From Virgibacillus ndiopensis (GTDB lineage Bacteria > Bacillota > Bacilli > Bacillales > Amphibacillaceae): 64,000 bases of DNA. Position numbers and translations under genes: made by a program. The notes beneath the pieces were generated by a model. The model was not told the origin of the DNA, searched no databases, and saw only the letters and a program-made list of their open reading frames with translations. This document shows positions 1 through 64,000 of the stretch, one piece after another. Each line of letters starts with the position of its first letter. Positions within the stretch are counted from its first letter, which is position 1. Where the stretch lies: the NCBI RefSeq assembly GCF_900187325.1, contig NZ_FZMZ01000005.1, positions 372,001-436,000 on the forward strand, read 5' to 3'.

Positions 1-2
1 CG

Positions 3-122
3 ATTTCAGATAGCCAAAATGGTCATCATGTTGAGAAATTTATATTCCAGGGAAACAGGCAGACGGTTAGAAGTAAAACTGTACAAAAAGGGTATGAACT
101 TTTGTTGAAACATTTAAAATAG
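3..122 (+). CDS. cinA: CinA-like protein, C-terminal end (partial)
   Basis: The window opens inside a gene; the frame starting at base 3 is open for 39 codons and ends at TAG 120-122. The tail contains a GNRQTVRSKTV stretch followed by KGYELLLKHLK, which resembles the C-terminus of the CinA/PncC family (nicotinamide-nucleotide amidase, competence/damage-inducible). Position directly upstream of recA is the classic cinA-recA order of Bacillaceae and supports the call. Only the last 39 residues are visible, so no domain or catalytic residue can be checked. There is no clear terminator between it and recA, so some recA transcription may come from the cinA promoter, as is known in other Firmicutes. 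Confidence 0.7.
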   Translation: MSDSQNGHHVEKFIFQGNRQTVRSKTVQKGYELLLKHLK

Positions 123-216
123 CAAAGTTTCCATTAATTTGTTATGGGAAATTGATTTTTACTAGCCATGTGACAGGCAAATTATAGTTTTATAGAAAAT
201 AAACTCTGTAAAAATG

Positions 217-267
217 AGAACATTTATTCGATTTATTGTTGGCAAATCATCAAAAACAAGGTATGAT
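217..267 (+). promoter_or_regulatory. recA promoter with LexA-type operator
   Basis: A sigma-A promoter is visible: TTGGCA at 239-244, a 17-base spacer, and TATGAT at 262-267. Just upstream, 217-230 reads AGAACATTTATTCG, which matches the Bacillus SOS box CGAAC-N4-GTTCG at 11 of 14 positions (consensus known; match seen). This fits SOS control of recA by the LexA encoded at 23871-24494. The box sits just upstream of the -35, so repression strength is uncertain. Confidence 0.65.
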
Positions 268-297
268 GGAAATAGATAATTAAAGGAGGTAAGCTCG

Positions 298-1335
298 TTG
301 AGTGATAAAAAACAAGCTTTAGATATGGCGTTAAGACAAATTGAGAAGCAATTTGGCAAAGGTTCAATTATGAAACTCGGTGAACAAGCTGGACAAAAAA
401 TCGCAACGGTTCCTAGTGGATCATTAGCATTGGATGTTGCATTGGGTGTTGGTGGTTATCCAAGAGGCAGGGTAATCGAAATATATGGACCTGAGTCATC
501 TGGTAAAACAACGGTTGCGTTACATGCGATTGCTGAAGCACAAAAACAAGGTGGACAAGCAGCGTTTATCGATGCAGAGCATGCGCTAGATCCTACTTAT
601 GCAAGAGCTTTGGGTGTAAATATTGACGACCTGCTTTTATCACAGCCAGATACTGGTGAGCAGGCATTGGAAATCGCTGAGGCACTTGTACGCAGTGGTG
701 CAGTAGATATTATAGTTGTGGATTCAGTTGCTGCTTTAGTTCCAAAAGCGGAAATCGAAGGTGAGATGGGTGATTCTCACGTAGGTCTACAAGCACGTCT
801 GATGTCTCAAGCATTAAGAAAGCTTTCGGGATCAATTAATAAATCGAAAACTACTGCTATTTTTATTAACCAAATTCGTGAAAAAATTGGCGTCATGTTC
901 GGTAACCCAGAAACTACTCCAGGTGGACGCGCTCTAAAATTCTATTCATCTGTTAGACTAGAGGTCCGTCGCGCGGAAACACTAAAACAAGGTAATGATA
1001 TGGTAGGGAATAAAGCAAGGATTAAAGTAGTTAAAAATAAAGTTGCTCCTCCTTTTAAACAGGCAGAAGTAGATATTATGTATGGGCAAGGTATTTCAAA
1101 AGAGGGTGAAATACTTGATATTGGTTCAGATTTGGATATCGTATTAAAAAGTGGCGCATGGTATTCATATAATGAAGAAAGACTTGGTCAAGGAAGAGAA
1201 AATGCTAAACAATTTTTGAAAGAAAATGATAATGTAATGGCGGAAATACATGACGCCATTCGTAAACATTATAATTTAGATGAAACTGAAGACCAATCCG
1301 TTGGGGAAGAACAACAAGAAACGTTAGATGTATAA
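298..1335 (+). CDS. recA: RecA recombinase
   Basis: RecA forms ATP-dependent filaments on single-stranded DNA, catalyses strand exchange and stimulates LexA self-cleavage. The 345-residue protein has the usual family length. Walker A GPESSGKT lies near residue 64, followed by [12 protein letters not shown] (Walker B) and the L2-loop region [15 protein letters not shown]. The start is TTG at 298, chosen because AAAGGAGG lies a few bases upstream and the N-terminus matches the family. The C-terminus is acidic ([16 protein letters not shown]), as usual. A LexA-type box and sigma-A promoter precede it and a strong terminator follows, so it is probably monocistronic from its own promoter. Confidence 0.98.
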
Positions 1336-1370
1336 AGTCCTTTAATGTAGGATAACTACTCTTAAAAAAA

Positions 1371-1406
1371 GCCTTTGCAAAATATTAATTTTGCAGAGGT
1401 TTTTTG
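1371..1406 (+). terminator. recA terminator
   Basis: GCCTTTGCAAAAT pairs with ATTTTGCAGAGGT and is followed by a run of T. Classic intrinsic terminator 35 bases after the recA stop. Confidence 0.85.
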
Positions 1407-1528
1407 TCTTCTATGGAGAAAATATGGATAGAATGAGAATGTATGATTACTAGTTGATACTTGGTACTATATGTCCAATTATTGAGAGAAAGTTATTCTA
1501 ATCAGACTTTTTTAATTGTGACGTTTCC

Positions 1529-1557
1529 TTGACATTGGCTGACATGACAATTAAAAT
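1529..1557 (+). promoter_or_regulatory. probable rny promoter
   Basis: TTGACA at 1529-1534, 17-base spacer, TAAAAT at 1552-1557. This lies in the 338-base gap between recA and rny. A second AT-rich hexamer, TATAAT, occurs at about 1564. Apart from this promoter and the recA terminator I see nothing else in the gap. Confidence 0.55.
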
Positions 1558-1674
1558 TAATATGTATAATTTTATAATTTCTATTATACAATTTTTGTCA
1601 TTTATTTCTAATTGATTTTTGTACATGCCGACAATAATGAATTGTACAACTTTATAGCAATAGGAGGTGAAACC

Positions 1675-3234
1675 GTGGACATTACCTTAATCATCTCCAT
1701 TTTGCTTACCCTAATCGTCGGTATTGTTGTTGGTTATCTGATTCGTAAATCTATAGCTGAAGCTAAAATTTCTAGTGCAGAAAAGCTAGCTAAGCAAATA
1801 GTAGATGAAGCACATCGGAATGCAGATGCCGCTAAGAAAGAGGCACTTCTTGAGGCGAAAGAAGAGAATCATACACTTCGCCAGCAGATGGAACAAGATC
1901 TGCGTGAGAGACGAAATGAAATGCAGAAACAAGAAAATCGTCTAATGCAAAAAGAAGAGAATCTGGACAGAAAAAGTGAAACACTGGATAAGCGAGAACT
2001 CTTATTAGAAAGAAAGGAACAATCGCTAACAGAAAAACAACAACAAATTGAAGAAATGGAAAGCAAAGTGGGAGCTATGATTCAAGAGCAGCAAACGGAG
2101 CTTGAACGCATTTCAGGATATACTACTGACCAAGCAAGACAAGTAATTTTAGAGCGTATCGAACAAGAGGTTACACATGAGTCAGCGTTAATGATAAAAG
2201 AAGCTGAGAATCGTGCGAAAGAAGAAGCTGATAAAAAAGCTAAAAACATTCTTTCCTTAGCGTTACAGCGCTGTGCTGCAGACCACGTTGCTGAAACAAC
2301 TGTATCTGTTGTAAACCTTCCAAATGATGAGATGAAAGGTCGTATCATAGGACGTGAAGGTCGTAATATACGTACATTAGAAACGTTAACTGGAATTGAC
2401 TTAATTATCGATGATACACCAGAGGCCGTAATTTTATCAGGTTTTGATCCTATTAGGAGAGAAACCGCTCGTATGGCGTTAGAAAAACTTGTACAGGATG
2501 GCAGAATTCACCCTGCAAGAATTGAAGAAATGGTGGATAAAGCTAGACGTGAAGTTGACGAATATATACGGGAAGTTGGAGAGGAAACAACGTTTGAAGT
2601 TGGTGTACATGGTCTACATCCAGACCTTGTAAAAATACTCGGTCGTCTAAAATATCGTACAAGCTATGGTCAAAATGTATTGAAGCATTCTACCGAAGTA
2701 GCATTCCTATCAGGGTTGCTTGCTGCTGAATTAGGTGAAGATGTAACACTTGCAAGAAGAGCGGGTCTTCTACATGATATCGGAAAAGCAATTGATCATG
2801 AGGTAGAAGGCAGCCATGTTGAAATTGGTAAAGAGCTTGCAATGAAGTATAAAGAACATGAAGTTGTTATTAATTCAATTGCTTCCCACCATGGTGACGA
2901 GGAACCAACATCAATCATTTCTGTACTAGTAGCTGCTGCAGATGCACTATCTGCTGCTAGACCTGGAGCAAGAAGTGAAACGCTTGAGAACTATATTAAA
3001 CGGTTGGAAAAACTTGAAGAGATTTCTGAATCGTTTGGTGGTGTTGAAAAATCGTTTGCTATCCAAGCTGGAAGAGAAATTCGTATAATAGTAAAACCCG
3101 ATGAGATCGACGACATTGAATCAGTTCGAATTGCACGTGATATACGCAAACGAATTGAAGGAGAACTCGATTATCCGGGACATATCAAAGTAACTGTTAT
3201 TCGAGAAACAAGAGCAGTTGAATATGCAAAATAA
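1675..3234 (+). CDS. rny: Ribonuclease Y
   Basis: RNase Y is the membrane-anchored endoribonuclease that starts bulk mRNA turnover in Bacilli. The 519-residue protein begins with one hydrophobic helix ([17 protein letters not shown]), then a long charged coiled coil (about residues 30-200), a KH domain with [12 protein letters not shown] near residue 221, and an HD domain with LLHDIGKA, whose metal-binding pair is His367-Asp368. The GTG at 1675 is chosen over an upstream ATG at 1612 because AGGAGGTG lies 7 bases before it and the resulting length matches B. subtilis RNase Y (520). Its own promoter and terminator flank it. Confidence 0.95.
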
Positions 3235-3265
3235 AAGCGGTCAATCTGGCTGCTTTTATTTTTTT
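3232..3265 (+). terminator. rny terminator
   Basis: TAAAAGCGGTC pairs with GGCTGCTTTTA (with G-U pairs) followed by seven T, starting at the rny stop. Confidence 0.75.
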
Positions 3266-3490
3266 GGCAGGTAAAGTAACATGGTTCCATTAAACTAACG
3301 ATGGTAAGCCAGGCCCATCTTTGGCGGATAGGAATACTTCATATAACCGCCCTTTATGCGCTAACGTTTAAGCTATCTGTGTTATCCGAGGGCATCCCAT
3401 GTTATGGGTATTTATGCTTTTGTTCCAGTAAAATTGACAATACATATTCCGTTATGAAACACTAATGATACTTTTATAGATAGGATGATT

Positions 3491-4294
3491 ATGGAAATGA
3501 AAATATTATTTATTGGTGACATAGTAGGTTCACCAGGACGTGATATGGTTCAGGAATATTTGCCAAAATTAAAAGAAAAATATCGTCCACACATTACAAT
3601 AATAAATGGTGAAAACGCGGCATCTGGCAAAGGAATAACTGAAAAAATATATAAACAGTTTTTAGAGAGTGGTGCTCAGGTTATTACAATGGGGAATCAC
3701 ACTTGGGACAAAAAAGATATATTTGAGTTTATACATGATGCCAAATATATGATACGTCCTGCAAACTTTCCAGAGGGTACTCCTGGGAAGGGGATTGTTT
3801 ACTATAATTTGAATGGAACAGAAGTAGCTGTTATTAATATGCAAGGACGGACTTTCTTGCCTGCTCTTGATGATCCATTTCGAAAAGTAGATGAGTTGAT
3901 AAAGGAAGCTAGACAGCGTACAAACATAATTTTTCTTGATTTTCATGCAGAAGCAACAAGTGAAAAACAAGCAATGGGCTGGTATGTCGATGGAAGAGTA
4001 AGCGCTGTCGTTGGTACACATACACATACTCAAACAGCAGACGAACGCATTTTACCTCAAGGTACAGCATATATTACGGATGTAGGGATGACAGGACCTT
4101 ATGATGCTATTTTGGGGACTGAAAAGGAAGCTGTATTGAAAAAATTTCTAACAAATTTACCTGTACGTTTTGAAGTTGATAAAAAGGGTAGAACACAACT
4201 AAATGGTTTTTTAGTAACAATCAACGACAAAGATGGACGTGCTTCTAAGGTTGAGCGTATTTTAATAAATGATGACCATCCGTTTTTCAGGTGA
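3491..4294 (+). CDS. ymdB: YmdB metallophosphodiesterase
   Basis: YmdB-family enzymes are calcineurin-like phosphodiesterases that act on 2',3'-cyclic nucleotides; in B. subtilis YmdB affects the choice between motility and biofilm. Metallophosphoesterase motifs are visible in order: FIGDIVGSPGRD near the N-terminus, NGENAASGKG, MGNHTWDKK, DFHAEATSEK and GTHTHTQTAD near the C-terminal third. The start is uncertain: ATGs occur at 3485, 3491 and 3497. A weak AGGA ends near 3485, favouring 3491. Neighbours rny and spoVS are in the standard Bacillus order. There is no obvious terminator directly after the stop. Confidence 0.93.
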   Translation: MEMKILFIGDIVGSPGRDMVQEYLPKLKEKYRPHITIINGENAASGKGITEKIYKQFLESGAQVITMGNHTWDKKDIFEFIHDAKYMIRPANFPEGTPGKGIVYYNLNGTEVAVINMQGRTFLPALDDPFRKVDELIKEARQRTNIIFLDFHAEATSEKQAMGWYVDGRVSAVVGTHTHTQTADERILPQGTAYITDVGMTGPYDAILGTEKEAVLKKFLTNLPVRFEVDKKGRTQLNGFLVTINDKDGRASKVERILINDDHPFFR

Positions 4295-4437
4295 TTCTCT
4301 GTTTATCTGCCATATCTACTAGCGACTTTAACTATTTGAGTTTTTAGAATTATTCCTGCATAATAAGGTAATAAGCTATCATCTCCAAGAATATAGTAGC
4401 ATTAGAACTACAATAGTAAATGAAGGAGGTACTAGTA

Positions 4438-4698
4438 ATGGATATATTAAAAGTGTCAGCAAAATCAAGTCCAAATTCAGTAGCAGGCGCACTTGCGAAC
4501 GTCTTACGAGAACGTGGCTCAGCGGAAATTCAAGCAATCGGTGCAGGTGCATTAAACCAAGCCGTGAAAGCAGTAGCCATCGCCAGAGGGTTTGTAGCAC
4601 CTAGTGGAGTTGATTTAATTTGTATCCCGGCCTTTACCGATATTATGATCGACAATGAAGAACGTACAGCAATTAAGTTGATTGTAGAACCTAGATAA
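4438..4698 (+). CDS. spoVS: Stage V sporulation protein S
   Basis: SpoVS is a small ALBA-like protein needed at stage V of sporulation. The 86-residue product (ILKVSAKSSPNSVAGALA near the start, IKLIVEPR at the end) is almost identical to the B. subtilis protein in length and sequence as I know it. ATG 4438 is chosen because AAGGAGG lies 8 bases upstream; an in-frame upstream GTG/ATG extension has no ribosome binding site. It is a single-gene unit with its own terminator. Confidence 0.97.
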   Translation: MDILKVSAKSSPNSVAGALANVLRERGSAEIQAIGAGALNQAVKAVAIARGFVAPSGVDLICIPAFTDIMIDNEERTAIKLIVEPR

Positions 4699-4725
4699 AT
4701 TATATAGACATTATTTAACAAGTGT

Positions 4726-4757
4726 TAGTGTTGCGTTGTACGTAACACTATTTTTTA
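4726..4757 (+). terminator. spoVS terminator
   Basis: AGTGTTGCG pairs with CGTAACACT across a 5-base loop and is followed by TATTTTTTATT. Confidence 0.8.
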
Positions 4758-4824
4758 TTGCATAAGAAACAGACTTAGTATAAAAGAATTTTTGTTTGCG
4801 CTTAACGCTCATGTATTGTTTAAT

Positions 4825-4852
4825 TTGATTATAGGCTTTATACTGATACAAT
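4825..4852 (+). promoter_or_regulatory. miaB promoter with extended -10
   Basis: TTGATT at 4825-4830, a 16-base spacer and TACAAT at 4847-4852 preceded by TGA (extended -10). It lies 50 bases upstream of miaB. Confidence 0.5.
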
Positions 4853-4902
4853 GTATGTCTTTGTAAGTTAAGCGTTTTTTAAATATAGAAAGGAGTTTCA
4901 TT

Positions 4903-6471
4903 ATGAACGAACAACAGCGAAAAGAACAGTCGCAAATTAACCAGGTAGATGCCGCGGACAAAAAATCCGGTCAGGACAAACCATTAAATGAAAAAACAAG
5001 TGCCGATTTTGCGAAGTATTTTGAAACAACATACGAACCACCAAATCTCAACAAAGCACGAAAACGCGGTCGCGACAAAGTTAATGTTCATTATGACTTT
5101 GGCATCCCTGAAGATATGGAGAATATCGGTGAAGGGAAAAAGTTTTTGATCCGTACATACGGCTGTCAAATGAACGAACATGATACAGAGGTAATGGCAG
5201 GGATATTGACCGACATGGGCTATGAATCAACCTCTGATACAAATGAAGCAGACATTATATTGTTAAATACATGTGCAATTCGTGAAAACGCAGAAAATAA
5301 GGTTTTCGGTGAAATTGGACACTTAAAGCCACTTAAATTGGAAAAACCAGATTTAATCTTAGGTGTATGTGGGTGTATGTCACAAGAAGAATCTGTCGTA
5401 AATCGGATTATGAAAAAACATCCACAAGTTGATTTGATTTTTGGAACACATAATATTCACCGTTTACCTCAACTAGTAAAAGAAGCTATGTTCGGTAAGG
5501 AAAAGGTTGTAGAAGTATGGTCTAAAGAAGGCGATATTATTGAAAACCTTCCAAAAGCCCGTAAAGGAAAAATTAAAGCATGGGTAAATATTATGTATGG
5601 ATGTGATAAGTTCTGTACGTATTGTATTGTACCAATGACACGTGGAAAAGAGCGTAGTCGCAGACCAGAAGATATTATTCAAGAGGTACGTCAATTAGCA
5701 GCGCAGGGCTATCAGGAAGTCACATTGCTTGGTCAGAATGTTAATGCATACGGGAAAGACTTTGATGATCTGACATATGGTCTTGGTGATCTGATGGATG
5801 ATATTCATAAAATTGATATTCCACGTATACGTTTTACTACATCACATCCACGTGATTTTGATGATCGCCTAATTGAGGTACTTGCAAAAGGTGGAAACTT
5901 ACTTGATCATATTCATTTACCAGTTCAGTCTGGAAGCAGTGAAGTATTGAAAAAAATGAACCGTAAATATACGCGTGAAGAATACTTAGAATTAGTACAA
6001 AAAATACGTGAGGCTATGCCTAACGCTACACTTACAACAGATATCATCGTTGGTTTCCCAAATGAAACGGATGAACAATTTGAAGAAACCATGACACTTG
6101 TTGAAGAAGTTGGCTTTGAGGCTGCGTATACATTTATCTACTCACCTCGTGAGGGTACACCAGCAGCACGTAAAAAAGATGATGTACCAGAAGAAGTTAA
6201 AAAACAACGTCTATATCGTTTGAATGACCTTGTTAACAAACAATCTGCCGAATCTATGAAGAAATATGACAAGAAAAGAGTTAAGGTTTTAGTTGAAGGC
6301 GAGAGTAAAAAAGATCCTGATGTTCTCGCTGGCTACACAGAGAAAAACAAATTAGTTAACTTTAAAGGACCGAAATCGGCAATTGGACATATTGTGGAAG
6401 TTGAAATAACGGATGCAAAAACATGGTCGTTAAATGGTATAATGGTAGAAAATACAGTAGAGGTGGAGTAA
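4903..6471 (+). CDS. miaB: tRNA-2-methylthio-N6-dimethylallyladenosine synthase
   Basis: MiaB is a radical-SAM methylthiotransferase that adds a methylthio group at C2 of i6A37 in tRNAs reading UNN codons. It acts after MiaA, encoded at about 12.8 kb. The 522-residue protein has the N-terminal cluster cysteines (Cys88 in RTYGCQMN, Cys124 in LNTCAIR, Cys158 in CGCMSQ), the radical-SAM CxxxCxxC motif (Cys234, Cys238, Cys241) and a C-terminal TRAM domain. GAAAGGAG precedes ATG 4903. The N-terminal 70 residues are polar and variable, as in Bacillus orthologues. ymcA begins one base after its stop, so the two are co-transcribed. Confidence 0.97.
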
Positions 6472-6472
6472 T

Positions 6473-6901
6473 ATGGCTGAATATACACGCACACAAATAT
6501 TAGATGAAGCAAAGAAATTAGCTGACATGCTTGCAAATACAGAAGAAATCGATCGCTTTAAACAAGTGGAAGCGAAGATCAATGATAATAAAAAGGTACA
6601 GCAATTAATTTCACGTATTAAAGCACTACAAAAACAAGCTGTAAACTTTCAAGCTTATAATAAAACAGAAGCGTTGAAAAAAGTTGAGGCGGAAATCGAC
6701 CGTTTACAAGAAGAAATTGATGACATTCCAGTCGTACAGGAATTTAAAGAAACTCAAATTGTCGTTAATGATGTCTTGCAGCTTGTCACAGGAACAATTG
6801 CTAGGGAAGTTACGAATCAAGTTATCGAATCAACCGGTGGAGATGTATTAGCTGGTGAAACAGGTTCAAAAGCAAAAAACGGCTCCGCATGTGGCCATTA
6901 A
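6473..6901 (+). CDS. ymcA: YmcA/RicA regulator of RNA processing
   Basis: YmcA (RicA) works in a complex with YlbF and YaaT that helps RNase Y process mRNAs and influences sporulation, competence and biofilm in B. subtilis. The 142-residue helical protein belongs to the YmcA/YlbF family: long amphipathic helices cover about residues 1-115, and the C-terminal tail ends in SACGH with a single cysteine (Cys140). B. subtilis RicA also takes part in binding Fe-S clusters with its partners. It starts one base after the miaB stop, so it is translationally coupled. A strong terminator follows. Confidence 0.9.
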   Translation: MAEYTRTQILDEAKKLADMLANTEEIDRFKQVEAKINDNKKVQQLISRIKALQKQAVNFQAYNKTEALKKVEAEIDRLQEEIDDIPVVQEFKETQIVVNDVLQLVTGTIAREVTNQVIESTGGDVLAGETGSKAKNGSACGH

Positions 6902-6908
6902 AAACACA

Positions 6909-6945
6909 ACCAAGTAGGAATGAATTTTTCTACTTGGTTTTTTTA
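6909..6945 (+). terminator. miaB-ymcA terminator
   Basis: CCAAGTAG pairs with CTACTTGG and is followed by seven T. Confidence 0.9.
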
Positions 6946-7079
6946 TATCTATAAACAGTTACCTACAAAAGCATTTTTAACGATTTATTTTTATCTTCTA
7001 ATCTTTCATAGGATTGCTATGCACTTTAGGTATTTGTCTTGCATAAAATGACTATGAGAAAAAGGAGGTATACGTAATT

Positions 7080-7649
7080 ATGAGTTTTCTTGATCAAGAA
7101 TATAGAGAAATTATTACAAAAGCTGTTTGTGGTAAGGGACGTAAATTCACGCAAGCAACTCATTCCATATCACCGTCACATAGACCTTCAAGCATTCTTG
7201 GTTGCTGGGTAATAAATCACTTGTATAATGCTAAGAAAAAATCGGAGGATACTGTTGAAGTCAATGGTAGCTATGACATTAATATCTGGTATTCGTACAA
7301 TGACAATACAAAAACAGAGGTTGTAACAGAACGAGTAACCTATTGTGATGTTATTCCGCTCTCTGTCAAAGATGACCATTGCTTGAATGATGATTATGAT
7401 GTTATCGCTAAAGTGATTCAGCAACCAAATTGTCTGGAATGCAAAATTGCTAATCAGGGTCATAAAATTGTTGTGGAAATCGAACGCGAATTCGTTGTCC
7501 AAATTATAGGTGAAACCAAGATTAGTGTTAGAGTAGATCCTAAAGGTTATGATTTTGATGATGACGATGATTGGGGATTCGATATTACAGATGATGAGTT
7601 AAGTGAGGTCAATCATGATTTCTTAAACGAAAGTAGCAGTAAAGATTAA
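7080..7649 (+). CDS. cotE: Outer spore coat morphogenetic protein CotE
   Basis: CotE directs assembly of the outer spore coat around the forespore. The 189-residue protein matches the family throughout ([13 protein letters not shown] near the start, [15 protein letters not shown], then a very acidic C-terminus with [11 protein letters not shown]). It is slightly longer than B. subtilis CotE (181). ATG 7080 follows AAAAAGGAGG. Position between ymcA and mutS is conserved in Bacillus. Sporulation sigma-factor control is expected from the family; I see only a CATAAAAT -10-like string at about 7041 and no convincing -35. Confidence 0.95.
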
Positions 7650-7650
7650 A

Positions 7651-7688
7651 AAGCTTACGAGGGATCATTCTCTCGTAAGTTTTTTTTG
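7651..7688 (+). terminator. cotE terminator
   Basis: GCTTACGAG pairs with CTCGTAAGT across a 10-base loop, then eight T. Confidence 0.88.
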
Positions 7689-7773
7689 TTTGTTAGGTAT
7701 ATGAACAAGTCGCCTCGATACTACAAAATATGCTATAATTATATTATATACGGCTTGTTTTGGAGGATTAAAA

Positions 7774-10350
7774 ATGGCAAAATACACACCAATGATGGAA
7801 CAATATATAAAAATTAAAGCAGATCATAAGGATGCTTTTTTATTTTTTCGGTTAGGCGATTTTTATGAAATGTTTTTTGATGATGCAATCAATGCAGCAA
7901 GAGAATTAGAAATAACCCTTACTAAAAAGAATGCGGGTCAAACTGAACCAATTCCAATGTGCGGGGTCCCATATCATTCGGCAGATAATTACATAAAAAA
8001 TTTAATATCTAAGGGGTATAAAGTTGCTATATGTGAACAGGTTGAAGATCCAAAAGTAGCTAAAGGTGTAGTCAAGCGAGAAGTCGTACAACTGATTACA
8101 CCAGGAACGGTAATGGAGAGTAACATGCTAAGCGAAAGAGAAAATAACTATATAGCCAGTCTCTCACACTTTAATGATGGATCGTATGTCATTGTTTACA
8201 ATGATTTGTCGACTGGTGAAAATAGCCTTGCTTTAGTTACTCATGGCTGGGACGCAGTTATTCATGAGTTATATAATCAGCCAATAAAAGAAATCGTTGT
8301 CTCCTCTAATTTACCCGAGAACTGGCAACAAGAATTACGTGGAAAGTTAAATGTTACGGTATCCTATCAAGATGAAATCACGTTTAATGGGGAATACCGT
8401 AATTTGTGTGATGAATTGAATGATGAACGATTGATGAAGGCATTTAGTCGTTTATTAAACTATATACAACATACACAAAAACGTTCACTTGATCATTTAC
8501 AGCCTGCCAAAGTAATTGAACTCAAAAATTACTTATCCCTTGATATGTACTCTAAACGAAACTTAGAGTTAACGGAGACCATCATAAAGAAAGGAAAACA
8601 TGGCAGTTTATTATGGGTTCTTGATCGCACGGTAACTGCGATGGGGTCGAGGTTGTTAAAAAAATGGCTAGAACGACCGCTAATTAATAAAACCCTTATT
8701 GAAAAAAGACTTAATATTGTTGATGGTTTTTATCAAGCTTTTATAGAACGAGATTCATTGAGGGAAGCATTAAAATCAGTTTATGACTTAGAGCGTCTTG
8801 CTGGAAGGATCGCTTTTGGCAATGTAAATGCACGCGACTTAGTTCAGTTGAAACATTCATTGGAGAAAATTCCTGAAATAAAGAATACTCTAAATCAATT
8901 TGGTCATGAGCAAATAAATGAATTAGGAGAAAATATTGTATGGCCAGGGGAAATTGTTTCATTACTAGAAGCTAGTTTAGTAGATGAACCACCAGTTTCA
9001 ATTAAAGAAGGTTCAATTATTAAAGATGGATATAATGAAACGTTAGATACGTATCGGGATGCGTCGAAAAACGGAAAGCAATGGATAGCTGAATTGGAGC
9101 AGAAAGAAAAACAGGAAACAAACATTAAGTCATTAAAAATCGGTTATAACCGTGTGTTTGGTTATTACATTGAAGTGACAAAAGCCAATTTACATTTGCT
9201 GCCTGAAGGAAAATATGAACGGAAACAAACATTAACAAATGCAGAACGCTACATTACACCGGAATTAAAAGAAAAAGAACAGCTAATTTTAGAAGCAGAA
9301 GAAAAAAGTGTGGAATTAGAGTACAGCCTGTTTATCGAAATTCGCGAACAATTAAAAGAGCAAATACCGGTTTTACAGGAATTAGCTGAAGTTGTTAGTA
9401 AAATTGATGTTTTACAAGCATTTGCAACTGTCAGTGAGGAGAACCATTATAAACGGCCAAGTTTTGTAGAAGGTACATTGACGATTAAAAATGGTAGACA
9501 CCCTGTAATAGAGCAAGTGATGAAAGATGGATCATTTGTTCCGAATGATGTTCATTTAGATAAAGACAGGGATATATTACTGATTACAGGTCCTAATATG
9601 TCAGGTAAAAGCACGTATATGCGGCAATTAGCATTAACTGTAATCATGGGACAAATTGGTTGTTTTGTACCGTGTGATCAAGCAGATCTTCTTATCTTTG
9701 ATCAAATTTTTACGCGAATTGGTGCTGCAGATGATCTGGTTTCTGGCCAAAGTACATTTATGGTAGAAATGCTAGAAGCAAATCATGCTATTGCAAATGC
9801 AACGGACAAAAGTTTAATTCTGCTTGATGAAATTGGCCGAGGGACGAGTACTTACGATGGTATGGCGTTAGCACAGGCGATAGTAGAATACATCCATAAT
9901 AATATCCATGCAAAAACACTATTCTCAACACATTACCATGAATTGACCGCACTAGAGGATTCATTGGATAAGTTAAAAAATATACATGTTAGAGCTGAAG
10001 AATATGAAGGTAATGTAGTATTTCTCCATCAAATTAATGATGGGGCAGCAGATGAAAGTTACGGTATACATGTTGCTAAATTAGCAAACTTACCTGAAAA
10101 ATTGATTGATCGAGCAAATACAATTTTACATGAATTTGAAAATAAAGAATTGAAGGAAAAAAGGGATTCGAACTATGATGAAACTGCCCAATTATCTTTC
10201 TTTGTTGAAGAAGAAAAGGTTACTACAAAGAAAAATGAGACAAAATCTGAAACGAAAGTAATACAGGAGCTTTTGAATTTAGATTTATTCGATATGACAC
10301 CACTTCAAGCTATGAATGAATTGTATCGTTTACAAAAACTTACAAAATAA
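7774..10350 (+). CDS. mutS: DNA mismatch repair protein MutS
   Basis: MutS recognises mispaired bases and recruits MutL. The 858-residue protein carries the mismatch-binding [14 protein letters not shown] segment (Phe-x-Glu wedge in DFYEMF, near residue 32), the connector and lever domains, and the ATPase with Walker A GPNMSGKS at residues 606-613, [13 protein letters not shown] (Walker B/ABC signature) and FSTHYHELT. The C-terminal [14 protein letters not shown] is the dimer/MutL-contact tail seen in Bacillus MutS. ATG 7774 follows TGGAGG. mutL follows within 60 bases. Confidence 0.98.
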
Positions 10351-10410
10351 ATGTGTGTTGTACCTTATAAGCCAAGCAGAAATATCGCAATTATGAAAGG
10401 ATCGTTTTCC

Positions 10411-12261
10411 ATGAAAATTTTTCAAATGTCCGATGCACTTGCAAATAAGATAGCTGCTGGAGAGGTAGTCGAACGTCCTGCGTCTGTAGTTAAGGAATTA
10501 ATTGAAAATAGTATTGATGCAAATAGTACTTGGATTAAGGTAGATTTAGCAGAGGCTGGGCTACAGCAAATTAAGATAACCGATGATGGAGATGGGATGG
10601 CAGAGAAAGACTGTGAAACAGCTTTTTTACGACATGCTACAAGCAAAATTAAAAATGAAACTGATTTATTTCACGTAAAAACGCTTGGATTTCGTGGTGA
10701 AGCGTTGGCAAGTATTGCAGCAGTCAGTCGATTGACAGTCAAAACGTCTCAAGGTAATGAAGCAGGTACATTTCTCCGAATGGAAGGCGGAAAAGTGATC
10801 GAGAAAAGCAAAAGCGATGCGCGTAAAGGATCGGAAATAAATGTTGAAGATTTGTTTTTCAACACGCCTGCAAGGTTAAAGTATATGAAGACGATTCATA
10901 CTGAACTAGGGCATATTACCGATCTGTTAAATCGTTTAGCTCTTTCGCATCCAACTATTCGCTTTGAAGCAACACATAATGGAAAACAGCTTTTTAAAAC
11001 ATCAGGCAGCGGAGATTTATTACAAGTTGTCTCACACGTTTATGGAATGAGCGTGGCGAAAAAAATGATTCCTATTCAACATGAAACACTCGACTTTGCG
11101 ATAAACGGATTTATCGCAAAACCTGAGGTTACTCGTGCATCACGTAACTATATATCTACTATTATTAACGGTAGATATATAAAAAGCATTCCATTATCAC
11201 AGGCAATTATTAGAGGGTACCATACACTGTTACCAATAGGACGACAACCTATTGTGGTTATCTCAATAGAAATGGATCCTATTTTAGTCGATGTTAATGT
11301 TCACCCAACAAAGCTCGAAGTTCGGTTTAGTAAAGATAAGGAATTGTTTAGTGCAATTGAAGAAACAATCAGAAAAAAGTTTAGGGAGATTACATTAATT
11401 CCTGAATTGGAACAGAAAGAAAAACATAATCAAAATCAGAATAATAATTCCATCCAAAATACAATGGAATTTGATACTATATCTAAAAAAACTCCAACGA
11501 TCAATTGGAATTCTGATAGAAGAATAAATGAAAATCAAATGCCATTCAGTCAAAACAATGTTTCAACAGAGGAATTTACGAAAGATAATCAACCAGATGT
11601 AGCAATACCAGAAACGATTCAACCTAAAACATTGTCTATGGTTGAAAAACAAGAAGAAACAGAAAAGGTAGATTCACCACGTGTTCCTACGATGTACCCA
11701 ATCGGTCAATTACACGGGACATACATTATAGCTCAAAATGAAAACGGCCTATATATGATCGATCAACATGCGGCCCAAGAGCGAGTTAAATATGAGTTTT
11801 TTAAACAAAAACTAGGTAAAGCTACTAACGAGTCGCAAGAGCTCCTCATACCAATGACGTTTGATTTTTCCAAACAGGAAGCCATTTTTATTGAGCAATG
11901 TAAGGAAGAACTTGAGAAGGTTGGTCTGTTCTTTGAATCGTTTGGAAATCAGTCGTATATTATTCGTTCCCATCCAAATTGGTTTCCACAAGGATTTGAA
12001 GAAGAAGTCATCCGGGAAATGATTGCGCAAATTATGGAGGAAGAACGAATTAATATCGAGTCAATTAGGGAAGATGCAGCAATACTAATGTCATGTAAAA
12101 GGTCAATTAAAGCAAATCATTACTTAAATCAGGATGATATGTTTCGCCTGTTAGAAGATTTACGATCAACAACAGATCCATTTACATGCCCACATGGTAG
12201 ACCAATAATTGTACATTTCTCTTCCTACGAATTGGAGAAAATGTTCAAGCGGGTCATGTAA
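10411..12261 (+). CDS. mutL: DNA mismatch repair endonuclease MutL
   Basis: MutL couples MutS to strand incision. The 616-residue protein has the GHKL ATPase motifs ([25 protein letters not shown]) in the N-terminal half, a low-complexity Asn/Gln-rich linker (about residues 330-430) and the C-terminal endonuclease domain. That domain carries DQHA-x2-E-x4-E at residues 451-462, Cys562 in [10 protein letters not shown] and CPHGRP at 593, so it is predicted to be a nicking MutL. ATG 10411 is chosen: [22 protein letters not shown] aligns with family starts, and AAAGGA lies upstream. An in-frame extension reaching 10351 has no support. Confidence 0.97.
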
Positions 12262-12278
12262 TATGTATAATTCACGTG

Positions 12279-12311
12279 CACCTCGTACAAGCTAATAAAA
12301 ACTGCGAGGTG
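12279..12311 (+). promoter_or_regulatory. hairpin covering the Dps-like gene's ribosome binding site
   Basis: CACCTCG at 12279-12285 is exactly complementary to CGAGGTG at 12305-12311, with a 19-base loop. The right arm contains the GAGGTG Shine-Dalgarno of the next gene, and there is no T run, so it is not an ordinary terminator. A TATAAT at 12266-12271 could place the transcript start right at the left arm. Regulation by occlusion is an inference. Confidence 0.45.
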
Positions 12312-12318
12312 TATGTTT

Positions 12319-12768
12319 ATGGATAATCAGCGATTAGTAAACTTTTTAAATCAACTATTGTCTAATTATTTTGTGCTATATGTAAAACTGCATCGGTACC
12401 ATTGGTTTGTTCAAGGGAGACACTTTTTTCAATTACATGAGAAATTTGAAGAAATGTATACAACAGTTGCGGCTGATCTAGATGAAATTGCAGAACGAAT
12501 TTTAATGATTGATGGAAAACCACTGGCTACGATGGTTAAGTATTTAAAAGAGGCAACATTGGTTGAAGCAAATGCTGATGATAAAGAAAATGAAATAATT
12601 CAACAATTAATAGAAGATTATCAGCAAATCATTAATGAAATACAGAGTGAAGGGTATAAACTAGCAGCAGAAAATAATGATGAACCAACTACTGATTTAT
12701 TGGTAGCTATCCAAGGGAAACTAGAAAAATATGTTTGGATGCTCCACGCATATCGTGCATATGAATAA
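12319..12768 (+). CDS. Dps-family ferritin-like protein
   Basis: Dps proteins form 12-subunit shells that oxidise and store iron and protect DNA. The product (149 residues from ATG 12319; ATG 12313 is also possible) has the ferroxidase-type pattern LHRYHWFVQGRHFFQLHEKFEEMY near residues 25-45 and DLDEIAERI near 55-63, both typical of Dps/MrgA. The following ILMIDGKPLATM is the usual loop. Residues expected at the intersubunit di-iron site (His in HWFVQG, Asp/Glu in DEIAER) are present. ATG 12319 gives a better distance to GAGGTG than 12313. It lies between mutL and miaA, an unusual place compared with B. subtilis. An oxidative-stress role is inferred from family. Confidence 0.85.
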   Translation: MDNQRLVNFLNQLLSNYFVLYVKLHRYHWFVQGRHFFQLHEKFEEMYTTVAADLDEIAERILMIDGKPLATMVKYLKEATLVEANADDKENEIIQQLIEDYQQIINEIQSEGYKLAAENNDEPTTDLLVAIQGKLEKYVWMLHAYRAYE

Positions 12769-12790
12769 AACTTTGTGATCTAGGGGAATA

Positions 12791-13729
12791 ATGATGAAGA
12801 AAACTGTAATTGTGGTCGTTGGCCCGACCGCAGTAGGGAAAACGCAGCTAAGTATTGAAATTGCTAAAGCTTTCAATGGAGAAATTATCAGTGGAGATTC
12901 GATGCAAGTATATAAAGGAATGGATATAGGTACCGCCAAAATTACAATGGAGGAAATGCAAGAAATTCCCCATTATATGCTCGATATAAAAGAACCTAAT
13001 GAGGAATTTTCAGTCGCAGATTTTCAGTATAATGTTCAGAAATATATTGATGACATTTCTGATCATAACCATATTCCAATTATTGCTGGAGGAAGTGGGC
13101 TTTACATTCAGGCAGCATTGTATAATTATAATTTTTCGAATCAAAAGCGTGATACTACGTTAACAAAGCGATTAGAAGAACGTATAGTAAACGAGGGTTC
13201 TGCTCCTCTTTACAATTACTTGAAAGAAATAGATCCTCAACAGGCAAGTAAAGTTCATCCCAACAACCATAGACGGTTAATACGAGCGATTGAAATCTAT
13301 GAAACAACTGGAATGACGATGTCCGAATACCAGGAAAATCAAGAGAAAGAATCACCTTACAATCCTATTTTTATAGGATTGGAGATGGATCGAAAACTTT
13401 TGTACAATCGAATAAATGAACGAATTGATAGAATGATGGAAAATGGGTTATTAGATGAAGTAAGGTCTTTATTCAACAGTGGTTTTTCAACCTGTCAATC
13501 CATGCGGGCAATTGGTTATAAAGAGTTTATTCCTTATTTTAAAGGGGAACAAAGCTTGGAAGAGTCAATTGAGCAGTTAAAACAAAATTCTAGAAGATAT
13601 GCGAAGCGGCAGTACACATGGTTTAAAAACAAAATGAATGTGACATGGTATTCGCTTACTCCTTCGACGATTAATGAAAAAATTCGAAACATTTTAGAAG
13701 ATTTAGCAGGAATGTTGGAAGAAAAGTAG
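12791..13729 (+). CDS. miaA: tRNA dimethylallyltransferase MiaA
   Basis: MiaA transfers a dimethylallyl group to N6 of A37 in tRNA, making the substrate for MiaB. The 312-residue protein has the P-loop GPTAVGKT at residues 11-18, [23 protein letters not shown] and the tRNA-binding [13 protein letters not shown] near residue 265-277. AGGGGA lies upstream of tandem ATGs at 12791 and 12794; either could be used. hfq follows 43 bases after the stop, as in many bacteria, so the two are probably co-transcribed. Confidence 0.96.
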
Positions 13730-13772
13730 AAATAAATATATATATACAGATAGAAAAAGAGGAGGAAGTGCA

Positions 13773-13997
13773 ATGGCGCAATCAGTGAATATCCAAGATC
13801 AATATTTAAACCAGCTGAGGAAAGATCACATTTCAGTTACGGTATTTCTGACAAACGGATTCCAATTAAGAGGAATAGTAAAAGCATTCGATAATTTCAC
13901 TGTATTATTAGAAACCGATGGAAAACAACAACTCATTTTCAAACACGCAATTTCCACATTTGCTCCGGTTAAAAATGTGTCACTCGATAAAGAATAG
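13773..13997 (+). CDS. hfq: RNA chaperone Hfq
   Basis: Hfq forms hexameric rings that bind small RNAs and mRNAs. The 74-residue protein carries Sm1 ([21 protein letters not shown]) split over residues 5-25, the FDNFTVLLE core and the Sm2 IFKHAISTF motif; B. subtilis Hfq has 73 residues. GAGGAGG precedes ATG 13773. A terminator follows directly. Confidence 0.97.
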
Positions 13998-14005
13998 GTA
14001 ATTTA

Positions 14006-14035
14006 ACGGATACTCTATATGGGGTATCCGTTTTG
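14006..14035 (+). terminator. miaA-hfq terminator
   Basis: ACGGATACTC pairs with GGGTATCCG across a short loop, then TTTTG. Confidence 0.75.
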
Positions 14036-14143
14036 CTTGTGTATTTTTACCCTTAAACTATTTGCTCCAGCGTAATGTTTTATGGGCGTTTGTCACAACT
14101 TTTCAGTTTATCACGTATACTATGATGACTGAGGGGTGATGAA

Positions 14144-15061
14144 TTGGAAACACAAATGGTTCGCAATAAAAATGGGAAAATAAATATCGTTTTGCATGAT
14201 AACAAAGGTGTAAAACTTGATACGGATAAAAGGCATATTGAAAGTGGCCCATTCATGCATATTGATCAAGAATTCTCATCATTCATAGGTATGGATAACC
14301 TTAAACAAACAATTAAGGAGATATATGCTACGATCGTAATTAATGAACGAAGAAAACAAATGGGGCTAGCATGTTCAAAACAAGTGCTTCATATGTTATT
14401 TAAGGGCAATCCTGGTACAGGTAAAACTACTGTTGCAAGAAAGCTTGCTAAAATGTATTTTGATATGGAAATATTGTCAAAAGGCCATCTTATTGAGGCA
14501 GAACGGGCGGATTTGGTTGGTGAATATATTGGTCAAACAGCTCAAAAAACACGTGCGGTAATTCAAAAGGCAATGGGTGGAGTGCTTTTTATTGATGAAG
14601 CCTATTCATTGGCTCGAGGTGGCGAGAAGGATTTTGGAAAAGAAGCCATTGATACATTAGTAAAACATATGGAGGATAACCAAAATGATTTTGTTTTGAT
14701 TTTAGCAGGTTATCCATATGAAATGGAACGATTTTTGTTACTCAACCCGGGCCTGAAGTCTAGATTTCCATTTATTCTAGATTTTCATGATTACGATGTT
14801 AACCAACTAATGGATATCGCTAAACAAATGGTTACATTAAGAGAGTATCAATTAACTCAAGAAGCGGAATGGAAATTACAGGAGCACTTATATAGAAAAA
14901 CCCGTGAAGTTGAGCGCAATTTCGCAAACGCTCGGTATGTACGAAATGTGATTGAACAGTCGATACGTAGGCATGCAGTTCGTTTAATTAAGAACGAACA
15001 GTATTCACCTGAGGATTTGATGAAATTGATCGGAAGTGATTTAAGTTTTGAGGAAATGTAA
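14144..15061 (+). CDS. spoVK: Stage V sporulation AAA ATPase SpoVK
   Basis: SpoVK is an AAA+ ATPase of the CbxX/CfqX type needed for spore maturation. The 305-residue protein has Walker A GNPGTGKT at residues 88-95, the EAERADLVGEYIGQTA segment after it, and Walker B FIDEAYSLARGGEKDFGKEA around Asp151-Glu152. An arginine-rich C-terminal helical part follows (FANARYVRNVIEQSI). The start is TTG 14144 with GAGGGGTGA upstream. Homology to B. subtilis SpoVK is strong over most of the length; the N-terminal 50 residues are shorter. Confidence 0.92.
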   Translation: METQMVRNKNGKINIVLHDNKGVKLDTDKRHIESGPFMHIDQEFSSFIGMDNLKQTIKEIYATIVINERRKQMGLACSKQVLHMLFKGNPGTGKTTVARKLAKMYFDMEILSKGHLIEAERADLVGEYIGQTAQKTRAVIQKAMGGVLFIDEAYSLARGGEKDFGKEAIDTLVKHMEDNQNDFVLILAGYPYEMERFLLLNPGLKSRFPFILDFHDYDVNQLMDIAKQMVTLREYQLTQEAEWKLQEHLYRKTREVERNFANARYVRNVIEQSIRRHAVRLIKNEQYSPEDLMKLIGSDLSFEEM

Positions 15062-15157
15062 TTGGCGCTTACGCTCATCGAGATTTCTTTATCTCCTGCG
15101 GTTCGGTCCAGTCCATTCCATTCGTCGCTACCCAGGGGCTTCGGTTTTGTTCATAAA

Positions 15158-15186
15158 TTGTGATGGGGATTTTTCTTTGCTATGAT
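15158..15186 (+). promoter_or_regulatory. probable hflX promoter
   Basis: TTGTGA at 15158-15163, 17-base spacer, TATGAT at 15181-15186, 38 bases upstream of hflX. Confidence 0.5.
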
Positions 15187-15224
15187 ATAGGCATGCTGAT
15201 AGAAAAGAAAGAGGTAATCGATAC

Positions 15225-16460
15225 ATGACAGAAAAAATACTAGTCATTGCAGTGAAAAAACAAGAGTATACTGACGAACGTTTTTACTCATCATTAGAAG
15301 AAATAAAGTCCCTAAGTAATACAGCTGGTGGAACAGTGCTAAAGGTTGTTACACAAAATCGGGAAAAGATTCATCATGCACATTATATTGGAGAAGGGAA
15401 AATCGAAGAAACCTCACGAGATATACAGGAGCTTGATATTGATTTAGTTATTGCAAATGATGAATTGTCTGCTGGTCAATTGCGAAATCTTAGTGATCAG
15501 TTGGGAGTTCGGTTAATTGATCGAAGCCAACTAATTTTAGATATTTTCGCACAACGTGCTCATACGAAGGAAGGTAAACTCCAAGTCGAACTTGCACAAT
15601 TAGAATATATGTTACCGAGGCTCCGTGGTCAAGGGTTGGCGCTATCTCGTTTAGGTGCGGGAATTGGTACACGTGGCCCTGGTGAAACAAAATTAGAGAC
15701 AGATCAACGACACATAAGGCGTAAAATATATGATATTAAACGCCGACTAAAGATAGCTGTAAGTCAGCGAGAACAATATCGTAAGCGGAGAAAAACAAAC
15801 AATGTATTTCAAATTGCAATCGTAGGCTATACAAATGCCGGAAAATCTACCTTATTTAATCGTATTACGAAAAGTCATTCACTTGAAGAGGATCAATTGT
15901 TTGCAACACTCGATCCGCTCACAAGACAAATTCATTTACCATCAGGGTTCAGAACGTTACTTACAGATACAGTTGGTTTTCTTCAAGAACTACCGACTAC
16001 GCTGATTGCCGCATTTCGTTCTACATTAGAAGAGGTTACAGAGGCGGATTTTATATTACATGTTGTGGATGCATCACATCCGGACCAGGTACAACATCAG
16101 GATACAGTTCTTAGTCTTTTGGATGAATTAGGTGCAAATACAATTCCTATGTTGACAGTGTATAATAAAACGGACAAATTAAACGAAGATTTCATCCCGT
16201 CCAATCATCCATCCATTCAAATTAGTGCTTTTGACGAGCAGGATGTCAGTAGATTGTTGACAAAGATTGAAGTTATTTTGAAGGATGAGTGGGATTGGTA
16301 CAGTGCTGAGATTAGTCCCGTTGAAGGAAAATTAATAAATAGAATTGAAAATGAAACCATAATGGAAGAAAGATATTTTGATGAAGATCAAGCAAAATAC
16401 AAAGTAAAAGGCTTTGTTAGGGAGGAACACCCGTTAACAAGCCAACTGAAGGGGAATTAA
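15225..16460 (+). CDS. hflX: Ribosome-associated GTPase HflX
   Basis: HflX binds 50S/70S particles and splits stalled ribosomes. The 411-residue protein has the N-terminal HflX domain (about residues 25-115), the glycine-rich linker GAGIGTRGPGETKLE near 145-158, and a G domain with G1 GYTNAGKS at 201-208, a DTVGF G3 motif and a YNKTD G4 motif. GAAAGAGG precedes ATG 15225. It corresponds to ynbA of B. subtilis, with ynbB downstream in the same order. Confidence 0.95.
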   Translation: MTEKILVIAVKKQEYTDERFYSSLEEIKSLSNTAGGTVLKVVTQNREKIHHAHYIGEGKIEETSRDIQELDIDLVIANDELSAGQLRNLSDQLGVRLIDRSQLILDIFAQRAHTKEGKLQVELAQLEYMLPRLRGQGLALSRLGAGIGTRGPGETKLETDQRHIRRKIYDIKRRLKIAVSQREQYRKRRKTNNVFQIAIVGYTNAGKSTLFNRITKSHSLEEDQLFATLDPLTRQIHLPSGFRTLLTDTVGFLQELPTTLIAAFRSTLEEVTEADFILHVVDASHPDQVQHQDTVLSLLDELGANTIPMLTVYNKTDKLNEDFIPSNHPSIQISAFDEQDVSRLLTKIEVILKDEWDWYSAEISPVEGKLINRIENETIMEERYFDEDQAKYKVKGFVREEHPLTSQLKGN

Positions 16461-16467
16461 TGTAGTA

Positions 16468-17712
16468 ATGATTAAACGCTATGTACAACTAGCAGAAACA
16501 GATTGTGAAATTCTTCACGAGGAAATAAGAAAAACAGTTGAAATAAATCAAAAACGTGTTCTTGATGCATTTAAGAAAAATCGAGTCAGTGACAGTCATT
16601 TTAATACCACCACAGGTTATGGGTATGATGATTATGGCAGAGAAGTACTGGAAGCCGTTTATGCAGATGTGTTTGGTGGAGAGGATGCATTGGTCAGACC
16701 GCAAATCGTATCAGGGACACATGCTATATCTACAACATTATTTGGTCTGCTACGACCAAACGATGAATTGATCTATATAACCGGGAAGCCTTATGATACA
16801 TTGGAATCAGTTATTGGTAAACGCGGGAAAAACACGGGTTCTTTGAAGGATTTTGGGATAAATTATAACGAAGTAGATTTATTACCAGATGGTTCTGTAA
16901 ATTTTGAGATGGTACAAAAGTTAATTACGGATAAAACAAAAGTAATTGGTATTCAACGGTCCAAGGGCTACGATGACAGACCATCATTTACCATTTCGGA
17001 AATCAAGAAAATGGTAAAATTCATTAAAAAGATAAATACGGATTTAATTATCTTTGTTGATAATTGCTATGGAGAATTTGTTGAACCTATCGAACCATTA
17101 CATGTTGGAGCAGATATTATAGCTGGTTCATTGATTAAGAATCCAGGTGGAGGCATTGTTCGTGCAGGAGGATATATAGTTGGACGTAAAGATCTTGTTA
17201 CACAATGTGCGCATCGCCTAACCGCGCCAGGGTTAGGTAAGGAAACAGGTGCTACATTACATATGCTGCAGGAAATGTACCAAGGGTTCTTCATAGCGCC
17301 GCATATTGTGGGTGAAGCATTGAAAGGTGCTGTATTTACAGCAAGATTTTTAGAATTAGCCGGGTTTACAACAAAACCGCATTATTTAGAAAAGCGAACA
17401 GACTTAATTCAATCCGTAACATTTGAAAATGCTGAACAAATGATTGCTTTTTGTCAAACAATACAGCAAAATTCACCAATCAATTCATTTGTTACTCCAT
17501 ACCCTAGTGAAATGCCGGGGTATGATGATGATGTGATTATGGCTGCAGGAACATTTATTCAAGGTGCAAGTCTTGAATTAACAGCAGATGGTCCAATCAG
17601 AGCGCCGTTTACAGCGTTTGTTCAAGGTGGATTAACGTATGAGCATGTAAAAATTGCTTTAAAAGAATCGGTGACCAATTTAGTTGATAAAGGTTATCTC
17701 AATTCAAAATAG
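16468..17712 (+). CDS. ynbB: PLP-dependent methionine gamma-lyase-like protein YnbB
   Basis: This family (once called aluminium resistance proteins) has a fold-type I PLP-enzyme architecture related to cystathionine/methionine gamma-lyases; the true substrate in Bacilli is not established. The 414-residue protein has the PLP-binding region with Asp/Asn in FVDNCYGEF and the Schiff-base Lys224 in GSLIKNPGGG. SGTHAISTTLFGLLRP near residue 82 forms the phosphate-binding part. It begins 7 bases after the hflX stop, so the two form an operon. AAGGGGAA lies about 12 bases before ATG 16468, a slightly long spacing. Confidence 0.9.
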   Translation: MIKRYVQLAETDCEILHEEIRKTVEINQKRVLDAFKKNRVSDSHFNTTTGYGYDDYGREVLEAVYADVFGGEDALVRPQIVSGTHAISTTLFGLLRPNDELIYITGKPYDTLESVIGKRGKNTGSLKDFGINYNEVDLLPDGSVNFEMVQKLITDKTKVIGIQRSKGYDDRPSFTISEIKKMVKFIKKINTDLIIFVDNCYGEFVEPIEPLHVGADIIAGSLIKNPGGGIVRAGGYIVGRKDLVTQCAHRLTAPGLGKETGATLHMLQEMYQGFFIAPHIVGEALKGAVFTARFLELAGFTTKPHYLEKRTDLIQSVTFENAEQMIAFCQTIQQNSPINSFVTPYPSEMPGYDDDVIMAAGTFIQGASLELTADGPIRAPFTAFVQGGLTYEHVKIALKESVTNLVDKGYLNSK

Positions 17713-17717
17713 GGTAT

Positions 17718-17745
17718 GTAAGAGTGGTTTAGCCACTCTTTTTCT
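17718..17745 (+). terminator. hflX-ynbB terminator
   Basis: AAGAGTGG pairs with CCACTCTT across TTTAG, followed by a T-rich tract. Confidence 0.85.
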
Positions 17746-17759
17746 TTTTTAATTTTTTA

Positions 17760-17810
17760 TGTAAGAAAATCTAACATTCAATTGACAATATACATAACAT
17801 ATTGTAAACT
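17760..17810 (+). promoter_or_regulatory. glnRA promoter with two GlnR/TnrA boxes
   Basis: 17760-17776 reads TGTAAGAAAATCTAACA, a perfect match to the GlnR/TnrA consensus TGTNA-N7-TNACA. A second site at 17783-17799 (TGACAATATACATAACA) has one mismatch and overlaps the promoter: TTGACA 17782-17787, 17-base spacer, TAAACT 17805-17810. Two operators upstream of glnR are also known in B. subtilis. Nitrogen-dependent autorepression is expected from this layout. Confidence 0.85.
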
Positions 17811-17842
17811 TTAAATATAATAAATGAAGGGGGTCAACGTAT

Positions 17843-18241
17843 ATGAACGATCAAGACCGGCGTTCCATGCCCTTATTCTCAATAGGAATCGTAAAAAAAT
17901 TGACCGAACTAACCGCAAGACAAATACGGAATTATGAAGAACATGGCCTTATAAACCCTGAAAGGACATCAGGGAATCAACGTTTATTTTCATTTAACGA
18001 CGTTGATCGTTTGCTTGAGATTAAAGACTTGCTTGATAAAGGAATTAATTTAGCAGGAATTAAACATTTATTGGTCATGGAAGAGCAGAAAATGCTAATG
18101 GAAAAACAGAAAAAAGAAGAACAGTATGCTCTATTATCTGATAAGGATTTGCGAAAAATGCTTAAAAATGAATTATATGAAGCGGGAAGAATGGGAAAAT
18201 CTAGCTTAAGACAAGGTGAGTTATCTAGGTTTTTCCAATAA
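17843..18241 (+). CDS. glnR: Glutamine synthetase repressor GlnR
   Basis: GlnR is a MerR-family repressor activated by feedback-inhibited glutamine synthetase; it represses glnRA and other nitrogen genes when nitrogen is plentiful. The 132-residue protein has the MerR winged helix ([24 protein letters not shown], residues 12-35) and ends with the short tail [11 protein letters not shown], like the FRQGDMSRFF tail of B. subtilis GlnR that senses GlnA. GAAGGGGG precedes ATG 17843. Two GlnR boxes lie in its promoter; glnA follows 37 bases downstream. Confidence 0.96.
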
Positions 18242-18278
18242 CATAATTAAACTTTTATAAACATTGGGAGGAAAAAAG

Positions 18279-19616
18279 ATGGGCTCGAAATTATCAAAAG
18301 AACAAATTTACAAAATGATTGAGGAGGAAAATGTTCGATTTATTCGCTTGCAGTTTACCGATATGCTTGGAACAATTAAAAATGTTGAGATACCTTTAAG
18401 TCAATTGGAAAAAGCATTGGACAATAAAATGATGTTTGACGGATCATCTATTGAAGGATTTGTTCGTATAGAAGAATCAGATATGTACTTGTATCCGGAT
18501 CTAGATACATTTGTTGTATTTCCATGGACATCAGATAAAGGTAAAGTAGCACGTTTTATTTGCGACATTTACAATCCTGACGGCACTCCGTTTGAAGGTT
18601 GTCCACGATATAACTTAAAGCGTAATCTGAAAAAAATGGAGGAGCTTGGTTTTACAGCATTTAATATTGGTACTGAACCAGAATTTTTCTTATTTAAGCT
18701 AGATGAAAGAGGAGAACCCTCATTAGAGCTTAATGATAAAGGTGGATATTTTGACCTTGCCCCTACAGACTTAGGAGAAAATTGTCGCCGTGATATCGTG
18801 CTTGAGCTAGAAGAAATGGGCTTTGAAATTGAAGCTTCACATCATGAAGTTGCTCCAGGACAGCATGAAATTGATTTTAAATATTCTGATGCAGTAAAAC
18901 ATGCAGATGATATTCAAACATTTAAATTAGTGGTAAAAACCATTGCTAGAAAACATAATTTGCATGCTACATTTATGCCAAAACCATTATTTGGTGTTAA
19001 CGGATCTGGAATGCATGTAAATATGTCATTATTCCAGGATGGGGAAAATAAATTCTTTGATCCAAGTGGCGAATTGCAATTAAGTGAGGTAGCGTATCAG
19101 TTCACAGCAGGCGTAATCAAACATGCAACTAACTTTACTGCAATAACAAACCCGACAGTAAATTCATATAAACGACTTGTCCCTGGTTATGAAGCACCAT
19201 GTTATGTGGCTTGGTCTGGAATGAATAGGAGTCCACTTATTCGTATACCTTTTTCAAGAGGTTTAAGTACACGTATTGAGGCGAGAAGTGTAGATCCATC
19301 AGCCAATCCATATTTAGCCATGTCGGTATTGCTTGCTTCTGGATTAGATGGTGTTAAAAATAAATTAACACCACCATCTGCGGTTGATCGTAATATTTAT
19401 GTAATGGATAAAGCTGAAAGAGAGAAAAACGGAATTAAAGATTTACCTGCAACGTTAATGGATGCTCTTGAAGAATTACAAAAGGATGAAACAATCATTG
19501 AAGCTTTAGGTGAACATTTATTTGAACATTTCATTGAAGCGAAGGAGATTGAATGGGATATGTTTAGAACGACCGTTCATCCTTGGGAGAGAGAACAGTA
19601 TTTAACTTCATACTAA
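18279..19616 (+). CDS. glnA: Type I glutamine synthetase GlnA
   Basis: GlnA makes glutamine from glutamate, ammonia and ATP and acts as the nitrogen sensor for GlnR/TnrA. The 445-residue protein carries [10 protein letters not shown], the ATP/glutamate-site motifs [11 protein letters not shown] and [12 protein letters not shown], and ends [15 protein letters not shown] 18279 is preferred over an in-frame TTG at 18264 because GGGAGG lies just before it. The last 44 bases of the gene recur at 23784-23827, marking it as the integration target of the decayed element downstream. No terminator is seen right after the stop; the likely original one is at 23832. Confidence 0.97.
19573..19616 (+). repeat. 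attL-like direct repeat (glnA 3' end)
   Basis: This 44-base segment, the last codons of glnA through TAA, matches 23784-23827 in direct orientation at 42 of 44 positions; the two differences are adjacent (AG here, TT there). A duplicated gene 3' end flanking an integrase remnant is the signature of site-specific integration. Here the element side supplies, or retains, an intact glnA end. Confidence 0.8.
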
Positions 19617-19715
19617 TATTGATATAACAGGATTTCGTGTTGTGGGTACGCATGTCTGTTAAGGCTGTGATATAGGTTTTACCCACGAAACACCCAAAAA
19701 AGTTATAAAAAAATA

Positions 19716-20080
19716 TTATTTTAAAATCTTGGCCATATAGTTTTTTTCAAATTGATCGGTGTTATCCTTCTCAATCTTCTGGGAAACAGGAGAGTATACA
19801 TCGGATGTGATTTGCATACTACCATGGCCAAGTTTTTTTGTATATACTTCATACTTGATCCAGCTTCAATTAAAAGAACTGCATCAGTAAGGCATAAGGA
19901 GTGAACAGGTAATTGTTTTATTTTAGATCGTTTTAAAATACGTTCAAGTGCATTAAATAAACTTGATTTCGGCATGAAGTTTTCCATCTTTTCTACATAA
20001 CACTAAATTAAGATTGTGATGATACAAATCATTGATGTTCGTTTGAATTTGTTTTGCCCAAGCTAAGATGAAATTTTAAT
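19716..20080 (-). pseudogene. tyrosine-recombinase (phage-type integrase) remnant
   Basis: Reading the minus strand, the C-terminal half of an integrase is recognisable but split between frames. An upstream frame gives DGKLHAE, then a shift leads to MPKSSLFNALERILKRSK and LPVHSLCLTDAVLLIEAGSSMKYIQK. Another shift near 19830 leads to LGHGSMQITSDVYSPVSQKIE and the end MAKILK-stop at 19716-19718. In active relatives the second part reads HSLRHTHA; here the catalytic Arg is Cys and the second His is Asp. So the gene is dead by at least two frameshifts and active-site loss. It lies next to the left repeat, as an integrase gene would next to its attachment site. The boundary at 20080 is approximate. 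Confidence 0.75.
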
Positions 20081-20088
20081 TTATTTTA

Positions 20089-20096
20089 TATGGGAT
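20089..20096 (+). repeat. 8-bp target duplication, left copy
   Basis: TATGGGAT, identical to 21466-21473, directly abutting the left end of the IS256-family element. IS256-family elements make 8-9 bp duplications. Confidence 0.85.
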
Positions 20097-20110
20097 GGGA
20101 GTGTAATATT

Positions 20111-20157
20111 AACTGTGTAAGTAAGAAATGCGTACGGTTTCTTACTCACACAGTTTT
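20111..20157 (+). terminator. hairpin at the left end of the IS
   Basis: ACTGTGT-aa-GTAAGAAA pairs with TTTCTTAC-tc-ACACAGT, followed by six T. It lies between the left inverted repeat and the transposase. It is positioned to stop read-through transcription from outside, a common device limiting transposase expression. Confidence 0.7.
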
Positions 20158-20201
20158 TTATTTGGTAGAATAATAACTATAAAGCTAAAGGAGTGTTTTA
20201 A

Positions 20202-21440
20202 ATGGGCAAACCTAAAAGAGATCCCAACTCCATAGAATTAGCTAACAAGATTATTGAACAGTATCAACCAAAGTCTGTAGAAGATATGCAAGATGCATTA
20301 AAGGACATATTTGGACCTATGTTTGAATCGATGTTAAAAGGTGAAATGAATCATCATTTGGGCTATGAATCCAATGATAAGGGAGAAAAAGAAACAAACA
20401 ATAGACGGAACGGGTACGGAAAAAAGAAAGTCAAAACGACTGCTGGCGAAGTGGATATTGCTGTACCTCGTGATCGTGACGGTTCATTTGAACCAGAGCT
20501 TATTCCAAAGCGTAAAAGAGATGTTTCTGCCATCGAGGATAAAGTCATCTCCATGTATGCAAGAGGAATGTCTCAGCGAGATATTTCATCCACGATTGAA
20601 GATATCTATGGATTCTCCGTGTCTCATGAAATGATATCCGATATTACCGATACAGTGCTTCCTGATTTAGAAGAGTGGCAAAGTCGCCCTTTAAGTAACT
20701 GTTATCCATTTGTATTTGTAGATTGCCTTTATACGACGATACGTAATGACTACGAAACCAAGAAATACGCTGTTTATACCATGTTAGGCTATACCATGGA
20801 AGGAAAGAAAGACATTCTTGGTCTATGGTTAAATGAAACGGAAAGTAAACATAAATGGATGCAAATCTTTGATGAAATAAAAGCTCGTGGTGTAGAAGAT
20901 ATTTTCTTTATTTCCATGGATGGAGTAAGTGGATTAGAAGATGGAGCTCGTGCCATTTTCCCACAAGTTGTCGTACAACGCTGTATTGTTCATCTCATTA
21001 GAAATTCGATTAAGTATGTTCCAAGTAAAGACTATAAAGCTTTTACTGCTGCATTAAAAAAGGTTTACGCTGCACCAAGTCTTAAGGCTTGTCATAGTGC
21101 ATTCGAAAGCTTTCAACAACAATGGTCTGCCTATCCAGGAGCTATTGACGTATGGAAACGAAACTTCTCCCATGTGGAACAACTATTTGATTATGGAAGT
21201 GCCATACGCAAAATCATGTACACTACCAATGCGGTAGAAAGCATACATTCTAGCTTTAGAAAAGTGACTAAAAAAGGAGCATTCCCAAATGAGAACGCTC
21301 TTCTAAAAGTATTATATTTACGAACGAAAGAACTTGAAAACAAATGGGAAGGTGGCCATATTCAACAATGGGCAATGGTGATGAACCAGCTATTAATACA
21401 TGACCATCTTAATAAACGTGTGTTAAAATATTTAGAATAA
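20202..21440 (+). CDS. IS256-family (Mutator-type) transposase
   Basis: A full-length 412-residue DDE transposase. The catalytic acidic residues expected for the family are visible as Asp174 (FVDCLY), Asp240 (ISMDGVSGLED) and Glu346 (TTNAVESIHS), with the family C-H motif in QRCIVHLIRNSIK around residues 260-272. AAAGGAG precedes ATG 20202. It lies alone inside the insertion sequence and shows no frameshift or stop, so it should be active. Confidence 0.95.
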   Translation: MGKPKRDPNSIELANKIIEQYQPKSVEDMQDALKDIFGPMFESMLKGEMNHHLGYESNDKGEKETNNRRNGYGKKKVKTTAGEVDIAVPRDRDGSFEPELIPKRKRDVSAIEDKVISMYARGMSQRDISSTIEDIYGFSVSHEMISDITDTVLPDLEEWQSRPLSNCYPFVFVDCLYTTIRNDYETKKYAVYTMLGYTMEGKKDILGLWLNETESKHKWMQIFDEIKARGVEDIFFISMDGVSGLEDGARAIFPQVVVQRCIVHLIRNSIKYVPSKDYKAFTAALKKVYAAPSLKACHSAFESFQQQWSAYPGAIDVWKRNFSHVEQLFDYGSAIRKIMYTTNAVESIHSSFRKVTKKGAFPNENALLKVLYLRTKELENKWEGGHIQQWAMVMNQLLIHDHLNKRVLKYLE

Positions 21441-21780
21441 CTTACACACTTTTCTTGACAAGCCCTATGGGATTTCTATTTAACATTATTTCATCTACAA
21501 CGCTGGACATTTCCCGCAAATTCTTCATTTATTGCATTGTCTTTTTCCTCAGAAATAACATCATTTTTGGAATTTCAGCATTTAAAATTTCTCTAAAGTT
21601 TTTAATAGGTCTATCAAAAATACCAAAACCATAACTTCTTTTTCCATTTTTTTCTCCATATCTCATTTAAACAACTTGGTCTTGCTTGTATTTGTCAAAA
21701 GTCATCGATGCAAAAGCATTATAGTTTCCATCTTTTTCTCACTCATTACCATATATTAAAGGCTCCACATTCATTTTAAA
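21441..21780 (-). pseudogene. unrecognised broken gene(s) in the decayed element
   Basis: No intact gene lies here, but on the minus strand protein-like segments continue across frames: VEPLIYGNE-stop-EKDGNYNAFASMTFD, then after a shift GKRSYGFGIFDRPIKNF, REILNAEIPK, and after another shift ISEEKDNAINEEFAGNVQR. This looks like one gene with a stop and several indels. I do not recognise the family. Bases 21441-21473 belong to the end of the insertion sequence and its target duplication. Confidence 0.35.
21466..21473 (+). repeat. 8-bp target duplication, right copy
   Basis: TATGGGAT abutting the right inverted repeat, identical to 20089-20096. Confidence 0.85.
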
Positions 21781-21789
21781 AAATATATT

Positions 21790-22269
21790 TCAATTGTTTT
21801 TTAAGATTTTCTTCTTTTGTTCTTGAATCTCTGCTTCCGTCAAGATGCCTTGTTCCTTTAATTTAGCGAGTTGATTGAGTTGAGTAAGGGTAGTCACATT
21901 CGCGTTGGTGTCCGTTTCGGAAGGATTAATTTTAGATCGATTAGCCCTTTCAATAATTTCTTTCAATTCTTCAATAGTTTCTCGTGTTGTCGCTGCATTA
22001 ATCTCAGTATTTTTTCCTGAATAATTAATGTAAAGAGTATTAGCGTAGTGCTTATTAATATGGTATTGGAAGGAACGAATATCTTTTATTAAGAAATCCC
22101 TTACTGTAACTCCAGATAAGAAGCTGTTTCTGACATAAACCAACCGCTTATCAGTTAATGCCAATATCCCGCGTTTATGGTTCATCCATGCAGTAAAGTA
22201 AAAATGATGATGTTCATCAGAATGCACTATTTTTTTAAATTCCTTATAGTGTCTTTTATCTTTTTTCAT
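21790..22269 (-). CDS. PH-like / SHOCT domain protein
   Basis: An intact 159-residue gene with a good TAGGAGG ribosome binding site 7 bases before its ATG. Residues about 15-110 look like a bacterial pleckstrin-homology-like domain (GILALTDKRLVYV near residue 34, a typical bPH strand pattern). The C-terminal 30 residues (QLNQLAKLKEQGILTEAEIQEQKKKIL) split as a SHOCT motif, a short oligomerisation tail common in phage and mobile-element proteins. Function is unknown. It is the best preserved passenger gene of the decayed element and may be kept by selection or be a late arrival. Confidence 0.7.
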   Translation of the reverse strand: MKKDKRHYKEFKKIVHSDEHHHFYFTAWMNHKRGILALTDKRLVYVRNSFLSGVTVRDFLIKDIRSFQYHINKHYANTLYINYSGKNTEINAATTRETIEELKEIIERANRSKINPSETDTNANVTTLTQLNQLAKLKEQGILTEAEIQEQKKKILKNN

Positions 22270-22436
22270 TATTTAATCCTCCTAAAAGGTAATTTATTTA
22301 TATGGATAACATATCAAAATAATTCAATTGATGTTAATAGTAGGTTTATTTTAATATTTCATTACAGATTTCTTGCATAATACTTTCATTTTAGGAAGCT
22401 GGTTCTTGAGACACGAGAGATGTAACCATCCTCTAT

Positions 22437-22540
22437 TTAAACGTGAGATACATTGCCAACAATTTTAGCAGATTTACGTAGTGAGTTTTCTTCTATCATA
22501 CACTCAACAAATCTAATCCTCTCGTAATCGATTTTTACAC
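22437..22540 (-). pseudogene. transposase fragment (IS1595-like, tentative)
   Basis: On the minus strand a stretch reads YERIRFVECMIEENSLRKSA then KIVGNVSHV-stop. It resembles the N-terminal zinc-ribbon/helix-turn-helix part of IS1595-type transposases (pattern remembered, not searched). Nothing recognisable continues after the stop. It supports the view of repeated insertions into this region. Confidence 0.35.
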
Positions 22541-22546
22541 TCGTAT

Positions 22547-22759
22547 TTAATTACCAATACTTCTTACTTCCAAATGATATTTATTCAAAAGTTTCCATTT
22601 AATTGAATAGAAGTCGTTTTTCATTTGCTCGATTATTGCATTAATCTTAGCAAAATAAACCACAGCTACTTTGGATCCTACAAGTGATTCACGGTCTTGT
22701 TTAAATACATTTATGGCCATTGATAGAGCAATGTATTTATCGATTAGTTCTTTAATCAT
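22547..22759 (-). CDS. small hypothetical protein of the decayed element
   Basis: An open frame of 70 codons (MIKELIDKYIALSMAINVF at the start, KWKLLNKYHLEVRSIGN at the end). It is predicted helical, with no membrane segment or known motif. The ribosome binding site is weak (GGTGAT). Size and position fit the small accessory genes of Bacillus prophages and ICEs. I do not recognise it, and it may be a leftover. Confidence 0.4.
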   Translation of the reverse strand: MIKELIDKYIALSMAINVFKQDRESLVGSKVAVVYFAKINAIIEQMKNDFYSIKWKLLNKYHLEVRSIGN

Positions 22760-22859
22760 TTATATCACCGCACATAAGAATGTTTGTTCTTATTTTATGT
22801 AAGGATGTATAAACTATCAACTATTTTCGTTCGTAGAGATCATCGGATTTGCATTTTAG

Positions 22860-23600
22860 CAGATCAGCTAATTTAAAAGCATTTTCTAATTAGGGTATAC
22901 TCTTACCTGTTTAACGAAATTTACGATTTGCTACAGAAAGTAATGCTTAAATTGGAGTCAGAAAAAGAATATTATCGCAATAACGATTAGTCGAATAGTT
23001 GTTTTGGGTGAAGGAAATCCGCAAGCTGCCGATTTAAAAAAATACCTGGCAGAGCAATATATAAGGATGGTACGGAAATGTATCACGTATCACAAATAAA
23101 CAAGTCGAGAATTTACTTCAAAATCATTACGTCACAAATAGAAAGGTTGTAGCATGTGAATCTCACGAACAGATAAATGAAGGTACTGACCTCTTTATCG
23201 AATTTAGAGATACTAACAAGAACGCAAATACAGATCCTTCACGATACAAAAAGCGTTCGTAACACTAATTTTATTATACATTAAAACAATTAACAGATTC
23301 TATTAGTTTGAATGAGAACGCTTATTTCCTGAACAAAAGAAGGAATTGAAATAGTAGGCAGCAAGAAATTGAAACATAATGAACAACTTACTCATAAATT
23401 AATACAGAAAGATGCTTATATTTATTTTAAAGCCGGGGAGAAATGAAGCATTCCCTGTTGGTGGAAGTAGCAACTTTGTAGTTCGTGATTCTAGCGGATC
23501 ATTAGTAGTTAATACAATATATTAGGTGAAATCGGTGTGCCTAATTACGTTCTTGTAGCTGGCGATAGTATAACGAGCAAAATTGGTACCTATTAAATAG
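22860..23600 (+). pseudogene. decayed passenger genes, plus strand
   Basis: The 1.1 kb from 22760 to 23870 has no intact gene, but several protein-like runs read forward in shifting frames. Near 22910-22990: LFNEIYDLLQKVMLKLES then EKEYYRNND-stop. Near 23000-23262: GEGNPQAADLKKYLAEQYI, and in another frame SRITNKQVENLLQNHYVTN and INEGTDLFIEFRDTNKN to a stop at 23260 without any start codon. Near 23351-23596: IVGSKKLKHNEQLTHKLI, KDAYIYFKAGE, then EAFPVGGSSNFVVRDSSGS, ILGEIGVPNYVLVAGDSI. The last resembles repetitive phage structural proteins, but this is only an impression. Several stops and indels make all of them non-functional. Confidence 0.4.
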
Positions 23601-23783
23601 GTAGGAAGGAGACATAAAATACCCCTTCTCTTCCTATTTATTGCACGCACGAAAACAACCTCTATTCAACCACATATATTTGAAAGAATAGAAATTAATT
23701 TGAAAAGCTAAATTTTAAAATATTTAAATTAGCTATTTTTAATAATGTTTGTAAGCAAAAAATAGTCTAGTATAGAATCCAAT

Positions 23784-23827
23784 CCGTTCATCCTTGGGAG
23801 AGTTAACAGTATTTAACTTCATACTAA
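23784..23827 (+). repeat. attR-like direct repeat (second glnA 3' end)
   Basis: Copy of 19573-19616 with two adjacent substitutions. Read in the glnA frame it gives VHPWES then a stop, so this copy no longer encodes the normal GlnA end. It is followed after 4 bases by a strong terminator that would be the natural glnA terminator. Confidence 0.8.
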
Positions 23828-23831
23828 AGAT

Positions 23832-23863
23832 AAAACCCTTGATACTAATGTATCAAGGGTTTT
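23832..23863. terminator. bidirectional terminator, probably glnA's original one; now serves lexA
   Basis: AAAACCCTTGATAC and GTATCAAGGGTTTT form a perfect 14-bp stem around TAAT, with A and T runs on both sides. It lies 4 bases after the second copy of the glnA end and 8 bases after the lexA stop. It can terminate both directions. Confidence 0.88.
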
Positions 23864-23870
23864 ATTACTT

Positions 23871-24494
23871 TTAATGAATAGTTCGATGAAGTCCAATAAC
23901 TTTACCTAAAATAGTAACGTTTTTATATATTAATGGATCCATTGTTGCGTTTTCCGGTTGTAAGCGAATATGATCTTTTTCTTTGAAGAAACGTTTCACA
24001 GTCGCTTCGTCATCTTCAGTCATTGCAACGACAATATCACCATTTTGCGCCGTACTCTGTTGTTTCACAACAACTTTATCTCCATCTAAAATACCTGCTT
24101 CTATCATACTTTCACCCTCAATTACCAACACATATACGTTTTCATCTGGGGCAACACTTGAAATTGGTAGTGGAATAAATTCCTCTATGTTTTCAACAGC
24201 AGTAATCGGTATCCCTGCTGTAACTTTACCAATTACCGGTGCATATCTAGCTTCTTCTCTTGGAATATTACTCTCTTCTGATAGATCTAAAATTTCAATT
24301 GCTCTAGGTTTAGTCGGGTCCCTTCTAATATAACCCTTACTTTCTATTCTTGCTAGATGGCCGTGAACTGTAGAACTAGATGCCAATCCAACTGCTTCGG
24401 CTATCTCTCTTACTGACGGTGGATAACCCTTTTTACTTACCTCATCTTTAATATAATCCAGAATCATTTCTTGTCTCTTGGAGAGTTTTGTCAT
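23871..24494 (-). CDS. lexA: SOS repressor LexA
   Basis: LexA represses DNA damage genes and cleaves itself when RecA filaments form. The 207-residue protein has an N-terminal winged helix ([28 protein letters not shown]), the Ala93-Gly94 cleavage site in VTAGIP, catalytic Ser129 in EGESMIEAG and Lys167 in ATVKRFF. Family length and spacing (Ser to Lys 38) are normal. The gene is divergent from the yneA-position peptide, with LexA boxes between them, so it is autoregulated. Confidence 0.97.
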
Positions 24495-24556
24495 TTAACG
24501 AACACCTCACACATAGGATTTATTAATAATAGTTTATCACTAGAATTTTAAAAAAG

Positions 24557-24627
24557 CAAACATTCGTTCGAAAAACTATTGACAGGATCATTTGTTCGGT
24601 ATAGTATTGTATACGAACAAAGGTTCT
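24557..24627. promoter_or_regulatory. LexA operators between lexA and the SOS operon
   Basis: Three sites resemble the SOS box CGAAC-N4-GTTCG. They are 24557-24570 CAAACATTCGTTCG (one mismatch), 24585-24598 GGATCATTTGTTCG (two mismatches) and 24614-24627 CGAACAAAGGTTCT (one mismatch). A TTGACA at 24579-24584 with TAGTAT (17-base spacer) or TATAGT lies among them and faces right. B. subtilis has a similar cluster in its lexA-yneA intergenic region. Confidence 0.85.
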
Positions 24628-24650
24628 TGTTCGGAGGAGGGGCTGATAAT

Positions 24651-24746
24651 ATGTTTGGGAAACTAACAAAAACGGATGCATTTTATCTTGCGACGTTTGT
24701 ATTCACTCTAGTATTTTTATACTTTTCCATGGTTACAAGTTCGTAG
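24651..24746 (+). CDS. 31-residue SOS-controlled membrane peptide (yneA position)
   Basis: A short gene missed by length-filtered gene calls. ATG 24651 follows GGAGGAGG and ends at TAG 24744-24746. The product has a short polar head (MFGKLTKTD) and one hydrophobic helix (FYLATFVFTLVFLYF) ending in SMVTSS. In B. subtilis this position holds yneA, a 105-residue membrane-anchored division inhibitor with a LysM domain; here only the membrane part exists. LexA boxes lie directly upstream and yneB and ynzC follow, so SOS induction is expected. A division-inhibitor role is inferred from place and topology, not shown by homology. Confidence 0.7.
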   Translation: MFGKLTKTDAFYLATFVFTLVFLYFSMVTSS

Positions 24747-24764
24747 TATACTTAGTATTTTTAA

Positions 24765-25436
<672 letters not shown>

Positions 25437-25442
25437 TATAAA

Positions 25443-25477
25443 CAAGCAAGGACACCGTTATCGTTCTTGCTTTTTTC
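25443..25477 (+). terminator. yneB-ynzC intergenic terminator/attenuator
   Basis: AAGCAAGGA pairs with TTCTTGCTT and is followed by six T. ynzC starts 28 bases later, so this may reduce rather than end transcription of the operon. Confidence 0.65.
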
Positions 25478-25504
25478 TATGCGTTATTTCGAGGAGGTAA
25501 TTCC

Positions 25505-25738
25505 ATGATATCTAAAGTTAAGTTGAATCGTATAAATGAACTTGCTCAAAAAGCTAAGTCAGAAGGATTAACAGAAACAGAGAAGAAAGAGCAAAAAGGG
25601 CTTAGGCAGGAATATTTACAAAATGTACGTAGCTCGTTTAAAAATCAATTTAAATCAATGACAGTTGTAGACCACGAAGGAAACGATGTTACACCACAAA
25701 AAGTTAAAGATTTGCAAAGTAAAAACAAAGACAATTAG
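25505..25738 (+). CDS. ynzC: YnzC, UPF0291 family
   Basis: A 77-residue protein of the DUF896/UPF0291 family, the same length as B. subtilis YnzC. It begins with the family's helical hairpin ([18 protein letters not shown], then [17 protein letters not shown]); the C-terminal third is probably disordered. CGAGGAGG precedes ATG 25505. It is the last gene of the SOS operon; no biochemical role is known. Confidence 0.93.
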
Positions 25739-25792
25739 ATCCAAACCCTAATTTAAAGCTTCGCGATAGAGTAAGGTAAAATCACATTTCAC

Positions 25793-25821
25793 TTGTTACA
25801 GTCTATAATTCATTATAGAAT
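25793..25821 (+). promoter_or_regulatory. possible tkt promoter
   Basis: TTGTTA at 25793-25798, 17-base spacer, TAGAAT at 25816-25821, 44 bases upstream of tkt. Confidence 0.4.
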
Positions 25822-25865
25822 GATAAGGGATTATATAATCCTTTTAATTAGAAAGGGGAACTAAC

Positions 25866-27872
25866 ATGTCAAAAAACACAGAACAATTATCAATTAACAC
25901 CATTCGAACATTAGCAATTGATGCAATTGAAAACGCAAATTCTGGTCATCCAGGTTTACCAATGGGTGCTGCGCCAATGGCTTATACGCTTTGGACAGAT
26001 TTCATGAATCATAACCCTAAAAATTCAAAGTGGTTTAACCGTGACCGTTTTGTTCTTTCTGCTGGACATGGTTCAATGCTTTTATACGCATTACTGCATT
26101 TATCAGGGTATGATGTTACCATTGATGATTTAAAAGATTTTCGTCAATGGAATTCTAAAACACCAGGACATCCTGAAGTACACCATACAGACGGTGTAGA
26201 AGCAACTACAGGGCCATTGGGACAAGGTATTGCAATGTCAGTCGGAATGGCAATGGCGGAAGCACACCTAGCTGCAAAATATAATAAAGAAAATTTGTCT
26301 ATTATTGATCATTTCACATACGCTATTGTAAGTGATGGAGATTTAATGGAAGGCATCTCACATGAAACAGCATCACTCGCTGGTCATCTGGGATTAGGTA
26401 AATTAATTGCATTATATGATTCTAATGATATTTCATTAGATGGTGAACTAGATCGTTCCTTCTCTGATAATACGGAAGAACGCTTTAAAGCATATGGTTG
26501 GGAAGTTATCAGAGTAGAAGACGGTAACGATTTGGAAGCATTACGCGCTGCTATTAAACAGGCAAAAGAAAATACGGAGCAACCTACATTGATAGAAATA
26601 AAAACAATCATTGGCTATGGTTCACCGAATAAATCAAATTCTGCAGCATCTCATGGTGCTCCACTTGGAACTGACGAAGTGAAATTAACAAAAGAATATT
26701 ATAAATGGGAACATGAGGATTTCAACGTACCTGAAGAAGTCTATGCTGATTTCAATGAAAAAATTGGCAAGCAAGGTGCTGGATCTGAAGAAAATTGGAA
26801 CAAATTGTTTAACGATTATAAAGAGAAATATCCTGAATTAGCAAAAGAATTAGAACTTGCTATGAATGGTGAACTTCCTGAAAACTGGGAACAAGACTTA
26901 CCTGTATATGAACCTAAAAAAGATAAATTGGCAACTAGAGCATCATCTGGTGAAGTCCTAAACGCAATAGCTAAATCTGTACCATATTTCTTTGGTGGTA
27001 GCGCTGATTTAGCGGGTTCAAATAAAACAGCTATTAAAGATGAGGGAGACTTTTCACGTAATAACTATGCTGGTCGTAACATTTGGTTTGGTGTACGTGA
27101 GCATGCAATGGCTGCAGCATTGAATGGAATAGCATTACATGGAGGTTTAAAAGTATATGCAGGTACATTCTTTGTATTTAGTGACTACTTACGTCCAGCA
27201 GTTAGACTTTCATCAATTATGAAAACGCCTGTAACATATGTGTTTACACATGATTCAGTTGCGGTTGGTGAAGACGGACCAACACACGAACCTGTTGAAC
27301 AATTAGCAGCATTTCGTGCAATGCCAGGTCTATCACTTATCCGTCCAGCAGATGGAAACGAAACGCAAGCTGCTTGGCGCTTAGCAGTAGAATCTGATGA
27401 TAAACCTACAGCATTAATATTAACAAGACAAGGATTACCAACATTAGAAGGTACGAAAGAGCGTGCATATGAAGGTGTTAAAAAAGGAGCATATGTAATT
27501 AGTAAAGCAACAAAAGAAGTTCCAGATGCTTTGCTTCTTGCAACTGGTTCAGAAGTACAATTAGCTGTATCAGCTAAGAACGCCTTAAAAGAAAAAGGGA
27601 TCGATGTAAGTGTCGTAAGTATGCCTTCATGGGATCGTTTTAATGAACAAGATGTGGCATATAAAAATGAAGTAATTCCATCGAATGTGAAAACTCGTGT
27701 TGGAATTGAAATGGCTTCCTCATTTGGTTGGGATCGATATGTAGGCGAACAAGGATCCATTATTGGTATCGATACTTTTGGTGCTTCAGCAAAAGGTGAA
27801 AAAGTAATAGAAGAATATGGATTTACAGTCGAGAACGTTGTGAAACATGTTGAAGACTTATTGAATAAATAA
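25866..27872 (+). CDS. tkt: Transketolase
   Basis: Transketolase moves two-carbon units in the pentose phosphate pathway using thiamine diphosphate. The 668-residue protein has the sugar-binding/TPP-contacting [16 protein letters not shown] near residue 24, the TPP motif [20 protein letters not shown] near residue 157-176, [14 protein letters not shown] for the catalytic Glu near residue 410, and [12 protein letters not shown] with a phosphate-binding His. AAAGGGG precedes ATG 25866. It is a single gene with its own terminator, next to the SOS operon as in B. subtilis. Confidence 0.98.
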
Positions 27873-27875
27873 TTA

Positions 27876-27915
27876 AAAGAAAGTGGCTAAATTTTTGGGC
27901 CACTTTCTTTTTTTG
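27876..27915 (+). terminator. tkt terminator
   Basis: AAAGAAAGTGGC pairs with GCCACTTTCTTT, followed by T run. Confidence 0.9.
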
Positions 27916-28011
27916 TCTAGTGCGACAAAACTAGTGCTAATCTGCAACGTGATATGACAATGTTTTTAACTAGAATAAGTATAATAGACTGTAAAGGGGA
28001 GGCGATTAATA

Positions 28012-28470
28012 TTGGGTAATTATTCTATTTATTGGATTAAGGAAGAATTTGCTTATCGTTATTTCCACAAGAGAGATATTTTATATAGATTTATTAAAGA
28101 ATATCAACACAATTTAGATAGAGTTGATTTATCTAAACAATACCATTTCATAACAAATGCGTTTCCATCCACAACATTGATAACTCACATAAAAAAATGC
28201 CATCAATCTAGTGTTACCACAAAATTACAAGGTAATTTTCTCGAAATATTTAACGCCGAACACTATATTTCTTTACATATACACAAAAAACATTTAAACT
28301 TTCGTTGTGAAATGTTGCATGATGCAGAAAAGTTACTGTTTCCAGCATTACGTTCTTTTCATCCATTTTTATTTATTATGGGAAATGATAGGGAAGACTA
28401 TGGTTGGATTTCACCAGTAACAAAAGAAAGAGTACACATCAATCAAGAAGTATTGTATTCTTATCTTTGA
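28012..28470 (+). CDS. sirA: Sporulation inhibitor of replication SirA
   Basis: SirA (YneE) binds DnaA domain I at the start of sporulation and blocks new rounds of replication. The 152-residue protein has the family start (YSIYWIKEEFAYRYFHK) and the end YGWISPVTKERVHIN; B. subtilis SirA has 148 residues. The start is TTG 28012 after AAAGGGGAGG. A TATAAT at 27980-27985 is a probable -10. In B. subtilis Spo0A activates sirA; here TTTTGTCGCA (minus strand, 27921-27930) is one base off a 0A core, so control is plausible but not shown. Confidence 0.9.
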   Translation: MGNYSIYWIKEEFAYRYFHKRDILYRFIKEYQHNLDRVDLSKQYHFITNAFPSTTLITHIKKCHQSSVTTKLQGNFLEIFNAEHYISLHIHKKHLNFRCEMLHDAEKLLFPALRSFHPFLFIMGNDREDYGWISPVTKERVHINQEVLYSYL

Positions 28471-28514
28471 TTTACTATACTGTATTAGAGACAACATGAA
28501 GGAGGAAAGCTTGA

Positions 28515-28736
28515 ATGGACGTGATTTGGGTCGTATTAATAGCAATAGTCGCTCTTATTGCTGGAGTTGCTCTTGGATTTTTCATTGCTAGAAAGTATAT
28601 GATGAGTTATTTAAAGAAAAACCCACCAATTAATGAGCAAATGCTCAGGACTCTGATGATGCAAATGGGTCAAAAACCATCACAGAAGAAAATCAATCAA
28701 ATGATGCGTGCAATGAATAACCAACAAGGAAAATAA
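28515..28736 (+). CDS. yneF: YneF, UPF0154 membrane protein
   Basis: A 73-residue protein with one N-terminal membrane helix ([20 protein letters not shown]) and a basic cytosolic tail containing [20 protein letters not shown], the hallmark of the UPF0154 family. GAAGGAGG precedes ATG 28515. Function unknown; the neighbour order sirA-yneF-ccdA is as in B. subtilis. Confidence 0.93.
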
Positions 28737-28779
28737 AAAGCACTTATCTCATATATAAGGTAATGCAAAAACCATTGCA

Positions 28780-28817
28780 CTATACCCCTTGCTACCACTA
28801 GGTAATAAGGGGTATTT
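28780..28817 (+). terminator. possible yneF terminator
   Basis: ATACCCCTTGCTACC pairs imperfectly with GGTAATAAGGGGTAT, with only three T after it. Weak by tail, strong by stem. Confidence 0.5.
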
Positions 28818-28941
28818 CAAACTATTAAGCTCTATCTCCTCCGTTGTTTAAGAAAGGTTTGATTAATTGTCAAATTCATTTGCTTTCTCATAACTTAGAA
28901 TCTGTTAAAATAAGTAAAGTGAATGTTTTAGGAGGATGGTT

Positions 28942-29655
28942 ATGTCTGAATTGACTGATATTAATGTATTTATTGCATTTGGTGCAGGATTCTTATCGTT
29001 TATCTCACCATGTGTTCTTCCACTATATCCTGCCTTTCTATCGTATATAACTGGTATGAGTGTTAGTGAAATAAAAGAAGAAAATAAGATATTTAACAAA
29101 AAAAGTCTTTTACATACTATATTCTTTTTAGTTGGATTTTCAAGTGTATTTTTAATTCTTGGATTTACCTCATCGTTTGTTGGTGAATTTTTAACTACAT
29201 ACAAAGATATTATAAGACAAATAGGGGCTATAGTAATTGTATTTTTTGGTTTAGTTATTGTTGGTATCTTAAACTTTGAATTTTTGATGAAAGATAAAAA
29301 AATTACATTTAGAAATCGACCAGCGGGTTTTTTCGGCTCATTTATAATTGGTATGGCTTTCTCATTGGGATGGACCCCTTGTATGGGACCAATATTAATG
29401 GTTGTAGTTTCGCTCACAGCAACTCAACCTGATCTTGGAATGATTATGATGATCAGTTATGTGCTAGGCTTTTCATTACCGTTCTTAATTTTATCATTTT
29501 TTATTGGTAAACTTTCATGGATTAAACGGCATAGCCCTCTTTTGCTCAAAATGGGAGGCTATATTATGATCCTGATGGGTATAGCACTATTTTTTGACTG
29601 GATGACAAAACTTACTTCTTTTTTAAATGAATGGTTTGGATTTTCTGGATTCTAG
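28942..29655 (+). CDS. ccdA: Cytochrome c biogenesis protein CcdA
   Basis: CcdA is a DsbD-like membrane protein carrying electrons from cytoplasmic thioredoxin to extracytoplasmic thiol proteins for cytochrome c and spore maturation. The 237-residue protein has about six membrane segments and the two redox cysteines Cys24 (FISPCVLP) and Cys147 (GWTPCMGP). AGGAGG ends at 28935, so ATG 28942 is preferred to ATG 28936. It heads the ccd cluster; unusually, an mrpB-like gene comes between it and ccdB. Confidence 0.95.
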   Translation: MSELTDINVFIAFGAGFLSFISPCVLPLYPAFLSYITGMSVSEIKEENKIFNKKSLLHTIFFLVGFSSVFLILGFTSSFVGEFLTTYKDIIRQIGAIVIVFFGLVIVGILNFEFLMKDKKITFRNRPAGFFGSFIIGMAFSLGWTPCMGPILMVVVSLTATQPDLGMIMMISYVLGFSLPFLILSFFIGKLSWIKRHSPLLLKMGGYIMILMGIALFFDWMTKLTSFLNEWFGFSGF

Positions 29656-29734
29656 TTGTAACACTTATATTAGATTTTTTAAAACTTTTGTATTATTATA
29701 TTAGTTAGAGAAATCAAGGAAGGGACTCGCATTT

Positions 29735-30160
29735 ATGTACAAACCAAATGACCTTATTCTACGGACTACGACATCATTGATTGCCTTTATATTGTTAGGG
29801 TTTGCTATTTATTTATTATTGGCGGGTCATAACTCACCTGGTGGAGGGTTTGTTGGTGGTTTAATGACTGCATCAGCTTTTGTCTTGATGTATATGTCTT
29901 ATGGAATAGAAACAGTTAAAAAAATACTACCTATAAACTTTCGGACATTAATACCAATCGGCTTACTTATAGCTGTTGTAACTGGTGTCGGATCGTTTGC
30001 TTTCAACGAACCATTTTTATCGCACACGTTTGGTTACTTCACATTTCCACTGTTTGGGGAAATTGAGCTTGCAACTGCAATGCTTTTTGATATTGGCGTT
30101 TATGTAACAGTATTGGGAGTAACAATGACGATCATTTTGACCATTGCAAATGATCAATAA
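29735..30160 (+). CDS. Orphan MrpB/MnhB-like antiporter subunit
   Basis: A 141-residue membrane protein matching the MnhB domain of Mrp Na+/H+ antiporters: start NDLILRTTTSLIAFILLGF, then YLLLAGHNSPGGGFVGGL, later IELATAMLFDIGVYVTVLG. About four membrane helices are visible. Mrp complexes normally need six or seven subunits encoded together (mrpA-G), yet here B stands alone between ccdA and ccdB. GGAAGGGA precedes ATG 29735. Its role may be different from the complex, or it may serve a complex encoded elsewhere. This is the only non-ccd gene in the cluster. Confidence 0.88.
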   Translation: MYKPNDLILRTTTSLIAFILLGFAIYLLLAGHNSPGGGFVGGLMTASAFVLMYMSYGIETVKKILPINFRTLIPIGLLIAVVTGVGSFAFNEPFLSHTFGYFTFPLFGEIELATAMLFDIGVYVTVLGVTMTIILTIANDQ

Positions 30161-30184
30161 CTATTGTTGGGGGAAATAATAGAA

Positions 30185-30571
30185 ATGGCAAAGATACTTG
30201 TAGTGGACGATGCAAAATTTATGAGAGTTACATTAGCAACTATACTAAAAAGAGAAAATCATGACATTATCGGAGAAGCAAAAGATGGTGCAGAAGCTGT
30301 AGAACTTTATAAAAACATGGAACCAGATCTAGTTACGATGGATATCACCATGCCAGTTATGAATGGAATTGATGCAATTAAAGAAATTATGAAATATGAT
30401 GAAAAAGCAAAAATTGTTGTATGTTCAGCTATGGGGCAGCAGAAGGTTGTTGTAGAGGCGATTGAAATTGGTGCAAAAGACTTTATTGTTAAGCCGTTTG
30501 ATGAAAATCGAGTACTAGAAACAATAAATCGAGTTTTACATAAAATTGAACCAACTGATACAAAGCTTTAG
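30185..30571 (+). CDS. ccdB: CheY-like response regulator CcdB (YneI)
   Basis: A stand-alone receiver domain of 128 residues: acidic pair Asp8-Asp9 in LVVDDAKFMR, phosphoacceptor Asp53 in LVTMDITMP, the SA switch and the KPF lysine. It has no output domain. ATG 30185 with GGGGGA upstream is preferred to in-frame TTG codons at 30164-30167. Orthologues sit in ccd clusters of Bacillus, where their effect on cytochrome c formation is unclear. Confidence 0.92.
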   Translation: MAKILVVDDAKFMRVTLATILKRENHDIIGEAKDGAEAVELYKNMEPDLVTMDITMPVMNGIDAIKEIMKYDEKAKIVVCSAMGQQKVVVEAIEIGAKDFIVKPFDENRVLETINRVLHKIEPTDTKL

Positions 30572-30595
30572 CACCTTAGAAAGAGTTGATTTAGT

Positions 30596-31072
30596 ATGTT
30601 TTGGGTAATAGCAAGTACAATAGGTGCAGCATGTATGGCTGTTTTGATGATTTTTGTACGGTTAAAAGCAGCCAAGAAACCTGCAAGTGTAAAGAAAATT
30701 ATTTTACCACCTATTTTTATGAGTACAGGTGCACTTATGTTTTTGTTTCCGGAATTTCGTTTAAATGGACAGGAAATAATTGAGGCGTTAGTTTTAGGAA
30801 TTGTCTTCTCCATTTTTCTTATTAAAACATCTAAATTTGAGATAAAAGAGAAGGATATTTATTTAATTCCATCAAAGTCGTTTGTTTTTATTCTTTTTGG
30901 TTTATTACTAGTAAGAATTCTTATTAAGTTAGCAATAGGTAATACTATTTCTTTAGGCGAAACAAGTGGAATGTTTTTTTTACTCGCGTTTGGCATGATT
31001 GTGACATGGCGAGCTGCAATGTTATTTAAATTCAAAAAGCTAGCAAAACAATTAGAATATAAGAGCATATAA
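30596..31072 (+). CDS. ccdC: Membrane protein CcdC (YneJ)
   Basis: A 158-residue protein with about four to five membrane helices (residues 2-20, 37-52, 62-78, 93-112, 124-142) and no known enzymatic motif; it matches B. subtilis CcdC (160). It starts 25 bases after ccdB. The ribosome binding site is weak (AGAAAGAG). The gene ends at a bidirectional terminator shared with yneK. Confidence 0.9.
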   Translation: MFWVIASTIGAACMAVLMIFVRLKAAKKPASVKKIILPPIFMSTGALMFLFPEFRLNGQEIIEALVLGIVFSIFLIKTSKFEIKEKDIYLIPSKSFVFILFGLLLVRILIKLAIGNTISLGETSGMFFLLAFGMIVTWRAAMLFKFKKLAKQLEYKSI

Positions 31073-31104
31073 AAAAGCGGTCACGTTATTGTGAACGCTT
31101 TTTT
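31070..31104. terminator. bidirectional terminator ccdC / yneK
   Basis: AAAAAAGCGgTCAC pairs with GTGAaCGCTTTTTT between the convergent ccdC and yneK genes; A and T runs at both ends. Confidence 0.85.
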
Positions 31105-31553
31105 ATATTTCTGTAGGAATCAGGTGAAAGCTCAAACAATGCTTCATAAGGTGTAACATCTATTTCTTTTTCACGCAATTTTTTCCTTAAAAATTTATGA
31201 TCACGTTTAGGAGTCGCTATAATGTAGCCTTCGATAAGAACATCTTGGGTAATCGTCTTTTGATTTTTATGTAGAGCGACTTCACCTATTTTACTAGCGA
31301 TTTTTTGTCTAGCTACATCTCTAAACAATTCTGGTACTGGAGATACAAGTTCTTCCAGTAATTTTTTTTCATCATCATTCCACATGTGTCTTGTTTTTTC
31401 CATGTAAAACTCTTCCCAGTCAAGTGTAGATTTTCCATCCTCTTTGGGCAAACGTTTTAAAAACTTACGAAACATAAAGAATCCACCAATTGACATTAAG
31501 CTAATTAATAAAATTCCCCATATTACGATTAAATAATCGACAATTACTGACAT
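31086..31553 (-). CDS. yneK: YneK, DUF2621 protein
   Basis: A 155-residue protein with one N-terminal membrane helix (IVIWGILLISLMSIGGFFMF) followed by a soluble part containing MWNDDEKKLLEELVSPVP and a helical segment like the protochlorophyllide-reductase-type PCP_red domain. It has the length and position of B. subtilis YneK. Ribosome binding site GAAGAAGG on the minus strand. Function unknown. Confidence 0.88.
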   Translation of the reverse strand: MSVIVDYLIVIWGILLISLMSIGGFFMFRKFLKRLPKEDGKSTLDWEEFYMEKTRHMWNDDEKKLLEELVSPVPELFRDVARQKIASKIGEVALHKNQKTITQDVLIEGYIIATPKRDHKFLRKKLREKEIDVTPYEALFELSPDSYRNIKKRSQ

Positions 31554-31805
31554 ATAATCACCTTCTTCTCTGACAAAACGATTAAAATTGATAGAATATT
31601 GAATGTAAACAGTACAAAAGATTTATTTTTATCGTTGTTTATAGTAACATTACAAATAATTGGGTAAGAATTTATAATTATTATTTACGATAATACAATT
31701 ATAATAGGAGAAATTGATAGATACAAGCGTCATATTATGATGACTCGGTACATATAAGTATAAAAAGCGATGTTTTTGTTGGTTTTTGCGATAGGGGGTA
31801 ATGTG

Positions 31806-32924
31806 ATGAAGCGTGAATTAAATGAGAACGACAGTAAAAAAAACGATGCAAAAAATCAAAATAGCACAAAACAGTATTTCGATGACGTTACAAGTTTACC
31901 AAAGTTCATGCTTGATTGGGTTGAAGAAAACAGTAATGATTTAATCACAGTATGGGATGAGAGTGGGAAGGTTTGTTTTGTTTCAAAATCAGTTGAACGA
32001 ATACTGGGATACAGTACTACTGAATTGCAAGGAACCTCATGGTATAACAAAATTTCACCAGAAGATGTATCGTATATAAAGTCACATTTTGATGAAAGCA
32101 CAAGTACAAGCCAAACATATAATATAAACATTCGAAATAAAGATGGAAAGTATATATGGACAGAATGTAAAATCGCAAAAATAAAGGTTGATCAAAGTGG
32201 TGACAGCTTTTTCATATCGACATTAAAAGATATTTCTGATAAAAAAGAAGCAGAAGAAATGATGATTCGATCTGAGAAGATGTCAATTGCTGGTCAGTTA
32301 GCTGCTGGTATTGCACATGAAATACGTAATCCACTAACATCAATTAAGGGTTTTTTACAGTTATTACAGGCCGGTGTTAATAGAAAAGAAGAATACTATA
32401 AAATTATGATTGATGAAATTGAAAAAATGGAAACAATAACTTCTGAATTACTATTTATCTCAAAACCTATGACAGATAATAAAAGAGTTGAAAGAGTAGA
32501 TGAAATGATTCGGGATGTAATTTCTCTATTAAAGCCACAGGCGAATCTAAAAAAAATAGAAATCAAATGGGAACAAACAGAATCACCTTCTATTTATTGC
32601 GATCGCTCACAAATAAAACAAGTTTTTATAAATTTGTTAAAAAACGCTACTGAAGCCATGGATGAGAGTGGAAAGATTGAAATAAAAGTCAAAAAAAATA
32701 ATTCACAAATAATCATTGAGTTCATTGATGAAGGATCTGGTATACCAGAGGAAATAATACATAAGCTTGGTGAACCTTTTTTTACAACTAAACAAAACGG
32801 TACAGGGTTAGGACTTATGATAACTACTCAAATATTAGAAAAACATGATGCGAAGCTAGAAATAATAAAGAACAAAATAAAGGGAAGTACGTTTAGAATA
32901 ATAATGCGAGAACATACGGAATAA
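31806..32924 (+). CDS. Orphan PAS-domain histidine kinase (sporulation-kinase-like)
   Basis: A 372-residue soluble sensor kinase. Residues about 35-145 form a PAS domain (TVWDESGKVCFVSKSVERI, LGYSTTELQGTSWY) with a PAC-like end. The HisKA box IAHEIRNPLTSIKGF has His171, and the HATPase domain has an N-box (LLKNATEAMDES), FIDEGSGIP and GTGLGLMI. AGGGGG precedes ATG 31806. No response regulator lies beside it. The H-box resembles the KinA-KinE group feeding the Spo0F-Spo0A phosphorelay, so it may be a sporulation kinase; the target is inferred. Confidence 0.85.
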   Translation: MKRELNENDSKKNDAKNQNSTKQYFDDVTSLPKFMLDWVEENSNDLITVWDESGKVCFVSKSVERILGYSTTELQGTSWYNKISPEDVSYIKSHFDESTSTSQTYNINIRNKDGKYIWTECKIAKIKVDQSGDSFFISTLKDISDKKEAEEMMIRSEKMSIAGQLAAGIAHEIRNPLTSIKGFLQLLQAGVNRKEEYYKIMIDEIEKMETITSELLFISKPMTDNKRVERVDEMIRDVISLLKPQANLKKIEIKWEQTESPSIYCDRSQIKQVFINLLKNATEAMDESGKIEIKVKKNNSQIIIEFIDEGSGIPEEIIHKLGEPFFTTKQNGTGLGLMITTQILEKHDAKLEIIKNKIKGSTFRIIMREHTE

Positions 32925-32982
32925 TTTTAATTACTTAATTCATTATAAATAATACATTTCCTTGTTAGATTGATTGATTTTT

Positions 32983-33020
32983 TGGGCACTCCACGGCATG
33001 ATTGAACGGAGTGTCTTTTG
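32983..33020 (+). terminator. probable kinase-gene terminator
   Basis: GGCACTCC pairs with GGAGTGTC, followed by TTTTG, 60 bases after the kinase stop. Confidence 0.6.
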
Positions 33021-33092
33021 TTTGACGTTTAGATCCCGAATTATGCCGACAATTTTAGCTTCTAGAAACTGGCTACTTTTTAAATGTATAAC

Positions 33093-33113
33093 CATCAATT
33101 CTTTGAATTGATG
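33093..33113. repeat. palindrome upstream of citB
   Basis: CATCAATTC-TTT-GAATTGATG, a perfect 9-bp inverted repeat, seven bases before the CcpC-like box. No T run follows, so an operator or a short hairpin is more likely than a terminator. Confidence 0.6.
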
Positions 33114-33119
33114 ATATGT

Positions 33120-33186
33120 ATAAGTAATACTTATCAGATTAAATAAGTTTTTAATATAGGTTGACAAGTTCTTAAATAATTGTTTT
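33120..33186 (+). promoter_or_regulatory. citB control region: CcpC-like box and promoter
   Basis: 33120-33134 reads ATAAGTAATACTTAT, an exact fit to the CcpC dyad ATAA-N7-TTAT known upstream of B. subtilis citB. About 27 bases downstream comes TTGACA (33161-33166), with TTTATA or TTATAG as -10 at 33184-33190. The dyad centre would lie about 70 bases before the transcript start, close to the B. subtilis arrangement. The 384-base gap between the kinase gene and citB holds, besides these, the kinase terminator and the palindrome. Confidence 0.65.
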
Positions 33187-33308
33187 ATAGATTGATTTCC
33201 TTTAAGATAAATAGGTAAAGAGAAACTTTATGATGTCTAAAATTCGAACACTTAGGGAATGTCGAAATTATAGACAATAATAGTTTGACTGAAAGGGGTA
33301 AGACTTAC

Positions 33309-36017
33309 ATGGCAAATAATACGTTTAATGCTAAAAAGCAATTTGAACTGAATGGTAAAACGTATAATTACTATCAATTAAAAGAGCTTGAAGAAGCAGG
33401 CTTGGGTAAAGTATCACGTTTACCATTTTCCATTCGAGTTCTACTTGAATCGCTTATACGCCAACATGATGGACGTGTAATTAAAGATGAGCATGTAAAA
33501 GGATTAACAAAATGGGGAACAAAAGAAGGGGATGGAGTAGACGTACCATTTAAACCTTCTCGTGTAATTTTACAGGATTTCACTGGCGTTCCTGCAGTAG
33601 TTGACCTTGCTTCATTACGTAAGGCAATGGTTGATATGGGTGGAGAACCAGACAAAATTAATCCTGAAGTACCAGTTGATTTAGTTATCGACCACTCTGT
33701 TCAGGTTGATCAGTACGGAAGTTCAAATGCACTTAAAGCTAACATGGAGCTTGAATTTGAACGAAATGCGGAGCGTTATGAATTTTTAAATTGGGCGCAA
33801 AAAGCATTTGAAAATTACCGTGCCGTACCACCTGCTACAGGTATTGTTCACCAAGTAAACTTAGAATACATTGCAAATGTTGTTCATGGTTTAGAAAATG
33901 AAGACGGAAGCTATGATGCATTCCCAGACACTTTAGTAGGGACTGACTCACATACGACAATGATTAACGGTCTAGGTGTACTTGGATGGGGTGTAGGTGG
34001 AATTGAAGCTGAAGCAGGAATGCTAGGTCAACCATCCTATTTCCCGGCACCAGAAGTAATCGGTGTTAAATTTACTGGAAGCTTTCCACAAGGAACTACA
34101 GCTACAGACTTGGCATTAAAAGTTACACAAGTTCTTCGTGAACAAAATGTAGTTGGTAAATTTGTTGAATATTTCGGCCCAGGGCTAAAAGATATGCCGC
34201 TTGCTGATCGTGCAACAATCTCAAACATGGCTCCTGAATATGGTGCAACATGTGGATTCTTCCCAGTAGATGATGAATCACTTAACTACTTACGTCTAAC
34301 TGGACGTAGTGAAGATCATATTGCTTTGGTAGAAAAATATTGTAAAGAAAATGATCTATGGTATTCATCTGATCAAGCGGATCCTGAATATACACAACTA
34401 GTTGAAATTAATCTATCAGAATTAGAACCAAATCTATCAGGTCCAAAACGTCCACAAGATTTAATTTCGTTATCAAATATGAAAAAAGAATTCAACAAAG
34501 CTGTTACTGCACCTGAAGGTAACCAAGGTTTTGGTATGGACAAATCAGAATTCGACAAAGAAGCTATTGTTGAACATCCAAACGGTAAAACTTCTGTTAT
34601 GAAGACAGGTGCACTTGCAATTGCTGCAATTACATCTTGTACGAATACATCAAATCCATACGTAATGCTTGGAGCAGGGCTCGTTGCAAAAAAAGCTGTT
34701 GAAAAAGGATTAGTTGTTCCTGAATATGTAAAAACATCATTGGCACCAGGCTCTAAAGTTGTAACACGTTATCTTGACGATTCTGGATTACAGCAATACC
34801 TTGATCAATTAGGATTTAATTTAGTTGGTTATGGTTGTACAACATGTATCGGTAACTCCGGTCCATTACGTGAAGAAATTGAAGAAGCAATATCTAAAAG
34901 TGATCTAACCGTCTCTTCTGTACTATCTGGTAATCGCAACTTTGAAGGTCGTATTCATCCACTTGTTAAAGCTAACTATCTAGCATCTCCACCATTGGTA
35001 GTTGCGTATGCGTTAGCAGGAACAGTAGATATCGACTTAACAAAAGAAGCATTAGGTAAAGACAAAGACGGAAATGATATCTACATGAAGGATATCTGGC
35101 CAACTATGGATGAAATTAAAGAACAAGTACAACAAGTAGTTACACCAGAAATTTTCCGTAAAGAGTACGAAAATGTATTTAATTCTAATGAAAAATGGAA
35201 TGAAATTGATACAACTGATGAACCATTGTTCAAGTGGGATAGCGAATCAACTTACATTCAAAATCCTCCATTCTTTGAAGGATTGTCAAAAGAAGCTGGT
35301 TCTGTAAACCCTTTAAACAATCTTCGTGCAATTGGTAAATTTGGTGATTCTGTAACAACTGACCATATTTCTCCGGCTGGAGCAATTGCTAAAGATATGC
35401 CAGCAGGACAATATTTACAAGATAAAAATGTTTCACCAAGAAACTTTAACTCATACGGTTCACGTCGTGGTAATCACGAAGTAATGATGCGTGGTACATT
35501 TGCGAATATCCGTATCCGTAACCTATTAGCACCAGGAACAGAAGGTGGCTATACAACATATTGGCCAACAGATGAAGTAATGCCGATCTATGATGCTGCT
35601 ATGAAATACCAACAAGATGGTACTGGCTTAATTGTTATGGGTGGAAAAGATTATGGAATGGGTTCTTCTCGTGACTGGGCCGCAAAAGGTACAAACTTAC
35701 TTGGAATTAAAACAGTTATTGCTGAAAGCTTCGAGCGTATCCACCGTTCTAACCTAGTTATGATGGGAGTTCTTCCGTTACAATTTGAAAAAGGTGAAAA
35801 TGCTGAGAAACTTGGATTAACTGGTAAAGAATCATTTAACGTGGAAATTGACGAAAATGTTAAGCCACATGACCTTGTGAAAGTTACAGCAGTTGACGAA
35901 GAAGGTAAGACGACTGAATTTAAAGCTATTGCACGTTTTGATAGTGAAGTAGAAATTGACTACTATCGTCACGGTGGTATTTTACAAATGGTACTACGTA
36001 ACAAATTAGAAGCGTAA
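33309..36017 (+). CDS. citB: Aconitate hydratase (aconitase)
   Basis: Aconitase isomerises citrate and isocitrate in the TCA cycle and can bind RNA under iron limitation. The 902-residue protein has the 4Fe-4S ligands Cys444 (TSCTNTSNP), Cys510 and Cys513 ([11 protein letters not shown]). It also has the substrate-site motifs [13 protein letters not shown], and in the swivelling domain [15 protein letters not shown] and [14 protein letters not shown] 33309 with AAAGGGG is preferred to an in-frame TTG at 33285. It is transcribed alone, with a CcpC-like box upstream and a terminator downstream. Confidence 0.97.
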
Positions 36018-36035
36018 TTAAATGATAAATATCCT

Positions 36036-36075
36036 TAAAGACCTTACATTTTCTAATGTGAGGTCTTAATTTTTG
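36036..36075 (+). terminator. citB terminator
   Basis: AAGACCTTACAT pairs with ATGTGAGGTCTT, followed by AATTTTT. Confidence 0.85.
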
Positions 36076-36795
36076 ACAAAATATCATAATTAGCTATTGT
36101 CTATTTTTTGAATAATTAACAGAATAGCTTTACAAATACGTTGAGCATAAATAACATGAAACTATGATCACTTTTTATTTTTTATGGAATTAACGAATGT
36201 GTGATACAATTCTATTTGGCAATATAAACATACGTATTCCTTGTATCATCATTGATGGGTATAATAGGATAAATCTTGGGAATTATTATTAGTGAATATA
36301 TCTATTTTAAATATACATTCATAACGGCTTATCAATCGGAATAGCATGTAGTATGAATCTTTTATTGTTCGTACATAATTATTTGATTTGCTCATTATAA
36401 ATTTTGCTTACACGCATAGTATGTTGCATTTTATAGAAATTACGACATAACAGCAACGTGATTTCCGCTTCGGGCAGTCGCGCACCTTAGGCTATCTAGT
36501 TAAGTTGCGATGACATAAGATTAACCATTTGATAAAGCAACAATCTTCTAGAAATCAGCCTAAATTTTTAATCCTTACCAAATATTTTGGTAACTTTTTT
36601 AATCTTTATTCTAGCAAAACGTTAGTTTTATTCAAAAAAATTTATTTATTACATTGTTTGATTTTCAATAGAATGGACGTCTGTTTGTATAGACATGTCA
36701 ACTTTATTGGAAAATCAGCAAGATTATGGTGTTCTTTCATTATCGCAAAATTAGCTTTTTAGTAGGAAACATAATTCAAATTAAGGAGAGGCACT
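36076..36795. other. 720-base gap with a GC-richer island
   Basis: No supported gene lies here. An open frame of 77 codons at 36529-36762 has no ribosome binding site and an odd composition, so I leave it out. About 36446-36515 is clearly richer in G and C than its surroundings (TTCCGCTTCGGGCAGTCGCG) and is bounded by short inverted arms GCAAC and GTTGC. It may be a copy of a small dispersed repeat. B. subtilis has sspO next to citB; I see no such gene here. Confidence 0.4.
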
Positions 36796-37389
36796 ATGGT
36801 TAAGAGGATACTTGGAATAGCGGTTATAGTAGGTCTAGCAGGGGCAGTTATATTTAATTTGGTGAATTTAAATAAAGAAAAGTCTGCTAAAAAGGACGAA
36901 ACAAATGTTGTTAATGTAAGTGGCGATACAGGTGCTGAAGGCTCTGCAATTGTTCCACCAGGAAAATCCGGAATTGAACCGGGAAATACGGCTCCCGACT
37001 TTCAACTTAAAACACTTGCGGGTGAAACAATAAAATTGTCTGATCTACGAGGTAAAAAAGTAATGGTAAACTTTTGGGCTACTTGGTGTCCGCCGTGTAA
37101 AGAAGAAATGCCTGAAATACAGCGGTTTTATGAGAAATATAAAGATGAAATTAAAATAATTGCTGTAAATACGGAATCAAATGTAGGTAAAGTAAGAAAG
37201 TTTGTCGATGAATATGGTTATTCGTTTTCTGTACTACTAGATAAAGATATGAGTGTTAGTGACAACTACATGGTATCTGCATTACCAACTACTTATTTTA
37301 TCGGTACAGATGGTAAAATCCAACAACAAAGAAAGGTTGGACCAATGACTTATGATTATATGGTCGAAATGCTCCACACATTAAAATAA
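36796..37389 (+). CDS. TlpA/ResA-like membrane-anchored thioredoxin
   Basis: A 197-residue extracytoplasmic thiol-disulfide protein. Residues 4-23 form an N-terminal membrane anchor, about 25-60 a flexible linker, then a TlpA-like thioredoxin fold (APDFQLKTLAG) with active site WCPPC at Cys98 and Cys101 and the cis-Pro region SALPTTYFIG. AAGGAGAG precedes ATG 36796. It corresponds in position to yneN and in type to ResA, which reduces apocytochrome c using electrons from CcdA. The fbpB-like gene follows with no terminator between. Confidence 0.9.
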   Translation: MVKRILGIAVIVGLAGAVIFNLVNLNKEKSAKKDETNVVNVSGDTGAEGSAIVPPGKSGIEPGNTAPDFQLKTLAGETIKLSDLRGKKVMVNFWATWCPPCKEEMPEIQRFYEKYKDEIKIIAVNTESNVGKVRKFVDEYGYSFSVLLDKDMSVSDNYMVSALPTTYFIGTDGKIQQQRKVGPMTYDYMVEMLHTLK

Positions 37390-37444
37390 AATTATAAATT
37401 TTGGAAGAAATGGTGATACTGCTTATAAAAAGGAGTGGATTGCT

Positions 37445-37588
37445 ATTTCTTTAAAACGTAGACTTTCGTTTGATGAATTAGTCAGAGAAAACCGCAAGCA
37501 AATTTTACAGGATCAAACCTTATTAGAAAAGATTGAGCAAAATTTAGAAATGAAGCGAAATCAAACAATAAAAAAAGTTGGCAGGTAA
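37445..37588 (+). CDS. FbpB-like small basic protein with an ATT start
   Basis: A 47-codon gene overlooked by standard gene calls. The frame reads SLKRRLSFDELVRENRKQ, then LLEKIEQNLEMKRNQ to TAA 37586. This is the pattern of the Fur-regulated basic protein FbpB family (SFDELVxxN). AAAAAGGAG lies at 37427-37435, 9 bases before ATT at 37445, which aligns with the Met of relatives starting MSLKRR as I remember them. No ATG, GTG or TTG occurs in frame between the upstream stop at 37382 and this point. Either AUU initiation is used or the start has been lost. It follows the TlpA-like gene and has its own terminator. A Fur box is not seen. Confidence 0.6.
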   Translation: MSLKRRLSFDELVRENRKQILQDQTLLEKIEQNLEMKRNQTIKKVGR

Positions 37589-37601
37589 TTACACATTTTA
37601 G

Positions 37602-37647
37602 GGCTTTCCTATCGAATTAACTTTGGTAGGTAGGCTCTTTTTTTGTA
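37602..37647 (+). terminator. terminator after the TlpA-FbpB unit
   Basis: GGGCTTTCCTATC pairs (with G-U pairs) with GGTAGGTAGGCTC, followed by seven T. Confidence 0.75.
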
Positions 37648-37715
37648 TATATTTAAGTATAGTATATTTACTTCTGTAGAAAATAGTGAAGACTAATTTA
37701 GAAAGGAGACTTTAT

Positions 37716-37958
37716 ATGCCAGATAAATATACGAATAAACCTAAGCCGGATGATCGTAGTGATAATGTAGAGAAGTTGCAGGATATGGTCCAAGACACTA
37801 TACAGAATATAGAAAAAGCACACGATACGATACAATTTTCATCCGGGGAAGAAAAGGAAAAAATCGAAGCGAAAAACAAACGACGTGAGGAAGCAATAGA
37901 AGGTATGCGACGAGAAATTAAAGACGAAGCCAATCATAATGAGCAAAATTATAGTTAA
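37716..37958 (+). CDS. tlp: Small acid-soluble spore protein Tlp
   Basis: Tlp is a minor spore-core protein made in the forespore. The 80-residue product has the family core KPDDRSDNVEKLQDMVQ and the helical tail KRREEAIEGMRREIKDE; B. subtilis Tlp has 83 residues. GAAAGGAG precedes ATG 37716, which is preferred to an in-frame ATG at 37686. Forespore sigma control is expected, but no convincing sigma-G promoter was found. A strong terminator follows. Confidence 0.93.
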   Translation: MPDKYTNKPKPDDRSDNVEKLQDMVQDTIQNIEKAHDTIQFSSGEEKEKIEAKNKRREEAIEGMRREIKDEANHNEQNYS

Positions 37959-37963
37959 TTGTA

Positions 37964-37998
37964 CAACAACCTCAAATCATTTGATTTGAGGTTGTTTC
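37964..37998 (+). terminator. tlp terminator
   Basis: ACAACCTCAAATCA pairs perfectly with TGATTTGAGGTTGT, followed by TTTC. Confidence 0.85.
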
Positions 37999-38085
37999 AA
38001 TATTCATAAGCAAAGTTTCTTTTTACATTAGTTGCTTATGATAAAATAGTTGCTGATAGATACACGTTAAGAGGAGGAATTACAA

Positions 38086-38511
38086 TTGGATAAGATTCGT
38101 ACACAAATAGAAGTAAGATATCAGGAAACAGACCAGATGGGTGTTGTCTATCACGCAAATTATTTGGTTTGGTTTGAAATAGGGAGAACTAAACTTATCG
38201 AACACTTAGGTTTCTGGTATGCTGACATGGAAAAGAACAATGTTGTTTCACCGGTTGTGGATGCGCAAATTTCATTTAAAAAACCTATTCATTATGGGGA
38301 AAAGGCATTTGTTGAAACTTGGATAGAGAAGTATGACGGTATACGAACAAATTATGGGTATAATATTGTCAATGAAGAAGGAAAAGTAGCTGTAAGTGGG
38401 ACAACGCAGCATGTAATTGTAAAAAAAGATAGTTTCAGACCATTATCGTTGCGTCGAGCATTTCCAGATTGGCATGAAGCATATATGAACCAAATTAACG
38501 AGGAATCATAA
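38086..38511 (+). CDS. yneP: Hotdog-fold acyl-CoA thioesterase YneP
   Basis: A 141-residue 4-hydroxybenzoyl-CoA-type thioesterase. The active-site loop ETDQMGVVYHANYLVWFE holds the nucleophilic or base Asp (residue 16-17) and the conserved His-Ala-Asn-Tyr. The start is TTG 38086 after GAGGAGG. Its stop overlaps the yneQ start (TAATG), so translation is coupled. Substrate is unknown; acyl-CoA hydrolysis is inferred from the family. Confidence 0.92.
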   Translation: MDKIRTQIEVRYQETDQMGVVYHANYLVWFEIGRTKLIEHLGFWYADMEKNNVVSPVVDAQISFKKPIHYGEKAFVETWIEKYDGIRTNYGYNIVNEEGKVAVSGTTQHVIVKKDSFRPLSLRRAFPDWHEAYMNQINEES

Positions 38512-38810
38512 TGGCATTTGGGATAACGCGTCAGGAACTAAGAAGATGGAAGCAGGAAGTGACTAATGGCAACATAGCATTTCTTACGCACTATTGGCTT
38601 GATCCAAGATTTCCTAATTGTAATACTGTCACAAAGGTTGGCTGTCAAAACGTTGACAAACTAGCGACCTGGGGTAAACAATATGGTTTGAAAAAAGAAT
38701 GGATTGATCATTATCCAGACTATCCCCATTATGATTTATTTGGCGAAAGACAGAAACAAATATTAAAAAATGAACAACAATGGGAGCAAATAAAGCATTT
38801 TAAATTATAA
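38511..38810 (+). CDS. yneQ: YneQ family protein
   Basis: A 99-residue protein of unknown function, the same length as B. subtilis YneQ, with the segments ITRQELRRWKQEV and HYWLDPRFPNCNTVTKVGC. The conserved tryptophans and HYPDYPHYDLFGERQ are visible. It starts within the yneP stop codon. Nothing suggests an enzymatic activity. Confidence 0.9.
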   Translation: MAFGITRQELRRWKQEVTNGNIAFLTHYWLDPRFPNCNTVTKVGCQNVDKLATWGKQYGLKKEWIDHYPDYPHYDLFGERQKQILKNEQQWEQIKHFKL

Positions 38811-38838
38811 AAAGGCGTTTGATCAACGCCTTTTTATA
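38809..38838. terminator. bidirectional terminator yneQ / yneR
   Basis: AAAAAGGCGTTGAT-type stem: AAAAAGGCGTT pairs with AACGCCTTTTT around TGATC between convergent genes. Confidence 0.85.
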
Positions 38839-38842
38839 ATAG

Positions 38843-39139
38843 TTAACTAAACTTAAATGTAGGTTCATTAAGGTTTTTATCGATTTCTACGTTTAAGTCT
38901 TTCTCTTCAAAATACCAAGCATCTTTGGCTTCCACGTAAAATGTTATATTTTCGACTTCGTATGAGGAATGAATTTCATTTGGTGTTTCAAGTGATACAC
39001 CTAACGAGAACCCTGGTATTAAACCTCTAAAACCACCGTATCTTACATAAAATTGTACGTAAGCGTTTTGTTGAATATCTAATTCATCTTTATACCATCT
39101 AGCAGCTTCATCTGTTACATGTATGTTCAAACGTGTCAA
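38843..39139 (-). CDS. yneR: HesB/IscA-like protein YneR
   Basis: A 98-residue protein with the HesB-like beta fold (start MTRLNIHVTDEAARWYKDEL, then FYVRYGGFRGLIPGFSLGV). Unlike true IscA scaffolds it has no cysteine at all, so it cannot bind an Fe-S cluster in the usual way; this is typical for the YneR subgroup. AAAAGGAG precedes the start on the minus strand. yidD lies directly upstream. Confidence 0.9.
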   Translation of the reverse strand: MTRLNIHVTDEAARWYKDELDIQQNAYVQFYVRYGGFRGLIPGFSLGVSLETPNEIHSSYEVENITFYVEAKDAWYFEEKDLNVEIDKNLNEPTFKFS

Positions 39140-39151
39140 CTCCTTTTAATT

Positions 39152-39385
39152 CTACCTATGTTTTTTCTCTTTCTTTTCTGGGACTAGGTCGATTCCGCCG
39201 GGATGAAACGGGTGACACTTTCCAATACGTTTAATGGTCAAATAAGCACCTTTAATGGCTCCAAAACGTCTAAACGCCTCTAAGCCATATTCCGAACATG
39301 TTGGATGAAACCGACATGTTGGCGGTTTGAATGGACTTATTACTTTTCGATAAAATTTAATAACTGCTATGAACAGATATTTCAT
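39152..39385 (-). CDS. yidD: Membrane protein insertion efficiency factor YidD
   Basis: A 77-residue YidD-family protein: [17 protein letters not shown], then [17 protein letters not shown] with the three conserved cysteines, and [11 protein letters not shown] at the end. It helps YidC-dependent membrane insertion in other bacteria (known for E. coli). It lies between folE2 and yneR on the minus strand, with 12 bases to yneR, so the two are probably co-transcribed. Confidence 0.95.
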
Positions 39386-39400
39386 TCGTATTTTCCTTTT

Positions 39401-40336
39401 TTAAAGTGTATTATCATTAGATTTATCGTACGTGACAGATGCAATTGCATCATGCATATGAATCGATTCCTCATTCCGACATGTCACTTTGAATTTTTCA
39501 ACGAATGACATCTCATACAAATCTGCTGCAACTAAACGAACCATATCCTCAACAAAACGAGGATTTTCATAAGCTTGTTCGGTTACCATTTTTTCATCAG
39601 GTCGTTTTAGTACAGGGTGAATTCTGGCACTTGCATTACTTTCAGCAGCTTCTAATAAAAATTTCATCCAATCAATTTTGTTTTCATCAAAATCATCTCT
39701 AAGTTTAATTTCCATTGAAACACGACCACGCTGATTGTGTGCACTATATTCACTGATTTCTTTTGAACAAGGACACAAAGTTGTAATTAATGCAGATAAT
39801 GATGTAGTTACGTTAAAACCTTCTATTTGATCATATGAAACAGTAATAGTGACGTCTGCATGATTCATTCCAGCAAGTCCAGATTGTGGGCCACGTTGTT
39901 CATAGAACCAAGGGAATGAAACAGTAAGCTCAGCATCATTTTGTTTTAAGCGTTCAGCTAATTCTTTTGTGAATTGTTTAAGTGTTGCAATATCTGCGGT
40001 AAATCCAGCCTTGTGATATAAAGCCAATTGTTCTGTAAAACGACTCATATTTGTACCTTTACTTGTTTTCTCTACACTTGAAGAAAATTGAAATGTACCA
40101 ATACTTGTTTGTGTAGTTGGAATTAAGTTACTTTTAACAATAATAGGGTGCTTTACATTTGCGATTCCAACAGCATCAAGATCAAATAAAAAGTCTTTTT
40201 TTGTATTTTGTAGATCGGCCATTTCACTTTTTTCACTAGGTTTTGTTTTTGGTCCGGGGTCTACTGAACCAAATAATTTATGTCGTTGTGCTTTGTTTGG
40301 TAATTGTTTTTTTGGGAATGTTCTTACCTTATCCAT
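39401..40336 (-). CDS. folE2: GTP cyclohydrolase FolE2
   Basis: FolE2 (GTP cyclohydrolase IB) makes dihydroneopterin triphosphate for folate and can work with metals other than zinc. The 311-residue protein has FLFDLDAVGIANVKHPI near residue 48, LCPCSKEISEYSAHNQRGR with the metal-binding cysteine near residue 188, and the C-terminal VVxxExx-like segment HMHDAIAS. In B. subtilis the gene (yciA) is controlled by Zur; I saw no clear Zur box upstream here. The place beside yidD and yneR differs from B. subtilis. Confidence 0.95.
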   Translation of the reverse strand: MDKVRTFPKKQLPNKAQRHKLFGSVDPGPKTKPSEKSEMADLQNTKKDFLFDLDAVGIANVKHPIIVKSNLIPTTQTSIGTFQFSSSVEKTSKGTNMSRFTEQLALYHKAGFTADIATLKQFTKELAERLKQNDAELTVSFPWFYEQRGPQSGLAGMNHADVTITVSYDQIEGFNVTTSLSALITTLCPCSKEISEYSAHNQRGRVSMEIKLRDDFDENKIDWMKFLLEAAESNASARIHPVLKRPDEKMVTEQAYENPRFVEDMVRLVAADLYEMSFVEKFKVTCRNEESIHMHDAIASVTYDKSNDNTL

Positions 40337-40446
40337 AACGGTGTCCCCTCTCTGCTCATACTACTTCAAAGTATACTGAAATCGGTTCTAATATTCAATT
40401 GATTGGTTCTAAGGTCAAAACAAAAGGTAAAGAGCCATACACTAAA

Positions 40447-40486
40447 CACCCCAAAAGTTAGATTTTTCATTCTAACTTTTGGGGTG
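40447..40486. repeat. perfect 16-bp inverted repeat (IS3-end-like)
   Basis: CACCCCAAAAGTTAGA at 40447-40462 and its exact complement at 40471-40486, with 8 bases between. There is no T run to the right; to the left on the minus strand only TTTAG. It may act as a terminator for plsY, but the string AACTTTTGGGGTGCAG also resembles the ends of IS150-type elements, as I remember them. Confidence 0.6.
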
Positions 40487-40508
40487 CAGGATCCAACTAG
40501 ATTTTGTT

Positions 40509-41090
40509 TTACATCCATTTTATTTTTGGTTCTGTTCCATTTTTAATACGTTTAATATTTTCCTTGTGCCGATAGAAAACAAAAATGGTTAATGCGGATA
40601 TGACAATAATTAGACCAACATCTTTAAAGAGCATCGCTACAATTGCGGATACGACACCTGTTATCATTGATGAAAGGGATACGTATTTTGATACGTATAA
40701 CGTTAGGACAAAGGTGACGATCATAACGAGAAAAAGTAATGGATTAACTCCAAATATAATTCCTCCAGAAGTTGCCACAGCTTTTCCGCCTTTAAATTTT
40801 GCAAAGAGTGGATATGTATGTCCTAAAACAGCAAATAGCCCAATGACGAGTCGATATACATCAGCATCAAATAATAAAGGTATAAGTGTTGCTACAGTTC
40901 CTTTTAATATATCTGCTAATGTAACAATAATACCAGCTTTAATGCCTAATACACGAAATGTATTTGTGGCACCTAAATTTCCACTTCCATGCTCACGAAT
41001 GTCAATTTTAAAACCAACTTTTCCAACAATTAGCGCTGATGGTATAGAACCTAGTACATACGCAATGATAGCAAATAAAATATAATCCAT
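40509..41090 (-). CDS. plsY: Acyl-phosphate:glycerol-3-phosphate acyltransferase PlsY
   Basis: PlsY makes lysophosphatidic acid from acyl phosphate and glycerol 3-phosphate at the membrane. The 193-residue protein has about five helices and the three family motifs: [11 protein letters not shown] near residue 14, [15 protein letters not shown] near 36 and [20 protein letters not shown] near 92-110. GAAGGAAA precedes the start on the minus strand. It matches yneS, which is next to parE in B. subtilis; here a transporter separates them. Confidence 0.95.
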
Positions 41091-41310
41091 TTATTTTCCT
41101 TCTTTCTAATTGGGTGTTAAACTTTGATATATCTATAACCAACAGTATTTTTGTTGAACTAGAAAATCACCTTACACTTTATTTTATCATGAAGTTCTAG
41201 TAGAAAGAACCTAAATAGCAATGTTTTTGAATCACTTAATAAGGGTAATTCTATTTTTGCTAAGAAAGTTTACCCAATTAATGGGAATTTATTATCGAAG
41301 GAAGATGTAT

Positions 41311-42375
41311 ATGATTGAGTTTAAGAACGTACAAAAGGTTTATCAAGATGGAACCAAAGCGTTAAAGAATTTTTCTCTGAAAATAGACAAGGGGGAGCTG
41401 GTAACTTTAATAGGACCAAGTGGTTGCGGAAAAACTACCACTATGAAAATGGTCAATCGTTTGATCGAACCTACATCAGGGTCAATATCTATAAATAACA
41501 AAGACATTAATGATTTTAATATTCATGAATTACGCTGGAATATTGGTTACGTTTTACAAGAAATAGCATTATTTCCACATATGACTATAGAAGAAAATAT
41601 AGCGATAGTACCGGAAATGAAAAAATGGAAGCGGAAAAGAATAAGAGAACGAAGCAATGAATTGATGGACATGGTTGGACTTGATCCTTCTACATATCAA
41701 AAACGTATGCCAAGTGAATTGTCAGGAGGTCAACAACAACGAATAGGTGTAATACGTGCACTCGCAGCTGATCCAGACATTATATTAATGGATGAGCCAT
41801 TTAGTGCACTTGATCCTATAAGTAGGGAGCAGCTGCAAAATGACATCCGATCATTACAAAAGGAAATAAAAAAAACAATCGTTTTTGTCACACACGATAT
41901 GGATGAAGCGATGGCAATTGGTGACAGAGTTTGTCTTATGAAAGTTGGAGAGATTGTTCAAGTTGATTCGCCACAACAATTAATTTTGCACCCAACGAAT
42001 CAGTTTGTGAAGGATTTTATTGGCGAAAGAAAGTCCCCATGGCAAACTGCAGTGGATGTAATTGCAAATCAATCATATGAAAATATAATTAATAAAGATA
42101 AATTTGAAAATAAGGAATGTCTTGATACCGAGATATACGTAATAAAAGACGAGAATGACTGTTTTGGAGGAGTAGTACAAAACGGAAAGTTATACAATGT
42201 TAAAACGCTCCAAAATGATATACCATTATTTAAAGCAACAGAAATAATTCAAGCAAGTGACCAACAAATTTTTCCTGTTCTAAAGGAGGACAAATTAGTT
42301 GGGGTACTTACATTTAAAGATATTGTAGCGTTTCTAAAAAGTAGAACGAAAGTGGAAAATGGGGTGATTCAATAA
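41311..42375 (+). CDS. Osmoprotectant ABC transporter ATPase (OpuBA/OpuCA-like)
   Basis: ATPase of a glycine-betaine/carnitine/choline-type importer. From ATG 41311 it has 354 residues: Walker A GPSGCGKT at 35-42, the Q-loop YVLQEIALFPHMT, signature LSGGQQQR, Walker B IILMDEPFSALDP, and at the C-terminus a CBS-like segment (about residues 290-345) usual in OpuCA. AAGGAAG lies 6 bases before 41311; an in-frame ATG at 41305 directly abuts it and longer upstream starts lack support. Its stop overlaps the next ATG (TAATG). Confidence 0.9.
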   Translation: MIEFKNVQKVYQDGTKALKNFSLKIDKGELVTLIGPSGCGKTTTMKMVNRLIEPTSGSISINNKDINDFNIHELRWNIGYVLQEIALFPHMTIEENIAIVPEMKKWKRKRIRERSNELMDMVGLDPSTYQKRMPSELSGGQQQRIGVIRALAADPDIILMDEPFSALDPISREQLQNDIRSLQKEIKKTIVFVTHDMDEAMAIGDRVCLMKVGEIVQVDSPQQLILHPTNQFVKDFIGERKSPWQTAVDVIANQSYENIINKDKFENKECLDTEIYVIKDENDCFGGVVQNGKLYNVKTLQNDIPLFKATEIIQASDQQIFPVLKEDKLVGVLTFKDIVAFLKSRTKVENGVIQ

Positions 42376-43901
42376 TGAATGAATTTATCTCAATTTTGCA
42401 AAAGCGTCAGGATGTATTATTGGAATCGATTTGGGAACATTTACAAATATCATTACTTTCATTAATAATTGCAATCATTATTGCAGTTCCTTTAGGGCTA
42501 ATTTTAACTCGATATCAACGTGTTGCTGAGCCGATAATAGGCATTACAGCCATTATGCAGACCATTCCGAGCCTGGCGGTTTTAGCATTTCTCATTCCGT
42601 TTTTTGGAATTGGTACAACTCCTGCAATTATTGCATTAACTGCTTATGGGTTGCTACCTATCTTGAGAAATACCTATACTAGTATTAAAGAAGTGGATCC
42701 AGCTTTGAAAGAGGCTGCTACGGGAATGGGAATGAATTCTTTTAAGCGATTAACCAAGGTCGAATTACCAATCGCTATGCCGGTAATTATGGCCGGAATA
42801 CGAACATCAATGGTTTTAATTGTAGGTACTACAACAATTGCCGCTCTTATAGGTGCTGGTGGTTTAGGGGAACTGATATTATTAGGTCTTGATCGAGGTG
42901 CCGATTTAAATCTGATTCTTCTAGGTGCCATACCTGCAGCAATGTTGGCGATTATTTTAGATATGATTTTACGAGGGTTAGAAAAAATTTCTAAGCGAGC
43001 AGGATTTAAATCATTTATTACCATGTTGATTATTGCTGTCATTATTGTTGCTTCTCCATTATTGTTTACCTCCGACAAAAAAGCTGACTTAGTTATTGGA
43101 GCAAAACTTGGGTCTGAGCCAGCCATATTAATTAATATGTATAAGTTATTGATTGAAGAAGAAACGGATTTAGAAGTAAAGTTAAAACCGGGTTTAGGTA
43201 AAACTGCATTTGTTTTTTCTGCATTACAAAATGACAGTATTGATATTTACCCAGAATTTACTGGAACCGCAATTGTCACACACTTGGAACAAAAGGCAAA
43301 GAGTAATGATCCTAACAAAGTTTATGAGCAGGCAAAACAAGGAATGCAAGAAAAATATAATATGGCATTTCTAGCACCAATGAAATTTAATAATACGTAC
43401 GCAGTAGCTACAACAAAAGCCTTAGCGAATAAATATAATTTAGAATCTATCAGAGATTTAAATAAAATAGAAGATGAGATAACTGCTGGTTTTACACTTG
43501 AATTTAAAGATCGTTATGATGGTTATGTAGGGATGCAGGAAGTATATAATTTAGATATAGAAAGCGTTAAAACAATGGAACCCGGGATTCGCCAGGAAGC
43601 TTTAGCGAACGGTGATGTTGATATCATTGATGCTTATGCGACTGATAGTTATATGATTGAATTAGATTTAGTTACATTGGACGATCCTGAAAATTTATTT
43701 CCACCTTATCAAGGCGCGCCTCTTATGAGAGAGGAAACGTTAGTAAAATACCCTGAGCTGAAGGAAATTTTAAATCAACTTGGTGGTAAAATAACTGACG
43801 AACAAATGAGACAAATGAATTATCAAGTTGATTACGAAGATATATCACCGGAAGAGGTAGCAAGAAACTACCTAGTTAAACAAGGTTTACTCGATAAATA
43901 G
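42375..43901 (+). CDS. Osmoprotectant transporter permease-binding protein fusion (OpuBB-OpuBC-like)
   Basis: A 508-residue fusion. Residues 1-210 are a permease with about six helices and the EAA-type loop EVDPALKEAATGMGMNS. A further helix (about 212-228) leads to a periplasmic-type OpuAC substrate-binding domain (about 235-500) with GAKLGSEPAILINMYK. Fusions of this type serve betaine, carnitine or choline import. The start overlaps the ATPase stop, so the two genes make a complete importer. Uptake of compatible solutes fits a halotolerant host. The exact substrate cannot be read from the sequence. Confidence 0.9.
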   Translation: MNEFISILQKRQDVLLESIWEHLQISLLSLIIAIIIAVPLGLILTRYQRVAEPIIGITAIMQTIPSLAVLAFLIPFFGIGTTPAIIALTAYGLLPILRNTYTSIKEVDPALKEAATGMGMNSFKRLTKVELPIAMPVIMAGIRTSMVLIVGTTTIAALIGAGGLGELILLGLDRGADLNLILLGAIPAAMLAIILDMILRGLEKISKRAGFKSFITMLIIAVIIVASPLLFTSDKKADLVIGAKLGSEPAILINMYKLLIEEETDLEVKLKPGLGKTAFVFSALQNDSIDIYPEFTGTAIVTHLEQKAKSNDPNKVYEQAKQGMQEKYNMAFLAPMKFNNTYAVATTKALANKYNLESIRDLNKIEDEITAGFTLEFKDRYDGYVGMQEVYNLDIESVKTMEPGIRQEALANGDVDIIDAYATDSYMIELDLVTLDDPENLFPPYQGAPLMREETLVKYPELKEILNQLGGKITDEQMRQMNYQVDYEDISPEEVARNYLVKQGLLDK

Positions 43902-43917
43902 AGAAGGAGTGTTTACA

Positions 43918-44337
43918 ATGGCTATAGAAAACCCAGCAAAGGAAACAATAAAAAACGTATTACAAAACGCAAAAACGATCGCAGTCGTTGGTTTATCTGA
44001 TAATCCCGAGCGAACATCTTATCAGGTATCGAGGGTGATGCAGGAAGCTGGATATAAGATTATTCCTGTAAATCCAAAGGTCAAGGAAGTTTTAGGAGAA
44101 AAAGCATATTTTTCACTCGCAGATGTAAAAGAGGATATTGATATTATCAATATTTTTAGACGCTCTGAATTCTTACCAAAGATTGCACGAGAAGCTGCAG
44201 AAACTAACGCGTTTGTCTTTTGGGCACAACAAGGTATAGCAAATCAGGAAGCATTTGAATACCTTAAAGAACGTGAATTCACAGTAATTATGGATATGTG
44301 TATTAAAGTAGCTCATTCAGTGTTAATAGGGAGATAA
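43918..44337 (+). CDS. yneT: CoA-binding protein YneT
   Basis: A 139-residue Rossmann-fold protein of the CoA-binding family: TIAVVGLSDNPERTSYQVSR at the nucleotide-binding loop, IIPVNPKVKEVLGEKAY and the C-terminal VIMDMCIKVAH. AGAAGGAG precedes ATG 43918. It sits upstream of parE as yneT does in B. subtilis. Function is unknown beyond ligand binding. Confidence 0.92.
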   Translation: MAIENPAKETIKNVLQNAKTIAVVGLSDNPERTSYQVSRVMQEAGYKIIPVNPKVKEVLGEKAYFSLADVKEDIDIINIFRRSEFLPKIAREAAETNAFVFWAQQGIANQEAFEYLKEREFTVIMDMCIKVAHSVLIGR

Positions 44338-44343
44338 AATGGT

Positions 44344-44375
44344 AAAGGATGGCTAAATTTGGTCATCCTTTTTAG
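44344..44375 (+). terminator. yneT terminator
   Basis: AAAGGATG pairs with CATCCTTT, followed by TTAG; moderately strong. Confidence 0.65.
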
Positions 44376-44559
44376 TTTAATGGATATGGTAAAATTGTAT
44401 GTTCGCTATACAATCAGAAATTACTTGTAGTATACTAATAATCATGTTAAATGATAGAGAGGTTAATTGGTTACACATTTGAGTATTATTTTACAATCAC
44501 AAACATCTGTTCTATTATAAAAAAGAGAAAAGTTTAGTGTGGAAGGAGTAGATGGTGGA

Positions 44560-46512
44560 TTGACTAAACAACCATTACAATATACCGATGATTCGATTCA
44601 AGTATTAGAAGGTCTTGACGCGGTTAGAAAAAGACCTGGTATGTATATCGGAAGTACAGACTTAAGGGGGTTACACCATTTAGTTTTTGAGATTGTCGAT
44701 AATGCTGTCGATGAAGCTTTAGCAGGTTATGGCGATTTTATCAAGGTAACAATCCATAAAGATAATAGTATTTCTGTTGAAGATAGTGGTCGTGGATTTC
44801 CAGCAGGAATGCATAGCACAGGAAAACCGACAATTGAAGTTATTTTTACGATCTTACACGCTGGGGGGAAATTCGGACAGGGCGGCTATAAAACTAGTGG
44901 TGGATTACATGGGGTAGGTGCTTCTGTTGTTAATGCATTATCTGAATGGTTAGAAGTAACGACTTTTCGAGATGGTCATACATATTATCAACGTTTTGAA
45001 AATGGCGGAAAACCCGTTGGAACACTGGTGAAAAAAGGAGCCACAAGAAAAAGTGGGTCAGTAATCCATTTCAAACCAGACGAATCAATTTTTACAGCAA
45101 CTGTGTTTAATTTTGAAACGCTATCAGAGCGCTTACGTGAGGCAGCTTTTCTACTAAAAGGGTTGAAAATTGAACTTGTAGATGCACGGGAAGATTTAAA
45201 AGAAGTTTATCAATTTCCAGATGGCCTTGAATCATTTGTGACTTATTTGAACGAAGAAAAAGATACACTGCATCCTGTTGTTTCTTTTGAAGGGGAACAA
45301 CAAGAAATTGAGGTTGATTTTGCTTTTCAATTTAATGATGGTTTTGCAGAGAGTATGCTCTCGTTTGTTAATCACGTTAGGACTCGTGACGGTGGAACCC
45401 ATGAATCAGGGGCGAGAACCGCGATAACCCGAATTTTTAATGAATATGCGCGTAAAGCTGCACTATTAAAAGAAAAAGATAAGAATTTAGAGGGAACCGA
45501 TATTAGAGAAGGCTTTACAGCAATCGTATCAGTTCGGATTCCTGAAGAAATATTACAGTTTGAAGGGCAAACGAAAGGAAAGTTAGGAACTTCTGAAGCA
45601 AGATCTGCAGTTGATTCAGTGGTTTCAGAAAAGCTCTCCTATTTTTTAGAGGAAAACCCTGATATTTCTGGTTTGTTAATTCGTAAGGCAATTAAAGCGA
45701 AAGAAGCTAGAGAAGCAGCTAGAAAAGCACGAGAAGATGCCAGGTCCGGTAAGAAAAAACGCCGAAAAGATACGTTACTAAGTGGCAAACTTACTCCTGC
45801 ACAGTCCAAAAACCCGCAAAAGAACGAATTATATTTAGTTGAGGGTGATTCAGCAGGTGGTTCCGCTAAACAAGGTCGTGATCGTAAGTTCCAGGCTGTT
45901 CTTCCATTACGAGGAAAAGTGATTAATACCGAAAAAGCGAAATTACAGGATGTATTCAAAAATGAGGAAATCTCAACAATTATCCATACAATTGGTGCTG
46001 GAGTTGGTGGTGATTTTGATTTAGATGATGTTCAATATGATAAAATTATCATAATGACGGATGCTGATACGGATGGTGCCCACATTCAAGTGTTATTACT
46101 GACGTTTTTCTATCGTTATATGCGATCATTAGTTGAAACAGGCAAAATATATATTGCGTTACCGCCTTTATATAAAATTTCTAAAGGTAAAGGAAAAAAC
46201 GAAAAGATAGTATATGCGTGGGAAGATAGTGAAATGAAAGAAGCATTAAAACAATTTAAAAACGGCTATACAATCCAGCGGTATAAAGGTCTTGGTGAAA
46301 TGAACGCGGATCAGCTTTGGGAAACAACGATGAACCCCGATACTAGAACATTGATTCGAGTAACTTTAGAGGACCTTGCACGTGCGGAGCGGCGCGTTAC
46401 AACATTAATGGGTGATAAGGTCGAACCAAGAAGAAAATGGATTGAGGGTCATGTTCAGTTCAGTATGGATGATGATGCAAGTATATTAGAAAACGATAAT
46501 ATTCATACTTAA
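44560..46512 (+). CDS. parE: DNA topoisomerase IV subunit B
   Basis: ParE supplies the ATPase of topoisomerase IV, which decatenates daughter chromosomes. The 650-residue protein has the GHKL motifs (EIVDNAVDEA, EDSGRGFP, GGLHGVGASVVNALS) and the TOPRIM motif LVEGDSAGGSAKQGRD with DADTDGAHI. The start is taken as TTG 44560: GGAAGGAG lies about 11 bases before it and the protein then begins like ParE of B. subtilis. A GTG at 44539 is upstream of the ribosome binding site. parC follows. Confidence 0.96.
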   Translation: MTKQPLQYTDDSIQVLEGLDAVRKRPGMYIGSTDLRGLHHLVFEIVDNAVDEALAGYGDFIKVTIHKDNSISVEDSGRGFPAGMHSTGKPTIEVIFTILHAGGKFGQGGYKTSGGLHGVGASVVNALSEWLEVTTFRDGHTYYQRFENGGKPVGTLVKKGATRKSGSVIHFKPDESIFTATVFNFETLSERLREAAFLLKGLKIELVDAREDLKEVYQFPDGLESFVTYLNEEKDTLHPVVSFEGEQQEIEVDFAFQFNDGFAESMLSFVNHVRTRDGGTHESGARTAITRIFNEYARKAALLKEKDKNLEGTDIREGFTAIVSVRIPEEILQFEGQTKGKLGTSEARSAVDSVVSEKLSYFLEENPDISGLLIRKAIKAKEAREAARKAREDARSGKKKRRKDTLLSGKLTPAQSKNPQKNELYLVEGDSAGGSAKQGRDRKFQAVLPLRGKVINTEKAKLQDVFKNEEISTIIHTIGAGVGGDFDLDDVQYDKIIIMTDADTDGAHIQVLLLTFFYRYMRSLVETGKIYIALPPLYKISKGKGKNEKIVYAWEDSEMKEALKQFKNGYTIQRYKGLGEMNADQLWETTMNPDTRTLIRVTLEDLARAERRVTTLMGDKVEPRRKWIEGHVQFSMDDDASILENDNIHT

Positions 46513-46562
46513 TTTAACGTAATGAAAATAAAGTAATTTTTAGAAATTAAGGGGGGGTTGGT

Positions 46563-49010
46563 TTGTCACAACCGGAGAAATATTTGGACCTTCCATTAGA
46601 AGAAGTTATTGGTGACAGATTTGGAAGGTATAGTAAATATATAATTCAAGACCGTGCATTACCAGACGCAAGAGATGGCTTAAAACCAGTACAACGAAGA
46701 ATTTTATTTGCAATGCACGAAGAAAAAAACACACATGACAGGAATTTTCGTAAATCAGCAAAAACTGTAGGTACTGTTATTGGGAACTACCATCCACATG
46801 GTGACTCGTCTGTATATGAAGCAATGGTACGATTAAGTCAGGATTGGAAAGTACGTAACGTATTGGTGGAAATGCACGGAAATAACGGTAGTATTGATGG
46901 GGATCCACCTGCTGCTATGCGATATACTGAAGCGAGATTGTCAAGTATTGCATCGGAATTACTGCGTGATATCGATAAACAAACAGTCGATTTTATTCCT
47001 AACTTTGATGATACAATTGACGAGCCTGTAGTTTTACCCGCGAAATTCCCAAATTTACTGGTTAATGGATCTACTGGAATTTCGTCTGGATACGCTACAG
47101 ACATTCCTCCACATAACTTAGCAGAGGTTATTGAAGCAGTAATTAAGAAAATAGAAAAGCCTTCTGTCTCGGTTGAAGAATTAATGGAACATATCAAGGG
47201 TCCAGATTTTCCAACTGGTGGAATCATTCAAGGTGTCGATGGCATTAAAAAGGCGTATGAGACGGGTAAAGGGAAAATTATTGTTCGTGGTAAAGCAATT
47301 GTTGAGTCCGTTCGTGGAAATCGTAAGCAAATTATTATCGATGAAATACCATACGAAGTCAATAAAGCAAATATGGTTAAAAAAATTGATGAACTCAGGC
47401 TCGACAGAAAAGTTGAAGGAATTGCAGAAGTCAGGGATGAAACGGATCGAACAGGATTAAGAATTGTTATAGAATTAAAAAAGGATGCTAATAGTGATGG
47501 TGTTTTAAATTATTTGTACAAAAATACGGACTTACAGGTAACCTATCACTTTAATATGGTTGCTATTCAAGATAAAACACCAAAACTGTTGTCATTACCT
47601 CAAATGCTTGATGCTTATATCTCTCATCAAAAGGATGTTGTAACGAGACAAACTACCTTTGAATTGAAAAAAGCTAATGAACGAGCACATATCGTTGAAG
47701 GGCTAATCAAAGCTATTTCAATTTTAGATGAACTGATTGCAACAATTCGCGCTTCTAAAGATAAGCAAGATGCAAAAAAACGTATCATTGCAGCATATGG
47801 TTTTTCAGAGGCTCAAGCGGAGGCAATTGTAACGCTTCAATTATATCGCTTAACAAATACCGATATTACATCATTAGAAAAAGAAGCTGATGAATTACGT
47901 AAGAAAATAAGCGAATTTGAAGCAATTTTAGCAAGTGAAAAGAAATTGCTCCAAACAATTAAAAGTGATCTGAAACAATTGAAAAAAACATATTCTGATA
48001 AACGAAGAACGATAATTGAAGATAAAATTGAAGAATTGAAAATTAATATCGAAGTTATGGTTGCTAGTGAAGATGTACTAGTTACAGTAACAAGAGACGG
48101 TTATCTTAAACGTACCAGCCTACGTTCGTATGCCGCTTCAAATGGAGAAGATTTTGCTATCAAAGAAGAAGATCATCTCGTTGGCCAAGTAGAATTAAAT
48201 ACAACCGATAAAATTCTACTTTTCACAAATAAAGGAAAATATATATATCTTCCAATTCATGAGATCCCTGATATTCGGTGGAAAGATATCGGACAGCATA
48301 TATCCAATATTGTCTCTATAGATAAAGACGAACGTATAATTCAATGCATACCTGTCCGTGAATTTACTGAGAATAATTATCTTGTATTTTTCACCAAAAA
48401 CGGTATGGTGAAGCGAAGTGAATTACAGTTATATGAGGCACAACGATATTCAAAAGCCCTTGTAGCATTAAACTTAAAAGGCGATGATGAATTAGTAAAT
48501 GTTTATCAAACAAATGGACATTCAGACATCTTCATTGCATCTAACAAAGGTTACGGGTTATGGTATCACGAATCGGAAGTATCTCCTGTTGGACAACGAG
48601 CTGCAGGTGTTAAGGCAATGCAATTAAAAGAAAATGAGTATATTGTTAATGGCCAAGTCTTTGATGATTTGTCACAACCATCGCTTGTTTTAGTAACCCA
48701 GCGCGGTGCTTGTAAGCGAATGAAATTAAGTGAATTTGAGAAAACAACACGTGCTAAGCGCGGTTTGTTAATGCTTCGAGAATTAAAAAATAAACCACAT
48801 CGTATTATAGGATTTTTCGTCGTTAATGAAAATGATACGATTTGTTTTAAAACTGGAAAAGGTGAATGGCATAGTATTTTCCCATTAGAACTATCAACAA
48901 GTGATCGTTATAGTAATGGATCATTCGTAATTGATTCTGATAATCAAGGCGAGGTTGTAGAGGTTTGGAAAGATGCAAATTATAAAAAGCCATTTAATGA
49001 ATCAGAGTAA
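46563..49010 (+). CDS. parC: DNA topoisomerase IV subunit A
   Basis: ParC is the DNA-cleaving subunit. The 815-residue protein has the catalytic Tyr121 in [10 protein letters not shown], the quinolone-resistance region ([20 protein letters not shown], with Ser and Glu at the usual sensitive-type positions), a coiled-coil near residues 440-500 and a beta-pinwheel C-terminal domain. No GyrA box was seen, as expected for ParC. The start is TTG 46563 behind AAGGGGGGG. Operon with parE. Confidence 0.96.
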
Positions 49011-49012
49011 AT

Positions 49013-49061
49013 CAGCTAAGCTAGCACACTGTTAGAGTGACCTCCTGACAGTGGCTAGCTT
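49013..49061 (+). terminator. parEC terminator
   Basis: AAGCTAGC...ACTGT pairs with ACAGT..GCTAGCTT, followed by ATTTCT; long stem, weak T tail. Confidence 0.65.
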
Positions 49062-49173
49062 ATTTCTATTTCCATCTCGCCCCTATGAAAACCCTTTCAA
49101 AAATTTGTTAAAATCCCTTCATATATTCTGAAAAATATGATAAGGTTAAATTAAATTTTTGGAAGGAGGGTTT

Positions 49174-49818
49174 ATAACGGAGTTACGACAAAAAATTATT
49201 CAGACATCGTTATTATTATTTGAAAAAGATGGATTTCATGGTGTAACGGTAAATCAAATTGTAGAGAAGGTCGGGACTTCAAAAGGTGGATTTTATCATC
49301 ACTTTATTTCAAAAGATGAACTCCTATTTGTAATTCATGATACGTTTATTTCGTATGTACTAGAAAAGGCGATAATAGCAAATGAAACCTATGATTCTCC
49401 TACAAAGAAATTAGAGGCAATTGTAAAGGACTTTGTTAAAGTTTTTGATTTGTACAAACCACATATATCCGTATTTTATCAAGAATCAATTTATTTAAAA
49501 CCACAATATGAACAGTTAGTTAAAAGGAAGCGTGATCAGTTTAAACAACTTATCATAGAAGCAATTAAAGAAGGAAAAGCAAGTGGTGAGTTTCGTCAAG
49601 ATATGTCAGTTGAAATTACAGGTATGGCTATTTTAGGTATGGTAAACTGGACATACAAGTGGTATAAACAGGATGGGAAAAAATCAATTGATGAAATTGG
49701 AGACATCTTTGTAGACTTGATTTTACGGTCTGTTTTAAGTGAAGAAATGCTTTCTAGAGATAACAATTGTCATGATTTGGTCAATAAGGATGCATTCTTT
49801 ACGCAAAAGGGTAATTAA
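49174..49818 (+). CDS. TetR-family regulator of the acyl-CoA operon
   Basis: A TetR repressor of about 214 residues. The helix-turn-helix reads GFHGVTVNQIVEKVGTSKGGFYHHF, split by the usual turn, near residues 20-44. The ligand domain has TetR_C-like helices. The start is unclear: AAGGAGGG at 49163-49170 is followed by TTTATAACGGAG, without ATG, GTG or TTG in the right place. Comparing with remembered relatives starting MTELRQKII, ATA 49174 would be the first codon. The only standard alternative, TTG 49159, lies upstream of the ribosome binding site. It is followed by an operator-like palindrome and fatty-acid-type genes. Confidence 0.8.
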   Translation: MTELRQKIIQTSLLLFEKDGFHGVTVNQIVEKVGTSKGGFYHHFISKDELLFVIHDTFISYVLEKAIIANETYDSPTKKLEAIVKDFVKVFDLYKPHISVFYQESIYLKPQYEQLVKRKRDQFKQLIIEAIKEGKASGEFRQDMSVEITGMAILGMVNWTYKWYKQDGKKSIDEIGDIFVDLILRSVLSEEMLSRDNNCHDLVNKDAFFTQKGN

Positions 49819-49839
49819 ATATATTTATATAAATTCTAC

Positions 49840-49857
49840 AGACCAACCAGTCGGTCT
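49840..49857. promoter_or_regulatory. TetR-type operator
   Basis: AGACCAACCAGTCGGTCT, an inverted repeat with 7 of 9 base pairs complementary. It resembles the GACCGA-type operators of acyl-CoA-responsive TetR repressors. It lies 28 bases before the acyl-CoA dehydrogenase start, between the regulator and the operon, so the operon is probably its target. Confidence 0.7.
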
Positions 49858-49884
49858 TATCGTAACCTTACAGGAGGGTATAAC

Positions 49885-51027
49885 ATGAACTTTGAATTAT
49901 CTAAAGAACAGGTAATGATTAAAAAAATGGTTCAGGATTTTGCAGAAAATATTATTAAACCAAGAGCGATTGAAATTGATACAGAAGCAAAATTCCCTGA
50001 AGATATTTTTAAACAAATGGGTGAGCTTGGATTAATGGGTATTCCTTTTCCAGAGCAATATGGTGGATCTGATGGGGATACACTTTCATATGCATTGGCG
50101 GTTGAAGAGATTGGTAAAGTATGTGGAAGTACAGGGCTAAGCTATGCAGCTACAGTATCACTAGGTGCTAGTCCCATCTATTATTTTGGAAATGAAGAAC
50201 AAAAGGAAAAATTTTTAAAACCAATTGCACAAGGTAAGACACTCGGTTCCTTTGGGTTAACGGAACCTAATGCTGGATCTGATGCAGGTGGTACCAGAAC
50301 AACTGCAGTTGAAGATGGTGATGATTACATAATCAATGGAGAGAAATGCTTTATTACAAATGCCAATTATTCAAACACGATTACAGTTACAGCTGTTACT
50401 GGTAAGGATAATCGTGGTAAAAACAAAATAAGCGCAATTATTGTTCCAACTGATACTGATGGGGTAACAATCAATAGTAACTACGATAAAATGGGGGTCC
50501 GCGGATCAGATACATGTGAAATTGTTTTAGATAATGTTCGCGTACCAAAGGAAAATTTGTTGGGAGATCCGGAAAAAGGATTCAAGCAATTTCTACATAC
50601 CCTTGACGGGGGCCGTATTTCGATAGCTGCACTTGGTTTAGGAATAGCACAAGCATCTTTGGATAAAGCTTTAAACTATGCAAAAGAAAGAACACAATTC
50701 GGAACGGCTATTTCTAAATTCCAAGCAATTCAATTTAAATTAGCTGATATGGCTATGGAGGTAGAATTAGCAAGAAATATTGTTCATAAAGCTGCATGGT
50801 TAAAAGATCAGGGAAAGCCGTTTACTAAAGAAGCAGCTTATGCAAAATTATTTGCAACTGAAACTGCATTCCGTTCAGCGAATCAGGCAATTCAAATCCA
50901 TGGTGGGTATGGATACATGCGTGAGTATGAGGTAGAACGTTATTTGCGAGACGCAAAATTATTAGAAATTGGTGAAGGAACTTCTGAAGTACAACGACTT
51001 GTTATTGCTAGACAATTAGGGTGCTAA
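49885..51027 (+). CDS. yngJ: Acyl-CoA dehydrogenase (YngJ-like)
   Basis: FAD enzyme introducing the alpha-beta double bond into an acyl-CoA. The 380-residue protein has FGLTEPNAGSDAGGT, GEKCFITNANYS, the C-terminal IHGGYGYMREYEVERYLRD and the base Glu364 in IGEGTSEVQ, at the position used by short-chain and butyryl-type enzymes. In B. subtilis YngJ is annotated alike. CAGGAGGG precedes ATG 49885. It opens the operon behind the TetR operator. Isovaleryl-CoA is a likely substrate given the carboxylase genes downstream (inference). Confidence 0.92.
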   Translation: MNFELSKEQVMIKKMVQDFAENIIKPRAIEIDTEAKFPEDIFKQMGELGLMGIPFPEQYGGSDGDTLSYALAVEEIGKVCGSTGLSYAATVSLGASPIYYFGNEEQKEKFLKPIAQGKTLGSFGLTEPNAGSDAGGTRTTAVEDGDDYIINGEKCFITNANYSNTITVTAVTGKDNRGKNKISAIIVPTDTDGVTINSNYDKMGVRGSDTCEIVLDNVRVPKENLLGDPEKGFKQFLHTLDGGRISIAALGLGIAQASLDKALNYAKERTQFGTAISKFQAIQFKLADMAMEVELARNIVHKAAWLKDQGKPFTKEAAYAKLFATETAFRSANQAIQIHGGYGYMREYEVERYLRDAKLLEIGEGTSEVQRLVIARQLGC

Positions 51028-51098
51028 TTTAAGAGAGGTAGACTATTAACTATTATTGAATTAACTATTTCTTAAGTAATGAATGGGGGAGAAAATTC

Positions 51099-52733
51099 AT
51101 GTCTTTAATAAATTTGACCGTTGGCGAGTTATTGGAAAAGCAAGTGAATTTACATCCAGATCATGAAGCAGTAGTCTATCCAGAATTGAACTTAAGAAAA
51201 ACATACAAAGAATTTGATGAGATGGCAAATATGGCTGCTAAAGGTTTAATGTCATTAGGTATTGAAAAGGGAGAACATGTAGCAATATGGGCTGATAACA
51301 AACCGGAATGGCTCACATCACAATTTGCAACTGGGAAAATGGGGGCAGTTCTCGTCACAGTAAATACAAATTATCAAGCAAAAGAACTAGAGTATCTATT
51401 AAAACAGTCTGAAGCATCTACTTTAATTTTAGGAGAATCATATAAAGGCACTTCTTATGTTGACATTTTAAGACAGGTTTGTCCTGAATTTGATCAGGCT
51501 GATAAAGGTAAATTAATGTCTGATAATGTTCCATTTTTGAGAAACGTCATTATACTTAGTGATAAAAATTATCCTAACGCATATACGTGGAACGAAATGA
51601 TTAAAAGCGGTACTTCTATAACGGATGAAACATTAGAGGAACGTAAGAAATCATTACATCACGATGACGTTATCAATATGCAATATACTTCTGGTACAAC
51701 CGGATTCCCAAAAGGAGTCATGCTATCACATTACAATATTGTCAATAACGGGAATCAAATTGCGGATTGTATGAAGTTGACGTATGAGGATCGACTTTGT
51801 ATCCCAGTGCCTTTTTTCCATTGCTTTGGTTGTGTATTGGGGGTACTTGCTGCAGTATCTAAGGGAACGACAATGGTTATACTTGAACAATTTGAAGCAG
51901 AGAAAGTCATGAAAGCAGTCTCTGACGAAAAATGCACTGGATTACACGGTGTACCCACAATGTTTATCGCGGAACTAAATCATCCAAACTTTTCAACGTA
52001 TGATTTTTCACATCTACGCACAGGCATCATGGCTGGATCTACGTGTCCGATTGAAGTGATGAACGATGTTATGAATAAAATGGGAGCAAATGAAATCACC
52101 ATTGCGTATGGTCAAACAGAGTCATCTCCAGTTATAACACAAACAAAAACAGATGATCCCGCAGAATTAAAGGCAAGTACTGTTGGTCAAGTTCATCCAA
52201 ATGTCGAAATAAAAATAATCGTACCTGGAACAAATGATGAGCAAGTTCAAGGAATTCCTGGAGAATTGTGTACGAGAGGTTATCATGTCATGAAAGGGTA
52301 TTACAATAATGATGAGGCGACAAATGCAGCCATTGATAGTGAAGGCTGGTTACACACTGGCGACCTTGCTGTAATGGATGAAAATGGTTATTTAGAAATT
52401 ACAGGTCGTATTAAAGATATGATTATTCGTGGTGGTGAGAATATCTATCCACGAGAGATTGAAGAATTTCTTTATCAGCATCCAGGGATACTAGATGTGC
52501 AAGTGATTGGCATCCCTGACCAGAAATATGGTGAGGAAGTAATGGCATGGATTATCTTAAAAGAAGGTGTGTCATTGACAGAACATGATGTACGGTCATT
52601 TTGTGAAGGAGATATTTCGCGACATAAAATTCCTAAATATATTCAATTCGTTGATGAATATCCAATGACTGCAAGCGGGAAAATTCAGAAATATAAATTG
52701 AAGGAAATCGCAGTTCAACAATTTGAACAATAG
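51099..52733 (+). CDS. yngI: Acyl-CoA synthetase (YngI-like)
   Basis: AMP-forming ligase that activates a carboxylic acid to its CoA ester. The 544-residue protein carries the P-loop YTSGTTGFPKGVMLSH around residue 197-212, AYGQTESSPVITQ, the GWLHTGDLAVMDENGYL segment, and the C-terminal catalytic Lys in PMTASGKIQKYKL. GGGGGAG precedes ATG 51099. The stop overlaps the region just before the biotin carboxylase, so the genes are coupled. Confidence 0.92.
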   Translation: MSLINLTVGELLEKQVNLHPDHEAVVYPELNLRKTYKEFDEMANMAAKGLMSLGIEKGEHVAIWADNKPEWLTSQFATGKMGAVLVTVNTNYQAKELEYLLKQSEASTLILGESYKGTSYVDILRQVCPEFDQADKGKLMSDNVPFLRNVIILSDKNYPNAYTWNEMIKSGTSITDETLEERKKSLHHDDVINMQYTSGTTGFPKGVMLSHYNIVNNGNQIADCMKLTYEDRLCIPVPFFHCFGCVLGVLAAVSKGTTMVILEQFEAEKVMKAVSDEKCTGLHGVPTMFIAELNHPNFSTYDFSHLRTGIMAGSTCPIEVMNDVMNKMGANEITIAYGQTESSPVITQTKTDDPAELKASTVGQVHPNVEIKIIVPGTNDEQVQGIPGELCTRGYHVMKGYYNNDEATNAAIDSEGWLHTGDLAVMDENGYLEITGRIKDMIIRGGENIYPREIEEFLYQHPGILDVQVIGIPDQKYGEEVMAWIILKEGVSLTEHDVRSFCEGDISRHKIPKYIQFVDEYPMTASGKIQKYKLKEIAVQQFEQ

Positions 52734-52743
52734 GAGAGAGTCT

Positions 52744-54099
52744 ATGATTAATAAGATACTTATCGCAAATCGTGGTGAAATCGCTGCACGAATTATTCGA
52801 ACATGCAAACGATTAAATATTCAAACTATTTCGGTCTACTCTGAAGATGATCAAAAAGCACCATTTGTTTCACTTGCAGATGAAAGCTATTTACTTGGTC
52901 CCGCCCGGGTCAATGAAAGTTATTTAAACGTTGATAAAATACTTCAGATTGCACAAGAAGCAAATGCAGATGCCATTCATCCAGGTTACGGATTTTTAAG
53001 TGAAAATGCATCATTTGCAAAAAGATGTCAGGAAGCAGGGTTAGCCTTTATTGGACCTGCTGGTGATATTATGGAGAAAATGGGAAGTAAAATAGAAGCT
53101 AGAGATACGATGCAGCAGGCTGGTGTTCCAGTGGTTCCTGGTACTGCTGGTGCTGTTGCAAACGTTGAAGATGCAATAGAAATTGCCAAGAAGATAGGAT
53201 ACCCAATTATGCTAAAGGCATCTGCTGGCGGTGGTGGAATAGGTATGCAGGTTGTTCAATCCGATGATGAATTAACGAAAGCATTTGCAAGCAACTCCAA
53301 ACGGGCAGAAACCTTTTTTGGTAATGGTGCGATGTTTATGGAAAAAAAACTAGAGAATGCCCATCATATTGAAATACAACTTTTAGCAGATCACCATGGC
53401 AATGTGGTACATTTATTTGAGCGAGAGTGTTCTATACAACGAAGAAACCAAAAGGTTGTAGAAGAAGCGCCTTCTCCATTTATTTCGGAAAGAACGAGAA
53501 AGAAAATGGGTGAAACAGCAATAAAGGCCGCACAGGCAATCGGATACACTAATGCTGGAACTATTGAATTTTTGGTTGATGATAGTGAAAACTTCTATTT
53601 TCTTGAAATGAATACTAGAATTCAGGTGGAACATGCTATTACAGAAGAAATTACAGGTCTCGATATTGTAGAAGAGCAAATACGCATTGCGAATGGTGAA
53701 CTACTTAAGATTAACCAAGATGATTTAAAAATTAATGGGCATGCGATTGAAGTGCGAATCTATGCAGAAGATCCAGTGACATTTTTTCCGTCACCTGGGC
53801 ATATTCAAAACATGCACGTTCCAGAAGGTGATATGATACGAAATGAGCTTGCTGTAACAGATAACTATGATGTTACACCGTTTTATGATCCAATGATTGG
53901 TAAACTTATTGTTATCGGTAAAACAAGAGACGAGGCTATTGCAACTTTAAAAGGAGCTTTAGCTAAATACAAAATCGAAGGCATTAAAACGAATATTTCA
54001 ATGCTGAAAACGATTGTCGATGATGAACAATTTAAATTAGGGATTACAACTACAGCGTTTGTACAAGATCATTATTTAACAAAAGTTCAAACAAACTAA
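52744..54099 (+). CDS. yngH: Biotin carboxylase subunit (YngH-like)
   Basis: Carboxylates biotin with bicarbonate and ATP for an acyl-CoA carboxylase. The 451-residue protein has KILIANRGEIAARIIRTC at the start, the ATP-grasp glycine loop KASAGGGGIGMQ, EKKLENAHHIEIQ, and EMNTRIQVEHAITEEITG with the metal and biotin residues. ATG 52744 follows AGGAGAG; an in-frame ATG at 52723 overlapping the previous gene is less likely. Together with the small biotin carrier and the carboxyltransferase it makes a three-protein carboxylase. Confidence 0.93.
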   Translation: MINKILIANRGEIAARIIRTCKRLNIQTISVYSEDDQKAPFVSLADESYLLGPARVNESYLNVDKILQIAQEANADAIHPGYGFLSENASFAKRCQEAGLAFIGPAGDIMEKMGSKIEARDTMQQAGVPVVPGTAGAVANVEDAIEIAKKIGYPIMLKASAGGGGIGMQVVQSDDELTKAFASNSKRAETFFGNGAMFMEKKLENAHHIEIQLLADHHGNVVHLFERECSIQRRNQKVVEEAPSPFISERTRKKMGETAIKAAQAIGYTNAGTIEFLVDDSENFYFLEMNTRIQVEHAITEEITGLDIVEEQIRIANGELLKINQDDLKINGHAIEVRIYAEDPVTFFPSPGHIQNMHVPEGDMIRNELAVTDNYDVTPFYDPMIGKLIVIGKTRDEAIATLKGALAKYKIEGIKTNISMLKTIVDDEQFKLGITTTAFVQDHYLTKVQTN

Positions 54100-54111
54100 G
54101 GAGGAATTATA

Positions 54112-54324
54112 ATGCAAGAAGTAAAGGCATCAATGGCAGGAAGTGTATGGAAAATAACAGTAAGTGAAGGTGAAAGTGTACAGGACGGTCAAGATGTTGT
54201 TATTTTAGAATCTATGAAAATGGAAATTCCAATTGCAGCTGAGCAGGCAGGGACTGTAAAGGAATTAAAGGTTACAGAAGGCGATTTTGTTAATGAAGGT
54301 GACGTTATAGCAGTTATTGAATAG
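54112..54324 (+). CDS. yngHB: Biotin carrier protein (YngHB-like)
   Basis: A 70-residue biotinyl/lipoyl domain alone. The biotinylation site is Lys36 in ESMKMEIP; the AxxxGxV start (MAGSVWKITV) and the matching half VKELKVTEGDFVNEGDV complete the fold. AAGGAGG precedes ATG 54112, 12 bases after yngH. It carries carboxybiotin between YngH and YngE. Confidence 0.94.
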   Translation: MQEVKASMAGSVWKITVSEGESVQDGQDVVILESMKMEIPIAAEQAGTVKELKVTEGDFVNEGDVIAVIE

Positions 54325-54333
54325 GGATATTCT

Positions 54334-54363
54334 GTGCCCTAGTCCTAAAAGGATCTGGGGCAT
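54334..54363 (+). terminator. hairpin between yngHB and yngF
   Basis: TGCCCTAGTCCT pairs with AGGATCTGGGGCA (one bulge). No T run, so it may be a processing or stability element, at the place where yngG would be. Confidence 0.4.
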
Positions 54364-54423
54364 ACATATATGGTATTTGAAAATCTATAACTCTAACAGA
54401 CAATGATTTGAGGAGATTTAATA

Positions 54424-55206
54424 ATGTCAGAGCTAATAAAATTTGAAAAAGTTAACGAGCATATTGCAGTCATAACGTTAAATAGACCTGAGGCAGCTAA
54501 TGCGATGTCCAAAGCCCTATTAGATGAGCTAAATGCATGCGTTTACAATATAAATCAGGATAATTCAATTCGTTGTACAGTAATAACTGCAGCTAATGAA
54601 AAAGCTTTTTGTGCTGGTGCAGATTTAAAAGAGCGAAAAGGAATGAACGATCAACAAGTAATTGATGCAGTCAGCTATATCGGTGAAACAGTAAGAAATA
54701 TAGAAAAGATGAAAATGCCTGTAATTGCTGCTATTAATGGTGTAGCATTTGGCGGGGGCTTAGAATTAGCATTAGCTTGCGATATTCGGATTGCAGCAGA
54801 ACATGCTAAAATGGGATTAACGGAAACATCATTGGCCATTATTCCAGGTGCTGGAGGAACACAAAGATTGACAAGATTAATAGGTTTAGGTCAAGCTAAG
54901 CGATTAATCTTTACCGCAAATCCTGTCACTGCATCTGAAGCATTGGACATTGGATTAGTTGAAGAGATTAGCGATTCAACTACATTACTAGATAGTGCAA
55001 TTAGGATGGCTGAACAAATTATTAAAAATGGACCAATTGCATTGCGCCTGGCAAAAACTGCAATTAATCAAGGTATTCAAACTGATATAACAACAGGGTT
55101 GAGCATTGAACATTTGTGCTATAAAGAAACCATTCCGACACAAGATCGGAATGAAGGGTTAGTAGCATTTAAAGAGAAAAGAAAACCAGTATATGAAGGA
55201 ATATAA
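54424..55206 (+). CDS. yngF: Enoyl-CoA hydratase/isomerase family (YngF-like)
   Basis: A 260-residue crotonase-fold protein. The CoA-binding segment is FCAGADLKERKGM, the oxyanion-hole segment AINGVAFGGGLELALACD, and the catalytic-Glu region has LTETSLAIIPGAGGTQRL (Glu near residues 120 and 140 as in hydratases). In a leucine-type pathway it would hydrate 3-methylglutaconyl-CoA. GAGGAGA precedes ATG 54424. The next gene follows after 17 bases. Confidence 0.92.
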   Translation: MSELIKFEKVNEHIAVITLNRPEAANAMSKALLDELNACVYNINQDNSIRCTVITAANEKAFCAGADLKERKGMNDQQVIDAVSYIGETVRNIEKMKMPVIAAINGVAFGGGLELALACDIRIAAEHAKMGLTETSLAIIPGAGGTQRLTRLIGLGQAKRLIFTANPVTASEALDIGLVEEISDSTTLLDSAIRMAEQIIKNGPIALRLAKTAINQGIQTDITTGLSIEHLCYKETIPTQDRNEGLVAFKEKRKPVYEGI

Positions 55207-55223
55207 TTACAGGAGGTCACTTC

Positions 55224-56753
55224 ATGTCATATGTAGAAGACTTACAAAATAGAATAAATCATATCGAACAAGGTGGACAAGAAAAATATCATAAAAAGAA
55301 TGAAGAAAAGGGAAAATTGTTTGTTCGTAAACGGTTAGAATTGTTATTTGATGAAGATATAGACATAGAAGATGCATTTTTTGCTAATTGTATGGATGAT
55401 TCCTTACCATCAGATGGGGTTGTCACTGGAATTGGTAAAGTTAATGGGCAAGCTGTATGTGTTATGGCAAATGATTCAACTGTAAAGGCAGGTTCATGGG
55501 GGAAAAGAACGGTGGAAAAAATTCTTCGTATCCAAGAAACTGCGATGAAATTAGAATTGCCGATGCTATACTTAGTTGATTCAGCTGGAGCACGAATTAC
55601 TGATCAAGTGGAAATGTTCCCAGGTCGTAGGGGAGCAGGACGTATTTTTCATAATCAAATTAAATTATCTGGCAGAGTTCCACAAGTATGTTTATTGTTT
55701 GGACCATCGGCTGCTGGAGGAGCTTATATTCCGGCTTTCTGTGATATCGTAATCATGGTAGACGGAAATGCATCCATGTATTTAGGTTCACCGCGTATGG
55801 CCGAAAAAGTGATTGGTGAAAAAGTGAGCCTTGAAGAAATGGGTGGTGCACAAATGCATTGCTCCGTATCTGGTGTAGGTGATGTTTTAGTAAAATCAGA
55901 AGAAGAAGCTATTGAATACACCCGCAATTATTTAAGCTATTTCCCCGCTAATTTTAAAGAAAAACCAAAAGAATTTGAAGCGAAAGATATAAAAGAGTTC
56001 GAGAAATCAATTACTGATATAATTCCACAAAACCAGAATGCGCCGTTTAATATGTATGATTTTATCAATCGTATTATTGATGAGGATAGTTTTTGTGAAA
56101 TTAAAAAGAAATTCGCGCCAGAATTAGTTACTGGACTTGCTCGAATAAATGGTAAATCTGTTGGGATAATTGCAAATCAACCTCGTGTAAAAGGGGGCGT
56201 GCTATTCCCAGATTCTGCAGACAAAGCAGCGAAGTTCGTTCAATTATGTGATGCATTCAATATTTCATTGTTGTTCTTGATGGACATACCTGGATTTATG
56301 ATTGGTACAAAGGTAGAACGCGCTGGTATCATTCGTCATGGCGCAAAAATGCTCGCATCCATGAGCGAAGCTACGGTTCCGAAAATTTCAGTTGTAGTTC
56401 GTAAAGCTTATGGTGCAGGCTTATACGCAATGGCTGGTCCTGCGTTTGAACCTGACTGCTGTTTAGCCTTACCTACAGCTCAAATAGCGGTAATGGGGCC
56501 TGAGGCTGCGGTAAATGCTGTTTATGCAAATAAAATCGCTGCATTGCCTGAGGAAGAAAGACCTGCTTTTATTAAAGAAAAGCAGGATGAGTATAAGGAC
56601 AACATCGACATTTACCGTTTAGCATCTGAACTAGTAGTAGATGCTATTGTTGATCCAGATAAACTAAGAGATGAATTAGTTAAACGTTTTACCATGTATC
56701 AATCCAAATCAGTTACATTTACAGAAAGAAAACATGGGGTTTATCCTGTTTAA
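55224..56753 (+). CDS. yngE: Acyl-CoA carboxyltransferase subunit (YngE-like)
   Basis: Transfers the carboxyl group from biotin to an acyl-CoA. The 509-residue protein has both halves of the carboxyltransferase fold: GVVTGIGKVNG, SAGARITDQVEMFPGR, GPSAAGGAYIPAFCD in the first and MDIPGFMIGTKVERAGIIRHGAK, RKAYGAGLYAMAGPAF, GPEAAVNAVY in the second. This architecture is shared by methylcrotonyl-, propionyl- and related carboxylases. With YngH and YngHB it completes the enzyme. ACAGGAGG precedes ATG 55224. It is the last gene of the operon. Confidence 0.93.
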   Translation: MSYVEDLQNRINHIEQGGQEKYHKKNEEKGKLFVRKRLELLFDEDIDIEDAFFANCMDDSLPSDGVVTGIGKVNGQAVCVMANDSTVKAGSWGKRTVEKILRIQETAMKLELPMLYLVDSAGARITDQVEMFPGRRGAGRIFHNQIKLSGRVPQVCLLFGPSAAGGAYIPAFCDIVIMVDGNASMYLGSPRMAEKVIGEKVSLEEMGGAQMHCSVSGVGDVLVKSEEEAIEYTRNYLSYFPANFKEKPKEFEAKDIKEFEKSITDIIPQNQNAPFNMYDFINRIIDEDSFCEIKKKFAPELVTGLARINGKSVGIIANQPRVKGGVLFPDSADKAAKFVQLCDAFNISLLFLMDIPGFMIGTKVERAGIIRHGAKMLASMSEATVPKISVVVRKAYGAGLYAMAGPAFEPDCCLALPTAQIAVMGPEAAVNAVYANKIAALPEEERPAFIKEKQDEYKDNIDIYRLASELVVDAIVDPDKLRDELVKRFTMYQSKSVTFTERKHGVYPV

Positions 56754-56773
56754 CGTTAAAAATTGTAAAACGA

Positions 56774-56824
56774 TAAAGCTGTCTCACTGTACTGGTATTT
56801 AACCGTATAGAGACGGCTTTTTCT
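56774..56824 (+). terminator. yng operon terminator
   Basis: AAAGCTGTCTC pairs with GAGACGGCTTT around a 24-base loop, followed by TTTCT. Confidence 0.7.
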
Positions 56825-57001
56825 ATTCATAACATTTATTAATGCTGTTCCATATAGTGTAGTAATAAATACTTCTTTAACCACTACACATAATTAATCT
56901 ACCATAATTATATTATGTAAACTGAAAAGCAACTTGATTCAAATTTACTAACATAAATGATATTCTGATAGGAGCGTATTAGAAAGTGGGGAATTTCAAT
57001 A

Positions 57002-57463
57002 ATGGATAATCGATTTTTTCGTGATGCCATGGGAAAGTTTGCAACCGGTATCACCATAGTCAGTTCAGAATATGATGGGGAAATAATAGGAATGACGGTG
57101 AATGCATTTATGTCGGTATCGTTAGATCCCAAATTAATAGCTATATCAATTGATGAAAAAGCAGGAATGTACGATAAATTACAGGAAACTAAAAAATTTG
57201 GTCTAAGTATTCTTAACGAAGAACAAAAGGAACTCTCCATGATTTTTGCAAAACAAATAGAAAAAAATCGGGAAATTCCATTTACGATGCAGGATGATGT
57301 CCCTGTAATACAAGGGTCTATTGCTACTTTATCTTGTTATGTTAAAGAAGTAGCAAAGGCAGGAGACCATATGATTTTTATTGCTGAAGTTACTGAAATA
57401 AACTTGGTCGAAGGTGATCCAATTCTCTTTTTTGGTGGTAAATATAGAACGATGGATTCTTAG
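57002..57463 (+). CDS. Flavin reductase-like protein
   Basis: A 153-residue protein of the flavin reductase-like (HpaC/FMN-binding split-barrel) family: FRDAMGKFATGITIVS at the start, GMTVNAFMSVSLDPKLIAISI and the end FFGGKYRTM. Members reduce FMN or FAD with NAD(P)H for monooxygenases, or bind FMN directly. No monooxygenase gene lies nearby, so the partner is unknown. ATG 57002 has only GGGGAA nearby as a ribosome binding site. A terminator follows. Confidence 0.87.
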   Translation: MDNRFFRDAMGKFATGITIVSSEYDGEIIGMTVNAFMSVSLDPKLIAISIDEKAGMYDKLQETKKFGLSILNEEQKELSMIFAKQIEKNREIPFTMQDDVPVIQGSIATLSCYVKEVAKAGDHMIFIAEVTEINLVEGDPILFFGGKYRTMDS

Positions 57464-57468
57464 TGCTT

Positions 57469-57497
57469 AAGCTCCAACAATATGTTGGGGTTTTTAA
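57469..57497 (+). terminator. flavin reductase gene terminator
   Basis: AGCTCCAACA pairs with TGTTGGGG(T), followed by TTTTT. Confidence 0.7.
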
Positions 57498-57656
57498 ATT
57501 ATGGTCTTTTCGCATCATTTGTTGCTATTCATAGAAACTGCCTAGGTAAGTGCTGTAAAATAACCTTAAATTGCATAAAATTAATTCCAGAAAATTGTAT
57601 TTCCTATTTTGTTAAAATATAATTAATGTACAAACCCTAAAACGAGGTGTCAAATT

Positions 57657-58121
57657 ATGAAAGTAGACGAGTTTATGATTACTGACGTTGTTACGGTAAC
57701 GAAGGATATGTCCATTAAGCAATTACTTGAAATTCTGGTGAATAATAAGATTGGCGGAGTTCCGGTTGTAGATGATACAAACAAGTTGCTTGGTATGATT
57801 ACTGATGGCGATGTTATTCGATATCTACAGCCAAAAGATAGAACCGTATATGATATGTTTACACTTATACTAGTTAGCGAAAAAGAAGATTTACGACATA
57901 AACTTAAGTATGCTATTGATCACCGTGTTGAAAAAATAATGCGTAATAAAGAAATTCATTCAGTACACCCTAATGATGATTTGGAGATTGCAACGTCTAT
58001 TTTTTCCAAACATCGATTTAAAAAAATTCCAGTTGTAGATGATAATATGAAGGTAGTAGGAGTAATTAGTCGAGGGGACGTTATTCGGTTTATCTCTACA
58101 AAATTAATCTCTGATAAATAA
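57657..58121 (+). CDS. Two-CBS-domain protein
   Basis: A 154-residue protein made of two CBS domains (about residues 1-65 and 84-150): VDEFMITDVVTVTKDM with GGVPVVDDTNKLLGMITDGD, then VEKIMRNKEIHSVHPND with KKIPVVDDNMKVVGVISRGD. Such Bateman modules usually bind adenine nucleotides and regulate a partner. Neighbours give no partner. AACGAGG precedes ATG 57657. Own terminator. Confidence 0.9.
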   Translation: MKVDEFMITDVVTVTKDMSIKQLLEILVNNKIGGVPVVDDTNKLLGMITDGDVIRYLQPKDRTVYDMFTLILVSEKEDLRHKLKYAIDHRVEKIMRNKEIHSVHPNDDLEIATSIFSKHRFKKIPVVDDNMKVVGVISRGDVIRFISTKLISDK

Positions 58122-58141
58122 TAATAAAGTAAATGCAATTA

Positions 58142-58175
58142 TAACCATCTGTAAATTACGCAGATGGTTTTTTTA
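58142..58175 (+). terminator. CBS protein gene terminator
   Basis: AACCATCTG pairs with CAGATGGTT, followed by seven T. Confidence 0.88.
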
Positions 58176-58315
58176 TTTAAATAGTTAAATTTTTCAATTG
58201 TCGAATTTTGCCAGCTTGACTAAAAATTCTGCAAGTGATAGTTTTATAGTATTAGTTATTGGTAGGGAAATAGTCCCTATCCTTCATTGAATATTAGAAA
58301 CCGGGGTAGAAAAAT

Positions 58316-59179
58316 ATGAAATTTTTATTATCTATTTTAGGGGTATTTGTATTAATTTTTGCTTTAGTTGCGTTTCCACTTGCCATAGAAATTATGGGTG
58401 GAGAGCTATCAATTGATTTTAGTGTAATGCTAGATTTAACGAAAGCGTATTTGGGGGGGATTTTCACTGGCGAATCTTTTCATTATAAAGAGGGGGTTGA
58501 CCGAAATCCTAACTTTTTTGCAACAATTCCAGATTATCTTCTAACATCCTTTCTATATTTGGCAGTTGCCATTATTCTTGCTATTGTAATCAGTTTACTT
58601 ATTTCCGCTTGGTTTAGTAGGTCTAGGAAAGAATGGATGAAAGATATCATTGGTTTTTTTGGAATGGTTCCAGACTTCATAATGGTGTTGTTTTTACAAC
58701 TTGGAGCTGTTTTCTTTTATCAGACTACGGGGCTTCGATTAGCACGAATAGCGACACGCGGTGTTGATGAACATGCGATTTTGTTACCGCTTATCACGTT
58801 AACCATTGTTCCAACCATTTATTTAATTCGTTCGTTATCAGAACGAACCTATGATGTATTAACGGATGATTATATTTTGACTGCAAAAGCCAAAGGTCTA
58901 AGAAAAATTTACATATTTGTTCAGCATGTAATTAGAAATGTTCTACCATATTTGAAAGCTGATCTACATAAAGTGATTGCTATTTTGATGAGTAATTTAT
59001 TTATAGTGGAATATTTATTTAATATTAGTGGATTAGCTGGGTTCTTGTTTAATACCGGCGAATATCAATTTAACTTGACTACTAATATTCTTATTACTTT
59101 GGTAGTTTTATATATTGTGTTGTATTGGTTTATTCGGTTATTCATTGCTTGTTTAGAAAGGATATTTGCTCATGATTAA
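58316..59179 (+). CDS. Oligopeptide/dipeptide-type ABC permease, DppB-like
   Basis: A 287-residue membrane protein with about six helices (first at 5-25, then 81-104, 117-140, 162-178, 223-240, 260-280). It has the BPD transport loop DDYILTAKAKGLRKIYIF, typical of OppB/DppB. It begins with a helix as its partners do; GGGGTAG precedes ATG 58316. The next permease starts inside its last codons. No ATPase or binding-protein gene is beside the pair. Confidence 0.8.
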   Translation: MKFLLSILGVFVLIFALVAFPLAIEIMGGELSIDFSVMLDLTKAYLGGIFTGESFHYKEGVDRNPNFFATIPDYLLTSFLYLAVAIILAIVISLLISAWFSRSRKEWMKDIIGFFGMVPDFIMVLFLQLGAVFFYQTTGLRLARIATRGVDEHAILLPLITLTIVPTIYLIRSLSERTYDVLTDDYILTAKAKGLRKIYIFVQHVIRNVLPYLKADLHKVIAILMSNLFIVEYLFNISGLAGFLFNTGEYQFNLTTNILITLVVLYIVLYWFIRLFIACLERIFAHD

Positions 59180-60083
59180 TTGGCGATTAGGCTTAGGCGT
59201 TATATTAACAGGTCTTTTAGTATTGGTGGCTATTTTCGGTCCGATGCTTGCTCCATATGAAGAAGATTATGTTAAACCTTCTGGTTATTATTACAACAGT
59301 AACGACGATTTCGGTGTTATTTCGAATCCTACACCACCTTCTAGTGAGCATATCTTTGGGACGGATCAATATGGTTACGATATATTAACACTTTTATTAT
59401 ACGGTGCCAAGTATACTTTACTAGTTGGACTACTTGTTGCTTTGGTCATTGTGATAGGTGGTTTATTAGGGTTAATAAATGGTATTCGTAGTAAAAACGA
59501 GAAAGTTGGAAGTAGTTTTGGATTGTTAGGTAGTATACCTGCATTTATCATTATTTATTTTGTTATGGTAGGGATTGTTGTGAATTCCAGTTTAACTATG
59601 ATAGATTTAATTATTTTGCAATCCGTATTGATGACGATTGTAGGTATACCAGGTGTCTATGCCGCAGTATTTAGTAAAACGAAGGAATTAAAGAAAAATT
59701 TATATATTACTGCCTCCCATTCACTAGGTGCTAGATCGTTTCGTATTGCTTGGAAACATTTATTGCCACACCTGAAAGGGACGTTAATGGTAATGTTTGT
59801 TAAAGAAATAATTCTTGTACTTTCGTTAATAGGGCAGCTTGGAATCTTTAATATTTTTTTAGGCGGTACCATATTACGTTTAGGTGGGGAAGGTGTGTAC
59901 TTATCTGTAACCCACGATTGGGCAGGGCTAATTGGACAGTGGCGTTCATTTGTATATGATTACCAGTGGGTATTATTGTATCCTTTATTAGCTTTTGTAC
60001 TAGTTATTTTTTCTTTTTATATTCTTTCTAGAGGAATCGAGTTAAAGGATAAACATGGGTTTAAGAAATATCCGCACATTTAA
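59172..60083 (+). CDS. Oligopeptide/dipeptide-type ABC permease, DppC-like
   Basis: A 303-residue partner of the preceding permease. It has the OppC-type start (helix, then GPMLAPYEEDY), FGTDQYGYDILTLLLYGAKYTL as in DppC, about six helices and a diverged coupling loop ITASHSLGARSFRIAWKHLLPHL. ATG 59172 (AAAGGA upstream) overlaps the previous stop by 8 bases; an in-frame TTG at 59166 is less likely. The substrate is unknown. The transporter needs an ATPase encoded elsewhere. Confidence 0.82.
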   Translation: MINWRLGLGVILTGLLVLVAIFGPMLAPYEEDYVKPSGYYYNSNDDFGVISNPTPPSSEHIFGTDQYGYDILTLLLYGAKYTLLVGLLVALVIVIGGLLGLINGIRSKNEKVGSSFGLLGSIPAFIIIYFVMVGIVVNSSLTMIDLIILQSVLMTIVGIPGVYAAVFSKTKELKKNLYITASHSLGARSFRIAWKHLLPHLKGTLMVMFVKEIILVLSLIGQLGIFNIFLGGTILRLGGEGVYLSVTHDWAGLIGQWRSFVYDYQWVLLYPLLAFVLVIFSFYILSRGIELKDKHGFKKYPHI

Positions 60084-60159
60084 CTTGCTGGGTAGAAATA
60101 GAGTGTAAAAACACGTATAATAACCATGTATAATTGTAATTAGAAGGGATATGTACATC

Positions 60160-63100
60160 TTGGAATTAATTAGTACGTTGCCAGAACAAATTACTGCAAA
60201 CCAGTTGGCAGCTCTGTATCAAGAGATACTGGCAAATGGTGATAATAAAAATGCAACTAAACTACTGGATTTATATGAAAAAATGACTAAAGATGAATTT
60301 GTAGTTAGTTTTGCAGGACATTTTTCTGCGGGTAAATCATCAATGATAAACAAATTGGTAGGTGAAGATATATTACCGCAGAGCCCTATCCCGACAAGTG
60401 CGAATGTAGTTAAAATCAATTCGGGTGACGGTGTTGCACGTGTTTATTTTCATCACGATGCTCCGGTTGAATACAAAGAACCGTATGATATCGATATGAT
60501 TAAGGAGTATTGTAAAGACAAAGATACTATTAAAAAAATTGAACTTAGTACAGCAAAGAAAATAGTACCTGAACGTACAGCGATATTCGATACACCAGGT
60601 ATTGATGCTGCTGATGACGCAGACCGATTAATTACGGAGTCATCATTACACGTGGTTGATGTATTATTTTATGTAATGGATTATAACCACGTCCAATCTG
60701 AAGTGAATTTACAATTTTTGAATTCATTAGATCAAAAAGGAATTCCATTTTATGTCATAATTAATCAAATAGATAAGCATGATGAAATGGAAATACCATT
60801 TAAAAAATTTGAAACAAGTATTAAACAAACGTTTGATCAATGGAATATTCATCCAGAACAGATATATTATTCATCTTTAGTTAGAGAAAATGCCGCACAT
60901 AATCAGTTTCCTATAATAAAACAAAAGCTGCACAGCTTGATGACTACAGATAGAGATATGTTTTATTCTATAAATAGCTCCGTGCGACAGGTCATACATG
61001 AGCATATTAAAATGTTAACGAATGAATGTAATGAAAAAATTGCAGAATATGAGAACATTAATGATAATCAACAAGAAATTTACGAAAGTATAGCTGAAAT
61101 TCAAGATAATATAGCAGCTATTAAAAGTAGTTACAATCATTTTGAGCAGGATTTTAAGACTGAACTACAATCAACGTTAAAGAATGCATATATCATGCCA
61201 TATGAATTGCGTGATAAAGCACAATCATTCCTTGAATCGCAGCAATCTGACTTTAAAGTAGGTTTATTCGGCTCGAAGAAAAAAACGAAAGATGAAAGAG
61301 AAATGCGGTTAAATGCTTTCTTAGATGCATTACGTGAGAGTATGGTGGCTGCAATACAATGGAAATTACGTGATAAATTTGCAAATCTGTTTAAGCGTTA
61401 TTCGATTAATAACACGGAGTTACTACAAATAACTCAACAAATTTCGATTGATTATACTGCTGCAGACATACAGTCACTAGTAAAATCTGGCGCTAAAGTA
61501 AACGGAGATTATGTGTTAAATTATACAAACGATATAAGTAGCAATATTAAGCAAAAGTATAAGCAAGAGGCACTACAAGTGTTAAATAGAATTACTGAAG
61601 AAATAAAGAAAAAAAACGATCAAGAAATCACAACTTATCTGGACCGACTTGCAAAACTAAATAACACTAGAGATCAAATTAAGAATATAGAAGTAATAAA
61701 GCAATCCCTAAAAAATAAACAAAGTGTATTGGAGGAAATTTTATTACACCCTAATCAGAGTGTTGAATTTTCTTTAGACGAAATTCTTAAGAAAAAATAC
61801 CATAAGATCGAACAGGGGAGTTACAAGCATAAAATTAGTGAATCAACTAATAACGAATATCAATCAGAGCAAAATGAACTAGATAGAGGGAAAACGGAAC
61901 CATTAGATAGCGTTTTACAGAGTATTGATCAGACAATAAGTATAATTACAGCTTTACCTGGTTTTCAGACTATTATTGACGACTTAAAAGGAAAGCAGAA
62001 ACGTTTAGCTAATCGAACACACACAATAGCTCTTTTCGGGGCGTTTAGTGCTGGGAAATCATCTTTTGCTAATGCATTAATTGGTAATAGTGTTTTACCA
62101 GTTTCACCGAACCCCACTACTGCTACAATTAACAGAATACGTCCAACTACAGAAAACTACAAGCATGGAACCGTTGTTGTAAAGATGAAAAGCTCTAAAA
62201 CGTTGTTGGATGACTTAATGAATATCACAAAGGACTTTTCACCGTCTAGTGAAAATTTTGCAGATTTACTTGGGTGGGTTCAAGATAATGCTATACATTC
62301 GAGTGAAGATCTACAGCAAATGTATCAAGCATATTTACAAGCGATGATAAGGGGATACGACAATAATAAAACATTTATTGGAGAAGACCTTACGATAACA
62401 CTTGATGAGTTCGCTGATTATGTCAGTGATGAAACGAAGGCATGCTATGTAGAATCGATTGATCTTTACTATGACTGTCAGCTAACTGAACAAGGTATAA
62501 CATTAGTTGATACACCAGGAGCTGATTCAGTAAATTCTCGGCATACAAATGTTGCATTTGATTATATCAAGTACGCTGATGCAATTTTATATGTTACGTA
62601 CTACAATCATGCACTATCCCGAGCTGATAAAGATTTTCTTATGCAATTAGGTCGTGTAAAAGATACTTTTCAATTAGACAAAATGTTTTTTGTTGTTAAT
62701 GCAGCTGATTTAGCAAAGGACACAGAGGAGTTAACACTAGTTACGAATTACGTAGAAGAGCAGTTAGTTCAACTAGGTATTCGTTTTCCAAAATTATTTC
62801 CAATCTCAAGCAAACAGGCGCTGGAAGCAAAACGAAATAATCAAGCTCTACCTGATCAAATGCAAACATTTGAGGAGAAATTTCATCATTTTATTCGGGA
62901 TGATCTTGCTTTACTATCAATTCAAGCTGCGGTACTGGACATAAAGCGTGCCTATCAATCTATGACGAACTATATAGAATCGGCAAACTTAAATGATCAA
63001 GAAAAAGAAAGTTATCGGTTGGACCTGTTTGCGAAAAGGGAGAAGCTAGAAGACGTTATTTCTAGTGCCAACGTAGATTTATATGCGAAACAAATTAATC

Positions 63101-63786
63101 AAAAAATTGAAAAGCAATTGTACTACGTTTTAGAACGATTTTCCATTCGTTTTCATGATATGTTTAAGGAAACATTCAATCCAACTACAATTACAGGAAC
63201 TGGAAAACAAGCACAAGCTCAGCTTAGTAACAGTATGAAAAGTTTACTTGATTATACTGGTTATGAATTAGTTCAGGAAATAAGGGCAGTATCTCTTCGA
63301 ATTGAATCCTATATGTATTCCTTGGCAAATGACGCTTACGAAACGATTATAGAAAAAAGTACTCAGATAGATGAAAAATTAGTATTACCAAGTTTGATGT
63401 CATTTGATCTATCAACACCTGAATATGATAAGGCATTTGGTAGTATAGAGAAAAATACCTTCCATAAGGCGCTTTCCGGTTTTAAGGGTACTAAGTCATT
63501 TTTTGAAAAAAACGAAAAGGAACATATGAAAGAAGCTATCTATGAGTCACTTGCTCCAATTGCAAAAGAATATATTGACGAAAACAAAGTGATTATGATG
63601 CAGGCTTATATAGCACAATGGAATCACGTAATGGAAACGATACAACAAGAAACAATCAAGAATATAGATTCTTATATTGATAATTACTTATCCATGATGA
63701 CAGAAACAATTGATATAGAATTACTAACAGAAAAGCAATATGTCCTGTCGACAATTCTAAAAACTCATGGTGTACAGGAGGTGTAA
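60160..63786 (+). CDS. dynA: Double dynamin-like GTPase DynA
   Basis: DynA (YpbR) is a bacterial dynamin with two fused GTPase units that tethers and fuses membranes and protects against membrane stress and phage in B. subtilis. The protein has 1208 residues from TTG 60160. First G domain: G1 GHFSAGKSS near residue 54, switch threonines in PIPTSAN, G3 DTPGIDAADD and G4 NQIDK. Second: G1 GAFSAGKSS near residue 627, PNPTTATIN, DTPGADSVN and NAADLAKD. Helical stalks follow each. TTG 60160 has AGAAGGGA at good spacing, while ATG 60151 abuts it. ypcP starts just after the stop. Confidence 0.93.
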   Translation: MELISTLPEQITANQLAALYQEILANGDNKNATKLLDLYEKMTKDEFVVSFAGHFSAGKSSMINKLVGEDILPQSPIPTSANVVKINSGDGVARVYFHHDAPVEYKEPYDIDMIKEYCKDKDTIKKIELSTAKKIVPERTAIFDTPGIDAADDADRLITESSLHVVDVLFYVMDYNHVQSEVNLQFLNSLDQKGIPFYVIINQIDKHDEMEIPFKKFETSIKQTFDQWNIHPEQIYYSSLVRENAAHNQFPIIKQKLHSLMTTDRDMFYSINSSVRQVIHEHIKMLTNECNEKIAEYENINDNQQEIYESIAEIQDNIAAIKSSYNHFEQDFKTELQSTLKNAYIMPYELRDKAQSFLESQQSDFKVGLFGSKKKTKDEREMRLNAFLDALRESMVAAIQWKLRDKFANLFKRYSINNTELLQITQQISIDYTAADIQSLVKSGAKVNGDYVLNYTNDISSNIKQKYKQEALQVLNRITEEIKKKNDQEITTYLDRLAKLNNTRDQIKNIEVIKQSLKNKQSVLEEILLHPNQSVEFSLDEILKKKYHKIEQGSYKHKISESTNNEYQSEQNELDRGKTEPLDSVLQSIDQTISIITALPGFQTIIDDLKGKQKRLANRTHTIALFGAFSAGKSSFANALIGNSVLPVSPNPTTATINRIRPTTENYKHGTVVVKMKSSKTLLDDLMNITKDFSPSSENFADLLGWVQDNAIHSSEDLQQMYQAYLQAMIRGYDNNKTFIGEDLTITLDEFADYVSDETKACYVESIDLYYDCQLTEQGITLVDTPGADSVNSRHTNVAFDYIKYADAILYVTYYNHALSRADKDFLMQLGRVKDTFQLDKMFFVVNAADLAKDTEELTLVTNYVEEQLVQLGIRFPKLFPISSKQALEAKRNNQALPDQMQTFEEKFHHFIRDDLALLSIQAAVLDIKRAYQSMTNYIESANLNDQEKESYRLDLFAKREKLEDVISSANVDLYAKQINQKIEKQLYYVLERFSIRFHDMFKETFNPTTITGTGKQAQAQLSNSMKSLLDYTGYELVQEIRAVSLRIESYMYSLANDAYETIIEKSTQIDEKLVLPSLMSFDLSTPEYDKAFGSIEKNTFHKALSGFKGTKSFFEKNEKEHMKEAIYESLAPIAKEYIDENKVIMMQAYIAQWNHVMETIQQETIKNIDSYIDNYLSMMTETIDIELLTEKQYVLSTILKTHGVQEV

Positions 63787-63790
63787 TATA

Positions 63791-64000
63791 ATGGAGAAAC
63801 AAAAGGTATTATTAGTTGATGGTATGGCATTACTTTTTAGAGGTTTCTTTGCAACTGCATTCCGTGGAAATTTTATGAAGACAAGTAAAGGAGTACCAAC
63901 AAATGGTGTTTATCAATTCCTACGCTATTTTTTAGACGCTGTAGAGACGTTCGAACCCACCCATGTAATATGCTGCTGGGATATGGGAAGCAAAACATTT
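63791..64000 (+). CDS. ypcP: 5'-3' exonuclease YpcP (start only)
   Basis: The frame from ATG 63791 stays open to the end of the window (70 codons). It reads KVLLVDGMALLFRGFFATAF, then TNGVYQFLRYFLDAVE and CCWDMGSKTF, the N-terminal half of a PIN-like 5'-3' exonuclease domain with metal-binding Asp in LVDGMAL and CWDMG. The ribosome binding site GGAGGTG overlaps the dynA stop. The dynA(ypbR)-ypcP order is as in B. subtilis. The rest lies outside the window. Confidence 0.88.
   Translation, partial: MEKQKVLLVDGMALLFRGFFATAFRGNFMKTSKGVPTNGVYQFLRYFLDAVETFEPTHVICCWDMGSKTF

Follow-up and report, generated by a model that had tools for sequence, protein, structure and literature searches.

The gap between lexA and yneB, which holds yneA in Bacillus subtilis, contains an open reading frame of only 31 residues in Virgibacillus ndiopensis, and this locus raises the question of whether such a short frame is a gene and, if it is, whether a single membrane helix could serve there in place of YneA. 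The matter bears on an open question, namely the way in which small SOS membrane peptides arrest septal wall synthesis. The following features were located in the window, i.e., the whole 64,000-nucleotide stretch of DNA that was analysed, to which all coordinates refer unless another replicon is named:

23871–24494, minus strand: lexA, the divergent SOS repressor gene (PF01726, E = 3e-28)
24557–24570, no strand assigned: LexA box 1, CAAACATTCGTTCG (1 mismatch), near-invariant across 51 upstream regions
24579–24607, plus strand: predicted promoter TTGACA-17-TAGTAT, between LexA-like sites; TTGACA shows no or almost no variation in the clade alignment
24585–24598, no strand assigned: LexA box 2, GGATCATTTGTTCG (2 mismatches), sitting in the promoter spacer
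24614–24627, no strand assigned: LexA box 3, CGAACAAAGGTTCT (1 mismatch)
24633–24642, plus strand: strong Shine-Dalgarno sequence GGAGGAGGGG, 8 nt before the peptide ATG
24651–24746, plus strand: peptide gene in the yneA position (ATG start, TAG stop; 31 aa, predicted single transmembrane (TM) helix)
24777–25436, plus strand: yneB, resolvase-like, the next gene of the operon (NF049883, E = 7e-105)
25505–25738, plus strand: ynzC (DUF896; PF05979, E = 8e-31)

The product of the gene at 24651–24746 is MFGKLTKTDAFYLATFVFTLVFLYFSMVTSS. A single TM helix was predicted from the Kyte-Doolittle mean of 2.04 over residues 10–28, the best 19-residue stretch, with the N-terminus inside, because K4 and K7 precede the helix (positive-inside rule), and with only a few residues beyond the helix left outside the membrane. 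The C-terminal LysM domain that marks the YneA family is absent from the 31-aa peptide, and no NCBIfam or Pfam model matched it. A longer reading of the frame from TTG at 24579 (55 aa) was rejected, because that stretch contains the promoter and the operators and because the relatives use the conserved ATG. A preliminary description of this DNA had reported a short gene with one membrane helix between lexA and yneB, an excellent ribosome binding site and three LexA-box-like sites upstream; all three observations were confirmed, the sites being those that start at 24557, 24585 and 24614, which are conserved in relatives.

Sites with no more than two mismatches to the consensus CGAAC-N4-GTTCG were counted as LexA-like. 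Their mean number per upstream region was 2.9 in 51 related regions against 0.03 in shuffled sequences, and 41 of the 51 regions carried exactly three. The gene thus stands, as members of the YneA family do, in the lexA–yneB slot behind LexA boxes, and the three conserved operators over the promoter point to the LexA-controlled transcription that is common to SidA, SosA and YneA. One LexA was found in the whole window genome by its PF01726 match. The same type of box lies 5′ of what we take to be uvrB and dinB in this genome (both recognised from sequence), so this LexA specificity appears to be in use there. A transketolase-like gene is located 3′ of yneB and ynzC, presumably the same gene order as in B. 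subtilis. A transposase-like open reading frame of 412 aa, of the IS256 type by eye, occupies 20202–21440, about 2.4 kb from lexA.

Conservation was followed in 80 loci obtained from a yneB scan of named genomes and in one locus from a second genome of the genus. By yneB, the nearest named relatives of the window genome (3.85 Mb) were Cerasibacillus, Ornithinibacillus, Virgibacillus, Lentibacillus and Oceanobacillus. In the Oceanobacillus/Virgibacillus/Gracilibacillus/Pontibacillus group, the window included, 51 of 52 loci carried the peptide, with a length of 31 aa in 27 cases, 30 aa in 23 and 34 aa in one; the start codon was ATG in 50 of these 51, and an SD-like site was present in all 51, at a median spacing of 8. 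The sole exception was Candidatus Avamphibacillus (L038), whose lexA–yneB gap held no open reading frame. The other 30 loci (Bacillus, Neobacillus, Mesobacillus, Anoxybacillus and others) carried YneA of about 107 aa instead. Among 49 peptides, M1, D9, F16 and Y24 were invariant, and Y12 and F22 were nearly so. The pN/pS ratio was 0.43 in the peptide frame, whereas the other two frames gave 0.77 and 1.46, and close pairs differed by 0/3, 0/5, 1/5 and 1/7 nonsynonymous/synonymous changes. This pattern of substitution indicates that 24651–24746 is a real gene, conserved and under purifying selection.

The spacing within the slot agreed with a replacement at the same place. The median distance from the start codon to lexA was 161 nt for the peptide and 151.5 nt for YneA, whereas the lexA–yneB gap measured 277 nt with the peptide and 494 nt with YneA, a difference of about 217 nt that equals the size of the missing LysM part; the median distance from the peptide stop to the yneB start was 23 nt. 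In Lentibacillus salicampi (L006), the gap was 517 nt against the median of 277 nt, additional sequence being located 3′ of the peptide and before yneB.

The distribution of the two gene types was compared in a sample of 397 genomes of the order, in which families, genera, genomes and loci are labelled f, g, G and L, respectively. The peptide profile matched 49 genomes, belonging to families f1, f2, f7, f32 and f36, and the YneA model (NF010723) exceeded its curated cut-off in 265; no genome appeared on both lists, which were compared by eye. The best NF010723 E-values in the 49 peptide genomes ranged from about 1e-6 to 1e-12, none of them near the curated cut-off, which is the level expected of other LysM proteins. 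The peptide was found in 137 of 159 genomes of the window's own family and in 43 of 44 genomes of f7; the latter family includes Halobacillus, as the f7 place G564:C2:42169-42255 has the coordinates of the match on the Halobacillus litoralis plasmid NZ_CP129017.1. Within the window genome, no YneA-like LysM protein was found elsewhere: all LysM matches lay in frames of at least 260 aa, so no second YneA is hidden there, and the best NF010723 match (E = 8e-9) was far under the curated scores. The preliminary description had placed a LysM-free product in the yneA position, had named conservation of the frame in close relatives and the ratio of synonymous to nonsynonymous change as the points to check, and had stated that a full-length yneA elsewhere in the genome under SOS control would speak against it. 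The outcome was favourable throughout: the frame persists in the group at 30–34 aa under purifying selection, peptide and YneA are mutually exclusive in the sample, and a full-length yneA is absent from the rest of the window genome.

Another 59 genomes, almost all of them lacking both the peptide and a YneA above the cut-off, were then read at the lexA–yneB gap. In f3, f6 and f35, the slot was occupied by proteins of about 52–97 aa (lengths taken from the likely start), which have a helix at the N-terminus and no visible LysM motif, and in f21 by proteins of 55–62 aa whose helix (KLWKNYSYVILLL) is clearly YneA-like and which lack LysM. Shorter forms were present in genus g43 of f35 (about 34–40 aa) and in genus g84 of f19, which has a separate peptide of 28–32 aa (e.g., MMKKLQSDFIYYVLFVLLSLGMVFASAI). 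No such open reading frame was seen in the gap in f11, in parts of f2, f3, f16 and f22, and in G202 of f1. Read across these genomes, the slot is a natural size series, from TM with LysM through TM with a tail and TM only to nothing. The longer LysM-less homologues, like the prophage copies described below, had been overlooked in the preliminary description.

Profile comparison of the peptides with 19 proteins of f3, f6 and f35 gave a probability of 96.6% and an E-value of 6.7e-10 over 30 columns; when columns were permuted inside the hydrophobic and polar classes (n = 150), the best score was 20.9 against the real 40.8 (0/150). The f21 proteins matched YneA at 97% (E = 5e-11), and the match between the peptide and f21 was weak (43%), yet above all 150 permutations. 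Direct comparison of the peptide with LysM-type YneA was not significant; 3 of 150 permuted controls reached the score. Common descent of the peptide and YneA is likely because of the shared position and of the profile links from the peptide to f3/f6/f35 and from f21 to YneA, although sequence alone is no proof of it. Since their sequences differ, the TM-only forms appear to have evolved on three or more separate occasions.

Two further arrangements were observed beside lexA. At L345, L382, L383 and L384, an apparently independent TM-only peptide of 28–32 aa (KKLQSGFIYYVLFVLLSMGMVFITAS type) was preceded by three LexA-like boxes and adjoined by ynzC, and yneB was not found there. At L334, L335, L337, L338, L343, L347, L350 and L353, neither a yneA-type gene nor yneB was found, and in most of them a ynzC-like gene came directly next; parts of the SOS operon thus seem to have been lost repeatedly.

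Additional copies of the peptide were detected in about 30 genomes. Twenty-four of these copies were examined, including one on the H. litoralis plasmid, and 20 of the 24 lay in prophage-like early regions. By sequence comparison, the neighbours of the prophage copies were a divergent Xre-type repressor and integrase, excisionase, Rha antirepressor, RecT, and YqaJ or SbcC-like genes. The prophage homologues were 25–34 aa long (L145, L146, L148–L150, L430, L432, L433, L435–L438, L440–L447), some of the weaker ones (L446, L447) without a clear ATG. The start of 19 of the 24 copies fell at, or inside, the stop of a preceding gene of about 80–180 aa (18 overlapping it by 1–23 nt and one beginning 1 nt further on), which is the arrangement that translational coupling would predict. 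In the prophage operons, the homologues usually overlapped the end of a gene of 80–130 aa, often a YqaH-like one. One of the upstream proteins passed the Pfam cut-off of YqaH, a DnaA binder (PF17448, 33.2 bits against 31), and a second remained below it (20.1 bits, E = 8e-4); nine loci matched two YqaH-like queries, two of the nine being the queries' own loci. For YqaH and YqaM of the B. subtilis skin prophage, binding to the replication proteins DnaA and DnaC and lethality upon overproduction have been reported (PMC3531473). A LexA-like box within 400 nt upstream was found at none of the 24 extra copies, which are therefore probably under phage control.

The plasmid copy (L247, about 42157–42258 of NZ_CP129017.1) encodes a 33-aa homologue, MFRYFASLDKLDWAYIALFAGALVFLYHSMITA, that overlaps the end of a gene annotated as ardA; it is absent from the PLSDB gene table, which is itself known to be incomplete. 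No match to the peptide was found among GenBank phages, and the 82 matches of a pattern scan of IMG/VR were all chance by appearance. One prophage copy had a weak match (E = 1e-4) to the unnamed PHROG phrog_12200. The tested peptides matched no Pfam family, and neither they nor one prophage copy matched an NCBIfam model. The lack of a curated model and the plasmid copy missing from the gene table bear indirectly on the suggestion in the preliminary description that gene finders miss this class.

Considering together the conserved slot, operators, promoter and ribosome binding site, the purifying selection and invariant residues, the exclusion of YneA, the homology to longer LysM-less slot proteins, the copies in phage early operons and the TPR protein kept in the DdcA position, we favour, with moderate confidence, the reading that the peptide would take the place of YneA as the clade's SOS checkpoint peptide and would block septal wall synthesis by an intramembrane contact, most likely one made with FtsW. 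The peptide is probably a reduced form of cell-division brake. DNA damage would take LexA off the three operators, and the 31-aa peptide would then be translated from its strong ribosome binding site and inserted as one helix with the N-terminus inside. The conserved face formed by D9, Y12, F16, L20 and L23, flanked by F22 and Y24, may pack against the TM helix of a late divisome protein, FtsW being the likeliest. These five residues lie on one face of an ideal helix and F22 and Y24 lie off it, and the conservation moment of the helix is suggestive, not significant (P = 0.07). Septal wall synthesis would be halted by this purely intramembrane contact without a peptidoglycan-binding domain, as proposed for Caulobacter SidA. 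Because it has almost no extracellular part, the peptide is expected to be spared the CtpA-type cleavage by which YneA is removed, and its abundance may be set by renewed LexA repression or by another protease. The prophage homologues coupled to yqaH-like genes would probably stop host division in early infection.

LexA-controlled small membrane division inhibitors are already known; what is new is a version in the yneA slot that consists of the TM alone, spans the clade and is shared with phages. The openly accessible papers searched gave no account of a YneA that lacks LysM, or is reduced to its TM, in these genera. YneA of B. subtilis (NF010723; TM and LysM, about 103 aa) shares with the peptide the lexA–yneB slot, multiple LexA boxes, the start position and an N-terminal TM with predicted N-in topology, but neither a LysM nor an extracellular domain is present in the peptide. 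In B. subtilis, YneA needs its helix to reach midcell through FtsW TM7, and the helix by itself is enough for this; five residues near the helix start (K5, E6, F10, V11 and F14) are critical. The block of division requires peptidoglycan binding by LysM; YneA-TM without LysM reaches midcell and is non-toxic in B. subtilis (PMC13396833). The order of an acid followed by aromatics in the peptide resembles these residues, as a matter of order alone and not of alignment. SosA of Staphylococcus (77 aa) is a LysM-less SOS membrane division inhibitor of the same general class; it needs a membrane-proximal extracellular segment, which the peptide does not have, and is inactive without its last 30–40 residues (PMC6851548). 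A TM-only inhibitor therefore needs a mode of action of its own, and the yneA position alone is no proof of division inhibition. The precedent of a single-helix inhibitor of this size, to which the preliminary description had appealed, stands: SidA of Caulobacter is an SOS-induced membrane inhibitor of 29 aa that binds FtsW (PMC4211646), and FtsW is a plausible target of both. SidA belongs to another phylum and another locus and is likened to the peptide by description; its activity is experimental, and the proposed activity of the peptide is supported by genomic evidence.

The harmless midcell localisation of YneA-TM (PMC13396833) would also suit an SOS peptide that attaches to the divisome, or to another membrane protein, and does not block it, for example as a modulator or as a guard against phage inhibitors of the same fold, and the homologues on phages make a host decoy conceivable. 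We consider such a role unlikely, as it would leave these lineages without an identified SOS division inhibitor despite intact lexA and operators. Loss of the gene in some lineages is compatible with a blocker and a non-blocking binder alike.

Size, the single helix and LexA control are also properties of DinQ and TisB of E. coli (about 27–30 aa), and DinQ, with 27 aa, depolarises the membrane (PMC3567139). By analogy, the peptide might insert into the membrane, lower the proton motive force and slow growth with no specific block of division. This is rather improbable on several grounds. DinQ and TisB are encoded by type I toxin-antitoxin loci, which include antisense RNA and structured leaders (PMC3567139), none of which was seen at the peptide locus, where the leader is short, a strong SD is close to the start and no Rfam family exceeded its cut-off near the gene, in a search that reaches known RNA families. 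Moreover, the peptide is encoded in an operon with yneB–ynzC, at precisely the place that division inhibitors occupy; it has homologues whose extracellular tails measure about 30–60 residues, and its near-invariant D9, Y12, F16, F22 and Y24 suggest contact with a protein. Finally, its place directly 5′ of yneB (median 23 nt) could fit a leader for yneB translation or a decaying YneA remnant, a reading made very improbable by strong purifying selection at the amino-acid level and the strict length of 30–34 aa, which contradict it, and by the homologues on phages and a plasmid, far from any yneB.

The significance of the peptide lies in the mechanism. In B. subtilis YneA, the helix targets FtsW and LysM is said to do the blocking (PMC13396833), and a helix-only clade would mean either a second, intramembrane way to inhibit FtsW or another role of SOS peptides. 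A wider view, which we advance only tentatively, is that the slot presents a size series of one SOS division inhibitor with the helix as the only common part; the helix alone would suffice in several lineages, FtsW-type septal synthases could then be stopped from within the membrane, and phages would use the minimal helix with a YqaH-like gene to halt the start of replication and division together. The phage copies would represent a further element, a module for host takeover directed at the cell cycle, and the peptide family would close a gap in annotation models.

The proposed target was compared between peptide genomes and YneA genomes (FtsW loci L318–L327 and L388–L398). The end of the presumed TM7 and the start of the next loop were about 5–9 residues shorter in the peptide genomes, which also presumably lack the proline that we equate with P206, a position mapped without the B. 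subtilis sequence and missing from some YneA-bearers as well. The helix of FtsW on which YneA docks thus differs in the peptide clade, and this docking site is not simply kept, which counts against the preferred reading. TM7 as a signal of co-evolution was set aside: the region running from the end of TM7 into the following loop ranks with the more divergent internal segments, but lineage drift would account for this just as well. Loss of DdcA as a sign of a changed mechanism was likewise rejected, because each of the 20 genomes checked has an open reading frame of about 330 aa beside tig, at the DdcA position; in two of these 20, it was checked by Pfam and BLASTP as a TPR protein, 27% identical to that of B. 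methanolicus.
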